Below, in pieces: positions 1 through 64,000 of a stretch of DNA of 64,000 nt. The notes below the pieces were generated by a model, which saw nothing but the letters and a program-made list of their open reading frames with translations, did no database searches and was not told the DNA's origin. Origin of the DNA: Anaerococcus sp. Marseille-P3915 (GTDB taxonomy: Bacteria > Bacillota > Clostridia > Tissierellales > Peptoniphilaceae); assembly GCF_900258475.1 (NCBI RefSeq), contig NZ_LT984887.1:1430181-1494180 (forward strand), given 5' to 3'. A program made the position numbers and the translations under genes. Each line of letters opens with the position of its first letter. Positions within the stretch are counted from its first letter, which is position 1.

Positions 1-99
1 TCTTTCAAAGAAATATATTTGCAGAACTTCTTGAGACTTTAGATTTTTCTTCTCTGCCATACTTCTTATCTTGCCCTTTATACTCTCGATATTAATCAC
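1..99 (-). CDS. AbiEii-type toxin, N-terminal fragment (window edge)
   Basis: First 33 codons of a gene leaving the window. It starts with GTG and overlaps the stop of the AbiEi gene by 4 nt (GTGA). The visible residues include KIRSMAEKK and a QEVLQIYFFER segment, which is the typical opening of AbiEii/AbiGii nucleotidyltransferase toxins. In type IV toxin-antitoxin systems this protein is the toxin and the upstream gene product represses the operon. The catalytic motifs lie outside the window, so the call rests on the N-terminus plus the coupled partner. Confidence 0.75.
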   Translation of the reverse strand, partial: MINIESIKGKIRSMAEKKNLKSQEVLQIYFFER

Positions 100-683
100 G
101 ATAATACCTCCATATATTTTCTAATTTCATCTTCTATTTTAAATAGTCTACTGTATTTTATGAGTCGTCTTAGGTTTTTATTTTGTGATTTAAAGTATCT
201 TTTTAAGGCTTCTGTGAAAATCTGCTTATCTATCTTTTCTCTGTCGATCATGATGTCGCAAATTGTTCGATCTATATCATAAACTAGGATAAGGTTACCC
301 TGTGGTGATTTTATTTCTGTCTTACCTAGCTCGTATAAATCTTTTTTTACATAGTGAACTTGTAGGTCTTCATATCTTTTCTTGATATGGCTGGCATTGT
401 AGCCTTGGGGTACAGATATATGAAATACATTTGGAGTCCTATCGGATAGGTCGTGGAGGTAGAGGGCTGTTTGATGGGAAAATATAATTCGATTACTATT
501 AGATGATATTAAAATAAAATCATCTATAACTTTTCCTTTTAATTGATATAGTCCTGGTCTTAATCTTTCTAATTGTCCGATTTTTGTTAATTCTGATAAA
601 TTATGCCTAGTATATCCGAGTTCTTCTGCTTCTTTGTTGGTGATTACTAAATTATCTTGTATATATTCTCTAAGTGCGTTCAT
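96..683 (-). CDS. AbiEi-family antitoxin / transcriptional repressor
   Basis: 195 aa. An N-terminal winged-helix region (about residues 8-60, including NKEAEELGYTRHNL and RLRPGLYQL) precedes an AbiEi C-terminal domain with the usual basic end (residues 155-190). AbiEi proteins are cytoplasmic, repress their own promoter through the wHTH domain and counter the AbiEii nucleotidyltransferase toxin. Translational coupling by a 4-nt overlap with the toxin supports the pair. The upstream region has a consensus promoter covered by a 12-bp inverted repeat, as expected for autoregulation. Such pairs are known as abortive-infection and plasmid/island stabilisation modules. Confidence 0.85.
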   Translation of the reverse strand: MNALREYIQDNLVITNKEAEELGYTRHNLSELTKIGQLERLRPGLYQLKGKVIDDFILISSNSNRIIFSHQTALYLHDLSDRTPNVFHISVPQGYNASHIKKRYEDLQVHYVKKDLYELGKTEIKSPQGNLILVYDIDRTICDIMIDREKIDKQIFTEALKRYFKSQNKNLRRLIKYSRLFKIEDEIRKYMEVLS

Positions 684-695
684 TCTTCCTCACCT

Positions 696-737
696 CATTT
701 TCGCTTTAATTATATCATATAAAAGCGAAAATGTAAA
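696..737 (-). promoter_or_regulatory. abiE promoter with overlapping operator
   Basis: On the minus strand a -35 TTTACA (732-737) and a -10 TATAAT (709-714) are 17 bp apart. Two perfect 12-bp inverted arms, CATTTTCGCTTT at 696-707 and its complement at 722-733, flank the -10 and touch the -35. A repressor bound to both arms would occlude polymerase; AbiEi is the obvious candidate. Confidence 0.8.
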
Positions 738-770
738 TAATATCTCTGCAGATAGTGTAAATTCCCACAT

Positions 771-797
771 AAAAAGCCAGCTCACGGCTGGCTTTTT
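771..797 (-). terminator. Rho-independent terminator of the DUF1659-DUF2922 transcript
   Basis: GCCAGC/GCTGGC stem with a short loop, flanked by A5 and T5. It lies 13 nt beyond the stop of the DUF2922 gene and ends in a T-run on the minus strand. Confidence 0.85.
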
Positions 798-810
798 GCT
801 TACTTTAGCT

Positions 811-1041
811 TTATTTCACCTTGTATGGATTTTTTTCTATTTTTTCCATTTCGGCTTTGGATATTTTTGTTACTGGGCCCTTGCTTGTTTTTAGGACGTT
901 TGCTTGGATCATTTGGTCCATGGCGTTTTTGATTTCAGTGTCGGTGTAGCTTGGTTTTACTTGGTCTATTGAGATTGTTCTTTGGGCTGCTGCCTCATCT
1001 TTGAAATATAGTTTGAGTTTTGAATTGATTGTTTTTTCCAT
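811..1041 (-). CDS. DUF2922 family protein
   Basis: 76 aa, no signal peptide. The pattern fits the small DUF2922 family: a charged beta-strand start (KLKLYFKDE), then TISIDQVKPSYTDTEIKNAMDQM and an N-V-hydrophobic segment. Function is unknown. DUF2922 and DUF1659 genes usually sit side by side in Firmicutes, often with yvrJ, which is the case here. It is second in a two-gene unit 22 nt behind DUF1659 and is followed by a terminator. Ribosome site AAGGAATAAC precedes the ATG. Confidence 0.75.
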   Translation of the reverse strand: MEKTINSKLKLYFKDEAAAQRTISIDQVKPSYTDTEIKNAMDQMIQANVLKTSKGPVTKISKAEMEKIEKNPYKVK

Positions 1042-1063
1042 TTGTTATTCCTTTCTCCTTTTC

Positions 1064-1282
1064 TTATGCTAGGTTGCCTTCTTCGATTAGTTGGTCATCG
1101 GCTTTGTATATTGCGTATTTTAGTTCGTGGCCATTGTCATTTAGTAGGCCTAGGTAGGCTTTGGCGAAGGTCTTGATATTATCAGAGCTTGCCTCTTGGT
1201 TTACTTGTGAAAAGGTCTTTGTGTAGGCCTTTCTCTTGTCTCCGTCTACGTTTGCGATTTCGAATTTAATTTTTATTTTCAT
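1064..1282 (-). CDS. DUF1659 family protein
   Basis: 72 aa. The sequence is mostly beta-strand followed by a helix, with the family pattern K-T-F-S-x-V (YTKTFSQVN) near residue 25. Function is unknown; its regular partners are DUF2922 and YvrJ. Ribosome site AAGGAGAAG lies just before the ATG. About 35 nt upstream is promoter-like element A, the twin of the element upstream of yvrJ, so this pair seems to be transcribed separately from, but co-regulated with, the lysin gene. Confidence 0.72.
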   Translation of the reverse strand: MKIKIKFEIANVDGDKRKAYTKTFSQVNQEASSDNIKTFAKAYLGLLNDNGHELKYAIYKADDQLIEEGNLA

Positions 1283-1317
1283 TTCTTCTCCTTTTTTGTT
1301 TTTTTATTGGCGCCTTG

Positions 1318-1350
1318 TATATATATAACAAAAACTGCCTTTTTGTCCCG
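1318..1350 (-). promoter_or_regulatory. Conserved promoter-like element A (DUF1659 side)
   Basis: Read on the minus strand: CGGGACAAAA, six variable bases, TTTTTG, one base, TATATATA. It is the same layout and nearly the same bases as element B at 2308-2340 (25 of 31 aligned positions identical). GGGACA and TATATA are 16 bp apart, as in a -35/-10 pair. CAAAAA and TTTTTG also form a dyad, so an operator is possible. Confidence 0.6.
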
Positions 1351-1359
1351 ATTTATTTT

Positions 1360-2043
1360 TTAAATCCTTACCCAAGTTGATTTTCCATCACCTATGCTGA
1401 CATATCTCCTCTTGCCGGATAGGGCTATATAGGATATCCAGCTTAGGCCTTCGTTTTCTATGACCTGGTCATAGTGGATATGCTCACCTGGATAATAGAC
1501 TGCTAGAACATCTGACCTGGTAGTGGGTAAGGCTCTGACATTGACTGCTGCCCTTACCAGGGCCCTGCCGAGTTTTTCGACCATCTTGTAGCCAGTATTT
1601 GTATTGCCTAGGGGCCTAAAGTATCTTTCCTTATAGGACCTCTTGCAGGCTAGAAATATTTTAAGGTCATCCCTAGTTGTGGATATGGATACTCCCCTAT
1701 GCCTGTAGTTGGCATGAAGGATCTTATCCCTTGCTAAAAATATTCCCGTATGGCCGCCTGCTCCCAGGGATTTGCCTTCGATTCCTCTTATAAAGATATC
1801 CCCTCTTTGGACCTGGTCATAAGAATAAATTTCCTTTAGGTAGGTCCCATTCATCTTAAAGAGGGTCTCTGTAGATTCTATTAGGCTTGTCCTTGGGATA
1901 AAGCCTCCTGCTATGAGGCAATAGTGGACGAAGGATGAGCAGTCATAAAAGGCTGGGCCAAGTCTTGCAGGATAGGCCATGGAATAGCCCACCCTGCCGA
2001 CCTTGGTCAAGCCAAAGTCAATCATCTTTTCAATATTTGCCAT
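1360..2043 (-). CDS. Phage-type peptidoglycan amidohydrolase (endolysin) with C-terminal SH3b
   Basis: 227 aa. The N-terminal NlpC/P60-like amidase domain (about 1-130, Amidase_5 type) shows the catalytic Cys in DCSSFV (C35), His in AGGHTG (H98) and a polar third residue near HANYRH. The C-terminal 60 residues look like a bacterial SH3 wall-binding domain (RALPTTRSD, GLSWISY). There is no signal peptide, as in phage endolysins that need a holin or another exit route. The gene follows yvrJ by 20 nt and shares element B with it. No other phage structural genes are visible, so this is either a prophage remnant or a domesticated lysis/release module. Confidence 0.82.
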   Translation of the reverse strand: MANIEKMIDFGLTKVGRVGYSMAYPARLGPAFYDCSSFVHYCLIAGGFIPRTSLIESTETLFKMNGTYLKEIYSYDQVQRGDIFIRGIEGKSLGAGGHTGIFLARDKILHANYRHRGVSISTTRDDLKIFLACKRSYKERYFRPLGNTNTGYKMVEKLGRALVRAAVNVRALPTTRSDVLAVYYPGEHIHYDQVIENEGLSWISYIALSGKRRYVSIGDGKSTWVRI

Positions 2044-2063
2044 AAAGTTCCTTTCCCCAAAAG

Positions 2064-2180
2064 CTATGACTTTTGGATTTCTTCAATGATTTTGTCAAGC
2101 TTTCCATTGATTTGTACTATTAGGATGAGATTCATCACTATTGGAAAGCCTAGTTCAGATATGAGTTTAAATATATCCAT
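2064..2180 (-). CDS. YvrJ family small membrane protein (holin-like)
   Basis: 38-aa ORF beginning MDIFKLISELGFP and continuing with one hydrophobic helix (IVMNLILIVQI) and a charged tail ending IIEEIQKS. This matches the tiny YvrJ family. In Bacillus subtilis yvrJ lies in the operon controlled by the SigO-RsoA two-subunit sigma factor. Here it stands directly before the endolysin, which suggests a holin-like role, although that role is not proven for the family. The ribosome site is weak. Confidence 0.7.
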   Translation of the reverse strand: MDIFKLISELGFPIVMNLILIVQINGKLDKIIEEIQKS

Positions 2181-2307
2181 ATCAATTTCGGCTAACTTGG
2201 CAAGCTTTCTTTCCTCAGGATCAAGCTAGCGAAGTCTGGCTTGCGATAAAATTTATGGCAAGCCCAGAAAGTACGCCACTCCTTTCTTGTGTGATTTGCA
2301 CGTGCTA
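2181..2307 (-). other. Leader between element B and yvrJ, with stem-loop and possible ORF debris
   Basis: An AAGGAG ribosome-like site (minus strand, near 2283) is followed only by short broken frames. An imperfect hairpin has arms TCTGGCTTGC (2235-2244) and GCAAGCCCAGA (2258-2268). This may be a decayed small gene or a structured leader; no protein family is recognisable. Confidence 0.35.
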
Positions 2308-2340
2308 ATTATATATAGCAAAAAGTAAGATTTTGTCCCG
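2308..2340 (-). promoter_or_regulatory. Conserved promoter-like element B (yvrJ-lysin side)
   Basis: Minus-strand twin of element A: CGGGACAAAA, six variable bases, TTTTTGC, TATATATAAT. It lies about 128 nt before the yvrJ start. The repeat of a 31-bp block in front of two neighbouring transcripts and nowhere else I could see argues for a shared regulator, possibly the sigma factor at 3685. Confidence 0.6.
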
Positions 2341-2409
2341 TTTTTTTTAGAGGTTGGCATACAAAAAAGCTTATTTATGATATAATTAAAGAAGTCAAGG
2401 GGTGCTTAT

Positions 2410-3441
2410 ATGAATGAGAAAAATAAAATAGATAGGGTCCATGATGATGTTATTAATAGTATAAAAGTATTGATGGAAAGGTCCAGAAACGAAGTTGCAA
2501 GGCAAGTCAATAATATTTTGCTAGAGACTTACTGGGAGATTGGACGTATTATCGTAGAAGATGAGCAAGGACATGAGCAAAGAGCAGAGTATGGCAAAGA
2601 GCTTATAAACGACTTATCAAGACAACTAACAAAGGAATATGGCAGAGGGTTTTCAAGGTCTAATTTACAGAATATGAGAAACTTATATTTATCATATCCA
2701 ATTTGCCAGACACTGTCTGGCAAATTGACCTGGTCCCATTATTGCGAACTCTTATCTATCAGCGATGAGAAAAAACGAAGCTTCTATGAGAAAGAAAGTA
2801 TAAATGCAAATTGGTCAGTAAGGGAACTTAAAAGACAAATTAAAACATCACTTTTTGAAAGATTACTCTTATCAGCAGGAGAGGAAAACAAGGAAAAAGT
2901 CCTAGACCTAGCCTTAAAGGGCAATGAAATAAATAAGGCGGCTGACCTTGTAAAAGACCCTTATGTATTTGAATTTTTAGGCTTGCCAGAAGAAAAACCA
3001 ATGATGGAAAGTGACTTAGAAAAAGCACTCATAGACCATATTGAAAAGTTTTTACTAGAACTTGGCAAGGGTTTTATGTATGTAGGCAGCCAACAAAGGG
3101 TAACCCTAGGCAACACCCACTATTATGTGGACATGGTATTTTATAATAAAATATTAAGGTCCTATGTCTTAATCGAACTAAAAACAAGCAAGCTAATGCC
3201 AGAAGCAGTAGGTCAAATAAATATGTACCTCAATTATTATAAGGCAGAAGTCAATGACGAGATGGACAATGAGCCTATAGGGATAATCTTATGTACTGAT
3301 AAAGACGGAGTCCAAGCAGAATACGCCTTAGGAAATTTATCAAATAAAATATTCGCATCAAAATATACCTTGTATATACCAGACAGGGAAGAGCTTGAAG
3401 AGCAGGTAGAGAAAGTAATTGAACAATACAAACAGAAGTAG
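2410..3441 (+). CDS. DUF1016 (YhcG-type) PDDEXK nuclease
   Basis: 343 aa. The N-terminal DUF1016_N helical domain (about 10-165, with NILLETYWEIGRIIVE and KLTWSHYCELL) is followed by a YhcG_C PD-(D/E)XK domain. Visible catalytic residues are D241 (YVDMVFY) and E256-x-K258 (IELK). The family is widespread next to restriction or mobile loci, and its substrate is not established. The gene is divergent from yvrJ; AAGGGGTG before the ATG is the ribosome site, and a hairpin terminator overlaps its stop codon. It is likely an independent cargo gene. Confidence 0.85.
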   Translation: MNEKNKIDRVHDDVINSIKVLMERSRNEVARQVNNILLETYWEIGRIIVEDEQGHEQRAEYGKELINDLSRQLTKEYGRGFSRSNLQNMRNLYLSYPICQTLSGKLTWSHYCELLSISDEKKRSFYEKESINANWSVRELKRQIKTSLFERLLLSAGEENKEKVLDLALKGNEINKAADLVKDPYVFEFLGLPEEKPMMESDLEKALIDHIEKFLLELGKGFMYVGSQQRVTLGNTHYYVDMVFYNKILRSYVLIELKTSKLMPEAVGQINMYLNYYKAEVNDEMDNEPIGIILCTDKDGVQAEYALGNLSNKIFASKYTLYIPDREELEEQVEKVIEQYKQK

Positions 3442-3462
3442 GTAAAAAACTACTTCTTTTTT
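3435..3462 (+). terminator. Terminator of the DUF1016 gene
   Basis: GAAGTAG / CTACTTC stem (3435-3441 and 3450-3456) followed by T6. The stop codon lies in the left arm. Confidence 0.85.
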
Positions 3463-3613
3463 ATTGCAAAAAATCTCCCGTTATTTTAACTAATCAGCTT
3501 AAAGACTTTAAAAGTCCAATTCGATTTGTCTAAAAGCGATTAAGGCAAAAAAACCCCGTCTTAAAGGCTTTTAGGCAATTAAACATTTTCACTAATTTGT
3601 ATTAAGATAGACA

Positions 3614-3653
3614 TTGACAAGGTCAAAAGGCGCCTTTACCAGCCAGGCTGGTA
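3614..3653. promoter_or_regulatory. Three abutting palindromes upstream of the sigma gene
   Basis: TTGAC-AAG-GTCAA (3614-3626), AAAGGCGCCTTT (3626-3637) and TACCAGCC-A-GGCTGGTA (3637-3653) follow each other without a gap, each perfect. An outer pair TTAAGAT (3602-3608) / ATCTTAA (3661-3667) encloses them. TTGACA at 3614 could be a -35, but no good -10 follows. This looks like an operator array or a structured leader. Confidence 0.55.
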
Positions 3654-3684
3654 GACTTTGATCTTAAATGAAAGAAGTGAAAAA

Positions 3685-4191
3685 ATGATAAATTTAGAAA
3701 ATGCACAAAGAATAATAGATGATTATATGCCATTAATACTTGCAACTATAAGACGATTCCCAGCCTTTGAAAGAGAAGAGGCAATCGATGAAGCAAGGAT
3801 GCTGACAATCGAGGCAATACTAGATTACAAAATCGAAGCAGGAAGCTTCGGCAATTACCTAAAACACAAGCTCAACTACCACTTTTGGAACAAATGCAGA
3901 AATCCACTAGAAATCTCCCTAGAAACACCCACCGAAGCCGGCATAATTGGAGATCTGATAGAAAGCGACATCGACATAGGAGCTGAAATTGAAGAAGCAG
4001 AAAAATACCTCAAATTAAAAAACAGCCTAAAAAGGCTAAATAACAAAGACAGGGAAATAATAAGGCTAAGATATTTTGAAAAAATGGAATATGAAGAAAT
4101 AGGCCAAATCCTAGGCCTAAGCCCAAAAACAGTGAGAAATAGAAATAGCATTATAATAAAGAAATTGAGAAAGGTGTGGGGTGTGAGGTAG
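3685..4191 (+). CDS. Small sigma-70 family RNA polymerase sigma factor
   Basis: 168 aa from the ATG at 3685, chosen because AGAAGTG precedes it; an in-frame TTG at 3658 would add nine residues. A region-2-like part (about 1-80) is followed by an acidic linker and a clear region 4 helix-turn-helix (about 110-165; NNKDREIIRLRYFEK, EIGQILGLSPKTVRN). It resembles the short sigma factors such as UviA/TcdR types or phage-like sigma subunits that drive small toxin, bacteriocin or lysis regulons. No anti-sigma gene is adjacent. Its likely targets are the lysis cassette promoters at 1318 and 2308, by inference. Confidence 0.82.
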   Translation: MINLENAQRIIDDYMPLILATIRRFPAFEREEAIDEARMLTIEAILDYKIEAGSFGNYLKHKLNYHFWNKCRNPLEISLETPTEAGIIGDLIESDIDIGAEIEEAEKYLKLKNSLKRLNNKDREIIRLRYFEKMEYEEIGQILGLSPKTVRNRNSIIIKKLRKVWGVR

Positions 4192-4801
4192 AAACAGAGA
4201 GATATAAAAATGAACCTTCGAATATAGAGGCATGTCGTGCTTAGGCTGTCTTGAGATTGAAGCTTTTTGTAAGAAAGCTACCCTTTCCCTTGCTTCGACC
4301 AACGTGGAGAAGTCTATTAGTACTGATATGGCGTTATTATTTACTACGCACAGAGCACGGGTTTATTTTCAAGAGCCTTCGAATATAGTGACATATCGTG
4401 CTTAGGCTTTCCTGGAATTTGAGTTTGCGTAATAGGTCTCTCGGCTTCGCTCGAGACAAGGGGCACGCCTCCGGCGCTTATCTATGCTTGTCCCAAATTA
4501 CGAAGTAATTTGATGGAAAGCTTGATGCCGTAGCTGAGGAGCACCACGTCTATGCCTAACCCCATTCCTGAAAGGAATGGATGGTAGGCTTGATGCGTAG
4601 AAGAGTGGTTCGCAGCGAAGCGAGAAAGATTGCTCAATAAAGATACCGTTTCCCTTGCTTCGACCAACGTGGAGAAGCCTAAAAGAATTGTTAGTTGTTG
4701 TCATTTACTATGCACGGAGCACAAATTAATTTTCAAAATCATTATGATTAAACGCCCTAAATCAGGGCATAAATATACTAGAATACAATTAAGGAGTTTT
4801 T
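4192..4801. repeat. Gene-free region of dispersed repeats
   Basis: Holds two copies of the CCTTCGAATATAG repeat (4213-4247, 4374-4410) and a GTCTC/GAGAC hairpin block (4417-4463) that recurs at 5169 and 12606. A TTTCA-loop hairpin (4562-4580) and two similar segments (4290-4370 and 4650-4733) with CTTGCTTCGACCAACGTGG follow. A degenerate hairpin with AAATCA in its loop lies near 4750. I see no credible gene; the short ORFs are repeat-derived. Confidence 0.7.
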
Positions 4802-5089
4802 ATGGCTGGTTTTTTTTATATAATGGCTTGTGAATCTAATACTACTATATACAAAGGATCTACTGATGATATTATAAGAAGAGCTTACGAGCATAAGTAT
4901 CATCTCATACCAGGCAGTTTTTCTGATACATATGATACTACAAAATTAGTTTATTATGAATACTATGAAGATATAACTGATGCTCGTGGGCGAGAAGCTC
5001 AGGTTGGTAAATGGAGCAGAGCTAAGAAAGATAAGCTAATAAGCAAGATGAACCCTGGTTGGGAAGATTTATATCGGGATTTAGTTTGA
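4802..5089 (+). CDS. GIY-YIG nuclease family protein
   Basis: 95 aa, the size of stand-alone GIY-YIG domains (YhbQ/UvrC-N-like). The first motif is FFYIMA (GIY equivalent) and the second is TIYKGSTDD, where the usual YIG is YKG. Arg in IIRRAYEHK and a downstream Glu (RGREAQ) fit the catalytic positions. Ribosome site AAGGAG precedes the ATG. Members are probable DNA endonucleases or repair accessories without defined targets. It is isolated between repeat blocks. Confidence 0.78.
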   Translation: MAGFFYIMACESNTTIYKGSTDDIIRRAYEHKYHLIPGSFSDTYDTTKLVYYEYYEDITDARGREAQVGKWSRAKKDKLISKMNPGWEDLYRDLV

Positions 5090-5351
5090 AATAATAATGG
5101 ATGTTTTGTAACAGGTACATAATAGGCTTCGAATGTATAGGCATATCGCTCTTGATTTTGTGCTGTGATTTGAGTTTACGTAATAGGTCTCTCGACTTCG
5201 CTCGAGACAAGGGATGGGTTACTCGAGACAAAAGACAATGAAGGAAGCTTAAAAAGCTTCCCACTTCTTCCCTTGCTTCGAGCTAAGTGGCAAGCACGTA
5301 CGAATATGGCTTTTTCAAAGCTTTCCCGTTAGCATGGGAGGAGGTGAAATC
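5090..5351 (+). repeat. Dispersed repeat block before the toxin-like ORF
   Basis: Contains a CTTCGAATGTATAGG repeat (5123-5156), the TAATAGGTCTCTCG hairpin block (5169-5215), a GGAAGCTT-AAA-AAGCTTCC hairpin near 5235-5253 and a truncated copy of the multi-hairpin repeat (about 5289-5340). The same order of parts occurs at 12560-12793. Confidence 0.6.
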
Positions 5352-5475
5352 ATGCGTATTTTACTTGACATCATTATTGCTGTCATAGCTAAAGACAAGC
5401 CCCTCCGGCTAATTGAGAAGTGGTGACTATTTGAGCAAGTGGCTAGATAGTAAAATTAATAAAGATGATAACTAG
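5352..5475 (+). pseudogene. Type I toxin-like small membrane peptide, apparently frameshifted
   Basis: A perfect GGAGGAGGTG site precedes an ATG and the hydrophobic start MRILLDIIIAVIA. That frame stops at 5424-5426 after 24 aa. A second frame (5425-5475) gives DYLSKWLDSKINKDDN, the polar KWLD-type tail expected after the membrane helix in Fst-like peptides. The two halves in different frames suggest a frameshifted toxin, or a shorter functional peptide. CCC/GGG pairing before the start could mask the ribosome site. Convergent antisense RNA was not demonstrable by eye. Confidence 0.45.
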
Positions 5476-5478
5476 CAC

Positions 5479-5511
5479 AAAAAGGACGAGCGTGCGGGCT
5501 CGTCCTTTTTT
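5479..5511 (+). terminator. Strong symmetric terminator
   Basis: 13-bp perfect stem, AAAAAGGACGAGC / GCTCGTCCTTTTT, with a 6-nt loop. It can work in both directions, as in loci where toxin mRNA and antisense RNA share a terminator. Confidence 0.85.
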
Positions 5512-5624
5512 GGTAATTCCATGCTTCTTGATTAACTTCATGGTTACTCTTAATATACCTCAAATTAGGGGTCAATTCAATGTTTATAATTAGTTAATTT
5601 ATGTTTAGCTTCTTATTTTCTCAT

Positions 5625-5657
5625 AAAAAAACCTTCCAATTTAATGGAAGGTTTTTT
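5625..5657. terminator. Bidirectional terminator downstream of the wall protein gene
   Basis: ACCTTCCA / TGGAAGGT stem with A6 and T6 flanks. It lies about 90 nt beyond the stop at 5744; a 14-bp palindrome AAGAGTGCACTCTT (5698-5711) sits between. Confidence 0.8.
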
Positions 5658-5743
5658 GAAGTGAGTACCCGGGTATTTTATTTTTTAGATTCGGTCTAAG
5701 AGTGCACTCTTTATTGACCGCCTCTTAAGATTCTAATCGATAA

Positions 5744-6973
5744 TTAGTCTCTTTTGCTTGCTGCATAAGCAACTGATGCTGCTGCAAGGATTCCAGCTAC
5801 GCCAGCTACTCCAGCGATACCTGTTTTAGCGTTTGAGCCAGCTTTTTTAGATGGCATGTTAGCTTTTTTGTCTTCTTTTTTGTCTTCTTTTTTGTCTTCT
5901 TTTTTGTTTTCTTCTTTAACTTCTGGTTGAGCTTTTTCGTTTTCTTTGATTGTGTTTTCGATGTCTTCAGCGTTCTTGTTTAGTTCTTTTGTAAGAGCTT
6001 CAAGATCAGCGTCAGAAGCTTCATCAGCGTAAGCTGTAGCTATGAAAGCTGATTTAACACCAAGTGCTTTGTTAGCTTTTTCGATTGTAGCTTTAGCGTC
6101 TTTGATTTGTTTTTCAAGAACGTCTTTAACCTTAGCAACTGATTTTGGAGCTTGTTTTAGTAGGAATTCTGCAGATGAGATAGCTACTTCTGCTCTTGTT
6201 TTAGCTGCTTGAAGTTCTTTAACTAGAGCTGCTCTGTCTTTTGATTCTTCTTTTTTAGCTTCTTTAACAACTATTTTTGATCCTTCAATAGATACAACAT
6301 CGCCTGCAAGTCTTGCAGCAGTTTGTAAATCTACCATAGTGCTATCAAATTTTTTGCTTAGGGCAACTTCATTATCAATTGCGTCACCATATGCAGCGTA
6401 AGCTAATTTTGTTTCTTCTTGTGCTTTTGTAAGGTCAACTAGAGCTTGAGCTTTTGGAGCTAACTTATTTTGATCAAGTTTTGGTGCATTTTCTTTTTCT
6501 TTTTTAAGTTGTTCACCAAGTTGAGTTTTTAATTTGTCAAGTTTATCCATTTCTGGTTTAAGAGCTGCTTTAGCTGCTTCAACATCAGAGTCTACTCTTG
6601 GATCAGCTTTCATAGCTTTTTCTAATTTTTCAACTAATGGATTTACTACTCCTTTTTGTGTTTCAATAGCAGCTTGTATTGATTTTGAATCACCAGCACC
6701 ACCATCTTTTGAATCTGCTGGAAGGTTTTTCCATTTTGATTCAGCTTCTTTTTCAGCTTTTTTAGCTGCTTCATATCTAGCTTTTGCTTCAGCTAATTTC
6801 TTTCTAGCATCTTCTCTTTTTGTGTAGTATTCTTGAGCTTCTGATAATTTTTCGCTGTAATTTACTTCTACTAGTTTTGTACCATATTTTGATTCAGCTG
6901 CTACTGCTGGTGCTACTGCACCAAGACCTAGAGCTAGTGCAAGAGCACCTGCTGCTAATTTGTTTAATTTCAT
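5744..6973 (-). CDS. Secreted wall-anchored coiled-coil protein
   Basis: 409 aa. A signal peptide (about 1-25, ending AVAAES) is followed by a long helical, Lys/Glu/Ala-rich coiled coil (30-350). Then come a KEDKKEDKK repeat (about 355-370) and a C-terminal sorting region: SNAKTG, a hydrophobic stretch and the tail SKRD. This matches a sortase substrate except that LPxTG is replaced by NAKTG. No enzymatic domain is recognised; a surface adhesin or host-protein binder is possible. It has its own strong promoter and terminator, so it is probably abundant. Confidence 0.75.
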   Translation of the reverse strand: MKLNKLAAGALALALGLGAVAPAVAAESKYGTKLVEVNYSEKLSEAQEYYTKREDARKKLAEAKARYEAAKKAEKEAESKWKNLPADSKDGGAGDSKSIQAAIETQKGVVNPLVEKLEKAMKADPRVDSDVEAAKAALKPEMDKLDKLKTQLGEQLKKEKENAPKLDQNKLAPKAQALVDLTKAQEETKLAYAAYGDAIDNEVALSKKFDSTMVDLQTAARLAGDVVSIEGSKIVVKEAKKEESKDRAALVKELQAAKTRAEVAISSAEFLLKQAPKSVAKVKDVLEKQIKDAKATIEKANKALGVKSAFIATAYADEASDADLEALTKELNKNAEDIENTIKENEKAQPEVKEENKKEDKKEDKKEDKKANMPSKKAGSNAKTGIAGVAGVAGILAAASVAYAASKRD

Positions 6974-7041
6974 AATTTTGTTCTCCTTTAAATTTCGTTT
7001 AAACTTTTGTACAATTTTTTAGTACTCACTTTACAATTATT

Positions 7042-7070
7042 ATCTTACAACACATTCTCCATATTGTCAA
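7042..7070 (-). promoter_or_regulatory. Promoter of the wall protein gene
   Basis: Minus strand TTGACA (7065-7070), 17-bp spacer, TAAGAT (7042-7047). The leader is about 65 nt and ends with an AAAGGAG ribosome site. Confidence 0.85.
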
Positions 7071-7099
7071 CACATTTGATTATTTTATCAATATATCTA

Positions 7100-7530
7100 A
7101 AATTTTCCTAAATATAACGACAAATTATCTTCATAATTCAACCATGTTGAATGAGATTAGACTTCTCGACTCCGCTACGCTCCGCTCGAAGAAAGGGAGG
7201 GAAGGTGGGAGTTTCTACAATAGGAATTCCATATATTGGCTTTATTACTCACTTTTGCAAGCTTAATGCTTAATTATGGAATTTTGTAGGACCACACAAT
7301 TGATGTTGAATTTCTACAATAGGATTTTGGGGAATTTCTACAATAGGAATTCCTTATATTTTGTTGTTTGATAATTTCTATTAATATACTAATTTTATTT
7401 GGAATTGCAAGATGGTTTCCTTAATTTACAATAATTTAAGATGATTTTTTTATTTAAAACATAATGAAATATTTTTATTTACTTTTGCTCTTCGTAACTA
7501 AATAATTTGGTATTTTTCTTTCTTATTTTT
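7100..7530. repeat. AT-rich gene-free stretch with TTTCTACAATAGGA repeats
   Basis: TTTCTACAATAGGA occurs at 7212, 7311 and 7335 (the last two 24 bp apart), and TGGAATTTTGTAGGA near 7277 is a partial inverse. No reading frame or known element was recognised. The spacing is too irregular for a CRISPR array. Confidence 0.55.
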
Positions 7531-7617
7531 TCTTAGTGATACAATATCATTTGCTATTTTTCTTCGTAACTTAATCATTTAGTAATTAATTTCTATTTAC
7601 TATTGAATCTTCGTAAT

Positions 7618-8326
7618 AAGGGGGAGGTCCAAGGACCCTTTCGCATGGGTCCTCATCGCCCTCCCCCTTACACCCCCTCTACGTTACACCCCACAAGCGA
7701 CTCTTGCAGAGGGCAAACTAAAGATTGCCTATGGCAATCTTCTTTATTAGACCTGACTGCTATTCATCCTGGTCCAAAATCTATTATTTCAAATCTCGTC
7801 AGCTAAAAATTTAGATTCACTTCACTTCGTTTCGTTCAACAAAATTTTCTTAACGCTTCCTTGATTTAAAATAATTTACGATTTTATTTATGTAAGTCTT
7901 AGTGATTTTTTTCCTAGTTCCTCTTATTGCAATGTTTGCGAGAGCAAACGAGCCTTAGTCCTAATTAGACGTTAATATTCTCTCAGAATACAGAACAACT
8001 CTCCCAAGGTCGGAAGATTTTGTAAATGTAGATGCCGTTAAGAAAATCTCCTGACGCACGAGTACAAATTAATATTATGTAAGTGCTGAGATGTAAAGTG
8101 AATGTAAAAGAAACATTTGGGCTAGATTGAGATTTTTAGGCATCGGAATGTCAAAATCAGTTAGGATAGGGATAGCTTTTACGAAGGGTTCTGTCTACAT
8201 AGAGAGGATTGCCGTTAGGCAATCTTCACTTTCCGCACTCCGCCTTAGGAGCCGGGAGGGGGTGAAATGGGGAGGTTTAAGGAGGGGCATGAGGGGGCAT
8301 CGGCCGCCCCCTTCGCCCCTCCTTTA
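7618..8326. mobile_element. Fold-back repeat element, copy 1
   Basis: About 0.7 kb with long imperfect inverted arms. The left arm begins AAGGGGGAGG and ends with a GATTGCC/GGCAATC hairpin near 7710-7737. The right arm begins with a GATTGCC/GGCAATC hairpin near 8205-8225 and ends CGCCCCTCCTTTA. The core (about 7928-8205) is almost identical to 50592-50880. It has no ORF of note. Outer flanks are an ATCTTCGTAAT end on the left and a GTCATCAGCTTGATGAC end on the right. Confidence 0.7.
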
Positions 8327-8433
8327 GCCGAAGTCATCAGCTTGATGACAACAATTTATTATGTGATAAAATAACGAAGAAAAATAGTAAATAAAAATAT
8401 AATATTAATTATAAAGTAATAAAAATTGGGATT

Positions 8434-8457
8434 CTTAAGGGGATAAATCCCCTTAAG
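8434..8457 (-). terminator. Hairpin downstream of rlmH
   Basis: Perfect CTTAAGGGG / CCCCTTAAG stem with a 6-nt loop, 55 nt beyond the rlmH stop. It lacks a clear T-run. A copy of the GAGCCGGACGGGCT repeat lies between the stem and the stop. Confidence 0.4.
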
Positions 8458-8511
8458 CTATCTCGCTTTCGCTCGAGTGCTCCGCACGGGTCCTCTCCGA
8501 GCCGGACGGGC

Positions 8512-8994
8512 TTATTTATGATATGGTTCCCCACTTATTATCCTATGGGCCCTATATATCTGTTCCATTAATATCACCCTCATTAGTTGGTGTGGGTAGG
8601 TCATTTTGCCGAAGGAGATTCTGTTGTTGGATCTTTTTAGGATGTTTTCTCCTAGGCCGTTTGATCCTCCTATTACTAGGACTAGGTCTCTGCCGGCTCC
8701 TTGGATTTTTTCTTTTTGTATTAGTTTGGCGAAGGCTATGCTGTCTAGGGCTTTGCCTTGTATTTCTAGGGTGATGACGTAGGAGTCTTCTTTGATTTTG
8801 GCTAGAATTTTTTCGCCTTCTTTGTTTTTGATTTGGTTTATTTCCTTTTCTGATAGGTTTTCAGGGGCTTTTTCGTCCGGAACTTCTACTATTTCTACTT
8901 TGTTGTAGGCTTTCATTCTTTTGAGGTATTCGGCTAGGGCGTCCTGGTAGAATTTCTCTTTTATTTTGCCTACTGCTATGATTTTGATGAGCAT
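8512..8994 (-). CDS. rlmH: 23S rRNA pseudouridine-1915 N3-methyltransferase RlmH
   Basis: 160 aa, the usual RlmH length. This SPOUT methyltransferase methylates pseudouridine 1915 in helix 69 of 23S rRNA on assembled ribosomes. Visible features are the N-terminal [12 protein letters not shown], the SAM-binding knot around [12 protein letters not shown] (residues 104-115) and the conserved C-terminus GEPYHK. The start ATG overlaps the stop of the upstream ATP-cone gene by one nucleotide (TAATG), so the two are translationally coupled. Confidence 0.97.
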
Positions 8995-9410
8995 TAGTTT
9001 TGGTTTTGGGTGTAGGTGTCGAATGAGTCTCTGATTTTGCTGAAGCCTTCTTCTGCTAGGACTTGTAGGACTATGTCTTTGATGTCGCTTGTCCTATGGA
9101 CTCTTTGGTTGTCTAGGTGTTCATTGCCTGCTAGGAGCTTTTTTCCTATATCTTTTAGGATCATTGCTAGGTCTGATGTGTTTAGTTGCATGCCTGACTG
9201 GTCTGCGGCGTTTTTGATGGATCTTGCGATTTTGTCTGGGTCGTATTTTTCAAGATTGCCTGACCTTTTGACTACGTATTCGTCCTTACCATTTATCATG
9301 TCCATGATTTGATCTAGGGGTAGGTTTTTTGCAATTTGACCTAGGTCTAGGTCTATGATGTTGTTGTCTTTTAAAAAGTCGCCTAAGAGACTTAATATTT
9401 TTTCTGTCAT
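8994..9410 (-). CDS. Stand-alone ATP-cone domain protein
   Basis: 138 aa. A 45-residue helical N-terminal part is followed by an ATP-cone (about 46-130): [24 protein letters not shown], then [22 protein letters not shown]-cones bind ATP/dATP and occur in class I/III ribonucleotide reductases and in NrdR. Here neither the NrdR zinc ribbon nor a reductase is attached, so it is probably a nucleotide sensor of unknown target. It is coupled to rlmH by a 1-nt overlap. Confidence 0.75.
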
Positions 9411-9467
9411 GATTACCTTCCTTTATATATTTGTTCTTGCTTTATTTATACCCAATTTTCCTTTGTT

Positions 9468-10805
9468 TTATTTGACTGTTTCTTTGTTTAAATATGTCTT
9501 TAATAAAAATACTAGACCTAGGGGTAGGCTATAGGTTTTTGTTTGATTTACCATGTTTAGGCCTATATTGTTTTGGGAATATTTGAAGCCTAGTTCATTT
9601 TTATATCTTTTTGTGAATACTTGATAAGATTTGGCTTTGGTGTTTATATTTGATTTGACTTCTATTGGTATTACTTTCCCATCATCTTCAATTAAGAAGT
9701 CTAGTTCTGCTGAATTTTCAGATTTCCAGAAGTATGTTTTGTAGGATCTATTTATCAATTCATTATTTACATAATTTTCTGTTAATGAGCCTCTAAAGCC
9801 ACCTGTTTCTTCGGATTTTTCTACTAATGATCTGAGTGTGAAGTTGGCCTTTCTTGATAGGAGTCCTACGTCTGCTAGATATATCTTATAGTAGGAAGAA
9901 TCGCTGTAGACTGAGAGGGGGATTTGTGGATTTTCTATTTTGGGCACTAAGTATATTAAGCCTGCATCTATGAGCCAGCCTATGGATTTTTCTAGGTCTT
10001 TGGCTCTGGCTGATTTTTTAACTCTGGAAAATACGAATTTATTGTTTTCTTGGGCAAGTTGCTCAGGGATTGACCTCCATATGAGCTCTATATTTACTAG
10101 CTCGCTTTTTGGGCTATGTCTTGAGAAGTCATTTTCATAGCCTCTTAATATATTATCTTGGATTTGATTGACTTCTAGGAGATTCTCATTGTTTTTCCGT
10201 GATTTTACCGCTTCTGGCATGCCTCCTACTAGGAGATAATTAGTATATTGCCTATTTAATTCATCTAAGATGTAGGTTGGAAGTGGTGCTGATAGGTCAT
10301 AGGATTTTAAGGAGTCTATTAGGCTTGTTTGATTATTGGCCCAGAGAAACTCCTTGAAGCTCATAGGGTACATTTCTAACATGTCTACCTTGCCTACTGG
10401 AAATGACGCTCCTTCTGCCCTAATTGATACGCCAAGCAAGGATCCAGCCCCTACTACTGCTAGGTCTGGCATGTCTTCATAAAAATATTTCAAAGCTGTT
10501 ATAGCTTTGGGATTGAATTGTATTTCATCTATTACTAGGAGTGTTTCTTCTGGTATTATTTCAGGAATTACTAGCATATTCGCTATGTCTCTTATTATCC
10601 TCTTGGTGTCATAGTTAAAGGAAAATATTTCAGATATGTGAGGATCTCTTTCTAGGTTTATATAGACAAAATTTTTGAAGTATTCTTCTCCAAATTTCTT
10701 TAATATATATGTTTTGCCGCACTGCCTAAGACCTGTTAAAATAAGAGGTTTTCGAGTACTCTTTTCTTTCCAGTTTAGGAGTTTTTCTATTATTTCTCTT
10801 TTCAT
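9468..10805 (-). CDS. AAA-family ATPase with DUF4143 domain
   Basis: 445 aa. An N-terminal AAA_14 ATPase has Walker A GLRQCGKT (residues 25-32), Walker B LLVIDEIQ (about 90) and a sensor region VVGAGSLLG. The C-terminal DUF4143 region carries a PD-(D/E)XK-like core (SAELDFLIEDDGKVIPIEVK). These proteins are common accessory-genome ATPases of unclear role, proposed as nucleic-acid or defence-related. It is transcribed alone from a promoter preceded by four 20-bp iterons. Ribosome site TAGGAGGAC precedes the ATG. Confidence 0.85.
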   Translation of the reverse strand: MKREIIEKLLNWKEKSTRKPLILTGLRQCGKTYILKKFGEEYFKNFVYINLERDPHISEIFSFNYDTKRIIRDIANMLVIPEIIPEETLLVIDEIQFNPKAITALKYFYEDMPDLAVVGAGSLLGVSIRAEGASFPVGKVDMLEMYPMSFKEFLWANNQTSLIDSLKSYDLSAPLPTYILDELNRQYTNYLLVGGMPEAVKSRKNNENLLEVNQIQDNILRGYENDFSRHSPKSELVNIELIWRSIPEQLAQENNKFVFSRVKKSARAKDLEKSIGWLIDAGLIYLVPKIENPQIPLSVYSDSSYYKIYLADVGLLSRKANFTLRSLVEKSEETGGFRGSLTENYVNNELINRSYKTYFWKSENSAELDFLIEDDGKVIPIEVKSNINTKAKSYQVFTKRYKNELGFKYSQNNIGLNMVNQTKTYSLPLGLVFLLKTYLNKETVK

Positions 10806-10829
10806 TTTGTCCTCCTAGTATAATAATAT

Positions 10830-10945
10830 ATTATTCCTATGGTTTTTGCAAGAATTTCGTTATTATTCCTATTGTTTTTGCAGATATTTTTGAATTATTC
10901 ATATCCTTTTCGCGATAATTTATGAATTATTCATATCTTTTTTGC
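10830..10945 (-). promoter_or_regulatory. Four 20-bp iterons at exact 32-bp spacing
   Basis: Minus-strand consensus GCAAAAANNATADGAATAAT, with copies at 10830-10849, 10862-10881, 10894-10913 and 10926-10945. The start-to-start distance is exactly 32 bp each time (three helical turns). The gene-proximal copy touches the probable -10. This looks like a cooperative operator for the ATPase gene, possibly bound by its own product. Confidence 0.8.
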
Positions 10946-10955
10946 AAAAGTCGCT

Positions 10956-10980
10956 AAAAAAAGAGACCCGCAGGTCTCTT
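10956..10980 (-). terminator. Terminator of the zinc metallopeptidase gene
   Basis: AAGAGACC / GGTCTCTT stem with a T-run on the minus strand, directly after the stop at 10984. Confidence 0.88.
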
Positions 10981-10983
10981 GAT

Positions 10984-11838
10984 TTATAATTGGCTTGGGT
11001 CTAGGTTGAAGGTGTCCCATTCTGATAGGTCGCCTGCTTGGAAGCCTTTTTGGTACCATCTTACTCTTTGCTCGCTTGTGCCGTGGGTGTAGGATTCTGG
11101 GACTACGTAGCCCTGGCCTTTTTTCTGGATGGCGTCATCTCCTATGACCCAGGCTGTGGATATGGCCTCGTCTATGTCGCCGTCGTCTAGGTAGCCTTTG
11201 TCGTGTTGGTATCTGGCTACTACTCCTGCCAGGTAGTCTGCCTGGAGCTCTAGGCGTACTGTGAGGGCGTTTCTTTCTTTTTCTGGTAGCTTTTGCATGA
11301 GCTTTTGGTATTGGTCCATGATGCCTGTGACATTTTGGACATGGTGGCCGATTTCGTGGCTTATAACGTAGGATACTATAAAATCTCCATTTTTGGCTCC
11401 AAAATCATTGACCAGATTATTGAAGAAGGACAAGTCCATGTAGACTTTATTGTCTACTGAGCAATAAAAGGGGCCGGTGCCTGCTTGGGCAAAGCCACAA
11501 CCGGTGTTGATGGCATCTTTGAATATATCCATCTTGGCTGGTGTGTAGTTGATTCCTTCCTTGCCGAGGATTTCGCTCCAGGCATCTTCTGTATCGGCTA
11601 AGACTACGGCTGAGTATTCGTAGAGGTCTTTTTCCGCCTGGGTCATGACGTATTCTTCTTGCTGGGTCTGTGGGGCTGTCTTTGTTGTAGACTCTAGGGC
11701 TGTGAATGGGTCGCCTGTGATTAAAAATATGACAAGGGCAAGGATTATTCCTCCCCCACCTAGGGCCATACCACCACGCCCACCGCCTCGGCCAGCATTA
11801 TTTATATTTCCACTTTGTCGTCTACCTTTCCATTTCAT
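10984..11838 (-). CDS. Neutral zinc metallopeptidase (YpfJ/Zn_peptidase family)
   Basis: 284 aa from ATG 11838, chosen for the AGGAGAAATTT site before it; a longer frame upstream runs through repeat DNA. A short basic Gly-rich N-terminus (RGGGRGGMALGGGG) leads into one membrane helix (IILALVIFLI) and then an extracytoplasmic Zn_peptidase domain with HEIGHH (HExxH). Further hallmarks are CGFAQAGTGPFYCSVD, ELQADYLAGV and the SEQRVRW end. It is probably a membrane-anchored protease; its substrate is unknown. Confidence 0.9.
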   Translation of the reverse strand: MKWKGRRQSGNINNAGRGGGRGGMALGGGGIILALVIFLITGDPFTALESTTKTAPQTQQEEYVMTQAEKDLYEYSAVVLADTEDAWSEILGKEGINYTPAKMDIFKDAINTGCGFAQAGTGPFYCSVDNKVYMDLSFFNNLVNDFGAKNGDFIVSYVISHEIGHHVQNVTGIMDQYQKLMQKLPEKERNALTVRLELQADYLAGVVARYQHDKGYLDDGDIDEAISTAWVIGDDAIQKKGQGYVVPESYTHGTSEQRVRWYQKGFQAGDLSEWDTFNLDPSQL

Positions 11839-12347
11839 AAATTTCTCCTTTTTGTGTATATAATATAGATACCCAAATTTGGGATGAATTATTGGAGGAG
11901 TTGATATGAATAGGTTGCGATTTGGATTTAATGAGCCTTTGGATATAGTGAATTGTCGTACTTGGGTTGTTTTCCTAGCCTTCGAATATAGTGGCATGTT
12001 GTGCTTGGTTTATCTTTAATTTATTAATTTAGTGCCTAGATGGCCCGGTGTAGATACAAATCTCATTACATACTCTACTGATGAGACCTCTCGTCGCTAC
12101 GCTCTGTCGAGGTGGGGATATTGTGAGTCCGTAGTTTTTCGTTAGTTACTTATAATTATTTAAAGGAAATATTATAATAAGGAATCTTAATAAAGTCAGA
12201 AACCGACTCCCCTTCCATTTCGAGCCAGAGCGAGAAATCTCATGGTTCTCTTTATTGAGAGTTCTGTATTTACATCGGTGATTTGTTTCTGCTTAATTCA
12301 GTACTTACATGGCCCGATGTAGTTTAATCCCTATATAGAAAGAACCA

Positions 12348-12469
12348 TGAGACCTCTCGTCGCTTACGCTATGTCGAGGTGGGAATGTTTTTTCCTACAG
12401 TATGTATAAATTCATAAATGATTTCTTATATAGATATAAATCACATATCCTCGAATAAAAAGTAAATGA
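12348..12469. repeat. 122-bp direct repeat, copy 1
   Basis: Starts ATGAGACCTCTCGTCGC and ends AGTAAATGA. It differs from 12978-13099 at one position that I could find, which implies recent duplication or ongoing conversion. Confidence 0.85.
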
Positions 12470-12713
12470 AAGCACCCCTCCTTCCATTTCGAGTGTAACG
12501 AGAAATCTCATTATCAGGTTTATAAAAGGTTCTGTATTTACATCGGTGATTGGTTTATATAGCCTTCGAATATAGTAAATTGTCGCTCTTAGTCTGGCTT
12601 AGAATTTGAGTTTTCGTAATAGGTCTCTCGACCGCGCTCGAGACAAGGGGTAATGAAGGAAGCTTATAAAACTTCCCACTCCTACCTTGCTTCGACTTTC
12701 GTGGCAAGCCCGT

Positions 12714-12793
12714 CCGAATACCGCTTCTTCGAAGCTCTCCGTGCTACCGCACTATTATTCGGCATAAACATGCCAAATCAAGGCATGTTTATG
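12714..12793 (+). repeat. Multi-hairpin covarying repeat, copy S1
   Basis: An outer stem CCGAATA / TATTCGG encloses hairpin 1 (GCTTC-TTC-GAAGC) and hairpin 2 (GTGCTACCGCAC). Immediately after comes hairpin 3 (12763-12793) with a CATAAACATGCC arm and an AAATCAA loop. It has the same architecture as S2-S4 with different paired bases. Confidence 0.75.
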
Positions 12794-12977
12794 TGGCTCG
12801 GAGAGGACAAGTCTATTAGAAATGCTTTAATGTTACTATTTATTATGAACCAAGTACAGGTTTATTTTCACAAGCCTTCGAATATAATGGTATGTCGTGA
12901 TTGGTTTATCCTTAATTTATTAATTTAGTGCCTAGATGGACCGGTGTAGATACAAATCTCATTACATACTCTACTGA

Positions 12978-13099
12978 TGAGACCTCTCGTCGCTTACGCT
13001 CTGTCGAGGTGGGAATGTTTTTTCCTACAGTATGTATAAATTCATAAATGATTTCTTATATAGATATAAATCACATATCCTCGAATAAAAAGTAAATGA
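12978..13099. repeat. 122-bp direct repeat, copy 2
   Basis: Partner of 12348-12469. It is followed by a second, more diverged shared segment with CCCATTTCGA and GAGAAATCTCAT. Confidence 0.85.
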
Positions 13100-13216
13100 C
13101 AAGCACCCATCCCATTTCGAACTTTGTGAGAAATCTCATGATTCTTTATGTCGAGGGTTTTGTGGGTACATCGATGATCGGTTTGTATAGCCTTTGAATA
13201 TAGAGGCATATCGTTC

Positions 13217-13795
13217 TTAGAATATTGCTTTTTTGGCTAATTCATCTGCTAAGTCGTTGTATTTGTCGTTTGAGTGGCCTTTTACTTTTACAAAGCCTAT
13301 TTGTATTTTTTCTCTGGCTTCTCTTATGAATGCTTGGTAGGACTGGGTTAGGGTGTTGTTTGCTTTCCATTCTCCTTCTGCCCAGCTGGCTATGCCTTGG
13401 TAGTCGTGGTGGATTATGATTTTTTTGTAGGATTTTTCTAGGGCTTTTTCTATGGCTAGTTCTGCCGCTTTTACTTCTCCTGCTACGTTTCTGTGGATGT
13501 AGTAATTGTCTTGGTAGGCTTTGTTGAAAGTTTCTTCTTTATCGTCTTTGATTAGGACTACTCCTGCTCCGTAGGTTTTTTCTTTGAGGTTGAATGACCC
13601 GTCTACGTAGGCTATGACTGTGTCTTGGTCTATTTTTATTTCTTTTTTCTCATTTGACATAAAGGCTTGGGCCTCTTCTTTAGTCTTGAAGGACTTGTAG
13701 GAGGCGTTTGGGTAGCCTTTTACTTCTTTTAAACAAGAATCCCAGGATGTGTAGATCCCAGGATTTCTGCCTTTTTTTACTGCGTAATATTTCAT
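13217..13795 (-). CDS. Ribonuclease H with viroplasmin-like N-terminal domain
   Basis: 192 aa. The N-terminal viroplasmin/RNHBD hybrid-binding domain (1-46; YYAVKKGRNPGIYTSW, KSFKTKEEAQAF) is joined to a type 1 RNase H domain (about 58-192). The acidic site is visible: D in AYVDGSF, E in AGEVKAAE, D in HHDYQG and D in NDLADELA. It degrades RNA in RNA-DNA hybrids. The ATG overlaps the end of the amylase gene by 4 nt, so it is translationally coupled, last in the 17-13.2 kb operon. Confidence 0.93.
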   Translation of the reverse strand: MKYYAVKKGRNPGIYTSWDSCLKEVKGYPNASYKSFKTKEEAQAFMSNEKKEIKIDQDTVIAYVDGSFNLKEKTYGAGVVLIKDDKEETFNKAYQDNYYIHRNVAGEVKAAELAIEKALEKSYKKIIIHHDYQGIASWAEGEWKANNTLTQSYQAFIREAREKIQIGFVKVKGHSNDKYNDLADELAKKAIF

Positions 13796-15243
13796 ATTGT
13801 GTCTTTGTTGACCCAGTAGGTTACTGTGCCTGGTCCAACTGTGAATACTCCGTTTCCGTTTTCATCTATGGTTATGTCTTCGTTTTTGCCTGATAGGTCG
13901 GTGTAGGTGGCGCCTGCTTCCTCTTCACCTACGAACATTTGCTTTTCTGCCATGTCTTTGATTGAGACTAGGACTGCTAGTGGCTTATGGCTTTCATCTC
14001 CTCTTCTTACCCATCCAATTACTGATGGATGGTCGAAGTAGTCGTCTTGTTCGCCGTAGTTGTAGTTTTTCCTTACTTGCATCATATTATCGAGCATGTC
14101 TTTTAATGGTTCTGTTTTATGCTCTCCTATTAGGCCGTAGTAGTCTCCTGCAAAGAGGCATGGGTAGCCGTCTTTTCTGAATAGGATTAGGGCGTAGGCT
14201 ATTTCTTTGAACCACTCTTCTACCCATGAGTCTAGGGATTGGCCTGGTTGGCTGTCGTGGTTGTCGACGAAGGTTACTGCCTGGGCTGGGAAGTCTTTGA
14301 CTATGGTGTTGTCGAAGATTTTTCTCATGTCGTAGTTGCCCATGGATTTGCTGGCTTCGTTCATATGGAAGTGAAGGGGTACGTCAAAGAGGTCGATCCT
14401 GTAGTCTGAATTGTCTAGGTAGGATTCGATGGCTCCTGTGTCATATTGCCAAAATTCTCCAAAGAGGTAGAACTTGTCTGCGCCCTTTTTTTGAATTACA
14501 TATTTGGATAGGTCATAGATGAAGTCGCCTGATATGTGTTTGAGGGCGTCGTATCTGAAGCCATCGACCTTGGTTTCTTCTGTGAACCAGTCGACCCATT
14601 TAAATATTTCTTCTCTTACTTCTGGGTGGGTGTGGTCTATGTCGCAGTTCATGAGGTAGTCGAAGTTGCCTTTTTCTTTGGATACATCTTCGTCCCAATA
14701 TTTGCCATCACCTAGGATTCTGTAGATGGCTGATGTTTCGGTTTTGGCATCGTAGTCGACTCCTGTGAAGTGGTAGTAGTGCCATACCATGTCTGAGTAT
14801 TTGCCTTTTCTGCCTTTGAAGTCAAAGCCTGTCCAGGCTTCTATTTCCATTTCTCCTGAGACGTCTTCTTCTCTATTGTTTTGATCTACCATGACCGCCT
14901 TGAAGTTTTCCTTGAAGTCTGCATTGCCTTTGTGGTTTAGGACTACATCTGCGTAGGATTTGATTCCTGCCGCGTGGAGGTCTTCGATGGCCTTGATTAG
15001 TTCATCTTTTGTGCCGTATTTAGTTCTGATGGTGCCTTTTTGGTCAAATTCGCCCAAGTCCCAGAGGTCGTAGATGCCGTAGCCTACGTCCATGTCTCCA
15101 CCTCCCTTGCACATTGGTGGAAGCCAAAGGGCGTCTATTCCTGCCTTTTTGAGGTCTTTGGCTGATTTGCTTAGGTTTTTATAAAAGGATCCATCTCCAT
15201 TTGTATCCCATTCAAAGGATTGCATCATTATTTCGTTTGCCAT
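13792..15243 (-). CDS. Cytoplasmic alpha-amylase (GH13)
   Basis: 483 aa with no signal peptide, as in cytoplasmic AmyS/MalS-type enzymes. The (beta/alpha)8 barrel starts MMQSFEWD. Conserved regions are DVVLNHK, the nucleophile Asp in GFRYDALKH, the acid/base Glu in LFGEFW and the third acid in FVDNHDSQ. It hydrolyses internal alpha-1,4 links of maltodextrins or glycogen. A short all-beta C-terminal domain follows. It lies 2 nt after deoC and overlaps rnhA, so it is co-transcribed. Confidence 0.93.
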   Translation of the reverse strand: MANEIMMQSFEWDTNGDGSFYKNLSKSAKDLKKAGIDALWLPPMCKGGGDMDVGYGIYDLWDLGEFDQKGTIRTKYGTKDELIKAIEDLHAAGIKSYADVVLNHKGNADFKENFKAVMVDQNNREEDVSGEMEIEAWTGFDFKGRKGKYSDMVWHYYHFTGVDYDAKTETSAIYRILGDGKYWDEDVSKEKGNFDYLMNCDIDHTHPEVREEIFKWVDWFTEETKVDGFRYDALKHISGDFIYDLSKYVIQKKGADKFYLFGEFWQYDTGAIESYLDNSDYRIDLFDVPLHFHMNEASKSMGNYDMRKIFDNTIVKDFPAQAVTFVDNHDSQPGQSLDSWVEEWFKEIAYALILFRKDGYPCLFAGDYYGLIGEHKTEPLKDMLDNMMQVRKNYNYGEQDDYFDHPSVIGWVRRGDESHKPLAVLVSIKDMAEKQMFVGEEEAGATYTDLSGKNEDITIDENGNGVFTVGPGTVTYWVNKDTI

Positions 15244-15245
15244 TT

Positions 15246-15881
15246 TTACTCCTTGCAGATGTCTATTGACTTGCTTGCGCCTATCCTGTCTGCTCCTGCT
15301 TCGATTAGGGCTAGGGCTTCTTCTCTGGTGTGGATGCCGCCGCTTGCCTTTACTTTGATCTTGCCTTCTACTGCTTCTCTCATTAGCTTGATTTCAGCTA
15401 CAGTCGCTCCTCCTGTTGAAAATCCTGTGGAGGTTTTGACGAAGTCTGCTCCTGCATTTAGGGCTAGCTTGCAAGCTTTGATTTTTTCATCTTCTGTTAG
15501 TAGACAGGTTTCTATGATTACCTTGAGAATATTTTCTCCTATAGCTTCTTTGATGGCTCTGATTTCATCTTCTACATAGAAATAATCTTCTGATTTTAGC
15601 CTGCCAATATTGATTACCATGTCTATCTCACTTGCCCCATCTCTGATGGCTTCTTTTGCCTCAAAGACTTTTGCATCTTTGGTCATGGCTCCTAGTGGAA
15701 AGCCTACTACTGCTGCAATTTTGATGTCTTTGTTATAATCTCTTATAAATTTGACATAGGATGAGTTGACGCAAACTGAGTAGAAGTCATTCTCTACTGC
15801 TTCGTCTACTAGTTTTTTAATTTGGTCAAAGGTCGCATCTGCCTTTAGGTTGGTGTGGTCTATATATTGGTTAATTTTCAT
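15246..15881 (-). CDS. deoC: Deoxyribose-phosphate aldolase
   Basis: 211 aa from the ATG of [12 protein letters not shown], which has GGAGG 5-8 nt upstream; two in-frame ATGs lie just before it. It is a class I aldolase cleaving 2-deoxyribose-5-phosphate to acetaldehyde and glyceraldehyde-3-phosphate in nucleoside salvage. The Schiff-base Lys is in FVKTSTGF, the second Lys in KVKASGG, and the catalytic Asp is near IDMVINIG. Its start lies inside the end of the upstream phosphatase gene (about 10-nt overlap). Confidence 0.96.
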
Positions 15882-16983
15882 CATTTCCTCCATATTCTAT
15901 GAGGGCAAGGGTTAGGTCATCTGCCATTTGCTGCCAATTGAAGTCTCTTATATTTTGATAGAGGGCTTGTATGTCGCCCTTTTTGGAAAATTCTTCTCTG
16001 AGCCTTTCTAGGCCATATTCCTTGCCATTTTCATTTTTCGCTTCTATTGTTCCATCTGTGAAGAATAATATCTTGTCATTTTCTTCTAGTTTTAGGGTTT
16101 TTTCTTTGTATTTATCAGCCTCTATTATATTTGATATCATCCTGCCACTTACAAGGAGATAATCAGCTATTTTCTCGCTTTGCCTATAGATAAGGGGTGG
16201 ACAATTGTGGCCAGCATTGGCAAAGACTAGGCTATTGTCCCTAAAATCAAAGATGCCAAGCCAGGCTGTGAAATATTGGCTGGAGTCTATCTCTAATTTG
16301 GTAAATTTCTTCCTGAGGTTGAGAAAGACTTGGCTAGGGCTATAGTCTGGGTGCTTGTCAAAGATGGCGGACATAGACACTTTTAAAAACATTGTCATTA
16401 TCGATGCCTTGACCCCATGGCCCATGACATCTGCTATATAAAATGCTGACCTATTTTCGTCAATCTTGATTAAGTCGTATATATCGCCTGAGACCTTTTC
16501 AGAAGGATTGTAGATGCCTGATATTTTAAGCTTGCCATAGGTTTTATTTTTAGGGAGAATAGATGCTTGGATTCTTCTTACAAATCTCAAGTCATCTATC
16601 ATGTCCTTGTTGGCATTGTAGAGGTCTATTTTAAGGATGGATTCACTTGTGATATCCCTGTAGACTTCGATTGTGCCAGCAAAGTCCCCATCATAGAAGA
16701 TTGGGGATGTCTTTATGGAATAATACTTGCCATCGATTAACTTTTCTTCAATCATGGTTGTGGTTTTGACCACTTCGTTGCTATTGCTAAGTAATAGGTC
16801 GATATTATCATCTAGGTAGGTCTTTAAGGTCTCGCTCTTATCTAGAGCATCAATAAGGGCGTCATTAACAAAGGCTACCTCGCCCCTGTCATCTATTATC
16901 CTGACCCAATCATCCATTGCGTTTAGGATAAAAAAGTTGAAATTTTCTCTTAAGTAATGTGTTTTTTCTAAAGACCCTGTCAT
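15871..16983 (-). CDS. PAS-domain PP2C (SpoIIE/RsbU-type) phosphatase
   Basis: 370 aa from ATG 16983 (AAAGGGGCAAATT before it). A PAS-like sensor (about 15-115; [30 protein letters not shown]) and a short helical linker precede a SpoIIE-type PP2C domain (about 155-365). Metal-binding motifs are [20 protein letters not shown] and FTDGTIEA. RsbU/SpoIIE-type enzymes dephosphorylate anti-anti-sigma factors. No RsbV/W partner is visible here. It heads the operon with deoC, the amylase gene and rnhA, an uncommon combination. Confidence 0.88.
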
Positions 16984-17088
16984 AATTTGCCCCTTTAACT
17001 TTCTTAGTATGACTATATCATTTTTAGCATAGTAATTCAATCTAGTTTTATAGGTGGAAATGTATTTAAAATATTATTTGGCCCACAA

Positions 17089-17114
17089 GAAAAAGCCAGC
17101 TAGGCTGACTTTTC
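17089..17114 (-). terminator. Terminator after the CAP gene region
   Basis: GAAAAAGCCAGC / GCTGACTTTTC stem, one mismatch, with T-rich minus-strand tail. It follows the C-terminal domain remnant. Confidence 0.75.
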
Positions 17115-17127
17115 TTTATAAAGGAGT

Positions 17128-17277
17128 TTAGGCTTTCGCTTGCTTATAAAGCTCTGCCCTTAGGGTTTGGATATATTTTTCTACCTTTTTGTTGATTTCT
17201 TTTTGTTTGGCTATTAATTTTATGAGTTTATCTCTTTTAAATGAGTCAGTAAGCCATCTATTGCATAGATACGGGCT
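17128..17277 (-). pseudogene. Remnant of a CAP-protein C-terminal helical domain
   Basis: After the stop of the 514-aa CAP gene a second frame reads SPYLCNRWLTDSFKRDKL and on to a stop at 17128 (49 residues). It aligns with the C-terminal domain of both neighbouring CAP proteins (YMxxNYMPKxxKxKLTKL, then a QK-rich helix). It has no start of its own. It is best read as a leftover of a duplicated gene end, or of read-through lost by a stop. Confidence 0.6.
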
Positions 17278-17282
17278 TAGAT

Positions 17283-18827
17283 TTATAGATTTGCTTCTAA
17301 TTTTATGATTACTTTTTCAATTTTGGCGAGTATTACTTTTTGTCTGGAGATTAATTTGGTGAGCTTATCTTTTCTGGCTTTTGGCATGTAATTATGGGCC
17401 ATGTAGTTTTCTGCGTAGGCTACTATTCTTTTGTTATTTTCAAAAGCTTGTCTTAGGGCTCTGACGGAGTTGGCGTATTTTGTATTTTTCCTTTTATTAT
17501 AGGCTTCTAAGTCTGTTTCTAGCTCTTTTACACGAGCATCTACATAGTCTTGATCATAATTATCATTGTTTCTAATTTCTTTTAAGTGATTTATCTGACC
17601 GAATATGCTATTGGCTAAAAAATCGCTTGATTCTTCTGCTTTTCTTTTGAAGGTCTTAGCTTTTTCTAGGAGCCTATCTAGGTTTTCGTAGTTTACTGGG
17701 TCACTTGCTTTTATAAAGTTGACTGTGTATTCTATCGGGTAGGCTAAGCCTGCATCACTTATGCCACTTACGCTTATCCTATAGGATGCGTTAGTTTGTT
17801 TTTTAAGCTCGTGACCAAAGATTAGGGCACTACCATAGCCGTAGTTTTGTTTTGATATATAAAGGCCATTAGCTGGTGTGTAGGTCTTGACCTCTCCAGT
17901 TTTTAAATTTTCTACTTTCACACTTGTGTTTAGCTCATCTATGTCTAGTAGCTTTCCTATTTGGATTGAAAATGGTGAGCTTGGCTTTACTAGTTCAACT
18001 AGGGTATTTGTTGCAGGGTAGGCTATTACGTCTTTATTTCTAAATCTAGTATTAGCTTCATCTATGACAGTTGTTGCGTTGAATTTGCCTATGTGACCTA
18101 TGCCCATTTGTACTGCATAAGGATTTAAAAGCCATCTTCTGTGGCCTACACTTTTATAATTATTTGGACTTCCATCATCCATATAAGCCATGATGGCACT
18201 ATATGGGGAATCGTAACCTCTACCTAAGTTTGAGGTCTTGGCCCCTTCCTTGCCTGCTAAAATGATATCTTCATTTCCGCTATAGCCTGCTGGTGTTGGT
18301 GGGTAGTGGTTAATGGCTGAATTTAGGTTGGAAACTAGTGTTGCTGACTGGGCAAGGGTAGACATTTGCTTATTTTCAAATACCTCCGGAAGACCTACCA
18401 TGAACCTATAGGTGTTTATAAAATGTAGGGTATCTTCTATAACCTCATCTGTCAAGCTTCCCAATTGGTTTGCTCTTGGATTTGGTATCTGGCTATAGAT
18501 TTGCCTAGCATTTAAGTCATAGCTAGGTTGGGTTAGGTTTATGCCTGCAAATTTAACCTTTGAAGTAGATCTTGTCTCATAGTTTCTCCAATAGGCCTTT
18601 ACTTCTTCTGCGCTTGGCATGTTGGTTGTGATGCCAAGACTTTGGCCAGTGGATAGGCTTGTACTTGTTGTGTCTATTTCATTTGCTGGGATTAGGTCTG
18701 GGCTTGTTTGCTTAGCTTCGTCACTTAGTGCTGGATCTAAGGTGCCTATTTCGCTTGCCTTACTTATAGCAAGTGGTGAGATTAGGCTTACTGCTAGGGC
18801 AAGTCCCAATATTATCTTAGTCTGCAT
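17283..18827 (-). CDS. Secreted CAP-domain protein with C-terminal helical domain
   Basis: 514 aa. A signal peptide (1-24, ISKAS) precedes a CAP/SCP domain (about 125-260; FINTYRFMVGLPEV, SVGHRRWLLNP). A beta-rich middle (about 260-370) and helices follow, and then a 65-residue C-terminal domain (NSVRALRQAFENNKR, YMAHNYMPKARK). That last domain recurs in the next gene. No LPxTG signal is present. CAP proteins are secreted and variously bind lipids or peptidoglycan; the function here is unknown. The C-terminal helices may serve as a non-covalent surface anchor, by inference. Confidence 0.82.
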   Translation of the reverse strand: MQTKIILGLALAVSLISPLAISKASEIGTLDPALSDEAKQTSPDLIPANEIDTTSTSLSTGQSLGITTNMPSAEEVKAYWRNYETRSTSKVKFAGINLTQPSYDLNARQIYSQIPNPRANQLGSLTDEVIEDTLHFINTYRFMVGLPEVFENKQMSTLAQSATLVSNLNSAINHYPPTPAGYSGNEDIILAGKEGAKTSNLGRGYDSPYSAIMAYMDDGSPNNYKSVGHRRWLLNPYAVQMGIGHIGKFNATTVIDEANTRFRNKDVIAYPATNTLVELVKPSSPFSIQIGKLLDIDELNTSVKVENLKTGEVKTYTPANGLYISKQNYGYGSALIFGHELKKQTNASYRISVSGISDAGLAYPIEYTVNFIKASDPVNYENLDRLLEKAKTFKRKAEESSDFLANSIFGQINHLKEIRNNDNYDQDYVDARVKELETDLEAYNKRKNTKYANSVRALRQAFENNKRIVAYAENYMAHNYMPKARKDKLTKLISRQKVILAKIEKVIIKLEANL

Positions 18828-18874
18828 TATTACTCCTTTGTAGAATTATGGTAACTTTAAGTTTAACTTAGAAT

Positions 18875-20023
18875 TTAATTTTGGATTTTCGCTTCTAATT
18901 TTACTAGGATTACTTCTATTCTTTCTAGGATATTTTTTTGTTTTCCTACTAGCTTTGTAAGTTTTTCTTTTGTTTCCTTTGGCATGTAGTTATTCGCCAT
19001 ATAATTTTCTGCATAGGCTACTATTTTTTTATTGTTTTCTACTGCTTTTCTGAGGTTTATTACTGAATTTTTGTATTTTTCATCAGTTACGCCAAGGTCT
19101 TTTTTCATTCTTTGGTAGTAGTTATCAAATAGGTTCCTATATTCATCTATTGTATAATACTTTCCTACTACTCCTGAGCTTAGGACTAGGGAGTGAGTAT
19201 AATAATGATTTTCTCCTTTTCTTACTCCATATCCTGCTGTTTTATCTTGATTTACGCTGTCTACCATGTTGGTGTAATGACCTACCGTACTTGGTGTGTA
19301 GCCTCCTACACTTCTAAATTTCTTGCTTAGGGCATCAATGTTTTCTTTTTTGGATAAGTAGGCGGACATTTCACTTTCTGTTTGGTAGCCTTGGCTCCTT
19401 AGATAATCATATACTTGCTTTTCCTCATCCCACCATTGTTCTATGGATCTTGCTGCTTGCTTTTGATTATTCCACGCTAGGTTTTCGCTGGTATTAAAGA
19501 CTGTGGCATGGTCTGGTGTGCCTGCAGAGTAGTTGGCATTGCCTTGGCCTACTGCCATCATGAAGCTTGTGATTCCTAGGCTGTCTAGGTGAGCTCCATC
19601 GATTCCACGGTCATTTTGTCTTTTTGCTTCTACCATGGCAATATTTTCTATGGCTTGTTTCATATTATCCATGCTTGCTGCATCATCTGAACTATTTCTT
19701 TGTCTAGCGCTTAGATAGGTACCTTCTTTATCATCTGCTCTTGTTAGGGCGTAAACTGCTTCTTTATCATCGTTTTCTAGATAGAATCCTAGGACTCCAT
19801 TTTTCCACTTGTCCTTGTTTGAGAGGGCTTCGTATTTGGATTTTTCTTCTTCAAATACTTGATTTAACTCTTCTTGGCTTATCTGTTTATGGTCGCTAAA
19901 TATATAAGACCAGTTTACAGATGTCATTATATTTGTATTTGGGGCAGCAAAGCAAGTTTCACCCATAAATAGTCCTGTACTTGTCGCTAATGCTAAGCCT
20001 AGTAAGATTTTCTTTATTTTCAT
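18875..20023 (-). CDS. Secreted CAP-like protein with the same C-terminal domain
   Basis: 382 aa. A signal peptide (1-27, CFAAPN) is followed by a helical segment and a CAP-like domain (about 115-310; NYSAGTPDHATVF, ENLAWNNQKQAARSIEQWWDEE, VGHYTNMVD). The C-terminal helical domain (about 318-382) is close to that of the adjacent gene. The CAP domain also resembles residues about 470-650 of the giant wall protein at 40791, so three paralogous CAP modules exist in this window. It is read from its own promoter. Confidence 0.8.
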   Translation of the reverse strand: MKIKKILLGLALATSTGLFMGETCFAAPNTNIMTSVNWSYIFSDHKQISQEELNQVFEEEKSKYEALSNKDKWKNGVLGFYLENDDKEAVYALTRADDKEGTYLSARQRNSSDDAASMDNMKQAIENIAMVEAKRQNDRGIDGAHLDSLGITSFMMAVGQGNANYSAGTPDHATVFNTSENLAWNNQKQAARSIEQWWDEEKQVYDYLRSQGYQTESEMSAYLSKKENIDALSKKFRSVGGYTPSTVGHYTNMVDSVNQDKTAGYGVRKGENHYYTHSLVLSSGVVGKYYTIDEYRNLFDNYYQRMKKDLGVTDEKYKNSVINLRKAVENNKKIVAYAENYMANNYMPKETKEKLTKLVGKQKNILERIEVILVKLEAKIQN

Positions 20024-20057
20024 TTTTACTCCTTTAACAAAATATTCTATTATAATA

Positions 20058-20063
20058 ATTATA
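20058..20063 (-). promoter_or_regulatory. -10 element of the 382-aa CAP gene
   Basis: Minus-strand TGTTATAAT, an extended -10 (TGnTATAAT), 35 nt before the start. The -35 (TTTTGA at 17 bp) is weak. Confidence 0.5.
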
Positions 20064-20095
20064 ACATATTTTTTATATTTTCAAAATTTCCAAAA

Positions 20096-20126
20096 GAAAA
20101 ACCACCCTCTTTTGAGGATGGTCTTT
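20096..20126 (-). terminator. Terminator of the ribosomal protein operon
   Basis: ACCATCCTC / GAGGGTGGT stem on the minus strand, then a T-run, 65 nt after the rplQ stop. This marks the end of the 14-kb operon. Confidence 0.85.
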
Positions 20127-20190
20127 ATTTAAATTATAATCTAAATAAATTATCTGATGCCCACAGCCGCGAGTTTTGGGCATTTATTTA

Positions 20191-20532
20191 TTAAACTAAT
20201 TCAAGGATAGCAAGTTCAGCTCCGTCGCCTCTTCTTGGTCCTAGTTTTAGTACTCTTGTGTATCCACCATTTCTGTTTTCATATTCTGGTGCTATTTCTG
20301 AAAATAGTTTTTGAACTACTTCTGGCTTATATAGGTAGCTTGCTGCTTGTCTTCTTGTGTGAAGTGTATTTTTCTTACCTAGTGTGATCATTTTTTCAGC
20401 CATTTTTTGTGTTTCTTTAGCTCTTGTTACTGTAGTTTCGATTCTACCGTTTTCAAGTAATGATCCTACAAGGTTTCTTAGCATAGCATTTCTGTGGTCG
20501 GTTCTTCTACCTAGCTTTCTTTTTCCTGCCAT
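20191..20532 (-). CDS. rplQ: 50S ribosomal protein L17
   Basis: 113 aa, the short bacterial L17 form. N-terminal [19 protein letters not shown] and a central [11 protein letters not shown]-like helix (here [11 protein letters not shown]) identify it; the C-terminus ends [14 protein letters not shown]. It sits at the polypeptide exit side of the 50S subunit. Last gene of the operon, 9 nt after rpoA, as in most Firmicutes. Confidence 0.98.
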
Positions 20533-20541
20533 GTTTTCCTC

Positions 20542-21492
20542 CTATTCATCTTTTAGAACAAATCCAAGTTCGTGGATTTTGTCTATTACTTCTGTTAGTG
20601 ATTTTTTACCGAAGTTTTTGATTGTTTTTAGTTCTGATTCTGGAACTGCTATTATGTCTGCCACTGTATCAAAGCCTGCTCTTTTTAGGCAATTGAATGA
20701 TCTTAGAGATAGGTCTAATTCTTCGATTGTCTTATCTAGGCCTTCGTCTAAGCTTTCTTCTTCTTGTTCATCTATGATTTCTTCTTCTTCTGGTGGGAAC
20801 TGTTTGTCTGGAAGTTCGTTGAAGAAGGAGAAGTTTTCCATTAGGATGGATGAGCCTTCTGCTAGGGCTTCTTGTGGGCTTACTGTTCCATTTGTCCATA
20901 CTTCTATGATTAGTTTATCATAGTCTGTTGATTCCCCTACTCTAGTATTTTCTACTGTGTAGTTTACTTTTTCTACTGGAGTGAAGGATGAATCGATAGC
21001 GATTGTTCCTATAGGATCTGCTTCGTCTTTATTATCTTCACTTATCCTATAGCCCTTTCCATTTGTGACATCCATCGCTATTAATAGCTTAGATTTGTCA
21101 TTTACTGTTGCTATATAATGGTCAGGATTAGCTATTTCAACTAAGGCATCTTCTTTTATATCTTTGGCTGTGACTATTTTTGGTCCTTCTATGTCTAAAA
21201 ATAGGGTCACATCTTCTTCTGAGTGCTTTTTGACTCTAAGGCCTTTGATATTTAATATTATTTCAGGAACGTCTTCAACTACTCCATCTATTACTGAAAA
21301 TTCGTGGAGTACACCATCTATTAGTATTTTTGAGACGCTAGAACCAGGTAAGGATGATAGAAGCACCCTTCTCATGCTGTTTCCAATGGTTGTACCATAT
21401 CCTCTTTCTAATGGATATAGGGCGAATTTGCCATAATGGTTTTCTTCGTTTATATCCAGTATTTCTATATCTGTGTTTAATTTTTCGATCAT
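20542..21492 (-). CDS. rpoA: DNA-directed RNA polymerase alpha subunit
   Basis: 316 aa. The N-terminal assembly domain (about 1-230) has the conserved EPLERGYGTT-type motif as YPLERGYGTTIGNSMRRVLLSS. An acidic linker (EEEEIIDEQEEE) leads to the C-terminal domain (about 250-316; LSLRSFNCLKRAGF, TIKNFGKKSLTE), which contacts UP elements and activators. Cotranscribed 30 nt after rpsD and 9 nt before rplQ. Confidence 0.98.
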   Translation of the reverse strand: MIEKLNTDIEILDINEENHYGKFALYPLERGYGTTIGNSMRRVLLSSLPGSSVSKILIDGVLHEFSVIDGVVEDVPEIILNIKGLRVKKHSEEDVTLFLDIEGPKIVTAKDIKEDALVEIANPDHYIATVNDKSKLLIAMDVTNGKGYRISEDNKDEADPIGTIAIDSSFTPVEKVNYTVENTRVGESTDYDKLIIEVWTNGTVSPQEALAEGSSILMENFSFFNELPDKQFPPEEEEIIDEQEEESLDEGLDKTIEELDLSLRSFNCLKRAGFDTVADIIAVPESELKTIKNFGKKSLTEVIDKIHELGFVLKDE

Positions 21493-21522
21493 GGTAGCTC
21501 CTTAGTTCTAACTTAATTAATC

Positions 21523-22116
21523 CTACTTAGAGTAAAACTCTACTATCATACGTTCTTCAACTGGAATATCTATCTCTTCTCTTGTTGGGAATTTTTCTAC
21601 TTTTACTTTTAGGTTTTCTATATCAGAATCTAACCATTCTACTACGCCAAATGATGCATTTACTTCTTTGATGTTTTTGAATAGTTCTTTGCTTCTTGAT
21701 TTTTCTCTAACTTCGATTACATCGCCTTCTTCTACTAGGTATGATGGGATATCTACTTGTTTGCCATTTACTAATAAGTGGCCGTGTGTTACTATTTGTC
21801 TAGCTTCTCTTCTAGTTCTAGCAAGACCTGATCTGAAGGCTATGTTATCTAGTCTTCTTTCGCAAAGGATTATAAGTTGCTCACCTGTTTGTCCCTTCAT
21901 TCTGCTTGCTTTGTCGTAGTAACCTCTAAATTGTTTTTCACTTACTCCGTAGATGAATTTAGCTTTTTGTTTTTCTCTTTGTTGCATACCATATTCAGAT
22001 AGTTTGCTTCTTCTTTGTGGAAGAGCTCTGTTTGAACTACCTGTATATCCTAGGTAGGCTGGAGAAATGCCTAAAGCTCTCGCTCTTTTGTATACTGGAT
22101 CTTTGCTTACTGCCAT
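21523..22116 (-). CDS. rpsD: 30S ribosomal protein S4
   Basis: 197 aa. A primary 16S-binding protein, also a translational repressor in many bacteria. It lacks the N-terminal zinc cysteines (Cys-free N-terminus with NRALPQRRSKLSEYG). An S4 RNA-binding domain follows (RLDNIAFRSGLARTRREARQ, HGHLLVNGKQVDIPSYLV). Placement inside the alpha operon, as opposed to alone as in Bacillus subtilis, is typical of many Clostridia. Confidence 0.97.
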   Translation of the reverse strand: MAVSKDPVYKRARALGISPAYLGYTGSSNRALPQRRSKLSEYGMQQREKQKAKFIYGVSEKQFRGYYDKASRMKGQTGEQLIILCERRLDNIAFRSGLARTRREARQIVTHGHLLVNGKQVDIPSYLVEEGDVIEVREKSRSKELFKNIKEVNASFGVVEWLDSDIENLKVKVEKFPTREEIDIPVEERMIVEFYSK

Positions 22117-22128
22117 AATATCTCCTTA

Positions 22129-22527
22129 TTAAACTCTTCTTCTCTTTGGTGGTCTACATCCGTTGTGTGGGATTGGTGTTACATCTTTGATCATTGTAAC
22201 TTCTAGTCCTGCTGCTTGTAAGCTTCTGATTGCAGATTCTCTTCCTGAACCTGGGCCTTTTACATAAACTTCTACAGTCTTTAGACCATGTTCGATAGCT
22301 TTCTTTGCTGCTACATCTGCTGCTTCACCTGCTGCAAATGGAGTAGATTTTCTGCTGCCTCTAAAGCCTAATTGTCCTGCGCTTGCCCAAGAGAGTGCAT
22401 TACCTTGCATATCAGTAAGTGTTACCATTGTATTATTGAATGTTGATGAAATGTGTGCTTGGCCACGTTCAACATTCTTTTTAACTCTTCTTCTACCTTT
22501 AGTAGATCTTTTTCCTTTTGGAGCCAT
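22129..22527 (-). CDS. rpsK: 30S ribosomal protein S11
   Basis: 132 aa. Platform protein contacting mRNA near the Shine-Dalgarno site. Seen motifs: [30 protein letters not shown] and the basic end [11 protein letters not shown]. It lies 3 nt after rpsM and 12 nt before rpsD. Confidence 0.98.
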
Positions 22528-22530
22528 TTA

Positions 22531-22875
22531 TTAACCCTTTCTGCTTTTTCTTGTTCTTGCGTTGTTTTTAGTATTTTGACCTCTTACTGGAAGTCCCATT
22601 TTGTGTCTTAGTCCTCTGTATGAACCATTTTCTCTTAGGGCCTTGATGTTGAGATTTCTTTCTCTTCTTAGATCACCTTCGATTGTGTATTTGTTTAGTT
22701 CATCACGGATTTGACCAAGTTCTTCTTCTGTAAGGTCTTTCATCTTTGTATCAGGATTGATTCCTGTGTTTTTTAGTATTTCGTTTGCAGTTGAACGACC
22801 TATACCATATATATATGTTAGTCCGATTTCTGCTCTTTTTTCTCTAGGTAAATCTATACCAGCTATTCTTGGCAT
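22531..22875 (-). CDS. rpsM: 30S ribosomal protein S13
   Basis: 114 aa, slightly shorter than the usual 120-122. It makes head-to-head bridges with the 50S subunit and contacts P-site tRNA through its tail. Motifs: [42 protein letters not shown] and [16 protein letters not shown] with a short KSRKG end. First after rpmJ with a 9-nt gap. Confidence 0.97.
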
Positions 22876-22884
22876 TGTACCCTC

Positions 22885-22998
22885 CTAACCTTGTCTTTGT
22901 TTGTGTTTTGGATTGTCGCAGATTACCATTACTTTACCATTTCTTTTGATAACCTTGCATTTATCACACATTTTTTTAACTGATGCTCTAACTTTCAT
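22885..22998 (-). CDS. rpmJ: 50S ribosomal protein L36
   Basis: 37 aa, exactly the family length. Begins [16 protein letters not shown] and carries the zinc-binding C-x2-C...C-x12-H pattern (CDKC, ICDNPKH), so it is the zinc-containing C+ form. ATG at 22998 follows an AGGAGC site. The gene stands between infA and rpsM, the standard position. Confidence 0.95.
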
Positions 22999-23148
22999 TT
23001 TTGCTCCTAACTTAAGTTTATATCTTGCCTTGGTAAGAAAATTGGATAATGTCCTCTCGAGGCCAACGGCCTCTCGCTTAGTTTTTCGGGCTCACTTCGT
23101 TTGCCTCGAAAATGAAGGATTGAAAATCCTTCACCCTAGATGTTGGGA
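22999..23148 (-). repeat. Hairpin-rich spacer between infA and rpmJ
   Basis: 150 nt inside an otherwise tightly packed operon. It holds GAGGCC-AAC-GGCCTC, an outer TTTTCG/CGAAAA stem around GGC/GCC, and GAAGGAT-TGAAA-ATCCTTC (23114-23132), the last of the TTTCA-loop family on the minus strand. It looks like an inserted intergenic repeat that may affect downstream expression. Confidence 0.55.
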
Positions 23149-23367
23149 CTATTTTCTTCTCCAAGTTATTCTGCCTTGGCTAAGATCGTAAGGAGATAAT
23201 TCTACTGTTACCTTATCTCCTTCTAATATTCTAATGCTGTTCATACGAAGCTTTCCTGATATATGAGCTTGTATTTCATGTCCGTTATCTAGTCTTACTA
23301 CAAATAATGCATTTGGTTTGGCTTCGATAACTTCCCCTGTTACTTCTATAGCATCTTTTTTTGACAT
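23149..23367 (-). CDS. infA: Translation initiation factor IF-1
   Basis: 72 aa from ATG 23367, supported by GGAGGTT upstream; a longer frame is not plausible. OB-fold with [27 protein letters not shown] and the end [10 protein letters not shown]. It binds the 30S A-site during initiation. It follows adk after 124 nt; the usual map gene between adk and infA is absent. Confidence 0.97.
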
Positions 23368-23491
23368 TGATAGAACCTCCTTTTTATTATCTCTAAAATG
23401 TCTATTGAACGCTTTATTTCTTATCAACGACTTTGTTCTAGAAATCTATGAAAGATTCTATCACATCTATTTCTTCTAACATAAATTAAGT

Positions 23492-24142
23492 TTATTCCCC
23501 TAATTTACTATTAAACTCGTTAAAAACTTCTTCTGGAGTTTTAGCGCCATCTATTGTTATTAGCTTACCAGCTTCTTTGTAGTAGTCTATAAGTGGGCTG
23601 GTTTGCTCGTTGTAGATATTGATACGATTTTTGACTGTTTCATAGTTATCATCGTTTCTTTGGATTAATTTTCCACCACATCTATCACAGATACCTTCTT
23701 TTTCTGGCTTGTGATTTTTAATGTGGTAGGTTTCTCCGCAGTCTGGGCATACTCTTCTGCCTGTGATCCTATCTATTAGGATTTGACTATCTACGTTGAA
23801 GTATACTACCTTGCTTATTTCGGTGTTTCTTTCTTCCATTCCGCAATCTAAGGCCTTGGCCTGTTTCATGTTTCTTGGAAATCCATCAAATAAGACTATG
23901 GTATCTTCTTCTTTATCTAGTTTATCAAAGGTATCCCATACCAGGTCTATCGTTAGCTCATCTGGTACTAGGTCTCCTCTGTCCATAAAAGATTTTGCTT
24001 TCATTCCCAGTTCAGTTTTATTTGAGATATTATATCTGAATATATCACCTGTTGCTATCTGAACTGCATTTTTTTCTTTTAATATTTTACTTGATAGCGT
24101 ACCCTTTCCAGCTCCTGGTGGGCCTAACAAAATTATATTCAT
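23492..24142 (-). CDS. adk: Adenylate kinase
   Basis: 216 aa, the long-lid form. P-loop GPPGAGKGT (residues 7-15), NMP-binding segment TGDIFRYNI and a zinc-type lid with CPDC and CDRC pairs. DGFPRNMKQA is also present. It catalyses ATP + AMP = 2 ADP. It starts 3 nt after the secY stop, so it is translated with the operon. Confidence 0.98.
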   Translation of the reverse strand: MNIILLGPPGAGKGTLSSKILKEKNAVQIATGDIFRYNISNKTELGMKAKSFMDRGDLVPDELTIDLVWDTFDKLDKEEDTIVLFDGFPRNMKQAKALDCGMEERNTEISKVVYFNVDSQILIDRITGRRVCPDCGETYHIKNHKPEKEGICDRCGGKLIQRNDDNYETVKNRINIYNEQTSPLIDYYKEAGKLITIDGAKTPEEVFNEFNSKLGE

Positions 24143-24145
24143 GTC

Positions 24146-25420
24146 TTACCTGTTTAAAAATCCTTTATATTGCTTCATTGTCATCATAGCTTCGATTTGT
24201 TTAACAGTTTCTATTATTACTCCAACTACGATTATGACACTTGAACCACCGAATGATATGTCTAGTCCTAATACTCTACTTGCTACAGCTGGTACTATAG
24301 TTAATAGGGCTAGGGCTACTGATCCTACAAATGTTATTTTTGTTGATACATTGGCTAGGAAGTCACTGGTTGGTTTTCCAGGTCTGATGCCTGGGATGAA
24401 TCCACCGTTTTGTTGAAGTTGCTTTGCATACTCAACAGTATTAAATTGAATTTGATTGTAGAAGTAAGCAAATATTAATATTAGCACACTTTGTACTAGT
24501 AAATATACTCCAAATCCAAATGTAGAATTATTGAAAAATGCTGTTAATCCACTTTGTCTTCCGTTTCCAAAGAATAGGGAAACTGTTGATGGGATTGCAA
24601 GAACTGCTGATGCAAAGATTATTGGCATTACGTTACCCATGTTTACCTTTACTGGTATGTGGGTTGATTGACCGCCATACATTTTACGTCCGACAACTCT
24701 TTTCGCATACTGGATTGGAATTTTTCTTTCACCTTCTGAGATCATTACAACTGCCATTACTATTAGTACTATGATTACGCACATGATGGCGATTGCGAGT
24801 ACGCTTGTGGTGTTGTAGTGTAGACCTTCTTGCCATCTAGCTAAGGTTCTTGGGAAGGATGCGATGATTCCCATGAAGATTAGTAAGCTTGTACCATTGC
24901 CAAGTCCCTTTTCTGTCATGGTTTCGCCCATCCATGTTACAAACATTGTTCCACCGATTAATACTACGTTCATTACGATTTTTTGGAAGCCTGTCGCATT
25001 TGATAGGGCTGCTCCATAAAGACCGTTTGTTATAGCTATCGCTTGGAATATTGCGAGTGCTATGGTTACGTATCTGGTGTATTTTTGGATGGTTTTTCTT
25101 CCTTGCTCACCTTCTCTAGTTAGCTCTTCTAGCCTTGGTATTACAACTGTTAAAAGCTGCATTACTATTGATGCTGTGATGTATGGTTGTACACCTAGGG
25201 CAAATATTGATAGGGTTGATAGGCCACCACCTGTTAACATGTTTAGGTAGTCTACTAAGGTTCCCTCAACATTGCTGTAAGCATTGGCTAGGGCTTGTGA
25301 ATCTATAAATGGTATTGGAATGTTATTTCCTAATCTATAGATTACAAGCATCATTAGAGTAAAGTAAAATTTTTGTCTAATTTCCTTTTCTCCAGCTGCC
25401 TTTCTTATTATATCTAGCAT
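24146..25420 (-). CDS. secY: Preprotein translocase subunit SecY
   Basis: 424 aa with ten predictable membrane helices. It forms the protein-conducting channel of the Sec system. Motifs: RLGNNIPIPFID near the start, the plug/TM2 region GGGLSTLSIFALGVQPYI, KYTRYVTIALA and the cytoplasmic loop ending PGIRPGKPTSDFL. Between rplO (16 nt) and adk (3 nt), the classical spc order. Confidence 0.98.
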   Translation of the reverse strand: MLDIIRKAAGEKEIRQKFYFTLMMLVIYRLGNNIPIPFIDSQALANAYSNVEGTLVDYLNMLTGGGLSTLSIFALGVQPYITASIVMQLLTVVIPRLEELTREGEQGRKTIQKYTRYVTIALAIFQAIAITNGLYGAALSNATGFQKIVMNVVLIGGTMFVTWMGETMTEKGLGNGTSLLIFMGIIASFPRTLARWQEGLHYNTTSVLAIAIMCVIIVLIVMAVVMISEGERKIPIQYAKRVVGRKMYGGQSTHIPVKVNMGNVMPIIFASAVLAIPSTVSLFFGNGRQSGLTAFFNNSTFGFGVYLLVQSVLILIFAYFYNQIQFNTVEYAKQLQQNGGFIPGIRPGKPTSDFLANVSTKITFVGSVALALLTIVPAVASRVLGLDISFGGSSVIIVVGVIIETVKQIEAMMTMKQYKGFLNR

Positions 25421-25436
25421 GAATCACTCTTTTCTA

Positions 25437-25916
25437 TTAAGCTTTTTTAGATGGTTTTACCCATTTTTTAACTTCGATAGTTTCTACTGATCCACCTGCT
25501 GCTTTGATTTTTTCTTCAGCAGATTTAGTAAATTTATGAGCTTTTATTGTTAGTTTCTTTTCTAGATTTCCGTCTCCTAGGATTTTAACGCCGTCTTTTG
25601 CTTTGTTTTTTCTTAGGATTTTGTTTTCAAATAATAATTCTGGTGTTACTTCTGTTCCGTCTTCGAAGATGTTTAAGCTTTCAACGTTGATTGTTTCGTA
25701 TATCTTTCTGTTGATGTTTTTGAATCCTCTTTTAGGAAGACGTCTGTATAGAGGCATTTGGCCACCTTCAAAGCCTGGTCTTGTACCGCCACCGCTTCTT
25801 GAGTTTTGACCGTCTTGTCCACGTCCAGATCTTTTACCAAGTCCTGAACCTGGGCCTCTACCTTTTCTTTTCTTATCTTTTAATCTTTCATTTGGGGCTA
25901 AATCATGTAATTTCAT
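25437..25916 (-). CDS. rplO: 50S ribosomal protein L15
   Basis: 159 aa from the ATG of [16 protein letters not shown]; an upstream in-frame ATG would overlap rpmD. The Gly/Arg-rich N-terminal extension ([37 protein letters not shown]) penetrates 23S rRNA. The C-terminus is slightly extended ([15 protein letters not shown]). 8 nt after rpmD. Confidence 0.97.
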
Positions 25917-25924
25917 TTCCCACC

Positions 25925-26107
25925 TCAGTTTATTTCTTTGACACATACCATGTGGTCGATTTTGTGAATCATACCTTTGATTGCGTCGTTATTTTCTTTT
26001 ACCACTGTTTGACCAATTTTTCTTAGGCCTAGGGCTTTTGCTGTTCTTATTTGATCATCTTTTTTACCGATAAAAGATCTTTTAAGTGTGATTTCAATTT
26101 TTGCCAT
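25925..26107 (-). CDS. rpmD: 50S ribosomal protein L30
   Basis: 60 aa from ATG 26107 ([16 protein letters not shown]), preceded by AAGGAGAAAACA. Motifs [15 protein letters not shown] and [11 protein letters not shown] are standard. 10 nt after rpsE. Confidence 0.97.
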
Positions 26108-26117
26108 TGTTTTCTCC

Positions 26118-26627
26118 TTAATAGTCAAATTCTTCTACCGATTTACCACGAAGTCTTGCGATTTCTTCGACTGTTTTCATGTTTGAGAATGCTTCTACAC
26201 ATGCGTTGATGATGTTTCTTGGGTTTGATGTACCTAGGTTTTTAGCCTTGATATCTTTGTAACCTGCAAGTTCGCATATAGCACGTACTGGACCACCTGC
26301 GATGATTCCGGTACCTTCTGCTGCTGGCATTAGTAGTACTCTTCCTGCTGCAGAGTGTCCCTCAATTCTGTGTGGTATTGTTGTACCTACTAATGGTACT
26401 TCGATCATGTGTTTTTTAGCATTTTCAGTTGCTTTTCTTATAGCTTCTGGTACTTCTGTAGCTTTTCCTGTTCCTACACCAACTACTCCATTTGAGTTTC
26501 CAACTACTACTAGTGCTGAAAATCTCATGTTACGTCCACCTTTTACGGTTTTAGCAACTCTGTTGATTGCAACTACTCTATCTTCGAGGTTTAGTTTTTC
26601 CACTTCACTTTTTAATAAATATTTCAC
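26118..26627 (-). CDS. rpsE: 30S ribosomal protein S5
   Basis: 169 aa. A GTG start at 26627 is preferred: GGAGG lies 8 nt upstream, whereas the alternative TTG at 26633 is only 2 nt from it. The N-terminal double-stranded RNA-binding part has [18 protein letters not shown] and [16 protein letters not shown]. The C-terminal domain has [18 protein letters not shown]. Involved in decoding fidelity. Confidence 0.95.
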
Positions 26628-26639
26628 TTTCAAAACCTC

Positions 26640-26999
26640 CTAAAACTTAAGACCAGCTTCTCTTGCTGCATCTGCGACTGCTTTAACTTTTCCGTGATAT
26701 AAATATCCGTTTCTGTCAAATACTACTTCTTCTATGCCTGCTTCGAGTGCTCTTTTTGCTATTGCGCTTCCTACTTTTTTAGCAGCTTCGATGTTTGCTG
26801 ATGAAGCATTGATTACTTCTTTTTGTAGGGTGTTGGCACTTGCAAGTGTTACTCCGTTTACATCGTCGATTAGTTGTGCATAGATGTTTGTATTTGATTT
26901 ATATACTGAAAGTCTTGGTCTTTGAGGAGTGCCTGAAATTTTAGCTCTAACTCTTTTTTTACGAGTTATTAGTCTATCGTTTTTGTGTTTTCTTGCCAT
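26640..26999 (-). CDS. rplR: 50S ribosomal protein L18
   Basis: 119 aa. A 5S rRNA-binding protein of the central protuberance. Basic N-terminus ([17 protein letters not shown]), then [20 protein letters not shown] and the end [15 protein letters not shown]. 9 nt after rplF. Confidence 0.98.
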
Positions 27000-27008
27000 T
27001 ATTTTCTC

Positions 27009-27548
27009 CTACTTACCTGTTTTACCGACTTTACGTCTTACATGCTCATCAGTATATCTGATTCCCTTGCCCTTGTATGGTTCTGGTTTTCTTTTTGCTC
27101 TGATGTTTGCAGCATGTTGACCTACTAATTGTTTGTTATATCCTTTTACAATTATGGTTCTATCGTTTGGTACTTCTACTTCGATTCCTTCAGGATCTTC
27201 CATTGTTACTTGGTGTGAGTAGCCTAGGTTCATTACTAGGTTTTTACCTTGTTTATTGGCTCTATATCCTGTACCTTCGATTTGAAGTGTTTTTGAATAA
27301 CCTTCTGATACACCTACAACTATGTTGTTTAGTAGTGATCTATATAGACCGTGGTCGATGTTTTCTTCTTTTGTGTAGTTTTCTGGAATTTGTACTAGTA
27401 TTTCATCGCCTTCTTGGACTAGACTTACTCTTTCAGATACTGTTAGAGCATCTTCGCCTTTAGGGCCTTTTACTTTTACATTTCTTCCGTTTATTTCTAC
27501 TGTTACTCCAGAAGGTATGTGTATTGGTTGTTTACCTATTCTTGACAT
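27009..27548 (-). CDS. rplF: 50S ribosomal protein L6
   Basis: 179 aa with two L6 folds. SRIGKQPIHIPSGV at the start, the conserved SEGYSKTLQIEGTGYRA turn and the C-terminal RAKRKPEPYKGKGIRY. Located near the factor-binding site. 10 nt after rpsH. Confidence 0.98.
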   Translation of the reverse strand: MSRIGKQPIHIPSGVTVEINGRNVKVKGPKGEDALTVSERVSLVQEGDEILVQIPENYTKEENIDHGLYRSLLNNIVVGVSEGYSKTLQIEGTGYRANKQGKNLVMNLGYSHQVTMEDPEGIEVEVPNDRTIIVKGYNKQLVGQHAANIRAKRKPEPYKGKGIRYTDEHVRRKVGKTGK

Positions 27549-27558
27549 ATATTACTCC

Positions 27559-27954
27559 TTACCATACGTAACAAATAACTTCGCCGCCTACGTTTTCGCT
27601 TCTTGCAGCGCGGTCTGTTAAAAGTCCTTTTGATGTCGAAATAATTGCTGTTCCTAGTCCGTCAAGTACTTTTGGAACTTCGTTTGCTTTTACGTAAACT
27701 CTTAGGCCTGGTTTAGAAATTCTTCTTAAGCCTGAGATTACTCTTTCGCCATTTTCTGTATATTTTAAATCTATTGTAAGAATACCTTGTTTGCCGTCTT
27801 CTTCTACGTTAAACCCTATTATAAAGCCTTCATCAAGAAGTATTTGGGCAATAGCTTTTTTCTCATTAGAAGATGGTAGTGAAACCTGTTTATGGTTTGC
27901 TTTATTACCATTTCTGATTCTTGTTAGCATATCCGCTATTGGATCTGTCATCAT
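27559..27954 (-). CDS. rpsH: 30S ribosomal protein S8
   Basis: 131 aa. Binds the central domain of 16S rRNA and represses the spc operon in some bacteria. [17 protein letters not shown] and the C-terminal [19 protein letters not shown] are diagnostic. Two adjacent ATGs exist; the first is given. 19 nt after rpsZ. Confidence 0.97.
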
Positions 27955-27973
27955 AATTATCTTTCCCCCTTAA

Positions 27974-28159
27974 TTACCAGCTTGCTTTTCTTACTCCAGG
28001 AATTTGTCCATTATTTGCAAGTTCTCTAAAGCAAATACGGCAGATTCCATATTTTCTTAAGTAGCCGTGTGGTCTTCCACAAAGTTTACATCTTGTGTAT
28101 TCTCTTGTTGAGAATTTTTGTTTTCTTTGTTGTTTAGCTCTTAGTGACTTCTTAGCCAT
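27974..28159 (-). CDS. rpsZ: 30S ribosomal protein S14 type Z
   Basis: 61 aa, the short zinc-binding form. Two CxxC knuckles are visible: [10 protein letters not shown] and ICRICFREL. The family is typical of Firmicutes/Actinobacteria. 11 nt after rplE. Confidence 0.97.
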
Positions 28160-28170
28160 TTTTGCTCCTT

Positions 28171-28713
28171 CTATTTCTTAAAAGGCATTCCCATTAATTC
28201 TAAGAATGCTTTTGCTTCTTCATCAGTCTTAGCTGTTGTTACGATTGAGATGTCCATTCCGTGTAGGAAGTCTACATCATCGTATTTGATTTCTGGGAAG
28301 ATTAGTTGCTCTTTGATACCTAGTGAATAGTTTCCTCTTCCGTCAAATGAGTTTGGATTTATTCCTCTAAAGTCTCTTACCCTTGGTAGTGAAATTGAGA
28401 TTAACTTGTCTAGGAAGTCATACATTTTTTCTCTTCTTAGGGTTACTTTTGTACCAATTGCTTGACCTTCTCTTAGTTTGAAGTTTGCTACTGATTTTTT
28501 AGCTTTTAATTCTATTGGTTGTTGACCAGTTATTAGGCTTAGCTCACGTTTTGCTGAGTTTAATAAGTTTTGGTTATCTTTTGCTTCTCCAAGTCCGCAG
28601 TTTATAACTATTTTTGTTAACTTTGGAACTTCCATTACGTTTTGGTAACCAAATTTTTCTATTAACTTACCAACAACTTCATTTTGATATTTTTCTTTAA
28701 GTCTGCTTGTCAT
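28171..28713 (-). CDS. rplE: 50S ribosomal protein L5
   Basis: 180 aa from the ATG of [10 protein letters not shown], with AGGAG 6 nt upstream; a longer in-frame start abuts rplX and is less likely. 5S rRNA-binding protein contacting P-site tRNA. Motifs [31 protein letters not shown] and [15 protein letters not shown]. Confidence 0.97.
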
Positions 28714-28728
28714 AATTTCTCCTATCAA

Positions 28729-29037
28729 CTAGTCGAATTTTTCGTCAGTTTTCTTTGATTTACGAACTTTTTTACCATCTTCGTAAACTATTTCTGTACG
28801 AACACCTTTTTTTAGTTCTTCTGAATATAGAAGTACATTTGATGCATCAATAGGACCATTTTTTTCAAGTCTTCCGCTTTCGCCACCCATTTGGGTTGGT
28901 TTTTGGTGTTTTACTTGTACGTTTACACCTTCAACTATTACTCTATTTTCTTTTGGGAAAGCTTGTAATACTTCTCCAACATGTCCTTTATATTCACCTG
29001 ATATTATTTGGACTTTATCGCCTTTTTTTATATGCAT
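28729..29037 (-). CDS. rplX: 50S ribosomal protein L24
   Basis: 102 aa. KOW domain at the N-terminus (IKKGDKVQIISGEYKGHVGEV), then VEGVNVQVKHQKP; early assembly initiator binding the 5' end of 23S rRNA. 9 nt after rplN. Confidence 0.98.
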   Translation of the reverse strand: MHIKKGDKVQIISGEYKGHVGEVLQAFPKENRVIVEGVNVQVKHQKPTQMGGESGRLEKNGPIDASNVLLYSEELKKGVRTEIVYEDGKKVRKSKKTDEKFD

Positions 29038-29046
29038 TTTATCCCC

Positions 29047-29415
29047 CTATAATACTTCCGGTGCTAGTGAGATAATTCTCATAAAGCCTTCAGATCTTAG
29101 CTCTCTGGTTACTGGTCCAAAGATTCTTGTTCCTACTGGTGTTAGGTCATCTTTTATGATTACTGCAGCATTATCATCGAAGTTGATTGTTGAACCATCG
29201 ACTCTTTTTAGTCCTCTTTTTGTTCTAACTATTACTGCTTTTACTACTTGACCTTTTTTTACCGCTCCGCCGGGTGTTGCACTTTTAACTGAACAAGTTA
29301 CTACATCACCAATATTAGCATATCTTCTTCTGGTTCCTCCAAGAACTTTGATTACTAAAAGTTCTCTTGCGCCGGAGTTATCTGCAACTCTCATACGAGT
29401 TTCTTGTTGTATCAT
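29047..29415 (-). CDS. rplN: 50S ribosomal protein L14
   Basis: 122 aa, the invariant length. [18 protein letters not shown] at the start, [12 protein letters not shown] in the middle and the end [10 protein letters not shown]. Forms an intersubunit bridge. 17 nt after rpsQ. Confidence 0.98.
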
Positions 29416-29432
29416 AATAATCTCCTTATCAA

Positions 29433-29693
29433 TTAAACAATTTCTGCCGCTTGGCTAATGCGTACTAGTCTCCATCTTTTTGTTTTAGATAGGGCTCTTG
29501 TTTCCATTATTACTACTTTATCGCCAACTTTAGCTTCGTTATTTTCATCATGAGCTTTATATTTTTTGCTTCTGTTTATTCTCTTCTTGTATACTGGGTG
29601 TGGTATTTTTTCTTCTACAAGGACTGTTATTGTTTTGTCCATTGCATCTGAAACTACCACGCCTTGGCGTACGTTTCTTCTATTTCTTTCCAT
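29433..29693 (-). CDS. rpsQ: 30S ribosomal protein S17
   Basis: 86 aa OB-fold protein. [20 protein letters not shown] and the [10 protein letters not shown] loop ([14 protein letters not shown]) identify it. Early 16S 5'-domain binder. 6 nt after rpmC. Confidence 0.98.
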
Positions 29694-29699
29694 TTAAGA

Positions 29700-29906
29700 T
29701 TAAGCCTCCTTGCCCTGTTGTAGCTTTCTTTCTGTTTGGATAGTCTTTACTCTAGCTATATCTTTCTTAACAGTTCCAATAGCTGCTGGGTTTTCTAATT
29801 GACCTGTGGCAAGCCTAAAACGAAGATTGAAAAGCTCATTTTGTAAATCAAATAGTTGTTTATCTAAATCTCTATCTGATAAATTTCTGATTTCTTTTAC
29901 TTTCAT
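29700..29906 (-). CDS. rpmC: 50S ribosomal protein L29
   Basis: 68 aa helical hairpin. MKVKEIRNLSDRDLDKQL and LFNLRFRLATGQLENP are standard. Sits by the peptide exit and contributes to the SRP/trigger factor docking site. 2 nt after rplP. Confidence 0.98.
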   Translation of the reverse strand: MKVKEIRNLSDRDLDKQLFDLQNELFNLRFRLATGQLENPAAIGTVKKDIARVKTIQTERKLQQGKEA

Positions 29907-29908
29907 CC

Positions 29909-30337
29909 TTATTCCTCCGTACCTGTTACTTCAAGTCTTTGGATGAATTTTGTCTTTACTGGAAGTTTTTGTGCAGCAAGTCTCATAGCTTCTCTTGCAA
30001 CTTCTTCACTAACACCACTCATCTCAAATAGTACTTTTCCTGGTTTGATAACGGCTACCCAATACTCTGGTGCACCTTTACCAGAACCCATTCTTACCTC
30101 TGCAGGCTTTTTAGATACTGGTTTGTCTGGAAATACTTTGATCCAAATATTTCCGCCTCTTTTTATATATCTTGTCATCGCACGACGAGCAGCCTCGATT
30201 TGGTTTGCTGTCATCCAGCAAGCTTCTAGAGCTTGTAAACCATACTCACCATAAGCTAGTTGGTTACCTCTATTAGCGTTACCTTTCATTCTGCCTCTAT
30301 GTTGTCTACGATATTTAACTCTTTTAGGCATTAACAT
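29909..30337 (-). CDS. rplP: 50S ribosomal protein L16
   Basis: 142 aa, starting [19 protein letters not shown] as in Bacillus L16; the AGGAG spacing favours this first [17 protein letters not shown] and [14 protein letters not shown] follow. Contacts A-site tRNA. 24 nt after rpsC. Confidence 0.97.
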
Positions 30338-30361
30338 AAAAATTTCTCCTAATCTTTAAGA

Positions 30362-31099
30362 CTAATTTTGTCCCTTTGCGTTAGCTTTGTTTGGACGTCT
30401 ATTATTTCTTTTTCTTCTTCTGTTGTTTTGTGGTGCAGCTAGTTTTGGTTCTCTTTCAGCTTTTTCTCCTGGAAGTACTTCGCCTTTATAGATCCAAACC
30501 TTGCAACCAATCTTACCATATTCTGTATCTGCTTCAGCAAATCCGTAGTCTATGTTTGCTCTTAAGGTTTGAAGTGGAATTGTACCTTCTGAGTATCCTT
30601 CACTTCTTGCCATATCAGCACCGCCAACTCTTCCTGAAACCATTGTCTTGATTCCTTTTGCGCCGGCTCTCATTGTTCTACCGATTGCTTGTTTCATTGC
30701 ACGTCTAAATGCAACTCTGTTTTCTAGTTGGCTTGCTATATTTTCAGCAACTAATTGAGCAGATAGGTCTTGGTATTTGATTTCTTCAACATTGATGATG
30801 ATTCTTTTACCAGGAGCTATTTTTTCTAATTTTGTTTTTAACTCTTCTACTCCAGCTCCACCTCTACCGATTACCATTCCTGGTTTTCCTGTAAAGATTG
30901 TAACCTTAAGATTGTTTACTGCTCTTTCGATTTCGATATCTGCGATTCCTGCATCGTATGCTGTCTTTTTGATAAATTCTCTTATTTTGTAGTCTTCTAC
31001 TAGAAGGTCTGAGAAATCTTTTTTGTCAGCAAACCATTTTGAATCCCAATCTTTGATTACGCCTACTCTATATCCTTTAGGGTTTACTTTTTGTCCCAT
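30362..31099 (-). CDS. rpsC: 30S ribosomal protein S3
   Basis: 245 aa. N-terminal KH domain ([21 protein letters not shown]) and the C-terminal S3 fold ([17 protein letters not shown]). The extreme C-terminus is a basic [12 protein letters not shown] tail. Part of the mRNA entry channel/helicase. 7 nt after rplV. Confidence 0.98.
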
Positions 31100-31106
31100 A
31101 TTAATC

Positions 31107-31448
31107 CTACCTTTCCTCTATATCCGCTAACTCTACGCCGATATGACTTGATCTTTTTAATATAGGGTATGCAGCACCCTTAGCTTTAGGTCTGTATCTT
31201 TTCATAGTTGGTGCATCATTTGCGTATGCTTTTTCAACTATTAGATTTTCTCTGTCAAGTCCGTTGTTGTTTTCAGCGTTGGCAATTGCACTTTTTAGTA
31301 CATCTTCAAGTAGTCTAGCACCTTTTTTGTTTGTAAATCTAAGGATATTTAGTGCTTCATCAACTTGTTTGCCTCTGATTTCTCTTGCTATATAGTTAAC
31401 TTTAAGAGGAGATATCCTTTGATATTTAGCTATTGCTCTTACTTTCAT
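31107..31448 (-). CDS. rplV: 50S ribosomal protein L22
   Basis: 113 aa. RYQRISPLK-type start ([17 protein letters not shown]) and the exit-tunnel beta-hairpin ([17 protein letters not shown]) are intact; macrolide-resistance changes arise in this loop. 9 nt after rpsS. Confidence 0.98.
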
Positions 31449-31457
31449 TAGTTTCTC

Positions 31458-31745
31458 CTACCTCATTTTGCTTTTCATTTCAGTTGCCTTTTTAGCGTGG
31501 CCTCTGAATGTTCTTGTTGGTACAAATTCGCCTAGTTTATGACCTACCATATCTTCTGTGATATAGATTGGAACGTGTTTTCTTCCGTCATGTACTGCGA
31601 TTGTATGTTCTACAAATTCAGGGAATATTGTAGAACGTCTTGACCATGTTCTTACAACTTTCTTTTCATTTTTTTCATTTAAAGCTTCGATTTTTTTCAT
31701 TAAATGATCATCGACAAATGGTCCTTTTTTAAGTGATCTAGCCAT
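31458..31745 (-). CDS. rpsS: 30S ribosomal protein S19
   Basis: 95 aa. [18 protein letters not shown] at the start, then [23 protein letters not shown]. Pairs with S13 in the 30S head. 10 nt after rplB. Confidence 0.98.
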
Positions 31746-31755
31746 TATATCCCCC

Positions 31756-32589
31756 CTATTTTTCGTTTCTTCTTCTTACGATGTATGCAGAAGATTGTTT
31801 TTTAGCATTTCTTGTTTTAACACCGATTGCTTTTTTGCCCCATGGTGTCATTGGTGCTGGTCTACCGATTGGTGTTCTACCTTCACCACCACCGTGTGGA
31901 TGGTCAACTGGGTTCATTGCTGATCCTCTTACGTGAGGTCTTCTGCCTAGGTATCTGCTCTTACCAGCTTTACCTACTCTGATTAGCTCGTGTTCTGTAT
32001 TTCCTACAGTTCCTACTGTTGCTTTACAGTTTAGGTGTACCATTCTTACTTCGCCTGAAGGTAATCTTAGTGTTGCAAAGTTTCCTTCTTTTGCCATAAG
32101 TTGAGCGCCAGTTCCTGCACTTCTTACAAGTGTTGCACCTGTACCTGCTCTAAGCTCTACAGCGTGTACTGTTGTACCTACTGGGATGTCTTTTAGCTCT
32201 AGTGCGTTACCTGGTTTGATATCAGCTTCAGATCCTGATTCGATTACATCGCCTACTTTTAGTCCTTTTGGAGCTAGGATATATCTTTTTTCACCATCAG
32301 CATATGCTACTAGTGCGATATATGCGCTTCTGTTTGGATCGTATTCGATGGTTTGTACTTTTGCTGGGATATTGTCCTTATCTCTTTTGAAGTCGATAAT
32401 TCTATATCTTCTCTTTACTCCGCCACCACGGAATCTTAGTGTTGTTCTACCTGTATTGTTTCTTCCGCCCTTGCTCTTAAGGTCGGTTGTAAGTTTCTTG
32501 TATGGTTTTGATGTAGTAACTTCTTCAAAGGTACTTACTGACATATTTCTATGTCCGTTTGAAGTTGGTTTTAATTTTCTAATAGCCAT
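31756..32589 (-). CDS. rplB: 50S ribosomal protein L2
   Basis: 277 aa, the normal length. Required for subunit joining and peptidyl transfer. Hallmarks: [35 protein letters not shown] and the catalytic-region His in [13 protein letters not shown]. 11 nt after rplW. Confidence 0.99.
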
Positions 32590-32600
32590 TTAACCCCTCC

Positions 32601-32894
32601 TTATAGTCCGTCGAAGTATTCAATTGCTTGGCTATCTTCTGTTAGTTCTACGATAGCTTTTTTCCAGTCACTTCTTTTACCATAACCATATCTTGTTCTT
32701 ACTTTTTTACCTGTATAGTTCATGGTTCTAACTGATTTTACTTTTACGCCTTCAAAGATTGCTTCTACTGCTTCTTTGATTTGTGGCTTATTTGCATTCT
32801 TGTCTACTTCAAATGTGTATTTGTTTTCATCAAGCATTTCCATGCTTTTTTCTGTAATAATTGGTCTTTTGATTATTTGGTAAGGTGCTTTCAT
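32601..32894 (-). CDS. rplW: 50S ribosomal protein L23
   Basis: 97 aa. [15 protein letters not shown] and [18 protein letters not shown] are diagnostic. Docks trigger factor and SRP at the exit. Its ATG overlaps the rplD stop by 1 nt. Confidence 0.98.
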
Positions 32895-33517
32895 TAGATA
32901 AATACCTCCTCAAGTTTAGCAATTGCATCTTTTGTAATTACTAACTTGTCGTGTCTTACTAAATCATAAACATTTACTAGTCTTGCCTCAGCTACGTCTA
33001 CGCCAGCAAGGTTTCTAAATGATCTATATACTAGGTCATCTCTTTCTGCTGTTACTACGTATGCTTTCTTTTCAGCATTTAGGGCACTTAGTGCAGCCTT
33101 TGCTTCTTTTGTCTTAGAATTTTCTAGGGCAAGGCTATCAACTACTACTAGTTCATTGTTCTCAAGTTTAGATGTAAGTACTGAGTAAAGTGCTTTTCTT
33201 CTTAATTTCTTTGCTAATTTGTAGCTGTAGTCTCTTGGCTTTGGTGCAAATACTACACCACCGCCTGTGAAGTGTGGTGCTCTTATAGAACCTTGACGAG
33301 CACGTCCAGTTCCCTTTTGTCTGAATGGTTTTCTACCACCACCACGTACTTCAGCACGTGTCTTAGCTGATTGAGTACCTTGTCTTTTATTTGCAAGTTG
33401 GTTTTTAACTACTTCATATACAGCGTGTTCGCTTATTTCTGTAGCAAATAGAGTTTCGTTTAGCTCTAGAGAACCAACATTTTCTCCTTTTATATTTAAA
33501 ATATCTACTTTAGGCAT
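32894..33517 (-). CDS. rplD: 50S ribosomal protein L4
   Basis: 207 aa. The extended tunnel loop is clear ([19 protein letters not shown]). In enterobacteria L4 represses the S10 operon; whether this holds here is unknown. 10 nt after rplC. Confidence 0.98.
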
Positions 33518-33527
33518 TTTCTCCTCC

Positions 33528-34163
33528 TTAGTCTAGGCTTTTTATAGCGCTTTTTACTTCTACAAGGCCGCCTTTAGGTCCTGGAACGCCACCTTTTACT
33601 AAGATGTAGCTATCTTCAGCGTTTACTTTTACAAGTTTAACATTTTGGATAGTAACACGGTCATGTCCCATTTTTCCTGAACCTTTTCTACCTTTGAATA
33701 CTCTAGCTGGGTCAGAACCTGCTGCTCTAGCACCTGCTACTCTGTGAGATTTTGAACCGTGGCTTGCAGGTCCTCTTCCGTAGTTCCATCTTTTGATAGC
33801 ACCTTGAGTTCCCTTACCTTTTGATATAGCAACTATATCAACTAGTTCACCTTCTTCAAAGATATCAACTGTGATTTTATCACCAGCTTTTAGTTCTGTA
33901 GCTTCGTCGCCTAGTCTAATTTCTTTAAGGTATCTTTTGTAAGATACGCCAGCTTTGTCATAGTGACCTCTGATAGGTTTTTTGACATTTTTTTCTTTTT
34001 TGTCAACTGTTCCTACTTGGATAGCATTGTAACCGTCATTTTCAATTGTCTTAACTTGGACAACGGCATTTTCCTCTGCTTTTAGAACAGTAACAGGAGT
34101 GATAACTCCGTCAGCATCGATTACTTGAGTCATGCCTACTTTTGTTGTAAATATACTCTTCAT
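33528..34163 (-). CDS. rplC: 50S ribosomal protein L3
   Basis: 211 aa. KVGMTQVIDADGVITPVTV at the start and the peptidyl-transferase-near loop RGPASHGSKSHR with AGRMGH-like GSGKMGHDRVT. 79-nt gap after rpsJ, the largest in the S10 part. Confidence 0.98.
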   Translation of the reverse strand: MKSIFTTKVGMTQVIDADGVITPVTVLKAEENAVVQVKTIENDGYNAIQVGTVDKKEKNVKKPIRGHYDKAGVSYKRYLKEIRLGDEATELKAGDKITVDIFEEGELVDIVAISKGKGTQGAIKRWNYGRGPASHGSKSHRVAGARAAGSDPARVFKGRKGSGKMGHDRVTIQNVKLVKVNAEDSYILVKGGVPGPKGGLVEVKSAIKSLD

Positions 34164-34242
34164 GAGTACCTCCTTAATTACAGCGGATTGATCAATCTAG
34201 TTAATTCTTATTAACCCCTATTCTCAATCATCCTAATTACAG

Positions 34243-34554
34243 TTATAGTTTAATTTCGATATCTACACCAGCTGGAAGATTTAACTTCTTTAGTGCGTCT
34301 AATGTCTTTGCATTAGGTCCTATGATGTCGATTAATCTCTTGTGTGTTCTTTGTTCAAACTGTTCTCTGGAATCTTTGTACTTGTGGACAGCTCTAAGAA
34401 TTGTAATTCTTTCGATTTCTGTTGGTAATGGAATTGGTCCACTTACTTCTGCTCCGCTTCTTTTAACTGCTTCTACGATTTTCTCTGCTGAGCTGTCAAT
34501 CACTTCGTGATCATAAGCTCTAAGTCTGATTCTTATCTTTTGTTGATTAGCCAT
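34243..34554 (-). CDS. rpsJ: 30S ribosomal protein S10
   Basis: 103 aa from ATG 34554, 7 nt after a GAGAGGAAA site; the longer upstream frame is not conserved. [18 protein letters not shown] and [21 protein letters not shown] are diagnostic. Also the transcription antitermination factor NusE. First gene of the operon; rpsL, rpsG, fusA and tuf are not upstream here. Confidence 0.98.
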
Positions 34555-34701
34555 TTTCCTCTCTCTTTCTTTCACGCCCACCCGGGCGTTTGATAATAAT
34601 TTGGAAATCACTCGGGATTCTTCCCAAGCTTGCTCGATTAGAGTTCCCTTATGTCTTTGGCCTTAAAACATAAGCAACATCTAACTTCTAAGCACTTATA
34701 T

Positions 34702-34730
34702 ATAATACGACAATTAAGCGTATTTCGCAA
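34702..34730 (-). promoter_or_regulatory. Promoter of the S10-spc-alpha operon
   Basis: Minus-strand TTGCGA (34725-34730), 17 bp, TATTAT (34702-34707). The leader of about 140 nt contains an ACGCCC/GGGCGT hairpin (34573-34588) just before rpsJ. I did not recognise a known ribosomal protein leader. Confidence 0.75.
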
Positions 34731-34971
34731 GTTTTTTTCTAGATTTTACAATTCTTTTTGTTTATAAATAAAACTTTTAAAACGCTAGTAAAAAACCCTG
34801 CTAGTAAATATACCAGCTAGGTTTTACTTTTCAAGTCTATATACAAATATTTTTGATTTTTCATTTCCTTCTTTATATAATTGACTAATATGCTTATATT
34901 TTATATATGTCAATATTGCCAATATATTAATTCTATGTTAAGATTTAATTAACATACATAAGGAGGGAATT
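34731..34971. other. Divergent intergenic region
   Basis: Between the rpsJ promoter and the plus-strand flavoprotein gene. It holds an imperfect hairpin (34791-34825) with CTAGC arms and a T-run on the minus strand, although no minus gene lies upstream. The ATTAATTCTATGTTAAGATTTAATT stretch before the next start is AT-rich without a consensus promoter I would defend. Confidence 0.45.
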
Positions 34972-36906
34972 ATGAAAAACAAATTATTGTTATTGCTTTT
35001 GAGTGCTTCAATTTTAACAGCTTGTCAGAATGACGATGTTAACAAAAAAGAAGAAGTTAATAGCGAAGAGAAGAGCGAAGATAAGTCTCAAGATACTTCC
35101 GAACAAAAAGAAAAAACATCCGATATTGCCTACAAAGAAGGCGAATATAAGGCTGTTGCCACAGGTGTTGACGGTGATGTTGAAGTCATTGTTAAACTTG
35201 GCAAGGATAAGATAGAATCAGTTGAAATTGGCGAGGAAAATGAAACAAGTGGTATTTGCGAAGCTGTCTACGATACCATTCCTCAAGCTATTGTCGATAA
35301 CCAATCTCTAGCAATCGACAATGTTTCTGGTGCTACAATCACATCCGCAGCTGTAAAAACTGCCGCAGCTAAGGCTATTGAAGAAGGTTCATCAAAGGAA
35401 GTTGTTGATGCCCTTAAAAAAGTCGAAGTACCTGTCGATGTAAAAGATGAAGAACTTGACTACGACGTAGTTGTAGCGGGTGGCGGTTTTAGTGGTATTG
35501 TATCTGCTTACAGGGCTGCTAGCGATGGTGCAAAAGTAGCACTTATCGAAAAAAACGGTCTTCTAGGCGGTACATCAATCACAGCTAGTGGTAATATGCT
35601 TGCCGCTCCAACAGAAGCTGACAAGGAAACAATGAAAACAGGCTGGCTAAACAGGTCTTGGTCCCAAAATCTAAACCCAATCGACATGGAAATGCTCGAT
35701 GCCCTTATCGATGTTTCTCCAAAACTAATGCAAGTTTATGATGAAATCGGAGTTGATTACAGAACTGAACCTAGTGAAAAAGATGGGTCCATCACTGTAA
35801 AAATCAACCCAAATGAGAAATCAAAGAAAAACGCAGAAGCAATCACCATTCCGTCTAAAAAAGCAAATGCTAAGGGTGCACCAAACCTAATCGCAACCTT
35901 TGTTAAAAAACTAAATGATTTGGGAGTTGATATTTACCTAAATACTCCAGCTACAGAATTAATAAATGATGACGGAGTTATAAAGGGAGTAATTTCTGAT
36001 TCTAAGACTGGCAAGAAAACCTTCAACGCTGGCGCAGTAGTCCTTGCAACAGGCGACTATGCAAGAAATCCTGAAATGGACAAGGAATACAACAAGAGGG
36101 GTGCTGGTGAATATTCTGCATCTGCTATTGGAAACACCGGTGACGGCCACAAACTTGCCCTAGAAGCAGGAGCTGTTATGAATCCATTCCAAGAATCTAT
36201 GTCAGGCGTATTTAATGCCAACCCACACGACTACCCAATGGTAGGCGATCCTACAAATGGTTATCCATTTGAAGCCATCCTTCTTAATATGGAAGGCAAG
36301 AGAGTATTCAAGGAAGACGGCGGATCCCACCCACAAAAATTTGAATTCGTAAGAGAAGACGGACCAAATACAGCTTGGGCAATCATGGATAGCGAAATCG
36401 CTCCAAACCTTCCTCACTTGGAAGAATACCTAGAAAAAACTGCCAACAATGACAAAATTATCAGAGTTTACAAGGCAGATACTATCGAAGAATTAGCTAA
36501 GCTAATGGAACTTGACCCAGAAGTAGTCAAGGGTGAAGTAGACAGATATAACGAACTAGCCAAGGCTGGCGAAGATACAGACTTCGGCAAAGACCCTAAA
36601 TTCCTTAAAGAATTTAAGGCAGAAGGTCCTTACTACGCAGCTTTGATGTATGATGGAACCCGTGGTGTATACGGCGGAATTAAAACTTCTCCAAGGGCTG
36701 AAGTTGTTGACAAAGACGGGAATCCAATACCTGGCCTTTATGCATCAGGTGTAATCTCATCAGGCCAATTCTTTGGCGACTTCTACCCAGGTAGACAAGC
36801 CATAGGTGTAGCTGGCTATATGGGTTATATAGCAGGCGAAAACGCAAGTGCCTTTGCAGATGAAAGTGTGACAAATGATTTTGCAGGTAAAAGCGATAAA
36901 AAATAA
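34972..36906 (+). CDS. Flavin-dependent fumarate reductase-like lipoprotein (FMN-bind + FAD_binding_2)
   Basis: 644 aa. A lipoprotein signal peptide with lipobox LTAC (Cys about 18) leads to an acidic Ser/Glu linker. An FMN_bind domain (about 55-140) carries DNVSGATIT, the ApbE-type flavinylation site with the acceptor Thr. A flavoprotein domain (about 160-635) has the FAD Rossmann motif DVVVAGGGFSGI and a GLYASG/YPGRQAIG end. This resembles urocanate/fumarate/cinnamate-type extracellular reductases that use a surface electron chain. The actual acceptor cannot be read from sequence. Ribosome site AAGGAGGGAA; monocistronic with a terminator. Confidence 0.88.
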   Translation: MKNKLLLLLLSASILTACQNDDVNKKEEVNSEEKSEDKSQDTSEQKEKTSDIAYKEGEYKAVATGVDGDVEVIVKLGKDKIESVEIGEENETSGICEAVYDTIPQAIVDNQSLAIDNVSGATITSAAVKTAAAKAIEEGSSKEVVDALKKVEVPVDVKDEELDYDVVVAGGGFSGIVSAYRAASDGAKVALIEKNGLLGGTSITASGNMLAAPTEADKETMKTGWLNRSWSQNLNPIDMEMLDALIDVSPKLMQVYDEIGVDYRTEPSEKDGSITVKINPNEKSKKNAEAITIPSKKANAKGAPNLIATFVKKLNDLGVDIYLNTPATELINDDGVIKGVISDSKTGKKTFNAGAVVLATGDYARNPEMDKEYNKRGAGEYSASAIGNTGDGHKLALEAGAVMNPFQESMSGVFNANPHDYPMVGDPTNGYPFEAILLNMEGKRVFKEDGGSHPQKFEFVREDGPNTAWAIMDSEIAPNLPHLEEYLEKTANNDKIIRVYKADTIEELAKLMELDPEVVKGEVDRYNELAKAGEDTDFGKDPKFLKEFKAEGPYYAALMYDGTRGVYGGIKTSPRAEVVDKDGNPIPGLYASGVISSGQFFGDFYPGRQAIGVAGYMGYIAGENASAFADESVTNDFAGKSDKK

Positions 36907-36921
36907 ATAAATCTCAATAAA

Positions 36922-36958
36922 AAATTACCCTCCGGCTTATAAAGCTCGGAGGGTTTTT
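36922..36958. terminator. Bidirectional terminator between the flavoprotein and kdgT genes
   Basis: CCCTCCG / CGGAGGG stem with inner GCTT/AAGC pairing, A-run before and T5 after. It can serve both convergent units. Confidence 0.85.
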
Positions 36959-37024
36959 AATGTTTTGAAAAATATTAAATTGCGCTAAAAAAATTCTATC
37001 TTCATATATATTTTTTCATCAAAA

Positions 37025-37960
37025 TTACTTAGCCTTTCGAATCTTAAGCCAAAAGCTTGCCGCAAGAGGCACTAAAATAGAACTAACAATTACGACAGTT
37101 CCCAATTGGGCTGCTGCAAGGCTCTCATAAGCCTGCCATGATGGATCAAGTTCTGCTACAAGAGCAGGCACTATTACAGAATTACCCGCAGCTGTATATA
37201 TTGCAATCGCTGCCCAGCCTGGTCTTTTGTTTATAAATATATCAAGAGGCAGACTAATCACAAAGGCTGCTCCAATTGTAAGAAGACTTAAGATAAAACC
37301 ACCAGCCCCTCCCCTTAGGATTGTAGATAGATTTATCCCACAACCTATGGCAAAGCCCAAAAAGGGCATGATATATTTTTGGGTCCCTGCGAGGAATTCA
37401 CAAAAGCCTTGGTCAATATTTCCCAAAAAGATTCCTAAAAGAATAGGCATAGCCAAGTCTAAAATTGATGTAGGGGTAATATCTGCTATTCCAAGCATTG
37501 AAAGGGTAAAATAGGTAAATATTGGCACAGAAATAATGGCAGTTATGGCTGCGCTTGCTATATCGTATTCATCACCATAATCACCGCTTATGCCTATAAA
37601 AATAGAATTATTTTGATTTGAAATTGCAGCAATAAAGGCAAGAGCCGATATACCGAAAATCCCATTTCTGCCAAAGGCTTTAAAAAATATATAGCCCAGG
37701 GCAATTGATGTAAGCCACTTAGATAAAAGTAATACTAGGCCCCTGTGAAGGGCTTTTTTAAGCCTTGCTAGGGTAAGTTGGCTGCCTACAGCAAGGAGGG
37801 TTATATCAATGATTGCATTTAGGCCATCAGGGCTTGCTATAGCCTTAGTCATCGGTCCAAGGTCAAATACACTTGGAGCTAGACTATTTATAAGAGCTCC
37901 CACAAATAAAGGGACAATTATAGTAGCCGCTGGAATTTTTTTGAAAAATTTACTTAACAT
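37025..37960 (-). CDS. KdgT-type 2-keto-3-deoxygluconate permease homologue
   Basis: 311 aa, about ten membrane helices. Begins KKIPAATIIVPLFVGALIN and contains NQNNSIFIGISGDYGDEYD and the late AAGNSVIVPALVAELDPSW motif typical of the family. It is the second permease of the operon, about 40 percent similar by eye to the one at 38460. A gluconate-derivative substrate is not certain: no KDG kinase or aldolase is nearby. Last gene of the operon, 20 nt after the GNAT gene. Confidence 0.85.
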   Translation of the reverse strand: MLSKFFKKIPAATIIVPLFVGALINSLAPSVFDLGPMTKAIASPDGLNAIIDITLLAVGSQLTLARLKKALHRGLVLLLSKWLTSIALGYIFFKAFGRNGIFGISALAFIAAISNQNNSIFIGISGDYGDEYDIASAAITAIISVPIFTYFTLSMLGIADITPTSILDLAMPILLGIFLGNIDQGFCEFLAGTQKYIMPFLGFAIGCGINLSTILRGGAGGFILSLLTIGAAFVISLPLDIFINKRPGWAAIAIYTAAGNSVIVPALVAELDPSWQAYESLAAAQLGTVVIVSSILVPLAASFWLKIRKAK

Positions 37961-37980
37961 ATTTTATCCTTACTAATCTC

Positions 37981-38451
37981 TTAGTCCCCAAGATACTTTA
38001 TATAGATCTGGCAAGGGTTCCATTCATCCCAAAGGGTCGGAAAGACCTCCAGCTCTTTATAGCCGATAGCCTTATAAAAATTATTGGTGATATCATATTC
38101 TTCATAGTGGCCTGACTGGACTGTTTTGACTTGTGAATATAAGTTGCCAAGGGATTTGGCAAGAATTTCATATTTTTCATTTAAAACCCTTCCTGCGCCT
38201 TGGCGGTGAAAGGCCTTCTTTATGCCCATGACAAAAATTTCTGAAGAGTCTTGGCTTGTCGCATTTAAGACAATAAAGCCAACTGGATTTCCTTCATAGA
38301 AGGCTGCCAAAAAGGGCTTATCTTGAGAATCTCTTATATAGGCTTCAGTACTTTCAGCAAGTCCAAACCATTCTGGCAAATCATTTAAAATATCTCTAAC
38401 TATCTCTTCTTTTTCTTTCTTATCTTTTATTTCCTTAACATTAAATTCCAT
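37981..38451 (-). CDS. GNAT family N-acetyltransferase
   Basis: 156 aa. GNAT fold with EIFVMGIKKAFHRQGAGRVLNEKYE, in which Q-G-A-G forms the acetyl-CoA pyrophosphate loop, and the later ITNNFYKAIGYKELEVFP motif. The substrate is unknown. It lies between two KdgT-type permease genes (8 nt and 20 nt gaps), suggesting a role in modifying the transported compound. Confidence 0.85.
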   Translation of the reverse strand: MEFNVKEIKDKKEKEEIVRDILNDLPEWFGLAESTEAYIRDSQDKPFLAAFYEGNPVGFIVLNATSQDSSEIFVMGIKKAFHRQGAGRVLNEKYEILAKSLGNLYSQVKTVQSGHYEEYDITNNFYKAIGYKELEVFPTLWDEWNPCQIYIKYLGD

Positions 38452-38459
38452 CTTGTCTC

Positions 38460-39389
38460 CTACTTATTTTTAAATCTCTTAGCCCAAAAATCTGTAATTA
38501 TGGGTGTGAGAATAATTGTAACTACAACAGAAGCTGCGACTTGGGCTGTGGCAAGACCTACAAAGGCTTGCCAGGTCGGGTCAATTTCTGCAATCATGGC
38601 AGGAACAGCCACTGCATTGGCCCCAGTTGTAGCAAGGGCCCAGCCAGCATGGCCTGGTCTTTTGTTAATCTTCATATCAGCAAAGACTGTAAAAGAGCCC
38701 ACTATAGCAATTACAATGAAGGCGAGGATTAGCCCTGAAAAGCCGGCTCTATAGACATTTCTAAGGTCAATTGCTGACCCCATGGAAAAACCTAAGAAGG
38801 GAATAATCATCTTTTGACTTGTAGAAAAAATCTCCCTAGACCCCTTTATGAAATGTCCAATAAATATCCCCAAAATCACAGGCATGGCAGAATCTAAGAT
38901 TGACAAAAATGGAATATTAGCAAGACCTCCCATGCCAAGAACTAGCATAGCGAGCATAGGACCTGTTATAAGGGATCCAAAGCCTGCCAAGGCCTGGTCA
39001 ATCCTATCCCCATAATTTATATTTAGGCTGATAAAGACGGAGTTATTGTGGTTTAAAACCCCGCAGGCAAGGGCCAAAAGTGATAGACCAAAAACCCCTT
39101 CCCTGCCAAAAAGCTTTGAAATACCAAAGACAAGGATAAGTCCCATAGAAATCCTTGCTAGGGAAATAACACCAGCCCTCTTTATAACTTCGCCAATATT
39201 TGAAAAATCTATCTGAGAACCAGCCGCCATAAGGTTAAGGGCCATGAGGACCTTGACAGACCCATTTGAAAATAGGGCCTGGCTAAATTCTCCAAATCCA
39301 ATCCCATCAGGAAAAGACGTATGAATAAGGGCCGCAAGCAAGAGGGGCACCATCATATTTCCCGCAGGAATTTTTTTAATAAAATCCAT
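38460..39389 (-). CDS. KdgT-type permease homologue, first copy
   Basis: 309 aa from ATG 39389 (AAAGGAGATTTT before it). FIKKIPAGNMMVPLLLAALIH, LNHNNSVFISLNINYGDR and TGANAVAVPAMIAEIDPTW match the 2-keto-3-deoxygluconate permease family. It lies 82 nt after the C-S lyase gene. Two paralogues in one operon suggest either two related substrates or a heteromeric carrier. Confidence 0.85.
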   Translation of the reverse strand: MDFIKKIPAGNMMVPLLLAALIHTSFPDGIGFGEFSQALFSNGSVKVLMALNLMAAGSQIDFSNIGEVIKRAGVISLARISMGLILVFGISKLFGREGVFGLSLLALACGVLNHNNSVFISLNINYGDRIDQALAGFGSLITGPMLAMLVLGMGGLANIPFLSILDSAMPVILGIFIGHFIKGSREIFSTSQKMIIPFLGFSMGSAIDLRNVYRAGFSGLILAFIVIAIVGSFTVFADMKINKRPGHAGWALATTGANAVAVPAMIAEIDPTWQAFVGLATAQVAASVVVTIILTPIITDFWAKRFKNK

Positions 39390-39471
39390 AAAATCTCCTT
39401 TATAAGACTTTACCATTCTTAAAAGCCAAAGTAGAAATCCCCCGATTTTTTTATAAATCAGGGGATAAATC

Positions 39472-40680
39472 TCATTTGATCACATATTTTTTAAGTCTAT
39501 CAAAGGCTTCCTTAACCTTGGCATGAGGCAAGGCTAGATTCATCCTTATAGAATATTTGCCGTGGAAAGGCCTGCCATCTTGCCAAGCTACTCCCACATC
39601 CCAGCCAGCTTTTAAGATATGACCGATATCCACTCCCTTATCCTTGCAATATTTTTCAAAGTCAACAAAGAGCATATAGGTGCCTTCTGGTTTAAAGACT
39701 TCTACTCCAGCAAAATTATCCCTTATAAAGTCACAAGCATAATTCACATTCTCACCTATAGTTTTATTAAGCTCGTCAGTCCATTCATGACCTGTCTTAG
39801 AATAGGCGCCAATTAGGGCGTGCATGGATAAGACATTCATGGAATTGTAGTGGGAAAGAGAGGCTTCCTTATTTATCCTATTTCTTATATATTCATTGTA
39901 GATAATATGGTAAGATCCTACAAGACCTGCAAGGTTAAAGGTCTTGCTTGGAGCGTAGAGAGCCACGGTATTTTCGTGGGCATAGGTACTTACTGACTGG
40001 GTTGGGATTTGCTTGTGACCAAAAAGAATTATATCTGACCATATTTCATCAGAAATAATCTTTACCTGGTGGCTTTCAAAAATATCGATAGCCTTTTTCA
40101 ATTCTTCCCTTGTCCAAACCCTGCCTGTTGGGTTGTGAGGGTTGCAGATGATGGCTGTAGTAATTTTTTGGTCAATTATTTTTCTTTCCATATCCTCATA
40201 ATCCATGACCCATTTTCCATCCTCATCCTTTATTAGGTCTGAATGGATGATGTGGTAGCCATTATTAGCCAGAGAATTTGTAAAGCCAATGTAGGTAGGA
40301 GAATGAACCAGAACCTTATCTCCTCTGGAGCAAAAGACATTTAGGGCTGATATAAGACCGCCCAAGACCCCATTTTCATAGCCGATGTCTTCTTTTTTGA
40401 TATCATAAATTCCCTTTCTCTCCTTGTGCCAAGAGATGATTGCCTTATAATATTCATCTGTCGCCATAAAATAGCCAAAGGCTGGATGATTTACCCTATT
40501 TATGATGGCTTCTTGGATGGAAGGTGCTGTTGGGAAATTCATATCAGCAACCCACATAGGAATGACTTCAAAGCCTTCCTTTGGCCTATCAGGACTCATA
40601 CCAGGCATAAGACCAAGCCCATCGACAGCTATAGCATCCATCCCATGCCTTTCAAGCATCTGGTCAAAGTTAAATTTCAT
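39472..40680 (-). CDS. MalY/PatB-type PLP-dependent C-S lyase / aminotransferase
   Basis: 402 aa from ATG 40680, behind a strong GAGGAGGAGATT site. Fold type I enzyme: substrate loop IPMWVADMNFPTAP, NPHNPTGRVW, and the PLP Lys in YAPSKTFNLAGL. PatB/MalY enzymes cleave cystathionine-type or cysteine-S-conjugate C-S bonds. First gene of the operon with two permeases and a GNAT, which suggests uptake, acetyl-group handling and cleavage of a sulfur-containing conjugate (inference). Confidence 0.88.
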   Translation of the reverse strand: MKFNFDQMLERHGMDAIAVDGLGLMPGMSPDRPKEGFEVIPMWVADMNFPTAPSIQEAIINRVNHPAFGYFMATDEYYKAIISWHKERKGIYDIKKEDIGYENGVLGGLISALNVFCSRGDKVLVHSPTYIGFTNSLANNGYHIIHSDLIKDEDGKWVMDYEDMERKIIDQKITTAIICNPHNPTGRVWTREELKKAIDIFESHQVKIISDEIWSDIILFGHKQIPTQSVSTYAHENTVALYAPSKTFNLAGLVGSYHIIYNEYIRNRINKEASLSHYNSMNVLSMHALIGAYSKTGHEWTDELNKTIGENVNYACDFIRDNFAGVEVFKPEGTYMLFVDFEKYCKDKGVDIGHILKAGWDVGVAWQDGRPFHGKYSIRMNLALPHAKVKEAFDRLKKYVIK

Positions 40681-40756
40681 AATCTCCTCCTCGTTTAATT
40701 CTTTTATATGTCTTATTTTCATTATACTCATTTTGCTTTAGGAAAATAAGGCATAA

Positions 40757-40784
40757 AAAATCAACCCCCTGAGGAGTTGATTTT
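40757..40784 (-). terminator. Terminator of the giant wall protein gene
   Basis: AAAATCAAC / GTTGATTTT stem 7 nt beyond the stop at 40791, T-rich on the minus strand. Confidence 0.8.
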
Positions 40785-40790
40785 TAAGCT

Positions 40791-43700
40791 TTAATATTCT
40801 TTTTTCTTCTTGCTTGCCTTTAGGCCTGCCATAGAAGCTGCTGCTAGGATTGCATAGATTGATAGGCCTGGTACACCTGTTTTTGGTGCTGATAATGGGT
40901 TATTTTTAGCTTTTTTTCCAGCTACTACATCACCCATAGCTACTCCACCTTTTGCCTTTTCATCCTTCTTGGCTTCTTTTTCTTCTTGGTCTGTATCTTT
41001 GCTAGCTTCTTTGTCGGCTTCTTTTTCTTTGGCTTCTTCTTTTTTAGATTCTTCAGCCTTGTTTTCTTTGTTTTCTTTGTTTTCTTTGTTTTCCTTCTTG
41101 TCTTTCTTCTCAACTGTAGCTGCATAAGAGTTAGAAGAGAAGAAATACCATGGATAGGTCATTCTTTCTTGGGCTAGGAAAGATTCGTAGAGAGCCTTGG
41201 CCTCTAGATAAGCCTTGTAAGCTAAGTCATAGGCTTCTTTGGCCTTATTGTAATCAGCTGCAACTAGTTTGAAATTATTTTCAGCAGCTTTCTGTGCCTC
41301 TCCTAGAGGTTTAATCTTATCATTAAGGGCCTTGTAAGTTGCAAGCATGGCCTTAAATAAAGGATTTTCCTCTAAAGTATTGTGGTTTTTAGCATCTAGC
41401 TTGGCTGCTTCTTTGTTAGCTTCTTCTGCCTTAGCTAGTTTTTCTTTAAGGTCTGCTAACTTTTTATTTAGTTTTTCCTTAGCTTCTTGAGCTTGCTTTA
41501 AGTCTTCTTGAGAATTTGCTAGGTTTTCTTCAGCTTGGTCAAGGGCTTTAAGGGCTGCCACATAGGCCTTATTCTTATCTGTCAATGCATCAAGGGCTTT
41601 TTGAGCATCATCTTTTGCCTTTTGACTTGCTGCTAGCTTAGCCTTGCTTGCCTTAAGATTTTCTTCTGTGCTTGCTAGGATATTATTCTTTGCTTCTAAT
41701 TCTGCCTTAGTTTCTTCGATTTGTTTTTGTAAATCATCTAGCTTTGCCTTATCCTCTTTACTTTGGCTAGTTTTAGCTTCTAAGTCTTTATTCTTTTGAC
41801 CTAGGCTTTGGTTAAGGTCAGATAGGGTAGATTTTTGCTTATTAAATTCAGCTTGGGCCTTATCTTTAGCTGCTTGTTTCTTATCTAAATCTGCCTTAGC
41901 TTCATCTAGTTCTTTATTTGCAGCATCTAGTTGAGTTTCAATACCTGCTATATCTTGTTTTAAAGCTTTAATTGCTTGGGCATTTTGATCATTTTTAATT
42001 AAATCAGCAATTTTCTTATTGGTTTTATCTAAGGATGATTTTTTCGAATTTAAGGTATCGATTAAAGTTGAATTTGCCTCGTCTAAATCCAGAATTTGTT
42101 TTTTATTAGCTTCTTGGGTCGCCTTATCTTTATTTATAGATTCATTTCTAGTATTGATGGCATTATTTAGCTTTGTTATAGACTCATCAAGCTTAGCTAT
42201 TTCAGCTTCTTTAGCATCTACCTTCTCCTTGATACCTGCTAGTTGAGCTCTAAGATCAGCAAGTTTTTTCTTATCATCCTTGCTTATAGATTTATTACCT
42301 TCCATGACATCTTTTAGGTCTTGGTAGTATTCTAAAAATCTTCTTTTGTATTCTTCTACTGAGTACCTTTTACCTTTCGAAAAAGAATCTCCATTTAACA
42401 CTAAAGATTCTACCCAAGGATATTCGCCACCGCTTCTACGAGCATAACCCATATCAACATTGTCATATTTTTCATATATACCATACCAAGCATCATCAAC
42501 CATATTTAGATAGTGACCGATTTGTGGATCCTCAAATTTTAGGTCTTTTTTGTGGGTGCCGATATACTCATTCATTTGGTTTACATTAGTAAGACCCAGG
42601 CTTCTTAAATGGTCGAAAACTTTCTTTTCAGAATCCCACCATGCTTTTATAGCTTCATCTACGCTATAGTCATATTGCCAATTTAGGTTTTCAAATTGGC
42701 CATTCATGCTCGCATGCTCTATATGAAATGCAGAGAAGTTGGCATTAGCTTGAGCGCTAGCCATAGCATAATCTGTTACTCCCAATTCTTTTAATTCTCT
42801 ACCACCTATACCTTTAGCTGTCTGTCTTTTATTATTAATGGCATCAAGGTCCATGATTGATTGGAGCATATTATCCAAGTGTCTAGAGTCATCTTTAGAA
42901 ATGTAGTCTACTTGGTTTCGTCTTAAATATTCGTCTTTAATAGGTGAATTACTATTCCTGCTGCTAACCCCTTTAAAAACATCGTTCACTTTACCTACAC
43001 CCATAGCATCAAAGAAGCCCACAGAGCCCTTATTCCATTGCTCTTGGGCTTTTGCTTTTTCTTCATGGCTTGGTGTTTTTTTAGTTGCCGCGACCGCTTC
43101 ATCAAGAGCTTTTTGTACTTTTTCTTGGTCTTCTTTTAATTTTGCAAGCTCTGTTTGGGCTGTCTTTTTCTTTTCTGCTAGTTCATTCTTTTCTTGCTCT
43201 GCAGCCTTGTTTGCATTTTTGTTATTATTAATTTTTTCCTCGAGGGCTTGATTATTTTTCTTTAACTCTTCTATGATAGTTGTGTTGTCAGCTATTTTCT
43301 TATTTGTTTCTTCTATCTCTTTTTCAAGCCTAGTTTTTTCTTTTCGGGCTTCTTCTAGGGCCTTGTTATTGGCAGCACTTTCTGCTAAGCGTTTATTTAA
43401 TCTGTCATTTAGATTTTTTAGGGTAGTTTCTAAATCCTCTTTAGCCTTTTGTTTTTTATTTTGATTAGATTTAGCAACTTCTAGGTCATTTTCCTTATTT
43501 GTTAGGTCTTGTGAAAGACTTTCTAGGTCGATTGCATTTATTTTTTCTTCTGTTTCTGCTATTTCCTTTTTTAAATTTTCTATATTGGCTAAGTTTTCTT
43601 GATTGGCTTTATTTAAATCATTATAAGACTTTTCTACTTGATTTTTCTTTGCTTGAGCTTTTTGGACTTCTTCCTTATCTTTTCCAAGCTTATCTTCTAT

Positions 43701-44300
43701 CTCTTGTGTAGCTTTCTTATCTTCTTCTAATTTAGCCTTGGCTGCATCTAGGTTTTTTGTGGCTTCTGTAATTTGATTTCCTAGTTCAGGATTGGCCTTG
43801 TTTAGTTCTTCGACTTTTTTCTCTGCTTCTTCGACCTTGGTTTCATTATTTGCTAAATCGTTCTTAGCTTTTGTTTCTTTTTCTTCAGCTTCTTTTATCT
43901 CAGCCTCAGTTTTCCCTATATTTTCTTTGCTTTTATCGACTTGGGCTTGATTTTCCTTTTTTTCCTCAGCTACCTTGTCTGATATTTGTTTTTGAGTATC
44001 ATCTATTTGTTTTTGATTATCATCCACTGCCTTTTGGGCTTGGTCTAGTTCTGATTTTGCCTTGTCATAAGGTTCTTTCTTTTCGTTTAGATTTTTCTCT
44101 TCCTTGGCAAGGTCTGCTTCTTTGGCATCTAAATTTGCTTTTGCTTTTTCTTTAGTATCAATTACTTCTTCTTTAGTCTTTCCGTTTGCTTGCTTATCGT
44201 TAGCTTGATTGCTTTCTTCTGCGTAGGCTGTATTTGGTAGTATTGCACCAATTGAAAGGGCCATTAATAAAACAATATTTTTAAAATTTTTATTCTTCAT
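40791..44300 (-). CDS. Giant wall-anchored coiled-coil protein with central CAP-like domain
   Basis: 1169 aa from ATG 44300 (MKNKNFKNIV); an ATG 15 nt earlier is almost on top of GGAGG. Order: signal peptide (1-27), coiled coil rich in Lys/Glu/Ala (about 30-425), CAP-like domain (about 440-650; TDYAMASAQANANFS, NWQYDYSVDEAIKAWWDSE, IGHYLNMVDDAWYG), second coiled coil (about 660-1060), KENKENKEN repeats, and a C-terminal sorting signal (SAPKTG, hydrophobic helix, KKKKEY). The CAP part is paralogous to the 382-aa protein at 18875. It may be an extended rod exposing or spacing the CAP domain on the surface. The sorting motif is not canonical LPxTG. Confidence 0.82.
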   Translation of the reverse strand: MKNKNFKNIVLLMALSIGAILPNTAYAEESNQANDKQANGKTKEEVIDTKEKAKANLDAKEADLAKEEKNLNEKKEPYDKAKSELDQAQKAVDDNQKQIDDTQKQISDKVAEEKKENQAQVDKSKENIGKTEAEIKEAEEKETKAKNDLANNETKVEEAEKKVEELNKANPELGNQITEATKNLDAAKAKLEEDKKATQEIEDKLGKDKEEVQKAQAKKNQVEKSYNDLNKANQENLANIENLKKEIAETEEKINAIDLESLSQDLTNKENDLEVAKSNQNKKQKAKEDLETTLKNLNDRLNKRLAESAANNKALEEARKEKTRLEKEIEETNKKIADNTTIIEELKKNNQALEEKINNNKNANKAAEQEKNELAEKKKTAQTELAKLKEDQEKVQKALDEAVAATKKTPSHEEKAKAQEQWNKGSVGFFDAMGVGKVNDVFKGVSSRNSNSPIKDEYLRRNQVDYISKDDSRHLDNMLQSIMDLDAINNKRQTAKGIGGRELKELGVTDYAMASAQANANFSAFHIEHASMNGQFENLNWQYDYSVDEAIKAWWDSEKKVFDHLRSLGLTNVNQMNEYIGTHKKDLKFEDPQIGHYLNMVDDAWYGIYEKYDNVDMGYARRSGGEYPWVESLVLNGDSFSKGKRYSVEEYKRRFLEYYQDLKDVMEGNKSISKDDKKKLADLRAQLAGIKEKVDAKEAEIAKLDESITKLNNAINTRNESINKDKATQEANKKQILDLDEANSTLIDTLNSKKSSLDKTNKKIADLIKNDQNAQAIKALKQDIAGIETQLDAANKELDEAKADLDKKQAAKDKAQAEFNKQKSTLSDLNQSLGQKNKDLEAKTSQSKEDKAKLDDLQKQIEETKAELEAKNNILASTEENLKASKAKLAASQKAKDDAQKALDALTDKNKAYVAALKALDQAEENLANSQEDLKQAQEAKEKLNKKLADLKEKLAKAEEANKEAAKLDAKNHNTLEENPLFKAMLATYKALNDKIKPLGEAQKAAENNFKLVAADYNKAKEAYDLAYKAYLEAKALYESFLAQERMTYPWYFFSSNSYAATVEKKDKKENKENKENKENKAEESKKEEAKEKEADKEASKDTDQEEKEAKKDEKAKGGVAMGDVVAGKKAKNNPLSAPKTGVPGLSIYAILAAASMAGLKASKKKKEY

Positions 44301-44336
44301 AATGTGCGCAGGCATCCTCCTTGTCTATTTTATATT

Positions 44337-44345
44337 ATTATATCA
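44337..44345 (-). promoter_or_regulatory. Extended -10 of the giant wall protein gene
   Basis: Minus-strand TGATATAAT (TGnTATAAT) 37-45 nt before the start; the -35 (CTTAAA at 17 bp) is poor, which an extended -10 tolerates. Confidence 0.55.
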
Positions 44346-44460
44346 TATATTTATTTATTTTTAAGCATTTTATCTATATTGTCTATCTTTTTAATATAAT
44401 GAAATAAAATAATTTATTTTTAACAATACTTTTTATATTCTTAAAATATACTTTTAACTA

Positions 44461-44489
44461 TTGCTTATAAATAGCCCTTGGAGTATAAT
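44461..44489 (+). promoter_or_regulatory. Promoter of the alcohol dehydrogenase gene
   Basis: TTGCTT (44461-44466), 17 bp, TATAAT (44484-44489). A CGGAGG ribosome site lies before the ATG at 44542. Confidence 0.8.
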
Positions 44490-44541
44490 GTTTGCAGATA
44501 GTTAGTTATTTAATTAACAAAATATAGAATCGGAGGAATTT

Positions 44542-45696
44542 ATGACTTATACAACTTTTTCAGTACCTAACAATATTGTACATGGAGAAAACGCTCTTAC
44601 ATATCTTGCTAGTCTAAAGGGCAAGAAGGCTTGCCTTGTTACTGGCGGCTCTTCTATGAAGAGATTTGGCTTTTTAGACGAGGCCAAAGAACAGCTTGAA
44701 AAGGCTGGTATGGAAGTTTTAATAATCGATGGAGTTGAACCAGATCCATCTGTTAAGACTTGTCTAGCTGGTGGAGCTAAGATGGCTGAATTTGAACCTG
44801 AGTGGATTATCGCTATTGGTGGCGGTTCTGCTATGGATGCTGCTAAGGCTATGTGGGTTTTCTATGAATATCCAGATTGGGATTTCGAAAGACTTGCTGC
44901 TTTTGATAACCCACCACTTAAGAACAAGGCTAAGATGATTTGTATACCTTCTACATCTGGTACAGCTAGTGAAATTACAGCCTTCTCTGTTATTACTGAT
45001 ACAGAAAAGGAAATCAAATACCCACTTGTTCACCCAGATTTCGTACCAGAAGTTGCCCTTCTTGATATGAGAATCCCTGCCACTATGCCTCCTAAGATTA
45101 CAGCAGCTACAGGTATGGATGTTATGACCCATGCTGTTGAGGCTTTTGTTTCTACAGCAGCTGATGACTTTACAGATCCTTATGCTATTAGAGCTATAGA
45201 GCTTGTCTTTGGATATCTAAAGAGAGCCTATGACAATGGAGATGACATGGAAGCTCGTGAAAAAATGCATATTGCTTCTTGTATAGCTGGTATGGCCTTT
45301 ACCAATGCTTCACTTGGTATAGTTCACTCTATGGCCCACAAAATCGGCGGCATCTTCCACCTAACCCACGGCGAAGCCAATGCTATTATGCTTCCTTACA
45401 TCATCGATTACAATAGAAAATCAACAGATAAATATGATAAAATCGAAAAAATCCTTGGAGTTGATGATATAGCTGAAGAAATTAGAAAGTTAAATGCAGC
45501 TGTTGGTATAAGTGCTAATATTAAAGATGGTAAGAACACTGTTATTCCAGAAGATAAATTCGAAGAAGTTTTAGATACAATGAGCGAAAATGCCTTCAAG
45601 GATGCTTGTACACTTACAAACCCAAGACAAACAAGCCCAGAAGACATCAAAAAAATCTACCACGCCGCTTATTACGGAGAAAAGGTAGACTTCTAA
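44542..45696 (+). CDS. Iron-containing alcohol dehydrogenase
   Basis: 384 aa. NAD(P)-binding GGGSAMDAAKAM (about residue 92) and iron-binding residues in GMDVMTHAVEAF, SLGIVHSMAHKIGG and FHLTHGEAN. It resembles butanol/1,3-propanediol-type dehydrogenases of fermentative Clostridia and would regenerate NAD(P)+ by reducing aldehydes. Monocistronic with its own promoter and terminator. Confidence 0.93.
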   Translation: MTYTTFSVPNNIVHGENALTYLASLKGKKACLVTGGSSMKRFGFLDEAKEQLEKAGMEVLIIDGVEPDPSVKTCLAGGAKMAEFEPEWIIAIGGGSAMDAAKAMWVFYEYPDWDFERLAAFDNPPLKNKAKMICIPSTSGTASEITAFSVITDTEKEIKYPLVHPDFVPEVALLDMRIPATMPPKITAATGMDVMTHAVEAFVSTAADDFTDPYAIRAIELVFGYLKRAYDNGDDMEAREKMHIASCIAGMAFTNASLGIVHSMAHKIGGIFHLTHGEANAIMLPYIIDYNRKSTDKYDKIEKILGVDDIAEEIRKLNAAVGISANIKDGKNTVIPEDKFEEVLDTMSENAFKDACTLTNPRQTSPEDIKKIYHAAYYGEKVDF

Positions 45697-45733
45697 TAAA
45701 ATATAAGTGGCTGTTGGAAAAGTCCTAATATAG

Positions 45734-45769
45734 AAAAAAGACGAGGAAACTAAAGATCCTCGTCTTTTT
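45734..45769 (+). terminator. Terminator of the alcohol dehydrogenase gene
   Basis: AAAAAGACGAGGA / TCCTCGTCTTTTT, 13-bp perfect stem, 9-nt loop. Confidence 0.9.
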
Positions 45770-45948
45770 CTGATACAATGTATTTATAAAAAAAAATAGT
45801 AATACATCATCATTAACTAATCCTACACTGGTTGGCGATACAATTGAATTAAAATTAAATTTTAACACAGACGTATATCCAAGATGACATAAAACTAAGG
45901 CTTGTAAAAAATATAATTGAAAGGACAGGATAGATAAAACTATACCCT

Positions 45949-46181
45949 AAATTCCTCCATTAAATATCGCCTTTAAATCTATACCAGATCCTATGGCGAA
46001 GCCTAAGCCTCTTTATGGTAGGCTGGCTAACTACAACAGCTAGGGTTATATAAATTAAGCATTAAGACCTCCCTTGCTAGTCATCTGCCCAAGCTTAAGG
46101 AGACTTGGGGCAAGGGTATTTAATATAGAAGCCAAAATCATAGGCACAACTATGGTTGTTGCCGGCACTTTTTGTAAGTAT
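45949..46181 (-). pseudogene. Decayed KdgT-type permease gene
   Basis: On the minus strand KVPATTIVVPMILASILNT followed by LAPSLLKLGQM to a stop at 46055 matches the N-terminus of the permeases at 37025 and 38460. About 45 nt further an AFAIGSGIDLKAIFNGG segment matches their central part. The sequence between is deleted and frames are broken. This is a third, dead family member. Confidence 0.8.
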
Positions 46182-46214
46182 AATTTTCAATCTTATCCCC
46201 CCCTAAAAGCAAAT

Positions 46215-46250
46215 CAAAAAACGCCAAGGGAATTTCCCCCTAGCGTTTTT
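46215..46250 (-). terminator. Terminator of the alpha/beta hydrolase gene
   Basis: AAACGC..AAGGG / CCC..T.GCGTTT stem, 20 nt beyond the stop at 46270, with T-run on the minus strand. Confidence 0.7.
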
Positions 46251-46269
46251 GTTGTTAAAGCTTCCTTGC

Positions 46270-47073
46270 TTATATTCTATTATTTATCCAGCTAATTATA
46301 TCGCCAATTACTTCGTCTTTGGCGTATTCATTCATGATTTCGTGGTAAAGACCCTTATAGATTTTAATTTGGCAGTCTTTAGAAGAATTGTTTTCAAAAA
46401 AGTCAAAAGAATCTTTAAAGTTAACTAGGGCATCGTCCCTGCCGTGGAGGATTAAAACTGGGTAAGAAAAGCCTTTTTCATTTTCCTTAAACCAAGCTAT
46501 TCCGTCTTTTACTGCATATAAAAGACCCAGTTGGTATTTTTTAAGGTTTAATGGATCAGCAACATAGGCTTCTACAACTTCTTTTACAGAGCAAACCCCG
46601 TCGCCAAGCTCGTTTGGAAGTTCTGTGTGTGGGTCAAGGCAAGGACCTACCATTTCAGTCATCTTATTATTATCATGAGTAAGACCTCCAGAAGTAATGA
46701 CTCCAGCAAGGTTCTTATCTTTATACTTAGCCCCGTATAGGCTTACGGCAAAACCACCCATAGAATGGCCTAACAAAAATACTGGCTTATCAGGATTTTC
46801 TTCTATGGCCCTATCTACAACAACATTTACATCTTCTAACATATCATTGTAGTCTTTGTAAAAGCCTCTCTCGCCTTCAGATTGGCCGTGACCCCTATGG
46901 TCAAACCTATAGGTCGAAAAACCTGCATTGTGAAATTTCTCAGCCACATAATCGTACCTACCAGAATGTTCTGCCAGACCATGGACAATAACAACTGCAG
47001 CCTTGGCATTTTTTGCTTCTTCCTTGTTGTAAAATAAAGCTGTGCCATCAAAAGATTCAATAAAATTTGTCAT
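46270..47073 (-). CDS. Alpha/beta hydrolase (monoacylglycerol lipase / lysophospholipase type)
   Basis: 267 aa from the ATG of MTNFIESFDG, 7 nt after GGAGG; an ATG two codons earlier is too close to that site. Hydrolase_4 fold: oxyanion region VIVHGLAEHSGRY, RGHGQSEG, nucleophile elbow GHSMGGF (Ser about 113), acid Asp in HGRDDALV and His in GLYHEIMNE. It is probably a cytoplasmic esterase acting on monoacylglycerols or lysophospholipids. Monocistronic. Confidence 0.9.
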   Translation of the reverse strand: MTNFIESFDGTALFYNKEEAKNAKAAVVIVHGLAEHSGRYDYVAEKFHNAGFSTYRFDHRGHGQSEGERGFYKDYNDMLEDVNVVVDRAIEENPDKPVFLLGHSMGGFAVSLYGAKYKDKNLAGVITSGGLTHDNNKMTEMVGPCLDPHTELPNELGDGVCSVKEVVEAYVADPLNLKKYQLGLLYAVKDGIAWFKENEKGFSYPVLILHGRDDALVNFKDSFDFFENNSSKDCQIKIYKGLYHEIMNEYAKDEVIGDIISWINNRI

Positions 47074-47129
47074 GATCATTCCTCCAATTTTTTCTATATA
47101 GAATATTTGCTTTCCTAAACAAAAGCTTC

Positions 47130-47700
47130 TTATACATTAATACCCATAAAATCGATTTCCTTTTCAATTAATTTTGCTTCTAAAACAATATTTGTTTCTG
47201 CCTTTTCATCATTTAAAATCTTTAGAAGCTTATCTATAGCAAAATCAACCTGGTCGGAAATTCTCTGATCTATGGAAATTATGGCTTGGTTGGTAAAGTC
47301 TGTAACATGGATATTGTCAAAACCTATAATGCCAAGATCTTCAGGTATTTTTATTTCTTCATTTGCCATAAATTTATAGGCCTTTACGGCAAGCCTATCT
47401 AACTCAAATTGGATTGGGTCAAATTCTGGGTTTTTCCTTAGAAAACCAATTAATTTCAAGAGGTCTTACTCTGGGTCTTTTACTTTAAATTCAACAAAAT
47501 TCGCTTCATCATAATACTTATAAAGAACCTCGACAAAACCTGATTTTTTGGCAATATAGGACCTAGACATATAAGCAGTATCCAAAGGACACATAGAGGG
47601 GTTTCTTGTAAGAATTATCCTTAAAAAGCTTGACAGTCTGGTCTATAGCCTCAATTTCATCTATATAGACGTTTACAATTTTCTTGTCAGTTGTTTTAAC
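47130..47700 (-). pseudogene. Decayed LacI-family regulator
   Basis: The last 110 codons (47130-47459) give the effector domain C-terminus of LacI/GalR proteins (IPEDLGIIGFDNIHVTDF, ISIDQRISDQ). Upstream, VNVYIDEIEAIDQTVKLF and, in another frame, MSRSYIAKKSGFVEVLYKYY match the earlier part of the same domain. Frameshifts and stops break it, and the HTH is absent: the MITE-like element begins at 47720. Confidence 0.82.
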
Positions 47701-47719
47701 ATCCTTTTAGGATAAGAAA

Positions 47720-47986
47720 AAGGGGCTGTTGCAGAATGAATAAATCGTCGCCAATTCATTAGAGGAACCTTGTGAAAAGTCTCACACGCCGACGGGCTAA
47801 TTACCTCCATGAGCCGGCAGGCAAACCGAAGCCGACGGTCGGCCCAAAAATTTTCCACATGAGTCTCAAGGAGCCGACGGGCTTTTCTCGCTTCGCTCGA
47901 GTGCTCCGCACGGGTCCTCCATGAGCCGGACAGGCTATCTTCTAATAATGGGACGATAGTTATTCATAGTTTTGCAACAGCCCCTT
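47720..47986. mobile_element. MITE-like element with IS-type inverted ends
   Basis: 267 bp bounded by AAGGGGCTGTTGCA and its complement TGCAACAGCCCCTT, with further matching ATGAATAA inside each end. No ORF. Its interior is made of the GCCGACGGGCT / GAGCCGGACAGGCT type repeats found near the tRNA cluster. It may be a deletion derivative mobilised by a transposase elsewhere. No target duplication was clear. Confidence 0.7.
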
Positions 47987-48008
47987 AATTCTTTGTTATT
48001 TATAATAT

Positions 48009-48746
48009 TTAGCCAAATAAATGTCCCAAGAAGTAAGGCAATTGATTGCGCCAAGATGGCCAATCGTGAGGCACATCATAGCCCCACTCATCAAACCAGG
48101 CAGGGATTTGCTTAGCTTCAAAGGCTTGCTTTAAGGTATAGAATGATGGCAGGCCATCATCTTCCCAAGCTCCGTGGCCTGTGCAAACAATAATATCTCC
48201 AGCCCTGTACTTATCCAAAAACCAAGGGTCGTTTTGATTCCATAAATAATCTGCCGGACTATTTTCATAAACTACCATATCTGACCCATAGTCGCCCCCA
48301 AAGAACCTAACATCATAAACTCCAGATAGGGCCAGAGTCTTAGCAAATACATCAGGATGCCTTAGGTAGAAATTGACAGCGTGAAAGGCTCCCATCGAAC
48401 AACCTGTTGTCATCATTGGGTCAAACCAAACGGTCTTATGCTTTATAAAGGGAATAGCCTCTTCAATTATATATTTATCGTACTGGTTATGGGCAAGGGC
48501 CCTATCGTGCATAGATTTATTAGCTAGCCAAGATTCTCCATCAATAGAAGATAGGGTAAAAAATTGAACCCTACCTGCTTCTATAAAGTCTTTGGCAGCA
48601 TCAATCATGCCAAAGTCGGCAAATTCGTTGTGACTTCCCCCAGATGATGGGAAAACTAGGACAGGCATTCCCGAATAGCCATACCTATTCATATACATTT
48701 CCCTGCCCAAAATCCCCGAATAATGGCTTAAAAATTCAACGTGCAT
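48009..48746 (-). CDS. Esterase family protein (PF00756-like)
   Basis: 245 aa, no signal peptide. Alpha/beta hydrolase of the esterase D/antigen-85 class: VLVFPSSGGSHNEF near the oxyanion hole, nucleophile elbow TGCSMGAFHA (Ser about 117) and the catalytic His in DVPHDWPSW. Coupled to the upstream ATP-grasp gene by a 1-nt overlap (TAATG), which suggests related substrates such as peptide or acyl conjugates. Confidence 0.85.
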   Translation of the reverse strand: MHVEFLSHYSGILGREMYMNRYGYSGMPVLVFPSSGGSHNEFADFGMIDAAKDFIEAGRVQFFTLSSIDGESWLANKSMHDRALAHNQYDKYIIEEAIPFIKHKTVWFDPMMTTGCSMGAFHAVNFYLRHPDVFAKTLALSGVYDVRFFGGDYGSDMVVYENSPADYLWNQNDPWFLDKYRAGDIIVCTGHGAWEDDGLPSFYTLKQAFEAKQIPAWFDEWGYDVPHDWPSWRNQLPYFLGHLFG

Positions 48747-49918
48747 TAGTCCTCCTTGTGCTTGTGGACAAAATCAATGATTTGGTCAATATCACTTACA
48801 TCATCAGTCGTGATTATATATTTAAAATCACCCTGGATTGAAGCAAAGGCCTTTTCAGCGCGACTTGCTTCCTTGACCCTATCGCCAAATTTTGCCCTGA
48901 TATCATCTTCGTAATGGCAATAAGTATAAATATCTCTTTGGCTTAGACCAAGGGCATTGTGAGGAGCCTTTGGTATTTTAGAAATCTTCTCACCCTTAAC
49001 CATTCTGGCATAGATATCATAAAGATCAATTGCAAAGGCGTGATTATAGACATCTATAGCATAGCCACCTGTAACCCTATTATTGTATTCTATAGCTATA
49101 TAAGACCCATCAGCCCTTTTGAAAAACTCAATATGGAAAAATCTCCCCTTCATGCCAAATGCCTTGACAGCAGCCCTGCCATATTCGACGATTTTTGGAT
49201 CGAGGTCACTTTTTACAATAAAAGCTAGATCAAGCTGGTCACGGACAAGCTCAAGGGTAGGAATGGTGTGATAAAGACCAGTTTCAAAAATTATCTCCCC
49301 ATCCATATCAACAATCCCATCATAGGTACAAAGAAGACCATCTTCGACATAAGGCTCTATGAAATATTCTATAGACCTATCCCGCTTGGCTAAAAAATCA
49401 TTAGCATCGGCCTCATTTTCAATCTTAAAAGTCCCACCAGCCCCAACACCATTATCAGGCTTAGCCACAAAAGGATAGGAAATTTCTTCAACAACTTTTT
49501 TAAAATCAGCATCATTTCTAATCACATAACCATCAAGGACAGGAACACCAGCCTCCTTGAAATACTTTTTCATTCTAGACTTATACTTAAATTTAAGAAG
49601 GTCATCCGGCTTAAGGCCTGGTATATTAAATTGTTCACGAAGCTTAGCATCAAGCATCAACCAATATTCATTGTGGCTTTCAAGCCCACCAATAGGCCCA
49701 TGCTTATAAAACAAAAAGGCCACAGCCCTCTTAACTTCATCAAGATTTTCTAGAGAATCAACCCTAAAATATTCTCCAAGAGAGCCCTTAAGCTCATCAG
49801 ATAAGTTCTCATAAGGCTCATCTCCTATACCCAAAACATTGACTCCATTAGCCCTTAGGCGGTGGGAGAAATTTTGAAAATTTGGTGGAAAATGAGGAGA
49901 GATTATTATAAAATTCAT
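48746..49918 (-). CDS. ATP-grasp ligase
   Basis: 390 aa. An N-terminal pre-ATP-grasp Rossmann-like part (FIIISPHFPPNFQNFS) is followed by the ATP-grasp fold (about 110-310): SRMKKYFKEAGVPV, YPFVAKPDNGVGAGGTFKI and the metal-binding end FFHIEFFKRADGSYIAIEYNNRVTGG. It is probably a carboxylate-amine/thiol ligase making a peptide-like bond; the substrate is unknown. First gene of a two-gene unit with the esterase. Confidence 0.85.
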   Translation of the reverse strand: MNFIIISPHFPPNFQNFSHRLRANGVNVLGIGDEPYENLSDELKGSLGEYFRVDSLENLDEVKRAVAFLFYKHGPIGGLESHNEYWLMLDAKLREQFNIPGLKPDDLLKFKYKSRMKKYFKEAGVPVLDGYVIRNDADFKKVVEEISYPFVAKPDNGVGAGGTFKIENEADANDFLAKRDRSIEYFIEPYVEDGLLCTYDGIVDMDGEIIFETGLYHTIPTLELVRDQLDLAFIVKSDLDPKIVEYGRAAVKAFGMKGRFFHIEFFKRADGSYIAIEYNNRVTGGYAIDVYNHAFAIDLYDIYARMVKGEKISKIPKAPHNALGLSQRDIYTYCHYEDDIRAKFGDRVKEASRAEKAFASIQGDFKYIITTDDVSDIDQIIDFVHKHKED

Positions 49919-50155
49919 TTTTCTTATTCCTTTCTTTTTTATCCAATATAAGTTATCTTAGGGGGCTTCCCCCTAATAACCCCCTAGTTAAGGTTTTTTT
50001 ATCCAAGATAATAATATTATTATATGCTTTTTTTTAGTGATACAATATTATGTAGTATTTTTCTTTGTAACTTTATTGCTTAATAAATTATTTTTATTTG
50101 CTATTTTTCTTCGTAACTATATCTTATAGTAAATGATTGTCATCAAGCTGATGAC
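49919..50155. other. Leader and repeat boundary upstream of the ATP-grasp gene
   Basis: A perfect TTAGGGGG-CTT-CCCCCTAA hairpin near 49957-49975 lies in the ATP-grasp leader. The rest (from about 50034) matches 7537-7615 with the TTAGTGATACAATAT and TTTTTCTTCGTAAC motifs that border both fold-back elements. Confidence 0.55.
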
Positions 50156-50205
50156 TTCGCCAAAGGGGGAGGGCCAAGGACCCTTTCGCATGGGTCCTCA
50201 TCGGA

Positions 50206-50289
50206 CGGAAACCCGTTTGCTACGCAAACTCCTCCGTGCTACCGCACTATGTTTCCGGCATAAACGCCCCAAATCAAGGGGCGTTTATG
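50206..50289 (+). repeat. Multi-hairpin covarying repeat, copy S2
   Basis: Outer stem CGGAAAC/GTTTCCG around hairpin 1 GTTTGC-TAC-GCAAAC and hairpin 2 GTGCTACCGCAC. Hairpin 3 (50259-50289) has arm CATAAACGCCCC and loop AAATCAA. It is inserted in the left arm of fold-back copy 2 relative to copy 1. Confidence 0.78.
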
Positions 50290-50999
50290 TCCCCCTTAAA
50301 CCCCTCCCCGTTACACCCCGCAAGCGACTCCTTAGCGGAGGGCAAAATATGTAGATTTTTTTCAAAAATCTTCTTTAGTATAGCAGTTTGCTTCGTATGT
50401 AGGTGGCCTTGTTCTTACTGATTTAAAATCAAAAATCCCCTAAAAATCACAATCTAGTCCAAATAGGAATTTTATAGTTACTTGTCATCTTAGTAGTTAC
50501 AATATTTTTATTTAAGTATGGTTGTCAGTGTGATTTTCTTAACGGTGACTTTTTATTTTAAATCTCCCCATAGATTAGTATTTTAGACCCTATTATCGCA
50601 ATGTTTGCCAAAGGCAAACGAGCCTTAGCCCTACTTTGACGTCGATATTCTCTCAGAATACAGAATAATTCTCCCATGGTCGTGAGATTTTGTAAATGGA
50701 GATGCCGTTAAGAAAATCTCCTGACGCACGAGTACAAATTATAATTCTGTAACTACTGAGATGTAGAGTATATACAAAACATAAATTTGGACTAGATTGA
50801 GATTTTTAGGCATCGGAATGTCAAAATCAGTAGGAATAAAGATGGCTAGTACAAAGAGTTTTGCCTACTTATAGAGGATTGCCGTTAGGCAATCTTCACT
50901 GTTCGCACTCCGCCTAAGGAGCAGAGGGGGTGAGGGAAAAGGGGGTTTAAGGGGGAAATGTAGGACTCCCCAAAAGTTGTAGCTAGAAAAGAGGCTGCA

Positions 51000-51548
51000 A
51001 TGAAAAAATATAGTTTAGAATTAAAGAAAAAAGTAATAAAAGAATACGAAGAAGGCGAAATAAGTTTAAATAAATTAGCAAGAAAATATAAAATAAAAAG
51101 TCCCAAAAGCATAAGAGAATGGGTAAGAAAAAGCAAAATATTTGGTGAAACTAGTCTAGAAAATCCTAAAATCAACGAATATCCTTTAGAAATAAAGCAA
51201 AGTGTGATAAAATGTGCCTTAACAGGAGATTTAAATTTTAGGGAAATATCTGATAAATTTGGAATAAGAGATCCGAAAACAGTAAGTTCTTGGGTAAAAA
51301 ACTTTCAAAAAGAAAAAAACTTCCCTAAAATCAATCTAACAATAGATTTAAAGGAAGAATACTTAGACATGAAGAAGAAAAATAAAAAGAAAGACTACAC
51401 CGAAAAAGAAATCCAAGAAATCCTAGAAGAAAACCTCCACCTAAGAATAGAAAATGACTATTTAAAAGAACTCAGGAGGTTGGTATTAGAAGAAGACTTG
51501 ACAGATGCGATAAACAATACAAACAAACCAGAGCAATCTGCAAAGTAA
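51000..51548 (+). CDS. IS3-like transposase OrfA (HTH)
   Basis: 182 aa. Two helix-turn-helix units (LKKKVIKEYEEGEISLNKLA and IKQSVIKCALTGDLNFREIS, each followed by a W-V motif) bind the IS ends; a leucine-zipper-like helix closes the protein. The T-TTA-AAA heptamer at 51461-51467 in the zero frame is a classic -1 slippery site from which an OrfAB fusion would be made. Confidence 0.85.
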   Translation: MKKYSLELKKKVIKEYEEGEISLNKLARKYKIKSPKSIREWVRKSKIFGETSLENPKINEYPLEIKQSVIKCALTGDLNFREISDKFGIRDPKTVSSWVKNFQKEKNFPKINLTIDLKEEYLDMKKKNKKKDYTEKEIQEILEENLHLRIENDYLKELRRLVLEEDLTDAINNTNKPEQSAK

Positions 51549-51619
51549 TAACCAGCCTCCGTGAGAACTATCAATTAAAAGACATACTAAAAGTAGTAAA
51601 AATAAGCCAATCAACCTAC

Positions 51620-52432
51620 ATGTACTGGCAAAGAAAAGAAAAAGAAGAAAATCCAGACGCTGAAATACTAGAAAAAATACTAGAAATAAGAAAAAAACAT
51701 GAAGATTGGGGATGTAAAAGAATCCATGGATATCTAAGCAGAAGCATAAAAATAAACATAAAAAAAGTTCATAGAATAATAAAAGAAAATAACCTACAAG
51801 TAAGAACATATCACAAGAAAAATGGAAAATACAACTCATATAGAGGAGAAGTAGGAAAAGTAGCAGACAATATAATAGATAGAAATTTCAAATCAGAAAA
51901 ACCACACAAAAAAATAACAACAGACACAACAGAATTCAAATACTATGAAAAAGACAAATCAAACAACTATCAAATAAAAAAACTTTACTTAAACCCATAC
52001 TTAGATATGTACAACTCAGAAATAATAAGTTATTCAATAAGTAAAAGCCCAAACTATGCAGCAGTAGAAAAAGCCCTAGATAAAGCATTAGAAATAACAA
52101 AAGATCAAACAGAAGTAATCTACCATTCAGACCAAGGCTGGCTGTATCAGATACCAAGATATGTAGAAAAGTTAAAATATAAAGACATAATCCAATCAAT
52201 GTCAAGAAAAGGCAACTGCCTAGACAACTCCATAATGGAAAACTTCTTCTCAATAATAAAGCAAGAAATGTACAACAAAAAAACATTTCATAGCTACAAA
52301 GAATTAGAAAGAGCAATAATTAAATACATGGACTATTACAACAATGAACGAATAAAAGAGAAATTAGGCTTTATGAGTCCAGTAGAATATAGAGAAAATA
52401 GGTCGAAAGAAAAAATCAGTATATTATCTTGA
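51620..52432 (+). CDS. IS3-like transposase OrfB (DDE integrase core)
   Basis: 270 aa as an independent frame, but homology extends upstream to the slippery site at 51461 (RRLDRCDKQYKQTRA onward), so the real product is probably the OrfAB fusion. Retroviral-integrase-like core: D in KITTDTTEF, D in IYHSDQGW, E in NFFSIIKQE; HTH_21 region EDWGCKRIHGYL before it. Ends shortly before the right IS terminus and looks intact. Confidence 0.9.
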   Translation: MYWQRKEKEENPDAEILEKILEIRKKHEDWGCKRIHGYLSRSIKINIKKVHRIIKENNLQVRTYHKKNGKYNSYRGEVGKVADNIIDRNFKSEKPHKKITTDTTEFKYYEKDKSNNYQIKKLYLNPYLDMYNSEIISYSISKSPNYAAVEKALDKALEITKDQTEVIYHSDQGWLYQIPRYVEKLKYKDIIQSMSRKGNCLDNSIMENFFSIIKQEMYNKKTFHSYKELERAIIKYMDYYNNERIKEKLGFMSPVEYRENRSKEKISILS

Positions 52433-52567
52433 TAAATCGCCCTTTTCTATAGAAAAGGGCCACCATCAATCTATAATATATTTGTATTGTAAGAAATTGA
52501 GCTACAACTTTTTGGGGGTACCATAAAAGCTGGAGGGGGCCTCTGCCGCCCCCTTAGCGTTCCACCT

Positions 52568-52708
52568 TATTACGAAGATTCAATAATAAATAATCATAAT
52601 TTAATAAAAGATAAAATAACGAAGAATTAAACTAAATAATAATATTATCTTGGATAATAAAACCCCCAATAATAACATATTATTTTATTGTAAAACAATC
52701 ATCCAATT
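52568..52708. other. Flank of fold-back copy 2
   Basis: Continues the ATTACGAAGATTCAATA end, then AT-rich DNA with ATAAAATAACGAAGAA (also near 8370) and a tandem TTTTATTGTAAAACAA repeat near the next gene. No gene seen. Confidence 0.5.
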
Positions 52709-53503
52709 TTATTGTAAAACAAATTCCAAACATTCTAATAAATATTTTGCCCAATCCTCTTCCGAATGGGTATCTCCGCTTATTATTTTTAATTTTATAT
52801 TTTCAATTGGAATCCCTGCCTTTATTAGGAGATCATAATATTTTATCGATGAGTCTATATAGGCTTGGCTTATTTTTCTTTCTGCACTCTCTTCTGTGCC
52901 TACTTTGATGTAGATTTTTTGGTTGGCTTTTAGTCTTGCATCTTTAAAGTAACTTTCAAATTCATCCTTAAAAGCGAAGCTTGCTAGGGAGAATATGCCT
53001 AAGCTTCCGATTTTGCCTTGGTATTTTTCACCTATAAAGGCTGATATATTGGCTCCGGCTGATGAGCCTATCATTGATGTAAATTTCTTACTTTTTTTAG
53101 TCCTATATTTCTGGTCTATGAAGGGCTTTAAGGTATTTAAAATGAAATCTGCATAAGCATCCCCTTCTGGCCTTTCTATTCTTAAGTCTGCTAGGCTTTG
53201 ATCAAGGGGCCAAGGGCTATATTCTGCCATCCTTGCTGGGCTATTGTCTATGGCTACTCCTATAAATTCTTTAAGATTTTTATTCTCCCTGATTGTTTCT
53301 ATTAGGCCCCAGGATTTGCCTGAGTAGGATTCATTGTCAAAGAAAATATTTTGCCCATCGTGAAAGTAGACTACCGGATATTTTCTAGATTTATTTTGAT
53401 AGTAGGATTTAGGTAAGATGACCCTTATCCTTCTTATTTCTTTTTTATAATCCATTTCTAGGTAATATTCTTCAAGAATATTTTCCCTTTTTATATTAGA
53501 CAT
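52709..53503 (-). CDS. Esterase (PF00756-type alpha/beta hydrolase)
   Basis: 264 aa, no signal peptide. Typical of enterochelin-esterase/IroE-like proteins: RIRVILPKSYYQNKSRKYPV, VVYFHDGQNIFFD, nucleophile elbow MIGSSAGANISAF (Ser about 144), acid near KVGTEES and His in SGDTHSEEDW. Substrate unknown. Its 3' end lies in an AT-rich repeat, and it is monocistronic. Confidence 0.87.
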   Translation of the reverse strand: MSNIKRENILEEYYLEMDYKKEIRRIRVILPKSYYQNKSRKYPVVYFHDGQNIFFDNESYSGKSWGLIETIRENKNLKEFIGVAIDNSPARMAEYSPWPLDQSLADLRIERPEGDAYADFILNTLKPFIDQKYRTKKSKKFTSMIGSSAGANISAFIGEKYQGKIGSLGIFSLASFAFKDEFESYFKDARLKANQKIYIKVGTEESAERKISQAYIDSSIKYYDLLIKAGIPIENIKLKIISGDTHSEEDWAKYLLECLEFVLQ

Positions 53504-53587
53504 GGCTTTTCCTTTCTTTTTATTTCTATAATTATATAATTTTATAAATATATATCAATAAAAAGGTCCTCTTGGTTATTTATATAT

Positions 53588-53624
53588 AAAAAATCCAGCC
53601 TATTTTAATCCAAGCTGGATTTTT
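53588..53624 (-). terminator. Terminator after the His-rich lipoprotein gene
   Basis: AAAAATCCAGC / GCTGGATTTTT stem about 55 nt beyond the stop at 53679. Confidence 0.85.
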
Positions 53625-53678
53625 CTTAATCATGTATAGTTTTATATATCGATATGATTTCGAGTGAATATAAGGCCC

Positions 53679-54410
53679 TTAATCGTGGTGATGATGGTGT
53701 GTATAGGCCCACTTGTCATGTTCTGTAAATATTATTCCTTGGGTCTTGTTGTATAAGATTATTCCATAAGCCTCAAAAGCTTCATCATGATCATGATCAT
53801 TGTCTTCTTCATCATGATCTTGGTGATTATGATCATGGTCCTCATGACCTTCATCCTCATGAAGCTCTTCCATAATTTCCTTATACTGGTTATTTTCTAA
53901 AAGATAAGCATCAAGTGGGGCTCCCTTTAGGTAGAGAATGTATTCATCATCTACTCCCAAGCCATTTGCAAAATCTACCCAAGATTGGTATTTGATTTCC
54001 TCATCTGGCCCCTTTTGATTATTTATTGAAAAATCGGTTAACTTTAGCTTATAGATTCCCTTTTCTATTGTATCGACTATTTTAAATTTACCAGAAAAAA
54101 TAGACTTATGAATCTCAGACCTATTATAGGTCTCCTGACTTTCTGTCTTTAGTCCAAAATCTTGACCATCCAAATCAGAATTAGATAAAAAATCTCCATC
54201 GAAGTCGCCCTTGTCATAAAAATTGAGCGAGCTATAGGCGTGAGGATTTGAAAATGAATCTTTTAGATTTTTGCCATCAAGAAAGCTAAAGACTTGTTCA
54301 TTTAAGGATTTAGCTTGGCTTATTTGTTTTTTAGAATTTTCTTTTTCATAGCCTTTGCCTGCACATCCTACTAATATCAGGCAAAGCCCTAATAAAAATA
54401 TTTTTTTCAT
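53679..54410 (-). CDS. His-rich metal-binding lipoprotein
   Basis: 243 aa. Lipoprotein signal with lipobox LVGCAG (Cys16). The domain at about 35-180 resembles ZinT-like or MetQ-unrelated zinc-binding folds (SYxxW-like YQSWVDFANG), but I would not name it firmly. A Asp/His loop (about 186-212; HEDHDHNHQDHDEE, NDHDHD) and a natural terminal HHHHHD give many zinc or nickel ligands. It is probably an extracytoplasmic metal chaperone; no ABC transporter is adjacent. Confidence 0.7.
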   Translation of the reverse strand: MKKIFLLGLCLILVGCAGKGYEKENSKKQISQAKSLNEQVFSFLDGKNLKDSFSNPHAYSSLNFYDKGDFDGDFLSNSDLDGQDFGLKTESQETYNRSEIHKSIFSGKFKIVDTIEKGIYKLKLTDFSINNQKGPDEEIKYQSWVDFANGLGVDDEYILYLKGAPLDAYLLENNQYKEIMEELHEDEGHEDHDHNHQDHDEEDNDHDHDEAFEAYGIILYNKTQGIIFTEHDKWAYTHHHHHD

Positions 54411-54471
54411 ATCATTCCTTCATTATCAGTTATTAAAATATTTTACTCTTTTTTAAGCTTCCTTTAAATTT

Positions 54472-54494
54472 AAAAAGGCCCGTTTAAGGGCCTT
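54472..54494 (-). terminator. Terminator of the former nitroreductase gene
   Basis: AAGGCCC / GGGCCTT stem with T5 on the minus strand just after the stop at 54497. Confidence 0.75.
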
Positions 54495-54496
54495 GC

Positions 54497-54851
54497 TTAA
54501 ATAAATTTAAATGTTTCTGATAGGTCTTTGCGGTTGGTGTGATTAGCAAGTGGTTTGCCATCACCATTGGCATAGCCTAAATCTATTAGGCAGACTATTT
54601 GCTCATTTTCTGGTAAATCTAGGGCCTTTGCAAGCTCATCTGGATCAAAGAAATTAATCCAACAAGAATCAACCCCTTCATAAGCAGCAGCAAGGACCAT
54701 GTGGGTTGCCACAATTGTCGCATCTTCCACACCAGAATCATACTTATCGCCAGGATATGTATATATATTATCCTTATCGAAGGCAACAACAAGCACTGTA
54801 GGTGCCCCATAACGGCATGGTGTATGCTCATCTATTGGATTGTCAACACCT
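54497..54851 (-). pseudogene. Nitroreductase gene, C-terminal part cut off by an IS
   Basis: Reads VDNPIDEHTPCRYGAP, then DATIVATHMVLAAAYEGVDSCWINFF and GYANGDGKP, the C-terminal two thirds of a FMN-dependent nitroreductase. The N-terminal part is at 56088-56281, on the other side of the 1.2-kb insertion. The split gene is not functional as it stands, though the internal ATG at 54796 leaves a 99-codon frame. Confidence 0.85.
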
Positions 54852-54892
54852 ATTTGTACAATCTAAAATCGAACGTACTAATTTAAGATTAA

Positions 54893-55705
54893 CTAATAAT
54901 ATCTATTTAATCTTAAATGTCTATATTTAACTGGTGGCAAGTAACCTAAGGATCCATGGATCCTTAGGTTGTTGTACCAGTAAACATACTCTGATAGTTC
55001 TAATTTTAGTTGATTTAAACTTCTAAATTCTTTCTGATAAACAAATTCTGTTTTCATTACCTTATTAAATGCTTCAGCTACAGCATTATCATAAGGACTT
55101 CCTTTTTTGCTTAAGGATCTTTCTATTCCAAATACAACTAGGATTTTATCTATGCTCTTATTATCAAATTCTCGTCCTCTATCTGTATGGAATATTTTTA
55201 TTTTATTTAATGGATATCTTATTGAGTAAATTGCTTCTTTTACTAATTCAGCACTTTTATTTTTACCTGCTGCATAGCCTATTATTTCCCTGTTGTGTAA
55301 ATCTATTATTGCACATATATAGTTCCAGCTATTTCCTACTCTTACATAGGTTAAGTCACTTACACATGCTTCTAAAGATTCTCTATTATCAAAGTGTCTG
55401 TCTACTTTATTTTTTATTTGTTTATTGTTACATGTAGTTTTTTCTACCTTGTATTGTTTTACTGTATAGCTTGAGATTAAGGCGTGTTTTTTCATTACTT
55501 TACATATTTTTCTTCTTGATGCTATTATGCCTTGATTTTCTAGTTCTACTTTGATTTTTCTAGATCCATACGCGTTTTTACTTTTTCTGAATATTTCTTT
55601 GATTTTCTCTTCTAAAAGCTCTTCTGTTTTTAGGTTGTTTTTAGATTCTTCTTTGTTTATATGATAGTATATTAAGCTTCTTGTTATTCCTAAAAACTTA
55701 CACAT
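54893..55705 (-). CDS. IS3-family transposase OrfB (DDE)
   Basis: 270 aa. HTH_21-like N-terminus (SKNAYGSRKIKVELENQG), then rve core: D in ACVSDLTYV, D in IFHTDRGREF, E in AFNKVMKTEFVY; C-terminal WYNNLRIHGSLGYLPP. Reading continues upstream in the -1 frame from the OrfA end ([20 protein letters not shown]), so a fusion product from the A5G slippery site is expected. Confidence 0.93.
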   Translation of the reverse strand: MCKFLGITRSLIYYHINKEESKNNLKTEELLEEKIKEIFRKSKNAYGSRKIKVELENQGIIASRRKICKVMKKHALISSYTVKQYKVEKTTCNNKQIKNKVDRHFDNRESLEACVSDLTYVRVGNSWNYICAIIDLHNREIIGYAAGKNKSAELVKEAIYSIRYPLNKIKIFHTDRGREFDNKSIDKILVVFGIERSLSKKGSPYDNAVAEAFNKVMKTEFVYQKEFRSLNQLKLELSEYVYWYNNLRIHGSLGYLPPVKYRHLRLNRYY

Positions 55706-55746
55706 TGCACTAATACTGTATTTATCTCTATTTGAGATTATGAGCT

Positions 55747-56022
<276 letters not shown>

Positions 56023-56087
56023 TTTAAAATCCTCCTATGATTTCTTATTATTTATTGTATCATATATTCGATTTTAATTTGTACTAT

Positions 56088-56281
56088 TTATTGTATCCAT
56101 ACCATATAATAGCAAGAGTCTTTTTAGATTCTGCCACATATATTCTTTGAGGTTGGTTATTTTTAGCAGTAGGTGCAAGGCGACCAGCCTCAAGTACTCT
56201 CTCCAAATCATCCCTATCTAAGGCAAGACTAGCAAAATTCTTGCATGAATAACGCTCTTTAACTAAATCAATAAATTCCAT
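56088..56281 (-). pseudogene. Nitroreductase gene, N-terminal part
   Basis: About 60 codons: MEFIDLVKERYSCKNF, then LERVLEAGRLAPTAKNNQP and RIYVAESKKTLAII, the FMN-contacting start of a nitroreductase. Interrupted by the insertion at 56087. The frame does not rejoin the C-terminal part exactly after removing the IS, so a second lesion may exist. Confidence 0.85.
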
Positions 56282-56317
56282 AAAAACTCCCTTCTATCTA
56301 TATTTACCCAAAAATTG

Positions 56318-56362
56318 CAAAAATAAAATAAAGCTGCTTAGTTAAGGTGAAAAGTAAGCAGT
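56318..56362 (-). terminator. Terminator of the rRNA-tRNA operon
   Basis: GCTGCTTA / TAAGCAGT stem with a T-rich tail on the minus strand, after the last tRNA fragment. Confidence 0.7.
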
Positions 56363-56484
56363 TCTTTTGAAATGCTTGGTGGGGCTTTATAGACTTGTCC
56401 TTGCGAATCGAAGATGAGCAATGGAAAGTCTTATGCCGTAGCCAGGGACTCGAACCGCCTCACACGCCGACGGGCTATCCACCT

Positions 56485-56567
56485 GGTAAACACCCCTTGA
56501 TTTGGGGTGTTTGCCCCGACATCTAGCGCGATAGCTCGGATAAGCTTGCGAAGCAAGCGGGATGTCG
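56485..56567 (-). repeat. Multi-hairpin covarying repeat, copy S3
   Basis: Minus orientation. Outer CGACATC/GATGTCG stem, hairpin 1 GCTTGC-TTC-GCAAGC, a variant hairpin 2 (GAGCTATCGCGC), hairpin 3 with an AAACACCCC arm and AAATCAA loop. Confidence 0.75.
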
Positions 56568-56772
56568 TCAGGTTATGAGCCCTCCATAAGCTGGGCAGGC
56601 TTGTTACCGGTAGGTCCGCTCCCAAATTTCACAAAAAAATAAGCACTTCTTTAGAAATGCTTGGTGGGACTTTATAGACTTATCCAGGTGAATCCAAATG
56701 ATGAGCCATGGAAAGTCTTATGCAGTAGCCAGGGACTCGAACCGTCTCACACGCCGACGGGCTATCCACCTA

Positions 56773-56855
56773 TTCAAAGCCCCTTGATTGGGGCTTTGAA
56801 GGCTGAAATATAGGGCGGTAGCCCGAAAGAGTCTGCGAAGCAGACGGATTTCAGC
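56773..56855 (-). repeat. Multi-hairpin covarying repeat, copy S4
   Basis: Minus orientation. Outer GCTGAAAT/ATTTCAGC stem, hairpin 1 GTCTGC-TTC-GCAGAC, hairpin 2 GGGCTACCGCCC, hairpin 3 with TTCAAAGCCCC arm and AATCAA loop. Confidence 0.78.
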
Positions 56856-56921
56856 TCGGTTTGAGCTGGAGGCTCATAACCGGTTCTGCGCACAAAAAAA
56901 GCACTCCATCTCAGAAGTACT

Positions 56922-56998
56922 TGGTGGGGCTTCAGGGACTCGAACCCTGGACCTACCGGTTATGAGCCGGGCGCTCTAACCGACTGAGCTAAAGCCCC
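56922..56998 (-). tRNA. tRNA-Met (CAT)
   Basis: Acceptor GGGGCTT/AAGCCCC, anticodon loop CTCATAA, encoded CCA. Elongator-type (pairs at position 1-72), in contrast to the initiator at 59022. Confidence 0.95.
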
Positions 56999-57024
56999 AT
57001 ATAACTGGTATCCTATGAAATTTA

Positions 57025-57101
<77 letters not shown>

Positions 57102-57109
57102 ACAAATAT

Positions 57110-57252
57110 AAAGATTTCTCGCTTCGCTCGACCATTCTGCCTCTGCACCAGACCTACAATCCACTTCTTTCAGAAATGGTGTTAGGACTTCGCATGGAGG
57201 GTCCTCTATGAGCCGGACGGGCTATCCTCATCGAACCGGACGGGCTTGCTTT
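57110..57252 (-). repeat. Repeat insertion between tRNA-Ile and tRNA-Trp
   Basis: Holds TTTCTCGCTTCGCTCG, a TTTCA-loop hairpin (57161-57179) within CCTA..TTAGG flanks, and two GAACCGGACGGGCT / GAGCCGGACGGGCT motifs. The same parts occur at 8460 and 47880. Confidence 0.65.
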
Positions 57253-57328
57253 TGGCAGGGGAGACAGGATTTGAACCCGCGACATCCGGTTTTGGAGACC
57301 GACGTTCTGCCAGCTGAACTACTCCCCT
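57253..57328 (-). tRNA. tRNA-Trp (CCA)
   Basis: Anticodon loop CTCCAAA, acceptor AGGGGAG/CTCCCCT, discriminator G, CCA encoded. Confidence 0.95.
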
Positions 57329-57420
57329 AAATCCTTTCATTAAAAGCTAAAACTTCTAAAAAATAAAGCCTTGGGCTTTTATAAGCCCCATGACTTAGGA
57401 TTTAGTCATATTAGCTTATT

Positions 57421-57496
57421 TGGTGCCCAGAGGCGGAATCGAACCACCGACACGGGGATTTTCAGTCCCCTGCTCTACCGACTGAGCTATCTGGGC
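57421..57496 (-). tRNA. tRNA-Phe (GAA)
   Basis: Anticodon loop CTGAAAA, acceptor GCCCAGA, CCA encoded. Confidence 0.95.
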
Positions 57497-57501
57497 ATAT
57501 T

Positions 57502-57595
57502 TGGCGGAGAAGGAGGGATTTGAACCCTCGCATCCCTTTTGAAAGGATCTACTCCCTTAGCAGGGGAGCCTCTTTAGCCACTTGAGTACTTCTCC
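57502..57595 (-). tRNA. tRNA-Ser (GCT)
   Basis: Class II tRNA with long variable arm; anticodon loop CTGCTAA; CCA encoded. Abuts the next tRNA-Ser directly. Confidence 0.95.
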
Positions 57596-57686
57596 TGGCG
57601 GAGAGGAAGGGATTCGAACCCTTGTGAGCCGAAAGACTCTAACGGTTTTCAAGACCGCCCCGTTATGACCGCTTCGGTACCTCTCC
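57596..57686 (-). tRNA. tRNA-Ser (TGA)
   Basis: Class II; anticodon loop CTTGAAA; acceptor GGAGAGG; CCA encoded. Confidence 0.95.
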
Positions 57687-57831
57687 TTATTTTATAATAA
57701 AAGTATTCAAATGGCTTGCCTCTAATATCCTTTAGGGATATAAAATTAAATCGTTGATAAAAATCAACGAGTTGGCCTTAAGCCTACTTCTCTCCTGCTC
57801 ACTTATGTAAAGTGAGCTAGGTGGAAGTTAT

Positions 57832-57907
57832 TGGTGACCCATCGGAGATTCGAACTCCGGACACCCTGATTAAAAGTCAGGTGCTCTACCGGCTGAGCTA
57901 ATGGATC
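57832..57907 (-). tRNA. tRNA-Lys (TTT)
   Basis: Anticodon loop CTTTTAA; acceptor GATCCAT/ATGGGTC with one T-G wobble; CCA encoded. A 145-bp spacer before it has GCTCAC/GTGAGC pairing. Confidence 0.93.
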
Positions 57908-57910
57908 ATA

Positions 57911-57986
57911 TGGCTGGGATAGCAGGACTCGAACCTACGCATACCAGAGTCAAAGTCTGGTGCCTTACCGACTTGGCTATATCCCA
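57911..57986 (-). tRNA. tRNA-Gln (TTG)
   Basis: Anticodon loop CTTTGAC, acceptor TGGGATA/TATCCCA, CCA encoded. Confidence 0.95.
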
Positions 57987-58066
57987 ACAGTCACGTACTA
58001 ATATAGTATAACACATCTTTGACGTTTTTGCAAGTTTTTTTTATAATTTCTTACATATGTAAGATT

Positions 58067-58143
<77 letters not shown>

Positions 58144-58199
58144 ATAATCATCCTGCATGGCATTAGTAGTTGCCGCTATTAGATTTATTTATCTTTTAG

Positions 58200-58273
58200 T
58201 GGAGCGGGTGAAGGGAATCGAACCCTCGCAACCAGCTTGGAAGGCTGGGGCTCTACCACTGAGCTACACCCGC
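58200..58273 (-). tRNA. tRNA-Gly (TCC)
   Basis: Anticodon loop CTTCCAA, acceptor GCGGGTG, CCA encoded; 74 nt. Confidence 0.95.
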
Positions 58274-58278
58274 AAGGT

Positions 58279-58364
58279 TGGTGGGGATGAGCGGATTCGA
58301 ACCACTGAAAGCTAAGCTAACGGATTTACAGTCCGTCCCATTTGGCCAACTCTGGAACATCCCC
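58279..58364 (-). tRNA. tRNA-Tyr (GTA)
   Basis: Class II with long variable arm; anticodon loop CTGTAAA; acceptor GGGGATG; CCA encoded. Confidence 0.95.
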
Positions 58365-58394
58365 ACAATTATTATATTTTTATATGAAACTTAC

Positions 58395-58470
58395 TGGAGC
58401 TGATGATAGGACTTGAACCTACAACCTATTGATTACAAATCAATTGCTCTGCCAATTGAGCTACATCAGC
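58395..58470 (-). tRNA. tRNA-Thr (TGT)
   Basis: Anticodon loop TTTGTAA, acceptor GCTGATG, CCA encoded. Confidence 0.95.
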
Positions 58471-58496
58471 ACATTGGATCACTATTGCAATCCAAA

Positions 58497-58573
58497 TGGC
58501 GACCTGGATGGGATTCGAACCCACGACCTCCGCCGTGACAGGGCGGCATTCTAACCAGCTGAACTACCAGGCC
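58497..58573 (-). tRNA. tRNA-Asp (GTC)
   Basis: Anticodon loop CTGTCAC, acceptor GGCCTGG with a G-T pair, discriminator G, CCA encoded. Confidence 0.95.
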
Positions 58574-58629
58574 TCATCAACATTTTATTATAGGATAACA
58601 AAATGTAATGAGTAATATTTTATTACTTC

Positions 58630-58705
58630 TGGTGGAAGTAACAGGGCTCGAACCTGTGACCCCCTGCTTGTAAGGCAGATGCTCTCCCAACTGAGCTATA
58701 CTTCC
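58630..58705 (-). tRNA. tRNA-Val (TAC)
   Basis: Anticodon loop CTTACAA, acceptor GGAAGTA, CCA encoded. Confidence 0.95.
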
Positions 58706-58799
58706 AAAAACAGAACATTTTGTAAGTCCTCGGACTTCGTCCTGCGGTATTTCGCGCCTGTAGGGCGCGCCTCCTCCAAGAGCCGGAGTGGCTTGCTTT

Positions 58800-58874
58800 T
58801 GGTGACCCCACCGGGATTCGAACCCGGGATACCACCGTGAAAGGGTGGTGTCTTAACCGCTTGACCATGGGGCC
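58800..58874 (-). tRNA. tRNA-Glu (TTC)
   Basis: Anticodon loop CTTTCAC, acceptor GGCCCCA, CCA encoded. Its first 20 nt are duplicated at 58981. Confidence 0.95.
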
Positions 58875-58929
58875 TTAATTTAAACATTAATTCAAGTATT
58901 TAATTCTATTTTGTTCACACTATACGAGC

Positions 58930-59000
58930 GGTAACCAGACCTACCAGCCAATTGTTTCACAATTGGGGTTAGGGGCTTCGAACCGCTTGACCATGGGGCC
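58930..59000 (-). repeat. TTTCA-loop hairpin fused to a tRNA-Glu 5' fragment
   Basis: CCAATTG-TTTCA-CAATTGG (58948-58966) with CCTAcC / GGTTAGG flanks. The plus-strand bases at 58981-59000 (AACCGCTTGACCATGGGGCC) then equal the 5' 20 nt of tRNA-Glu. This looks like an insertion that duplicated or captured part of the tRNA gene. Confidence 0.65.
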
Positions 59001-59021
59001 TCATTCATCTTTTTTATGTAT

Positions 59022-59098
<77 letters not shown>

Positions 59099-59173
59099 AT
59101 AATTCGCATTAGATATGGTAATCTAATTGCTTGCAACTGTACATTTATTTAACTTTTAGCTTCTCTAAGCTAT

Positions 59174-59262
59174 TGGTGCCGAGAATCGGAATCGAACCGA
59201 TACGGTGTTTAACCACCGCAGGATTTTAAGTCCTGTGCGTCTGCCAGTTCCGCCACCCCGGC
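59174..59262 (-). tRNA. tRNA-Leu (TAA)
   Basis: Class II; anticodon loop CTTAAAA; acceptor GCCGGGG with one mismatch to CTCGGC; CCA encoded. Confidence 0.93.
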
Positions 59263-59310
59263 ACATATTAAGTTAAAAGCGGCTTCGGCTTCAAACTAAT
59301 AAAAGTTTGT

Positions 59311-59385
59311 TGGCGCTCAGGGTGGGACTCGAACCCACAACCTACCGGTTAACAGCCGGGTGCTCCACCATTGAGCTACCTAAGC
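59311..59385 (-). tRNA. tRNA-Asn (GTT)
   Basis: Anticodon loop CTGTTAA, acceptor GCTTAGG/CCTGAGC, discriminator G, CCA encoded. First tRNA after 5S; an AACTAGCC/GGCTAGTT hairpin (59457-59477) separates them. Confidence 0.95.
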
Positions 59386-59490
59386 ATGACATGATAATAT
59401 AATAGCATGTTTTTTTGATTTTGTCAATACTTATTATGAAATTTACAGTTAGTACAAACTAGCCAAATAGGCTAGTTGTATTAAACTGTT

Positions 59491-59602
59491 TGGCGACTTC
59501 CTACTCTACCACCCAGTTGCCCAGGCAGTACCATCGGCGTTATGAGGCTTAACTTCTGTGTTCGGTATGGGAACAGGTGTATCTCTCATGCAATCATCAC
59601 CA
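59491..59602 (-). rRNA. 5S ribosomal RNA
   Basis: About 112 nt. Terminal TGG..GA / TCGCCA helix, CCGAACACAGAAGTTAAG loop and the GGGTGGTAGAGTAGG end are conserved. Third rRNA of the operon. Confidence 0.95.
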
Positions 59603-59675
59603 TATTTTTTGAACCTTTTAAATAGCATCCACTTTTTTGTGGACCCCACCTTAGTGGGAAACAATATTTCCAGTC

Positions 59676-62796
<3,121 letters not shown>

Positions 62797-62838
62797 CTGG
62801 AAATATTGTTTGCTATTTAGTTTTTATGGTTCTTTTTT

Positions 62839-62860
62839 GCAAATTCGCTTGCGAATTTGC
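62839..62860 (-). other. Perfect hairpin between tRNA-Ala and 23S
   Basis: GCAAATTCGC-TT-GCGAATTTGC, 10-bp perfect stem. Probable processing or spacing structure in the rRNA precursor. Confidence 0.6.
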
Positions 62861-62861
62861 A

Positions 62862-62937
62862 TGGTGGAGATAAAGAGATTCGAACTCTTGACCCCCTGCG
62901 TGCAAGGCAGGTGCTCTCCCAGCTGAGCTATATCCCC
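62862..62937 (-). tRNA. tRNA-Ala (TGC) in the 16S-23S spacer
   Basis: Anticodon loop CTTGCAC, acceptor GGGGATA with one mismatch, CCA encoded. The 16S-23S spacer carries only this tRNA; tRNA-Ile lies in the distal cluster. Confidence 0.95.
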
Positions 62938-63024
62938 ATATTTTTATTTGGCTTTGAACCAAATTGTATATCAATGGTTTTTGTTTTTGTTTCCGTGTGA
63001 GGAGAGAGCGTACCCTCTCCTCAT

Positions 63025-64000
<976 letters not shown>

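Follow-up and report, generated by a model that had tools for sequence, protein, structure and literature searches.

The window, by which we mean the whole 64-kb stretch of DNA analysed, contains four copies of a repeat referred to here as the core (Table 1). The core is about 84 bp long (80 bases in copy 1) and consists of two adjacent hairpins, the first of which, formed by an outer stem, usually holds two smaller hairpins in its loop, while the stem of the second measures about 12 bp and in most cases closes the loop AAATCAA. All four copies listed in a preliminary description of this DNA are present, with ends that agree exactly or to within 1–2 bases, and each folds into the layout proposed there, an outer stem of 7–8 bp that encloses two hairpins, with a third after it. 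The minimum free energies correspond to z-scores of -5.5, -6.2, -4.3 and -7.2, and for none of the copies was any of 200 shuffles as stable as the native fold. The loops TTC, CTACCG and AAATCAA, which had been called fixed, are nearly but not wholly so: hairpin 1 has the loop TAC in the copy at 50206, the hairpin 2 motif reads CTATCG in the copy at 56485, and the hairpin 3 loop is AATCAA in the copy at 56773.

Table 1. Core copies and adjoining features of the window
Feature	Position	Strand	Basis or detail
Core copy 1	12714..12793	+	sequence, fold, R1 match
Copy 1, outer stem	12714-12720/12756-12762		
Copy 1, hairpin 1	12723-12735		
Copy 1, hairpin 2	12741-12752		
Copy 1, hairpin 3	12763-12793		loop AAATCAA 12775-12781
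H2 repeat interrupted by copy 1	12706..12808	+	AAGCCCGT 12706-12713, TGGCTCGGAGAGGAC 12794-12808
Larger repeat enclosing copy 2	50163..50297	+	arms AAGGGGGA 50163-50170, TCCCCCTT 50290-50297
Inner hairpin GGACCC/GGGTCC of larger repeat	50178-50197		upstream of copy 2 core
Core copy 2	50206..50289	+	sequence, fold, R1 match
Core copy 3	56485..56567	-	sequence, fold, R1 match
Core copy 4	56773..56855	-	sequence, fold, R1 match
Intact tRNA-Met(cat) gene beside copies 3 and 4	56925..56998	-	Rfam tRNA; ARAGORN gives 56922-56998

Copy 1 interrupts H2, a second hairpin repeat (AAGCCCGTCCGGCTNATGGAGGACC) that was also seen at the loci L024, L030, L035 and L043. By our reading, uninterrupted H2, AAGCCCGTCCGGCTNATGGAGGAC, can pair as AGCC-CGTCC-GGCT, so that copy 1 would sit in the loop of H2. 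The larger repeat around copy 2, with its AAGGGGGA/TCCCCCTT arms, has relatives both with and without a core, and at locus L089 a core-less counterpart is identical at 57 of 60 positions. The host of copy 3 appears to be a tRNA-Met-like fragment, with CTCATAACC before the core and AGGT after it, and that of copy 4 a second such fragment, adjoining the intact tRNA-Met gene. Near copies 2, 3 and 4, at 51000-52432 and 54893-55705, are genes for transposases of the IS3 type (rve, HTH_Tnp_1).

Spread in the genus and the level of pairing

A covariance model built from the four window copies (R1), as the preliminary description had proposed, finds further copies in the same genome and in the genus. 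In the window it returns the four known copies and nothing else at E <= 5, and in the whole genome 20 rows at E <= 10; full-length matches with E < 1e-13 make up 14 of them, and the others are short, interrupted or weak. A survey of 61 genomes at E <= 0.01, comprising the own genome, 30 more of Anaerococcus, 6 of the family and 24 of the order, gave matches in 26 of the 31 Anaerococcus genomes (1 to 58 each, thus 0 to 58 over the genus) and in none of the 30 other genomes of family and order. Two of the richest genomes, G007 and G013, have 38 and 33 matches, and G021 has one divergent match (E 3e-5). In 1.2 Mb of Anaerococcus sequence, about 10 kb of it counted twice, AAATCAA forms a loop closed by 8 bp or more in 79 places, at least four of which look like chance stems, and six permuted heptamers are closed in this way 0 to 4 times each. 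A second covariance model from 35 sequences (R2), applied to 391 genomes of the class, matched two Anaerococcus genomes and, weakly (E 0.007), one genome of another family, and found nothing in the Anaerococcus genome G023; since this survey scored 11 candidates per genome under strict filters, weak relatives could be missed. Two copies with their flanks had no match among plasmids, and three pattern matches in viral contigs have, by eye, neither the outer stem nor hairpin 1. Among 80 of 94 pattern stretches, the 14 from outside both Anaerococcus and Lachnospiraceae were put down to chance by eye, as was the pattern match at L135, and several Lachnospiraceae stretches, e.g., L103, belong to a different repeat. 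The statement that the layout fits no described family agrees with Rfam, in which the window copies have no match at the gathering score and eight loci, three of them from Lachnospiraceae, have none at E <= 10.

The copies compared below derive from 104 matches in the loci analysed, which correspond to 97 distinct places because seven were counted in two loci; they are a selection, mostly of 80–86 bases, from which shorter, interrupted and weaker copies and some identical tandem copies were excluded. In an alignment of 35 representatives of less than 88% identity drawn from the 104 matches, 94.9% of 1004 cells are paired, 28 of 29 base pairs are altered on both sides, and in 500 shuffles the native value was not reached for any of five covariation measures; sliding the partner strand lowers the pairing to 28–46%. 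The stems had been said to vary yet stay paired, a claim to be given up if additional copies failed to keep pairing, and it holds since many further copies do.

It had been left undecided whether this pairing is selected as RNA or as single-stranded DNA. If an RNA strand were under selection, G-U pairs would be expected to be favoured. Among the mispairs of the 35 representatives, however, 17 are G-T, 18 A-C and 33 of other kinds, and among those of the 97 copies 40 are G-T, 47 A-C and 83 other, while the acceptor and T stems of tRNAs gave 38 G-T against 1 A-C (Fisher p 1e-6 and 3e-9 for the contrast with the cores). The control comprised 43/46 distinct tRNAs, mostly of Anaerococcus, in which 9 or more of 12 pairs are Watson-Crick, and was favoured by the tool, as ARAGORN itself accepts G-U. 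Because G-T equals A-C in the cores where selection as RNA would lead one to expect G-U, the pairing seems to be maintained either in the DNA or on both strands. The symmetry points to DNA rather than RNA structure, although an RNA function on both strands would give the same picture, and extruded or single-stranded DNA may still be the selected form. Comparing G-T with A-C is a simple way of separating covariation at the DNA level from that at the RNA level, and helps to avoid mistaking palindromic repeats for new RNAs.

That the core is nevertheless a structured RNA, either a small RNA or a cis element, transcribed from its many loci, is in our view improbable. Its folds are very stable, compensatory changes are present, and the 5S-like units around some copies have, by eye, hairpins resembling terminators after them, all of which would suit such an RNA. 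Against it stand, besides the lack of any excess of G-T of the kind seen in tRNA, the range from 0 to 58 matches per genome within a single genus, the absence of an Rfam match and the nesting of copies within one another.

Host repeats and junctions

The cores are mostly intergenic: in a count that took in frames open at the ends of loci, 92 of the 97 copies overlap no open reading frame of at least 100 aa, three overlap one partially and two fully, and 75% of random positions fall inside such frames. On contig 4 of G001 (394 kb), tandem frames flank 11 of 22 cores, convergent frames 10 and divergent frames 1; the corresponding numbers for every gap of 60 bases or more on this contig are 82, 26 and 31. 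In eight genomes, with the terminus assumed to be opposite dnaA and only matches on the dnaA-bearing contig considered, the cores lie towards the origin when counted by fifths of the replication arm (24, 22, 26, 8 and 1), and are scarce in the terminus-proximal fifth (1 of 81).

Contig 4 of G001 also carries 68 complete REP-like hairpins of the form ATCTCTC[GC]A..[TC]GAGATGGG, the loops of which fall in discrete size classes. Short loops measure 6–8, 15–16 or 23–25 nt. Loops of 56–57 nt consist of a mini double hairpin, one hairpin of which is of the AAATCAA kind seen in the core, those of 79–91 nt are the core (the one of 79 nt being truncated), those of 106–107 nt equal the 23-nt loop plus a core, and those of 172–173 nt are a core within hairpin 2 of another core; further classes measure 126 and 190 nt. 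An autonomous copy was not found. On this contig, the base hairpin has 13 left halves with no right half within 400 bases, none of them evidently split by a gene; most appear to be chance occurrences or hairpins whose right half has changed.

The core also interrupts copies of 5S rRNA-like sequence at CACCTGT/TATACCGAAC. Locus L030 has three tandem units of this kind adjoining an intact 5S gene. In G018, eight cores, of which three lie on one strand and five on the opposite one, are crowded into about 1.4 kb (L231:9888-11279) that follows an intact 23S-5S and also contains several pieces like 5S rRNA, where more than one 5S loop at a time seems to bear an inserted hairpin. Another core interrupts the duplicated end of what we take to be a uvrB-like gene, and since it is the duplicated fragment that is interrupted, an in-frame insertion into the gene was rejected. 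A core at L016 is itself broken, in its hairpin 3 arm, by a third hairpin repeat (GCTCTCGGCCGCTAGGGC).

Core-less relatives with at least 80% identity across the joined flanks, which are treated as counterparts and do not prove the state before an insertion, were present for 72 of the 97 distinct copies and in 18 of 26 context clusters; within the sequence searched, the other 8 clusters had none. The number of independent insertions is bounded by the number of contexts and not by that of copies. Of the 18 clusters, 8 show no net difference in length at the junction, and the others a difference of 1 (5 clusters), -1 (3) or 2 (2); no target duplication was seen by eye. The clearest counterparts are CTCAC-T-TAGTCG (57 of 58 positions identical), TTTCC-T-TCCCCC (45 of 46) and GGCAGC-T-TTGTAC (43 of 45), and in each of these three clusters A plus the core stands where the counterpart has a single T. 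The mini element likewise replaces the T of ACAT-T-CGCTCG by A plus itself, and where the core lies in hairpin 2 or in 5S sequence the next base changes to T as well. This exchange of T for A plus the core, without duplication, is seen in the cleanest pairs and is exact in few clusters, namely 3 of the 8 that lack a length difference. An A before the core is found in 28 of 38 contexts, a T after it also in 28 of 38, and both jointly in 8 of the 18 clusters.

Insertion into hairpin loops is a partial preference and no rule. A stem lies directly at the junction in 9 of 26 contexts as compared to 2.7 in shuffles, and the summed junction-stem score was reached by 1 of 1000 shuffles, which keep base composition alone and not dinucleotides. 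Looser versions of the test gave a weaker signal, 33 of 50 contexts in one (shuffle mean 20.3, largest of 100 shuffles 29) and 8 of 38 in another, where 10% are expected.

Candidate enzymes and proposed mode of copying

The preliminary description suggested mobilisation by a REP-type transposase (TnpA-REP) and a search for Y1/HUH genes. Such a search does yield a Y1 gene in the own genome, but this is an IS200-sized frame of 157 aa with, by eye, other flanking hairpins. That a Y1 (HUH) transposase, working in trans on hairpins of single-stranded DNA, mobilises the core as a repeat of the REP/REPIN type would be consistent with a DNA-level hairpin, with the surrounding AGATCTCTCGAC..GCTCGAGATGGG repeat, which stands in REPIN-like inverted pairs by eye, and with Y1 genes in 21 of the 31 Anaerococcus genomes. 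We regard it as unlikely: 4 of the 5 core-less genomes have Y1 genes too, open frames of 241–242 aa that match Y1 and that we read as RAYT-like occur in just 3 of the 31 genomes, one of which (G023) is without copies, and in none of the three does a core lie at the ends of these genes. Moreover, IS200-type ends were rejected as the source of the core, as five such loci (in G018, G001, G000, G024 and G027) bear other hairpins by eye, and the fork-biased insertion characteristic of IS200/IS605-type elements was not seen in the eight genomes placed relative to dnaA as above, where 41 cores are co-oriented with the fork and 40 opposed. At the RAYT-like loci themselves (L217, L218 and L219), GGGGACGTTCA-like and GAGCGTCCCC-like flanks were observed in two of three, those of the third being shorter.

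An IS110 (DEDD) transposase was likewise rejected; at E <= 0.001 it is found in 18 of the 31 genomes, 15 of which score over the cut-off; 4 of the 5 core-less genomes have it, and it does not correlate with cores. Reverse transcriptases of the RVT_1 family are present in 17 of the 26 genomes with cores and in 0 of the 5 without, an association that is suggestive only, with a one-sided hypergeometric p of about 0.012 that takes no account of kinship; RVT_1 is one of three mobile-element families tried. Some group II intron-type reverse transcriptases enter hairpin-bearing sites, and retrotransposition in trans by enzymes of this type would fit the RVT_1 distribution. We consider this route doubtful, given that nine core-bearing genomes are without RVT_1, among them the rich G007 and G013, that two of the five core-less genomes are less than 90% complete, and that the pairing signal is not RNA-like.

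Among 34 pairs of nearest copies, 40 single and 6 double differences were counted at paired sites and 72 differences at the 30 unpaired columns; double changes prevail between distant copies and single ones between close copies, so that pairs seem to change stepwise. Replication slippage or template switching alone, perfecting and multiplying palindromes with neither selection nor insertion chemistry, would agree with the strand-symmetric pairing, the tandem 5S-like copies and what we read as a deletion between direct repeats in the core-in-core at C4:227966, but is hardly probable given this stepwise pattern and the dispersal of copies in unrelated places.

The reading that we prefer, with a probability of roughly 60%, is that the core is a non-autonomous, nesting mobile DNA double hairpin that is copied at the DNA level, by an enzyme that is only putative, and enters hairpin-rich repeats. 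The core is dispersed in one genus, is mostly intergenic and keeps its pairing through compensatory changes without strand preference; it has core-less counterparts in many surroundings and nests in its own hairpin 2. Its mobility is deduced from the comparison of sequences. New copies would be made at the DNA level, perhaps by a copying or template-switching step while the hairpins are extruded, entry would exchange one T for A plus the core without target duplication, and the core would persist best inside existing hairpin repeats. Composites, such as a core in a REP-like hairpin or a core in a core, may then spread as units.

A farther-reading version is put forward tentatively, as a possibility that we would not bet on: the core could represent a class of self-nesting bacterial elements that enter hairpin loops, replacing one pyrimidine by A plus themselves without target duplication, by a DNA-level mechanism that no transposase is known to use. 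If so, successive insertions would grow matryoshka-like structures in REP hairpins, in copies of 5S rRNA and tRNA and in earlier cores.

Comparison with known systems

In manner the Anaerococcus core resembles known kinds of repeats, but it lacks those features tested here by which REPs and MITEs are defined. Like REP, REPIN and BIME sequences as described in the excerpts cited here (PMC3733652, PMC3116915, PMC8266576), it is a DNA palindrome outside genes, and its host hairpin stands in inverted pairs; in some bacteria, REP dimers lie within longer palindromes (PMC3733652). The core differs from REPs in that it is longer, has three hairpins and has no linked RAYT. REPs are defined in the cited excerpt by a GTAG or CGTC tag beside a palindrome of 20–40 bp (PMC3733652). 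No such tag was seen by eye beside the core hairpins; in part of the copies the hairpin 2 loop (CTACCG) reads GTAG on the opposite strand, but there the tetranucleotide is within the loop. The terminal inverted repeats and target-site duplication of MITEs were not found either, the ends of the core sharing just A and T.

A repeat in Lachnospiraceae metagenome-assembled genomes (L090 to L168), of which 35 distinct stretches in 30 loci match its long hairpin, has a layout similar to that of the core. Most of the copies examined have a 7-bp outer stem, two short hairpins and then a long AAATCAA hairpin, while several stretches lack part of this plan; unlike in the core, AAATCAA lies in the stem rather than in the loop. 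R1 matches it only weakly, in 13 of 15 loci with E from 3e-4 to 0.12. As the search pattern fixed hairpin 2 and AAATCAA, homology with the core is unproven, and the two may be either related or convergent. The Lachnospiraceae repeat is abundant, is in places tandem at about 125 bp, e.g., at L136:1837-2165, and is often preceded by a TATAAT-like stretch.

The closest analogues of the core, judged by description and not by sequence, would be the double-hairpin and palindromic elements of organelles. Hairpin and double-hairpin elements are described from sponge and fungal mtDNA; those of Allomyces and sponges are, like the core, adjacent hairpins that are dispersed and occur also in rRNA genes, and for Allomyces the cited part of the account reports no flanking duplications (PMC2800124), in line with the core junctions, at which none was seen by eye in the alignments. 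They differ in being organellar where the core is bacterial, in that the first hairpin of the core holds two further hairpins, and in that the exchange of T for A plus the element does not figure in the part of the description cited (PMC2800124). The palindromic repeats of Volvox carteri share recurrent loop motifs, palindromes nested within palindromes and larger composites at several places with the core, but are single hairpins of organelle genomes, and the excerpt describing them contains neither the covariation nor the junction analysis given here for the core (PMC2670323). Among the best literature matches, in a search that left most subscription journals outside its scope, there was no recognisable account of these repeats in Anaerococcus. 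The nested hairpin elements of organelles are puzzling since, according to the excerpts cited, their way of moving is unsettled (PMC2670323, PMC2800124). Anaerococcus offers a bacterial setting in which to study elements of this kind, where at least 31 species, a copy number graded from 0 to 58 and paired filled and empty sites make the mechanism approachable by comparative genomics and genetics.
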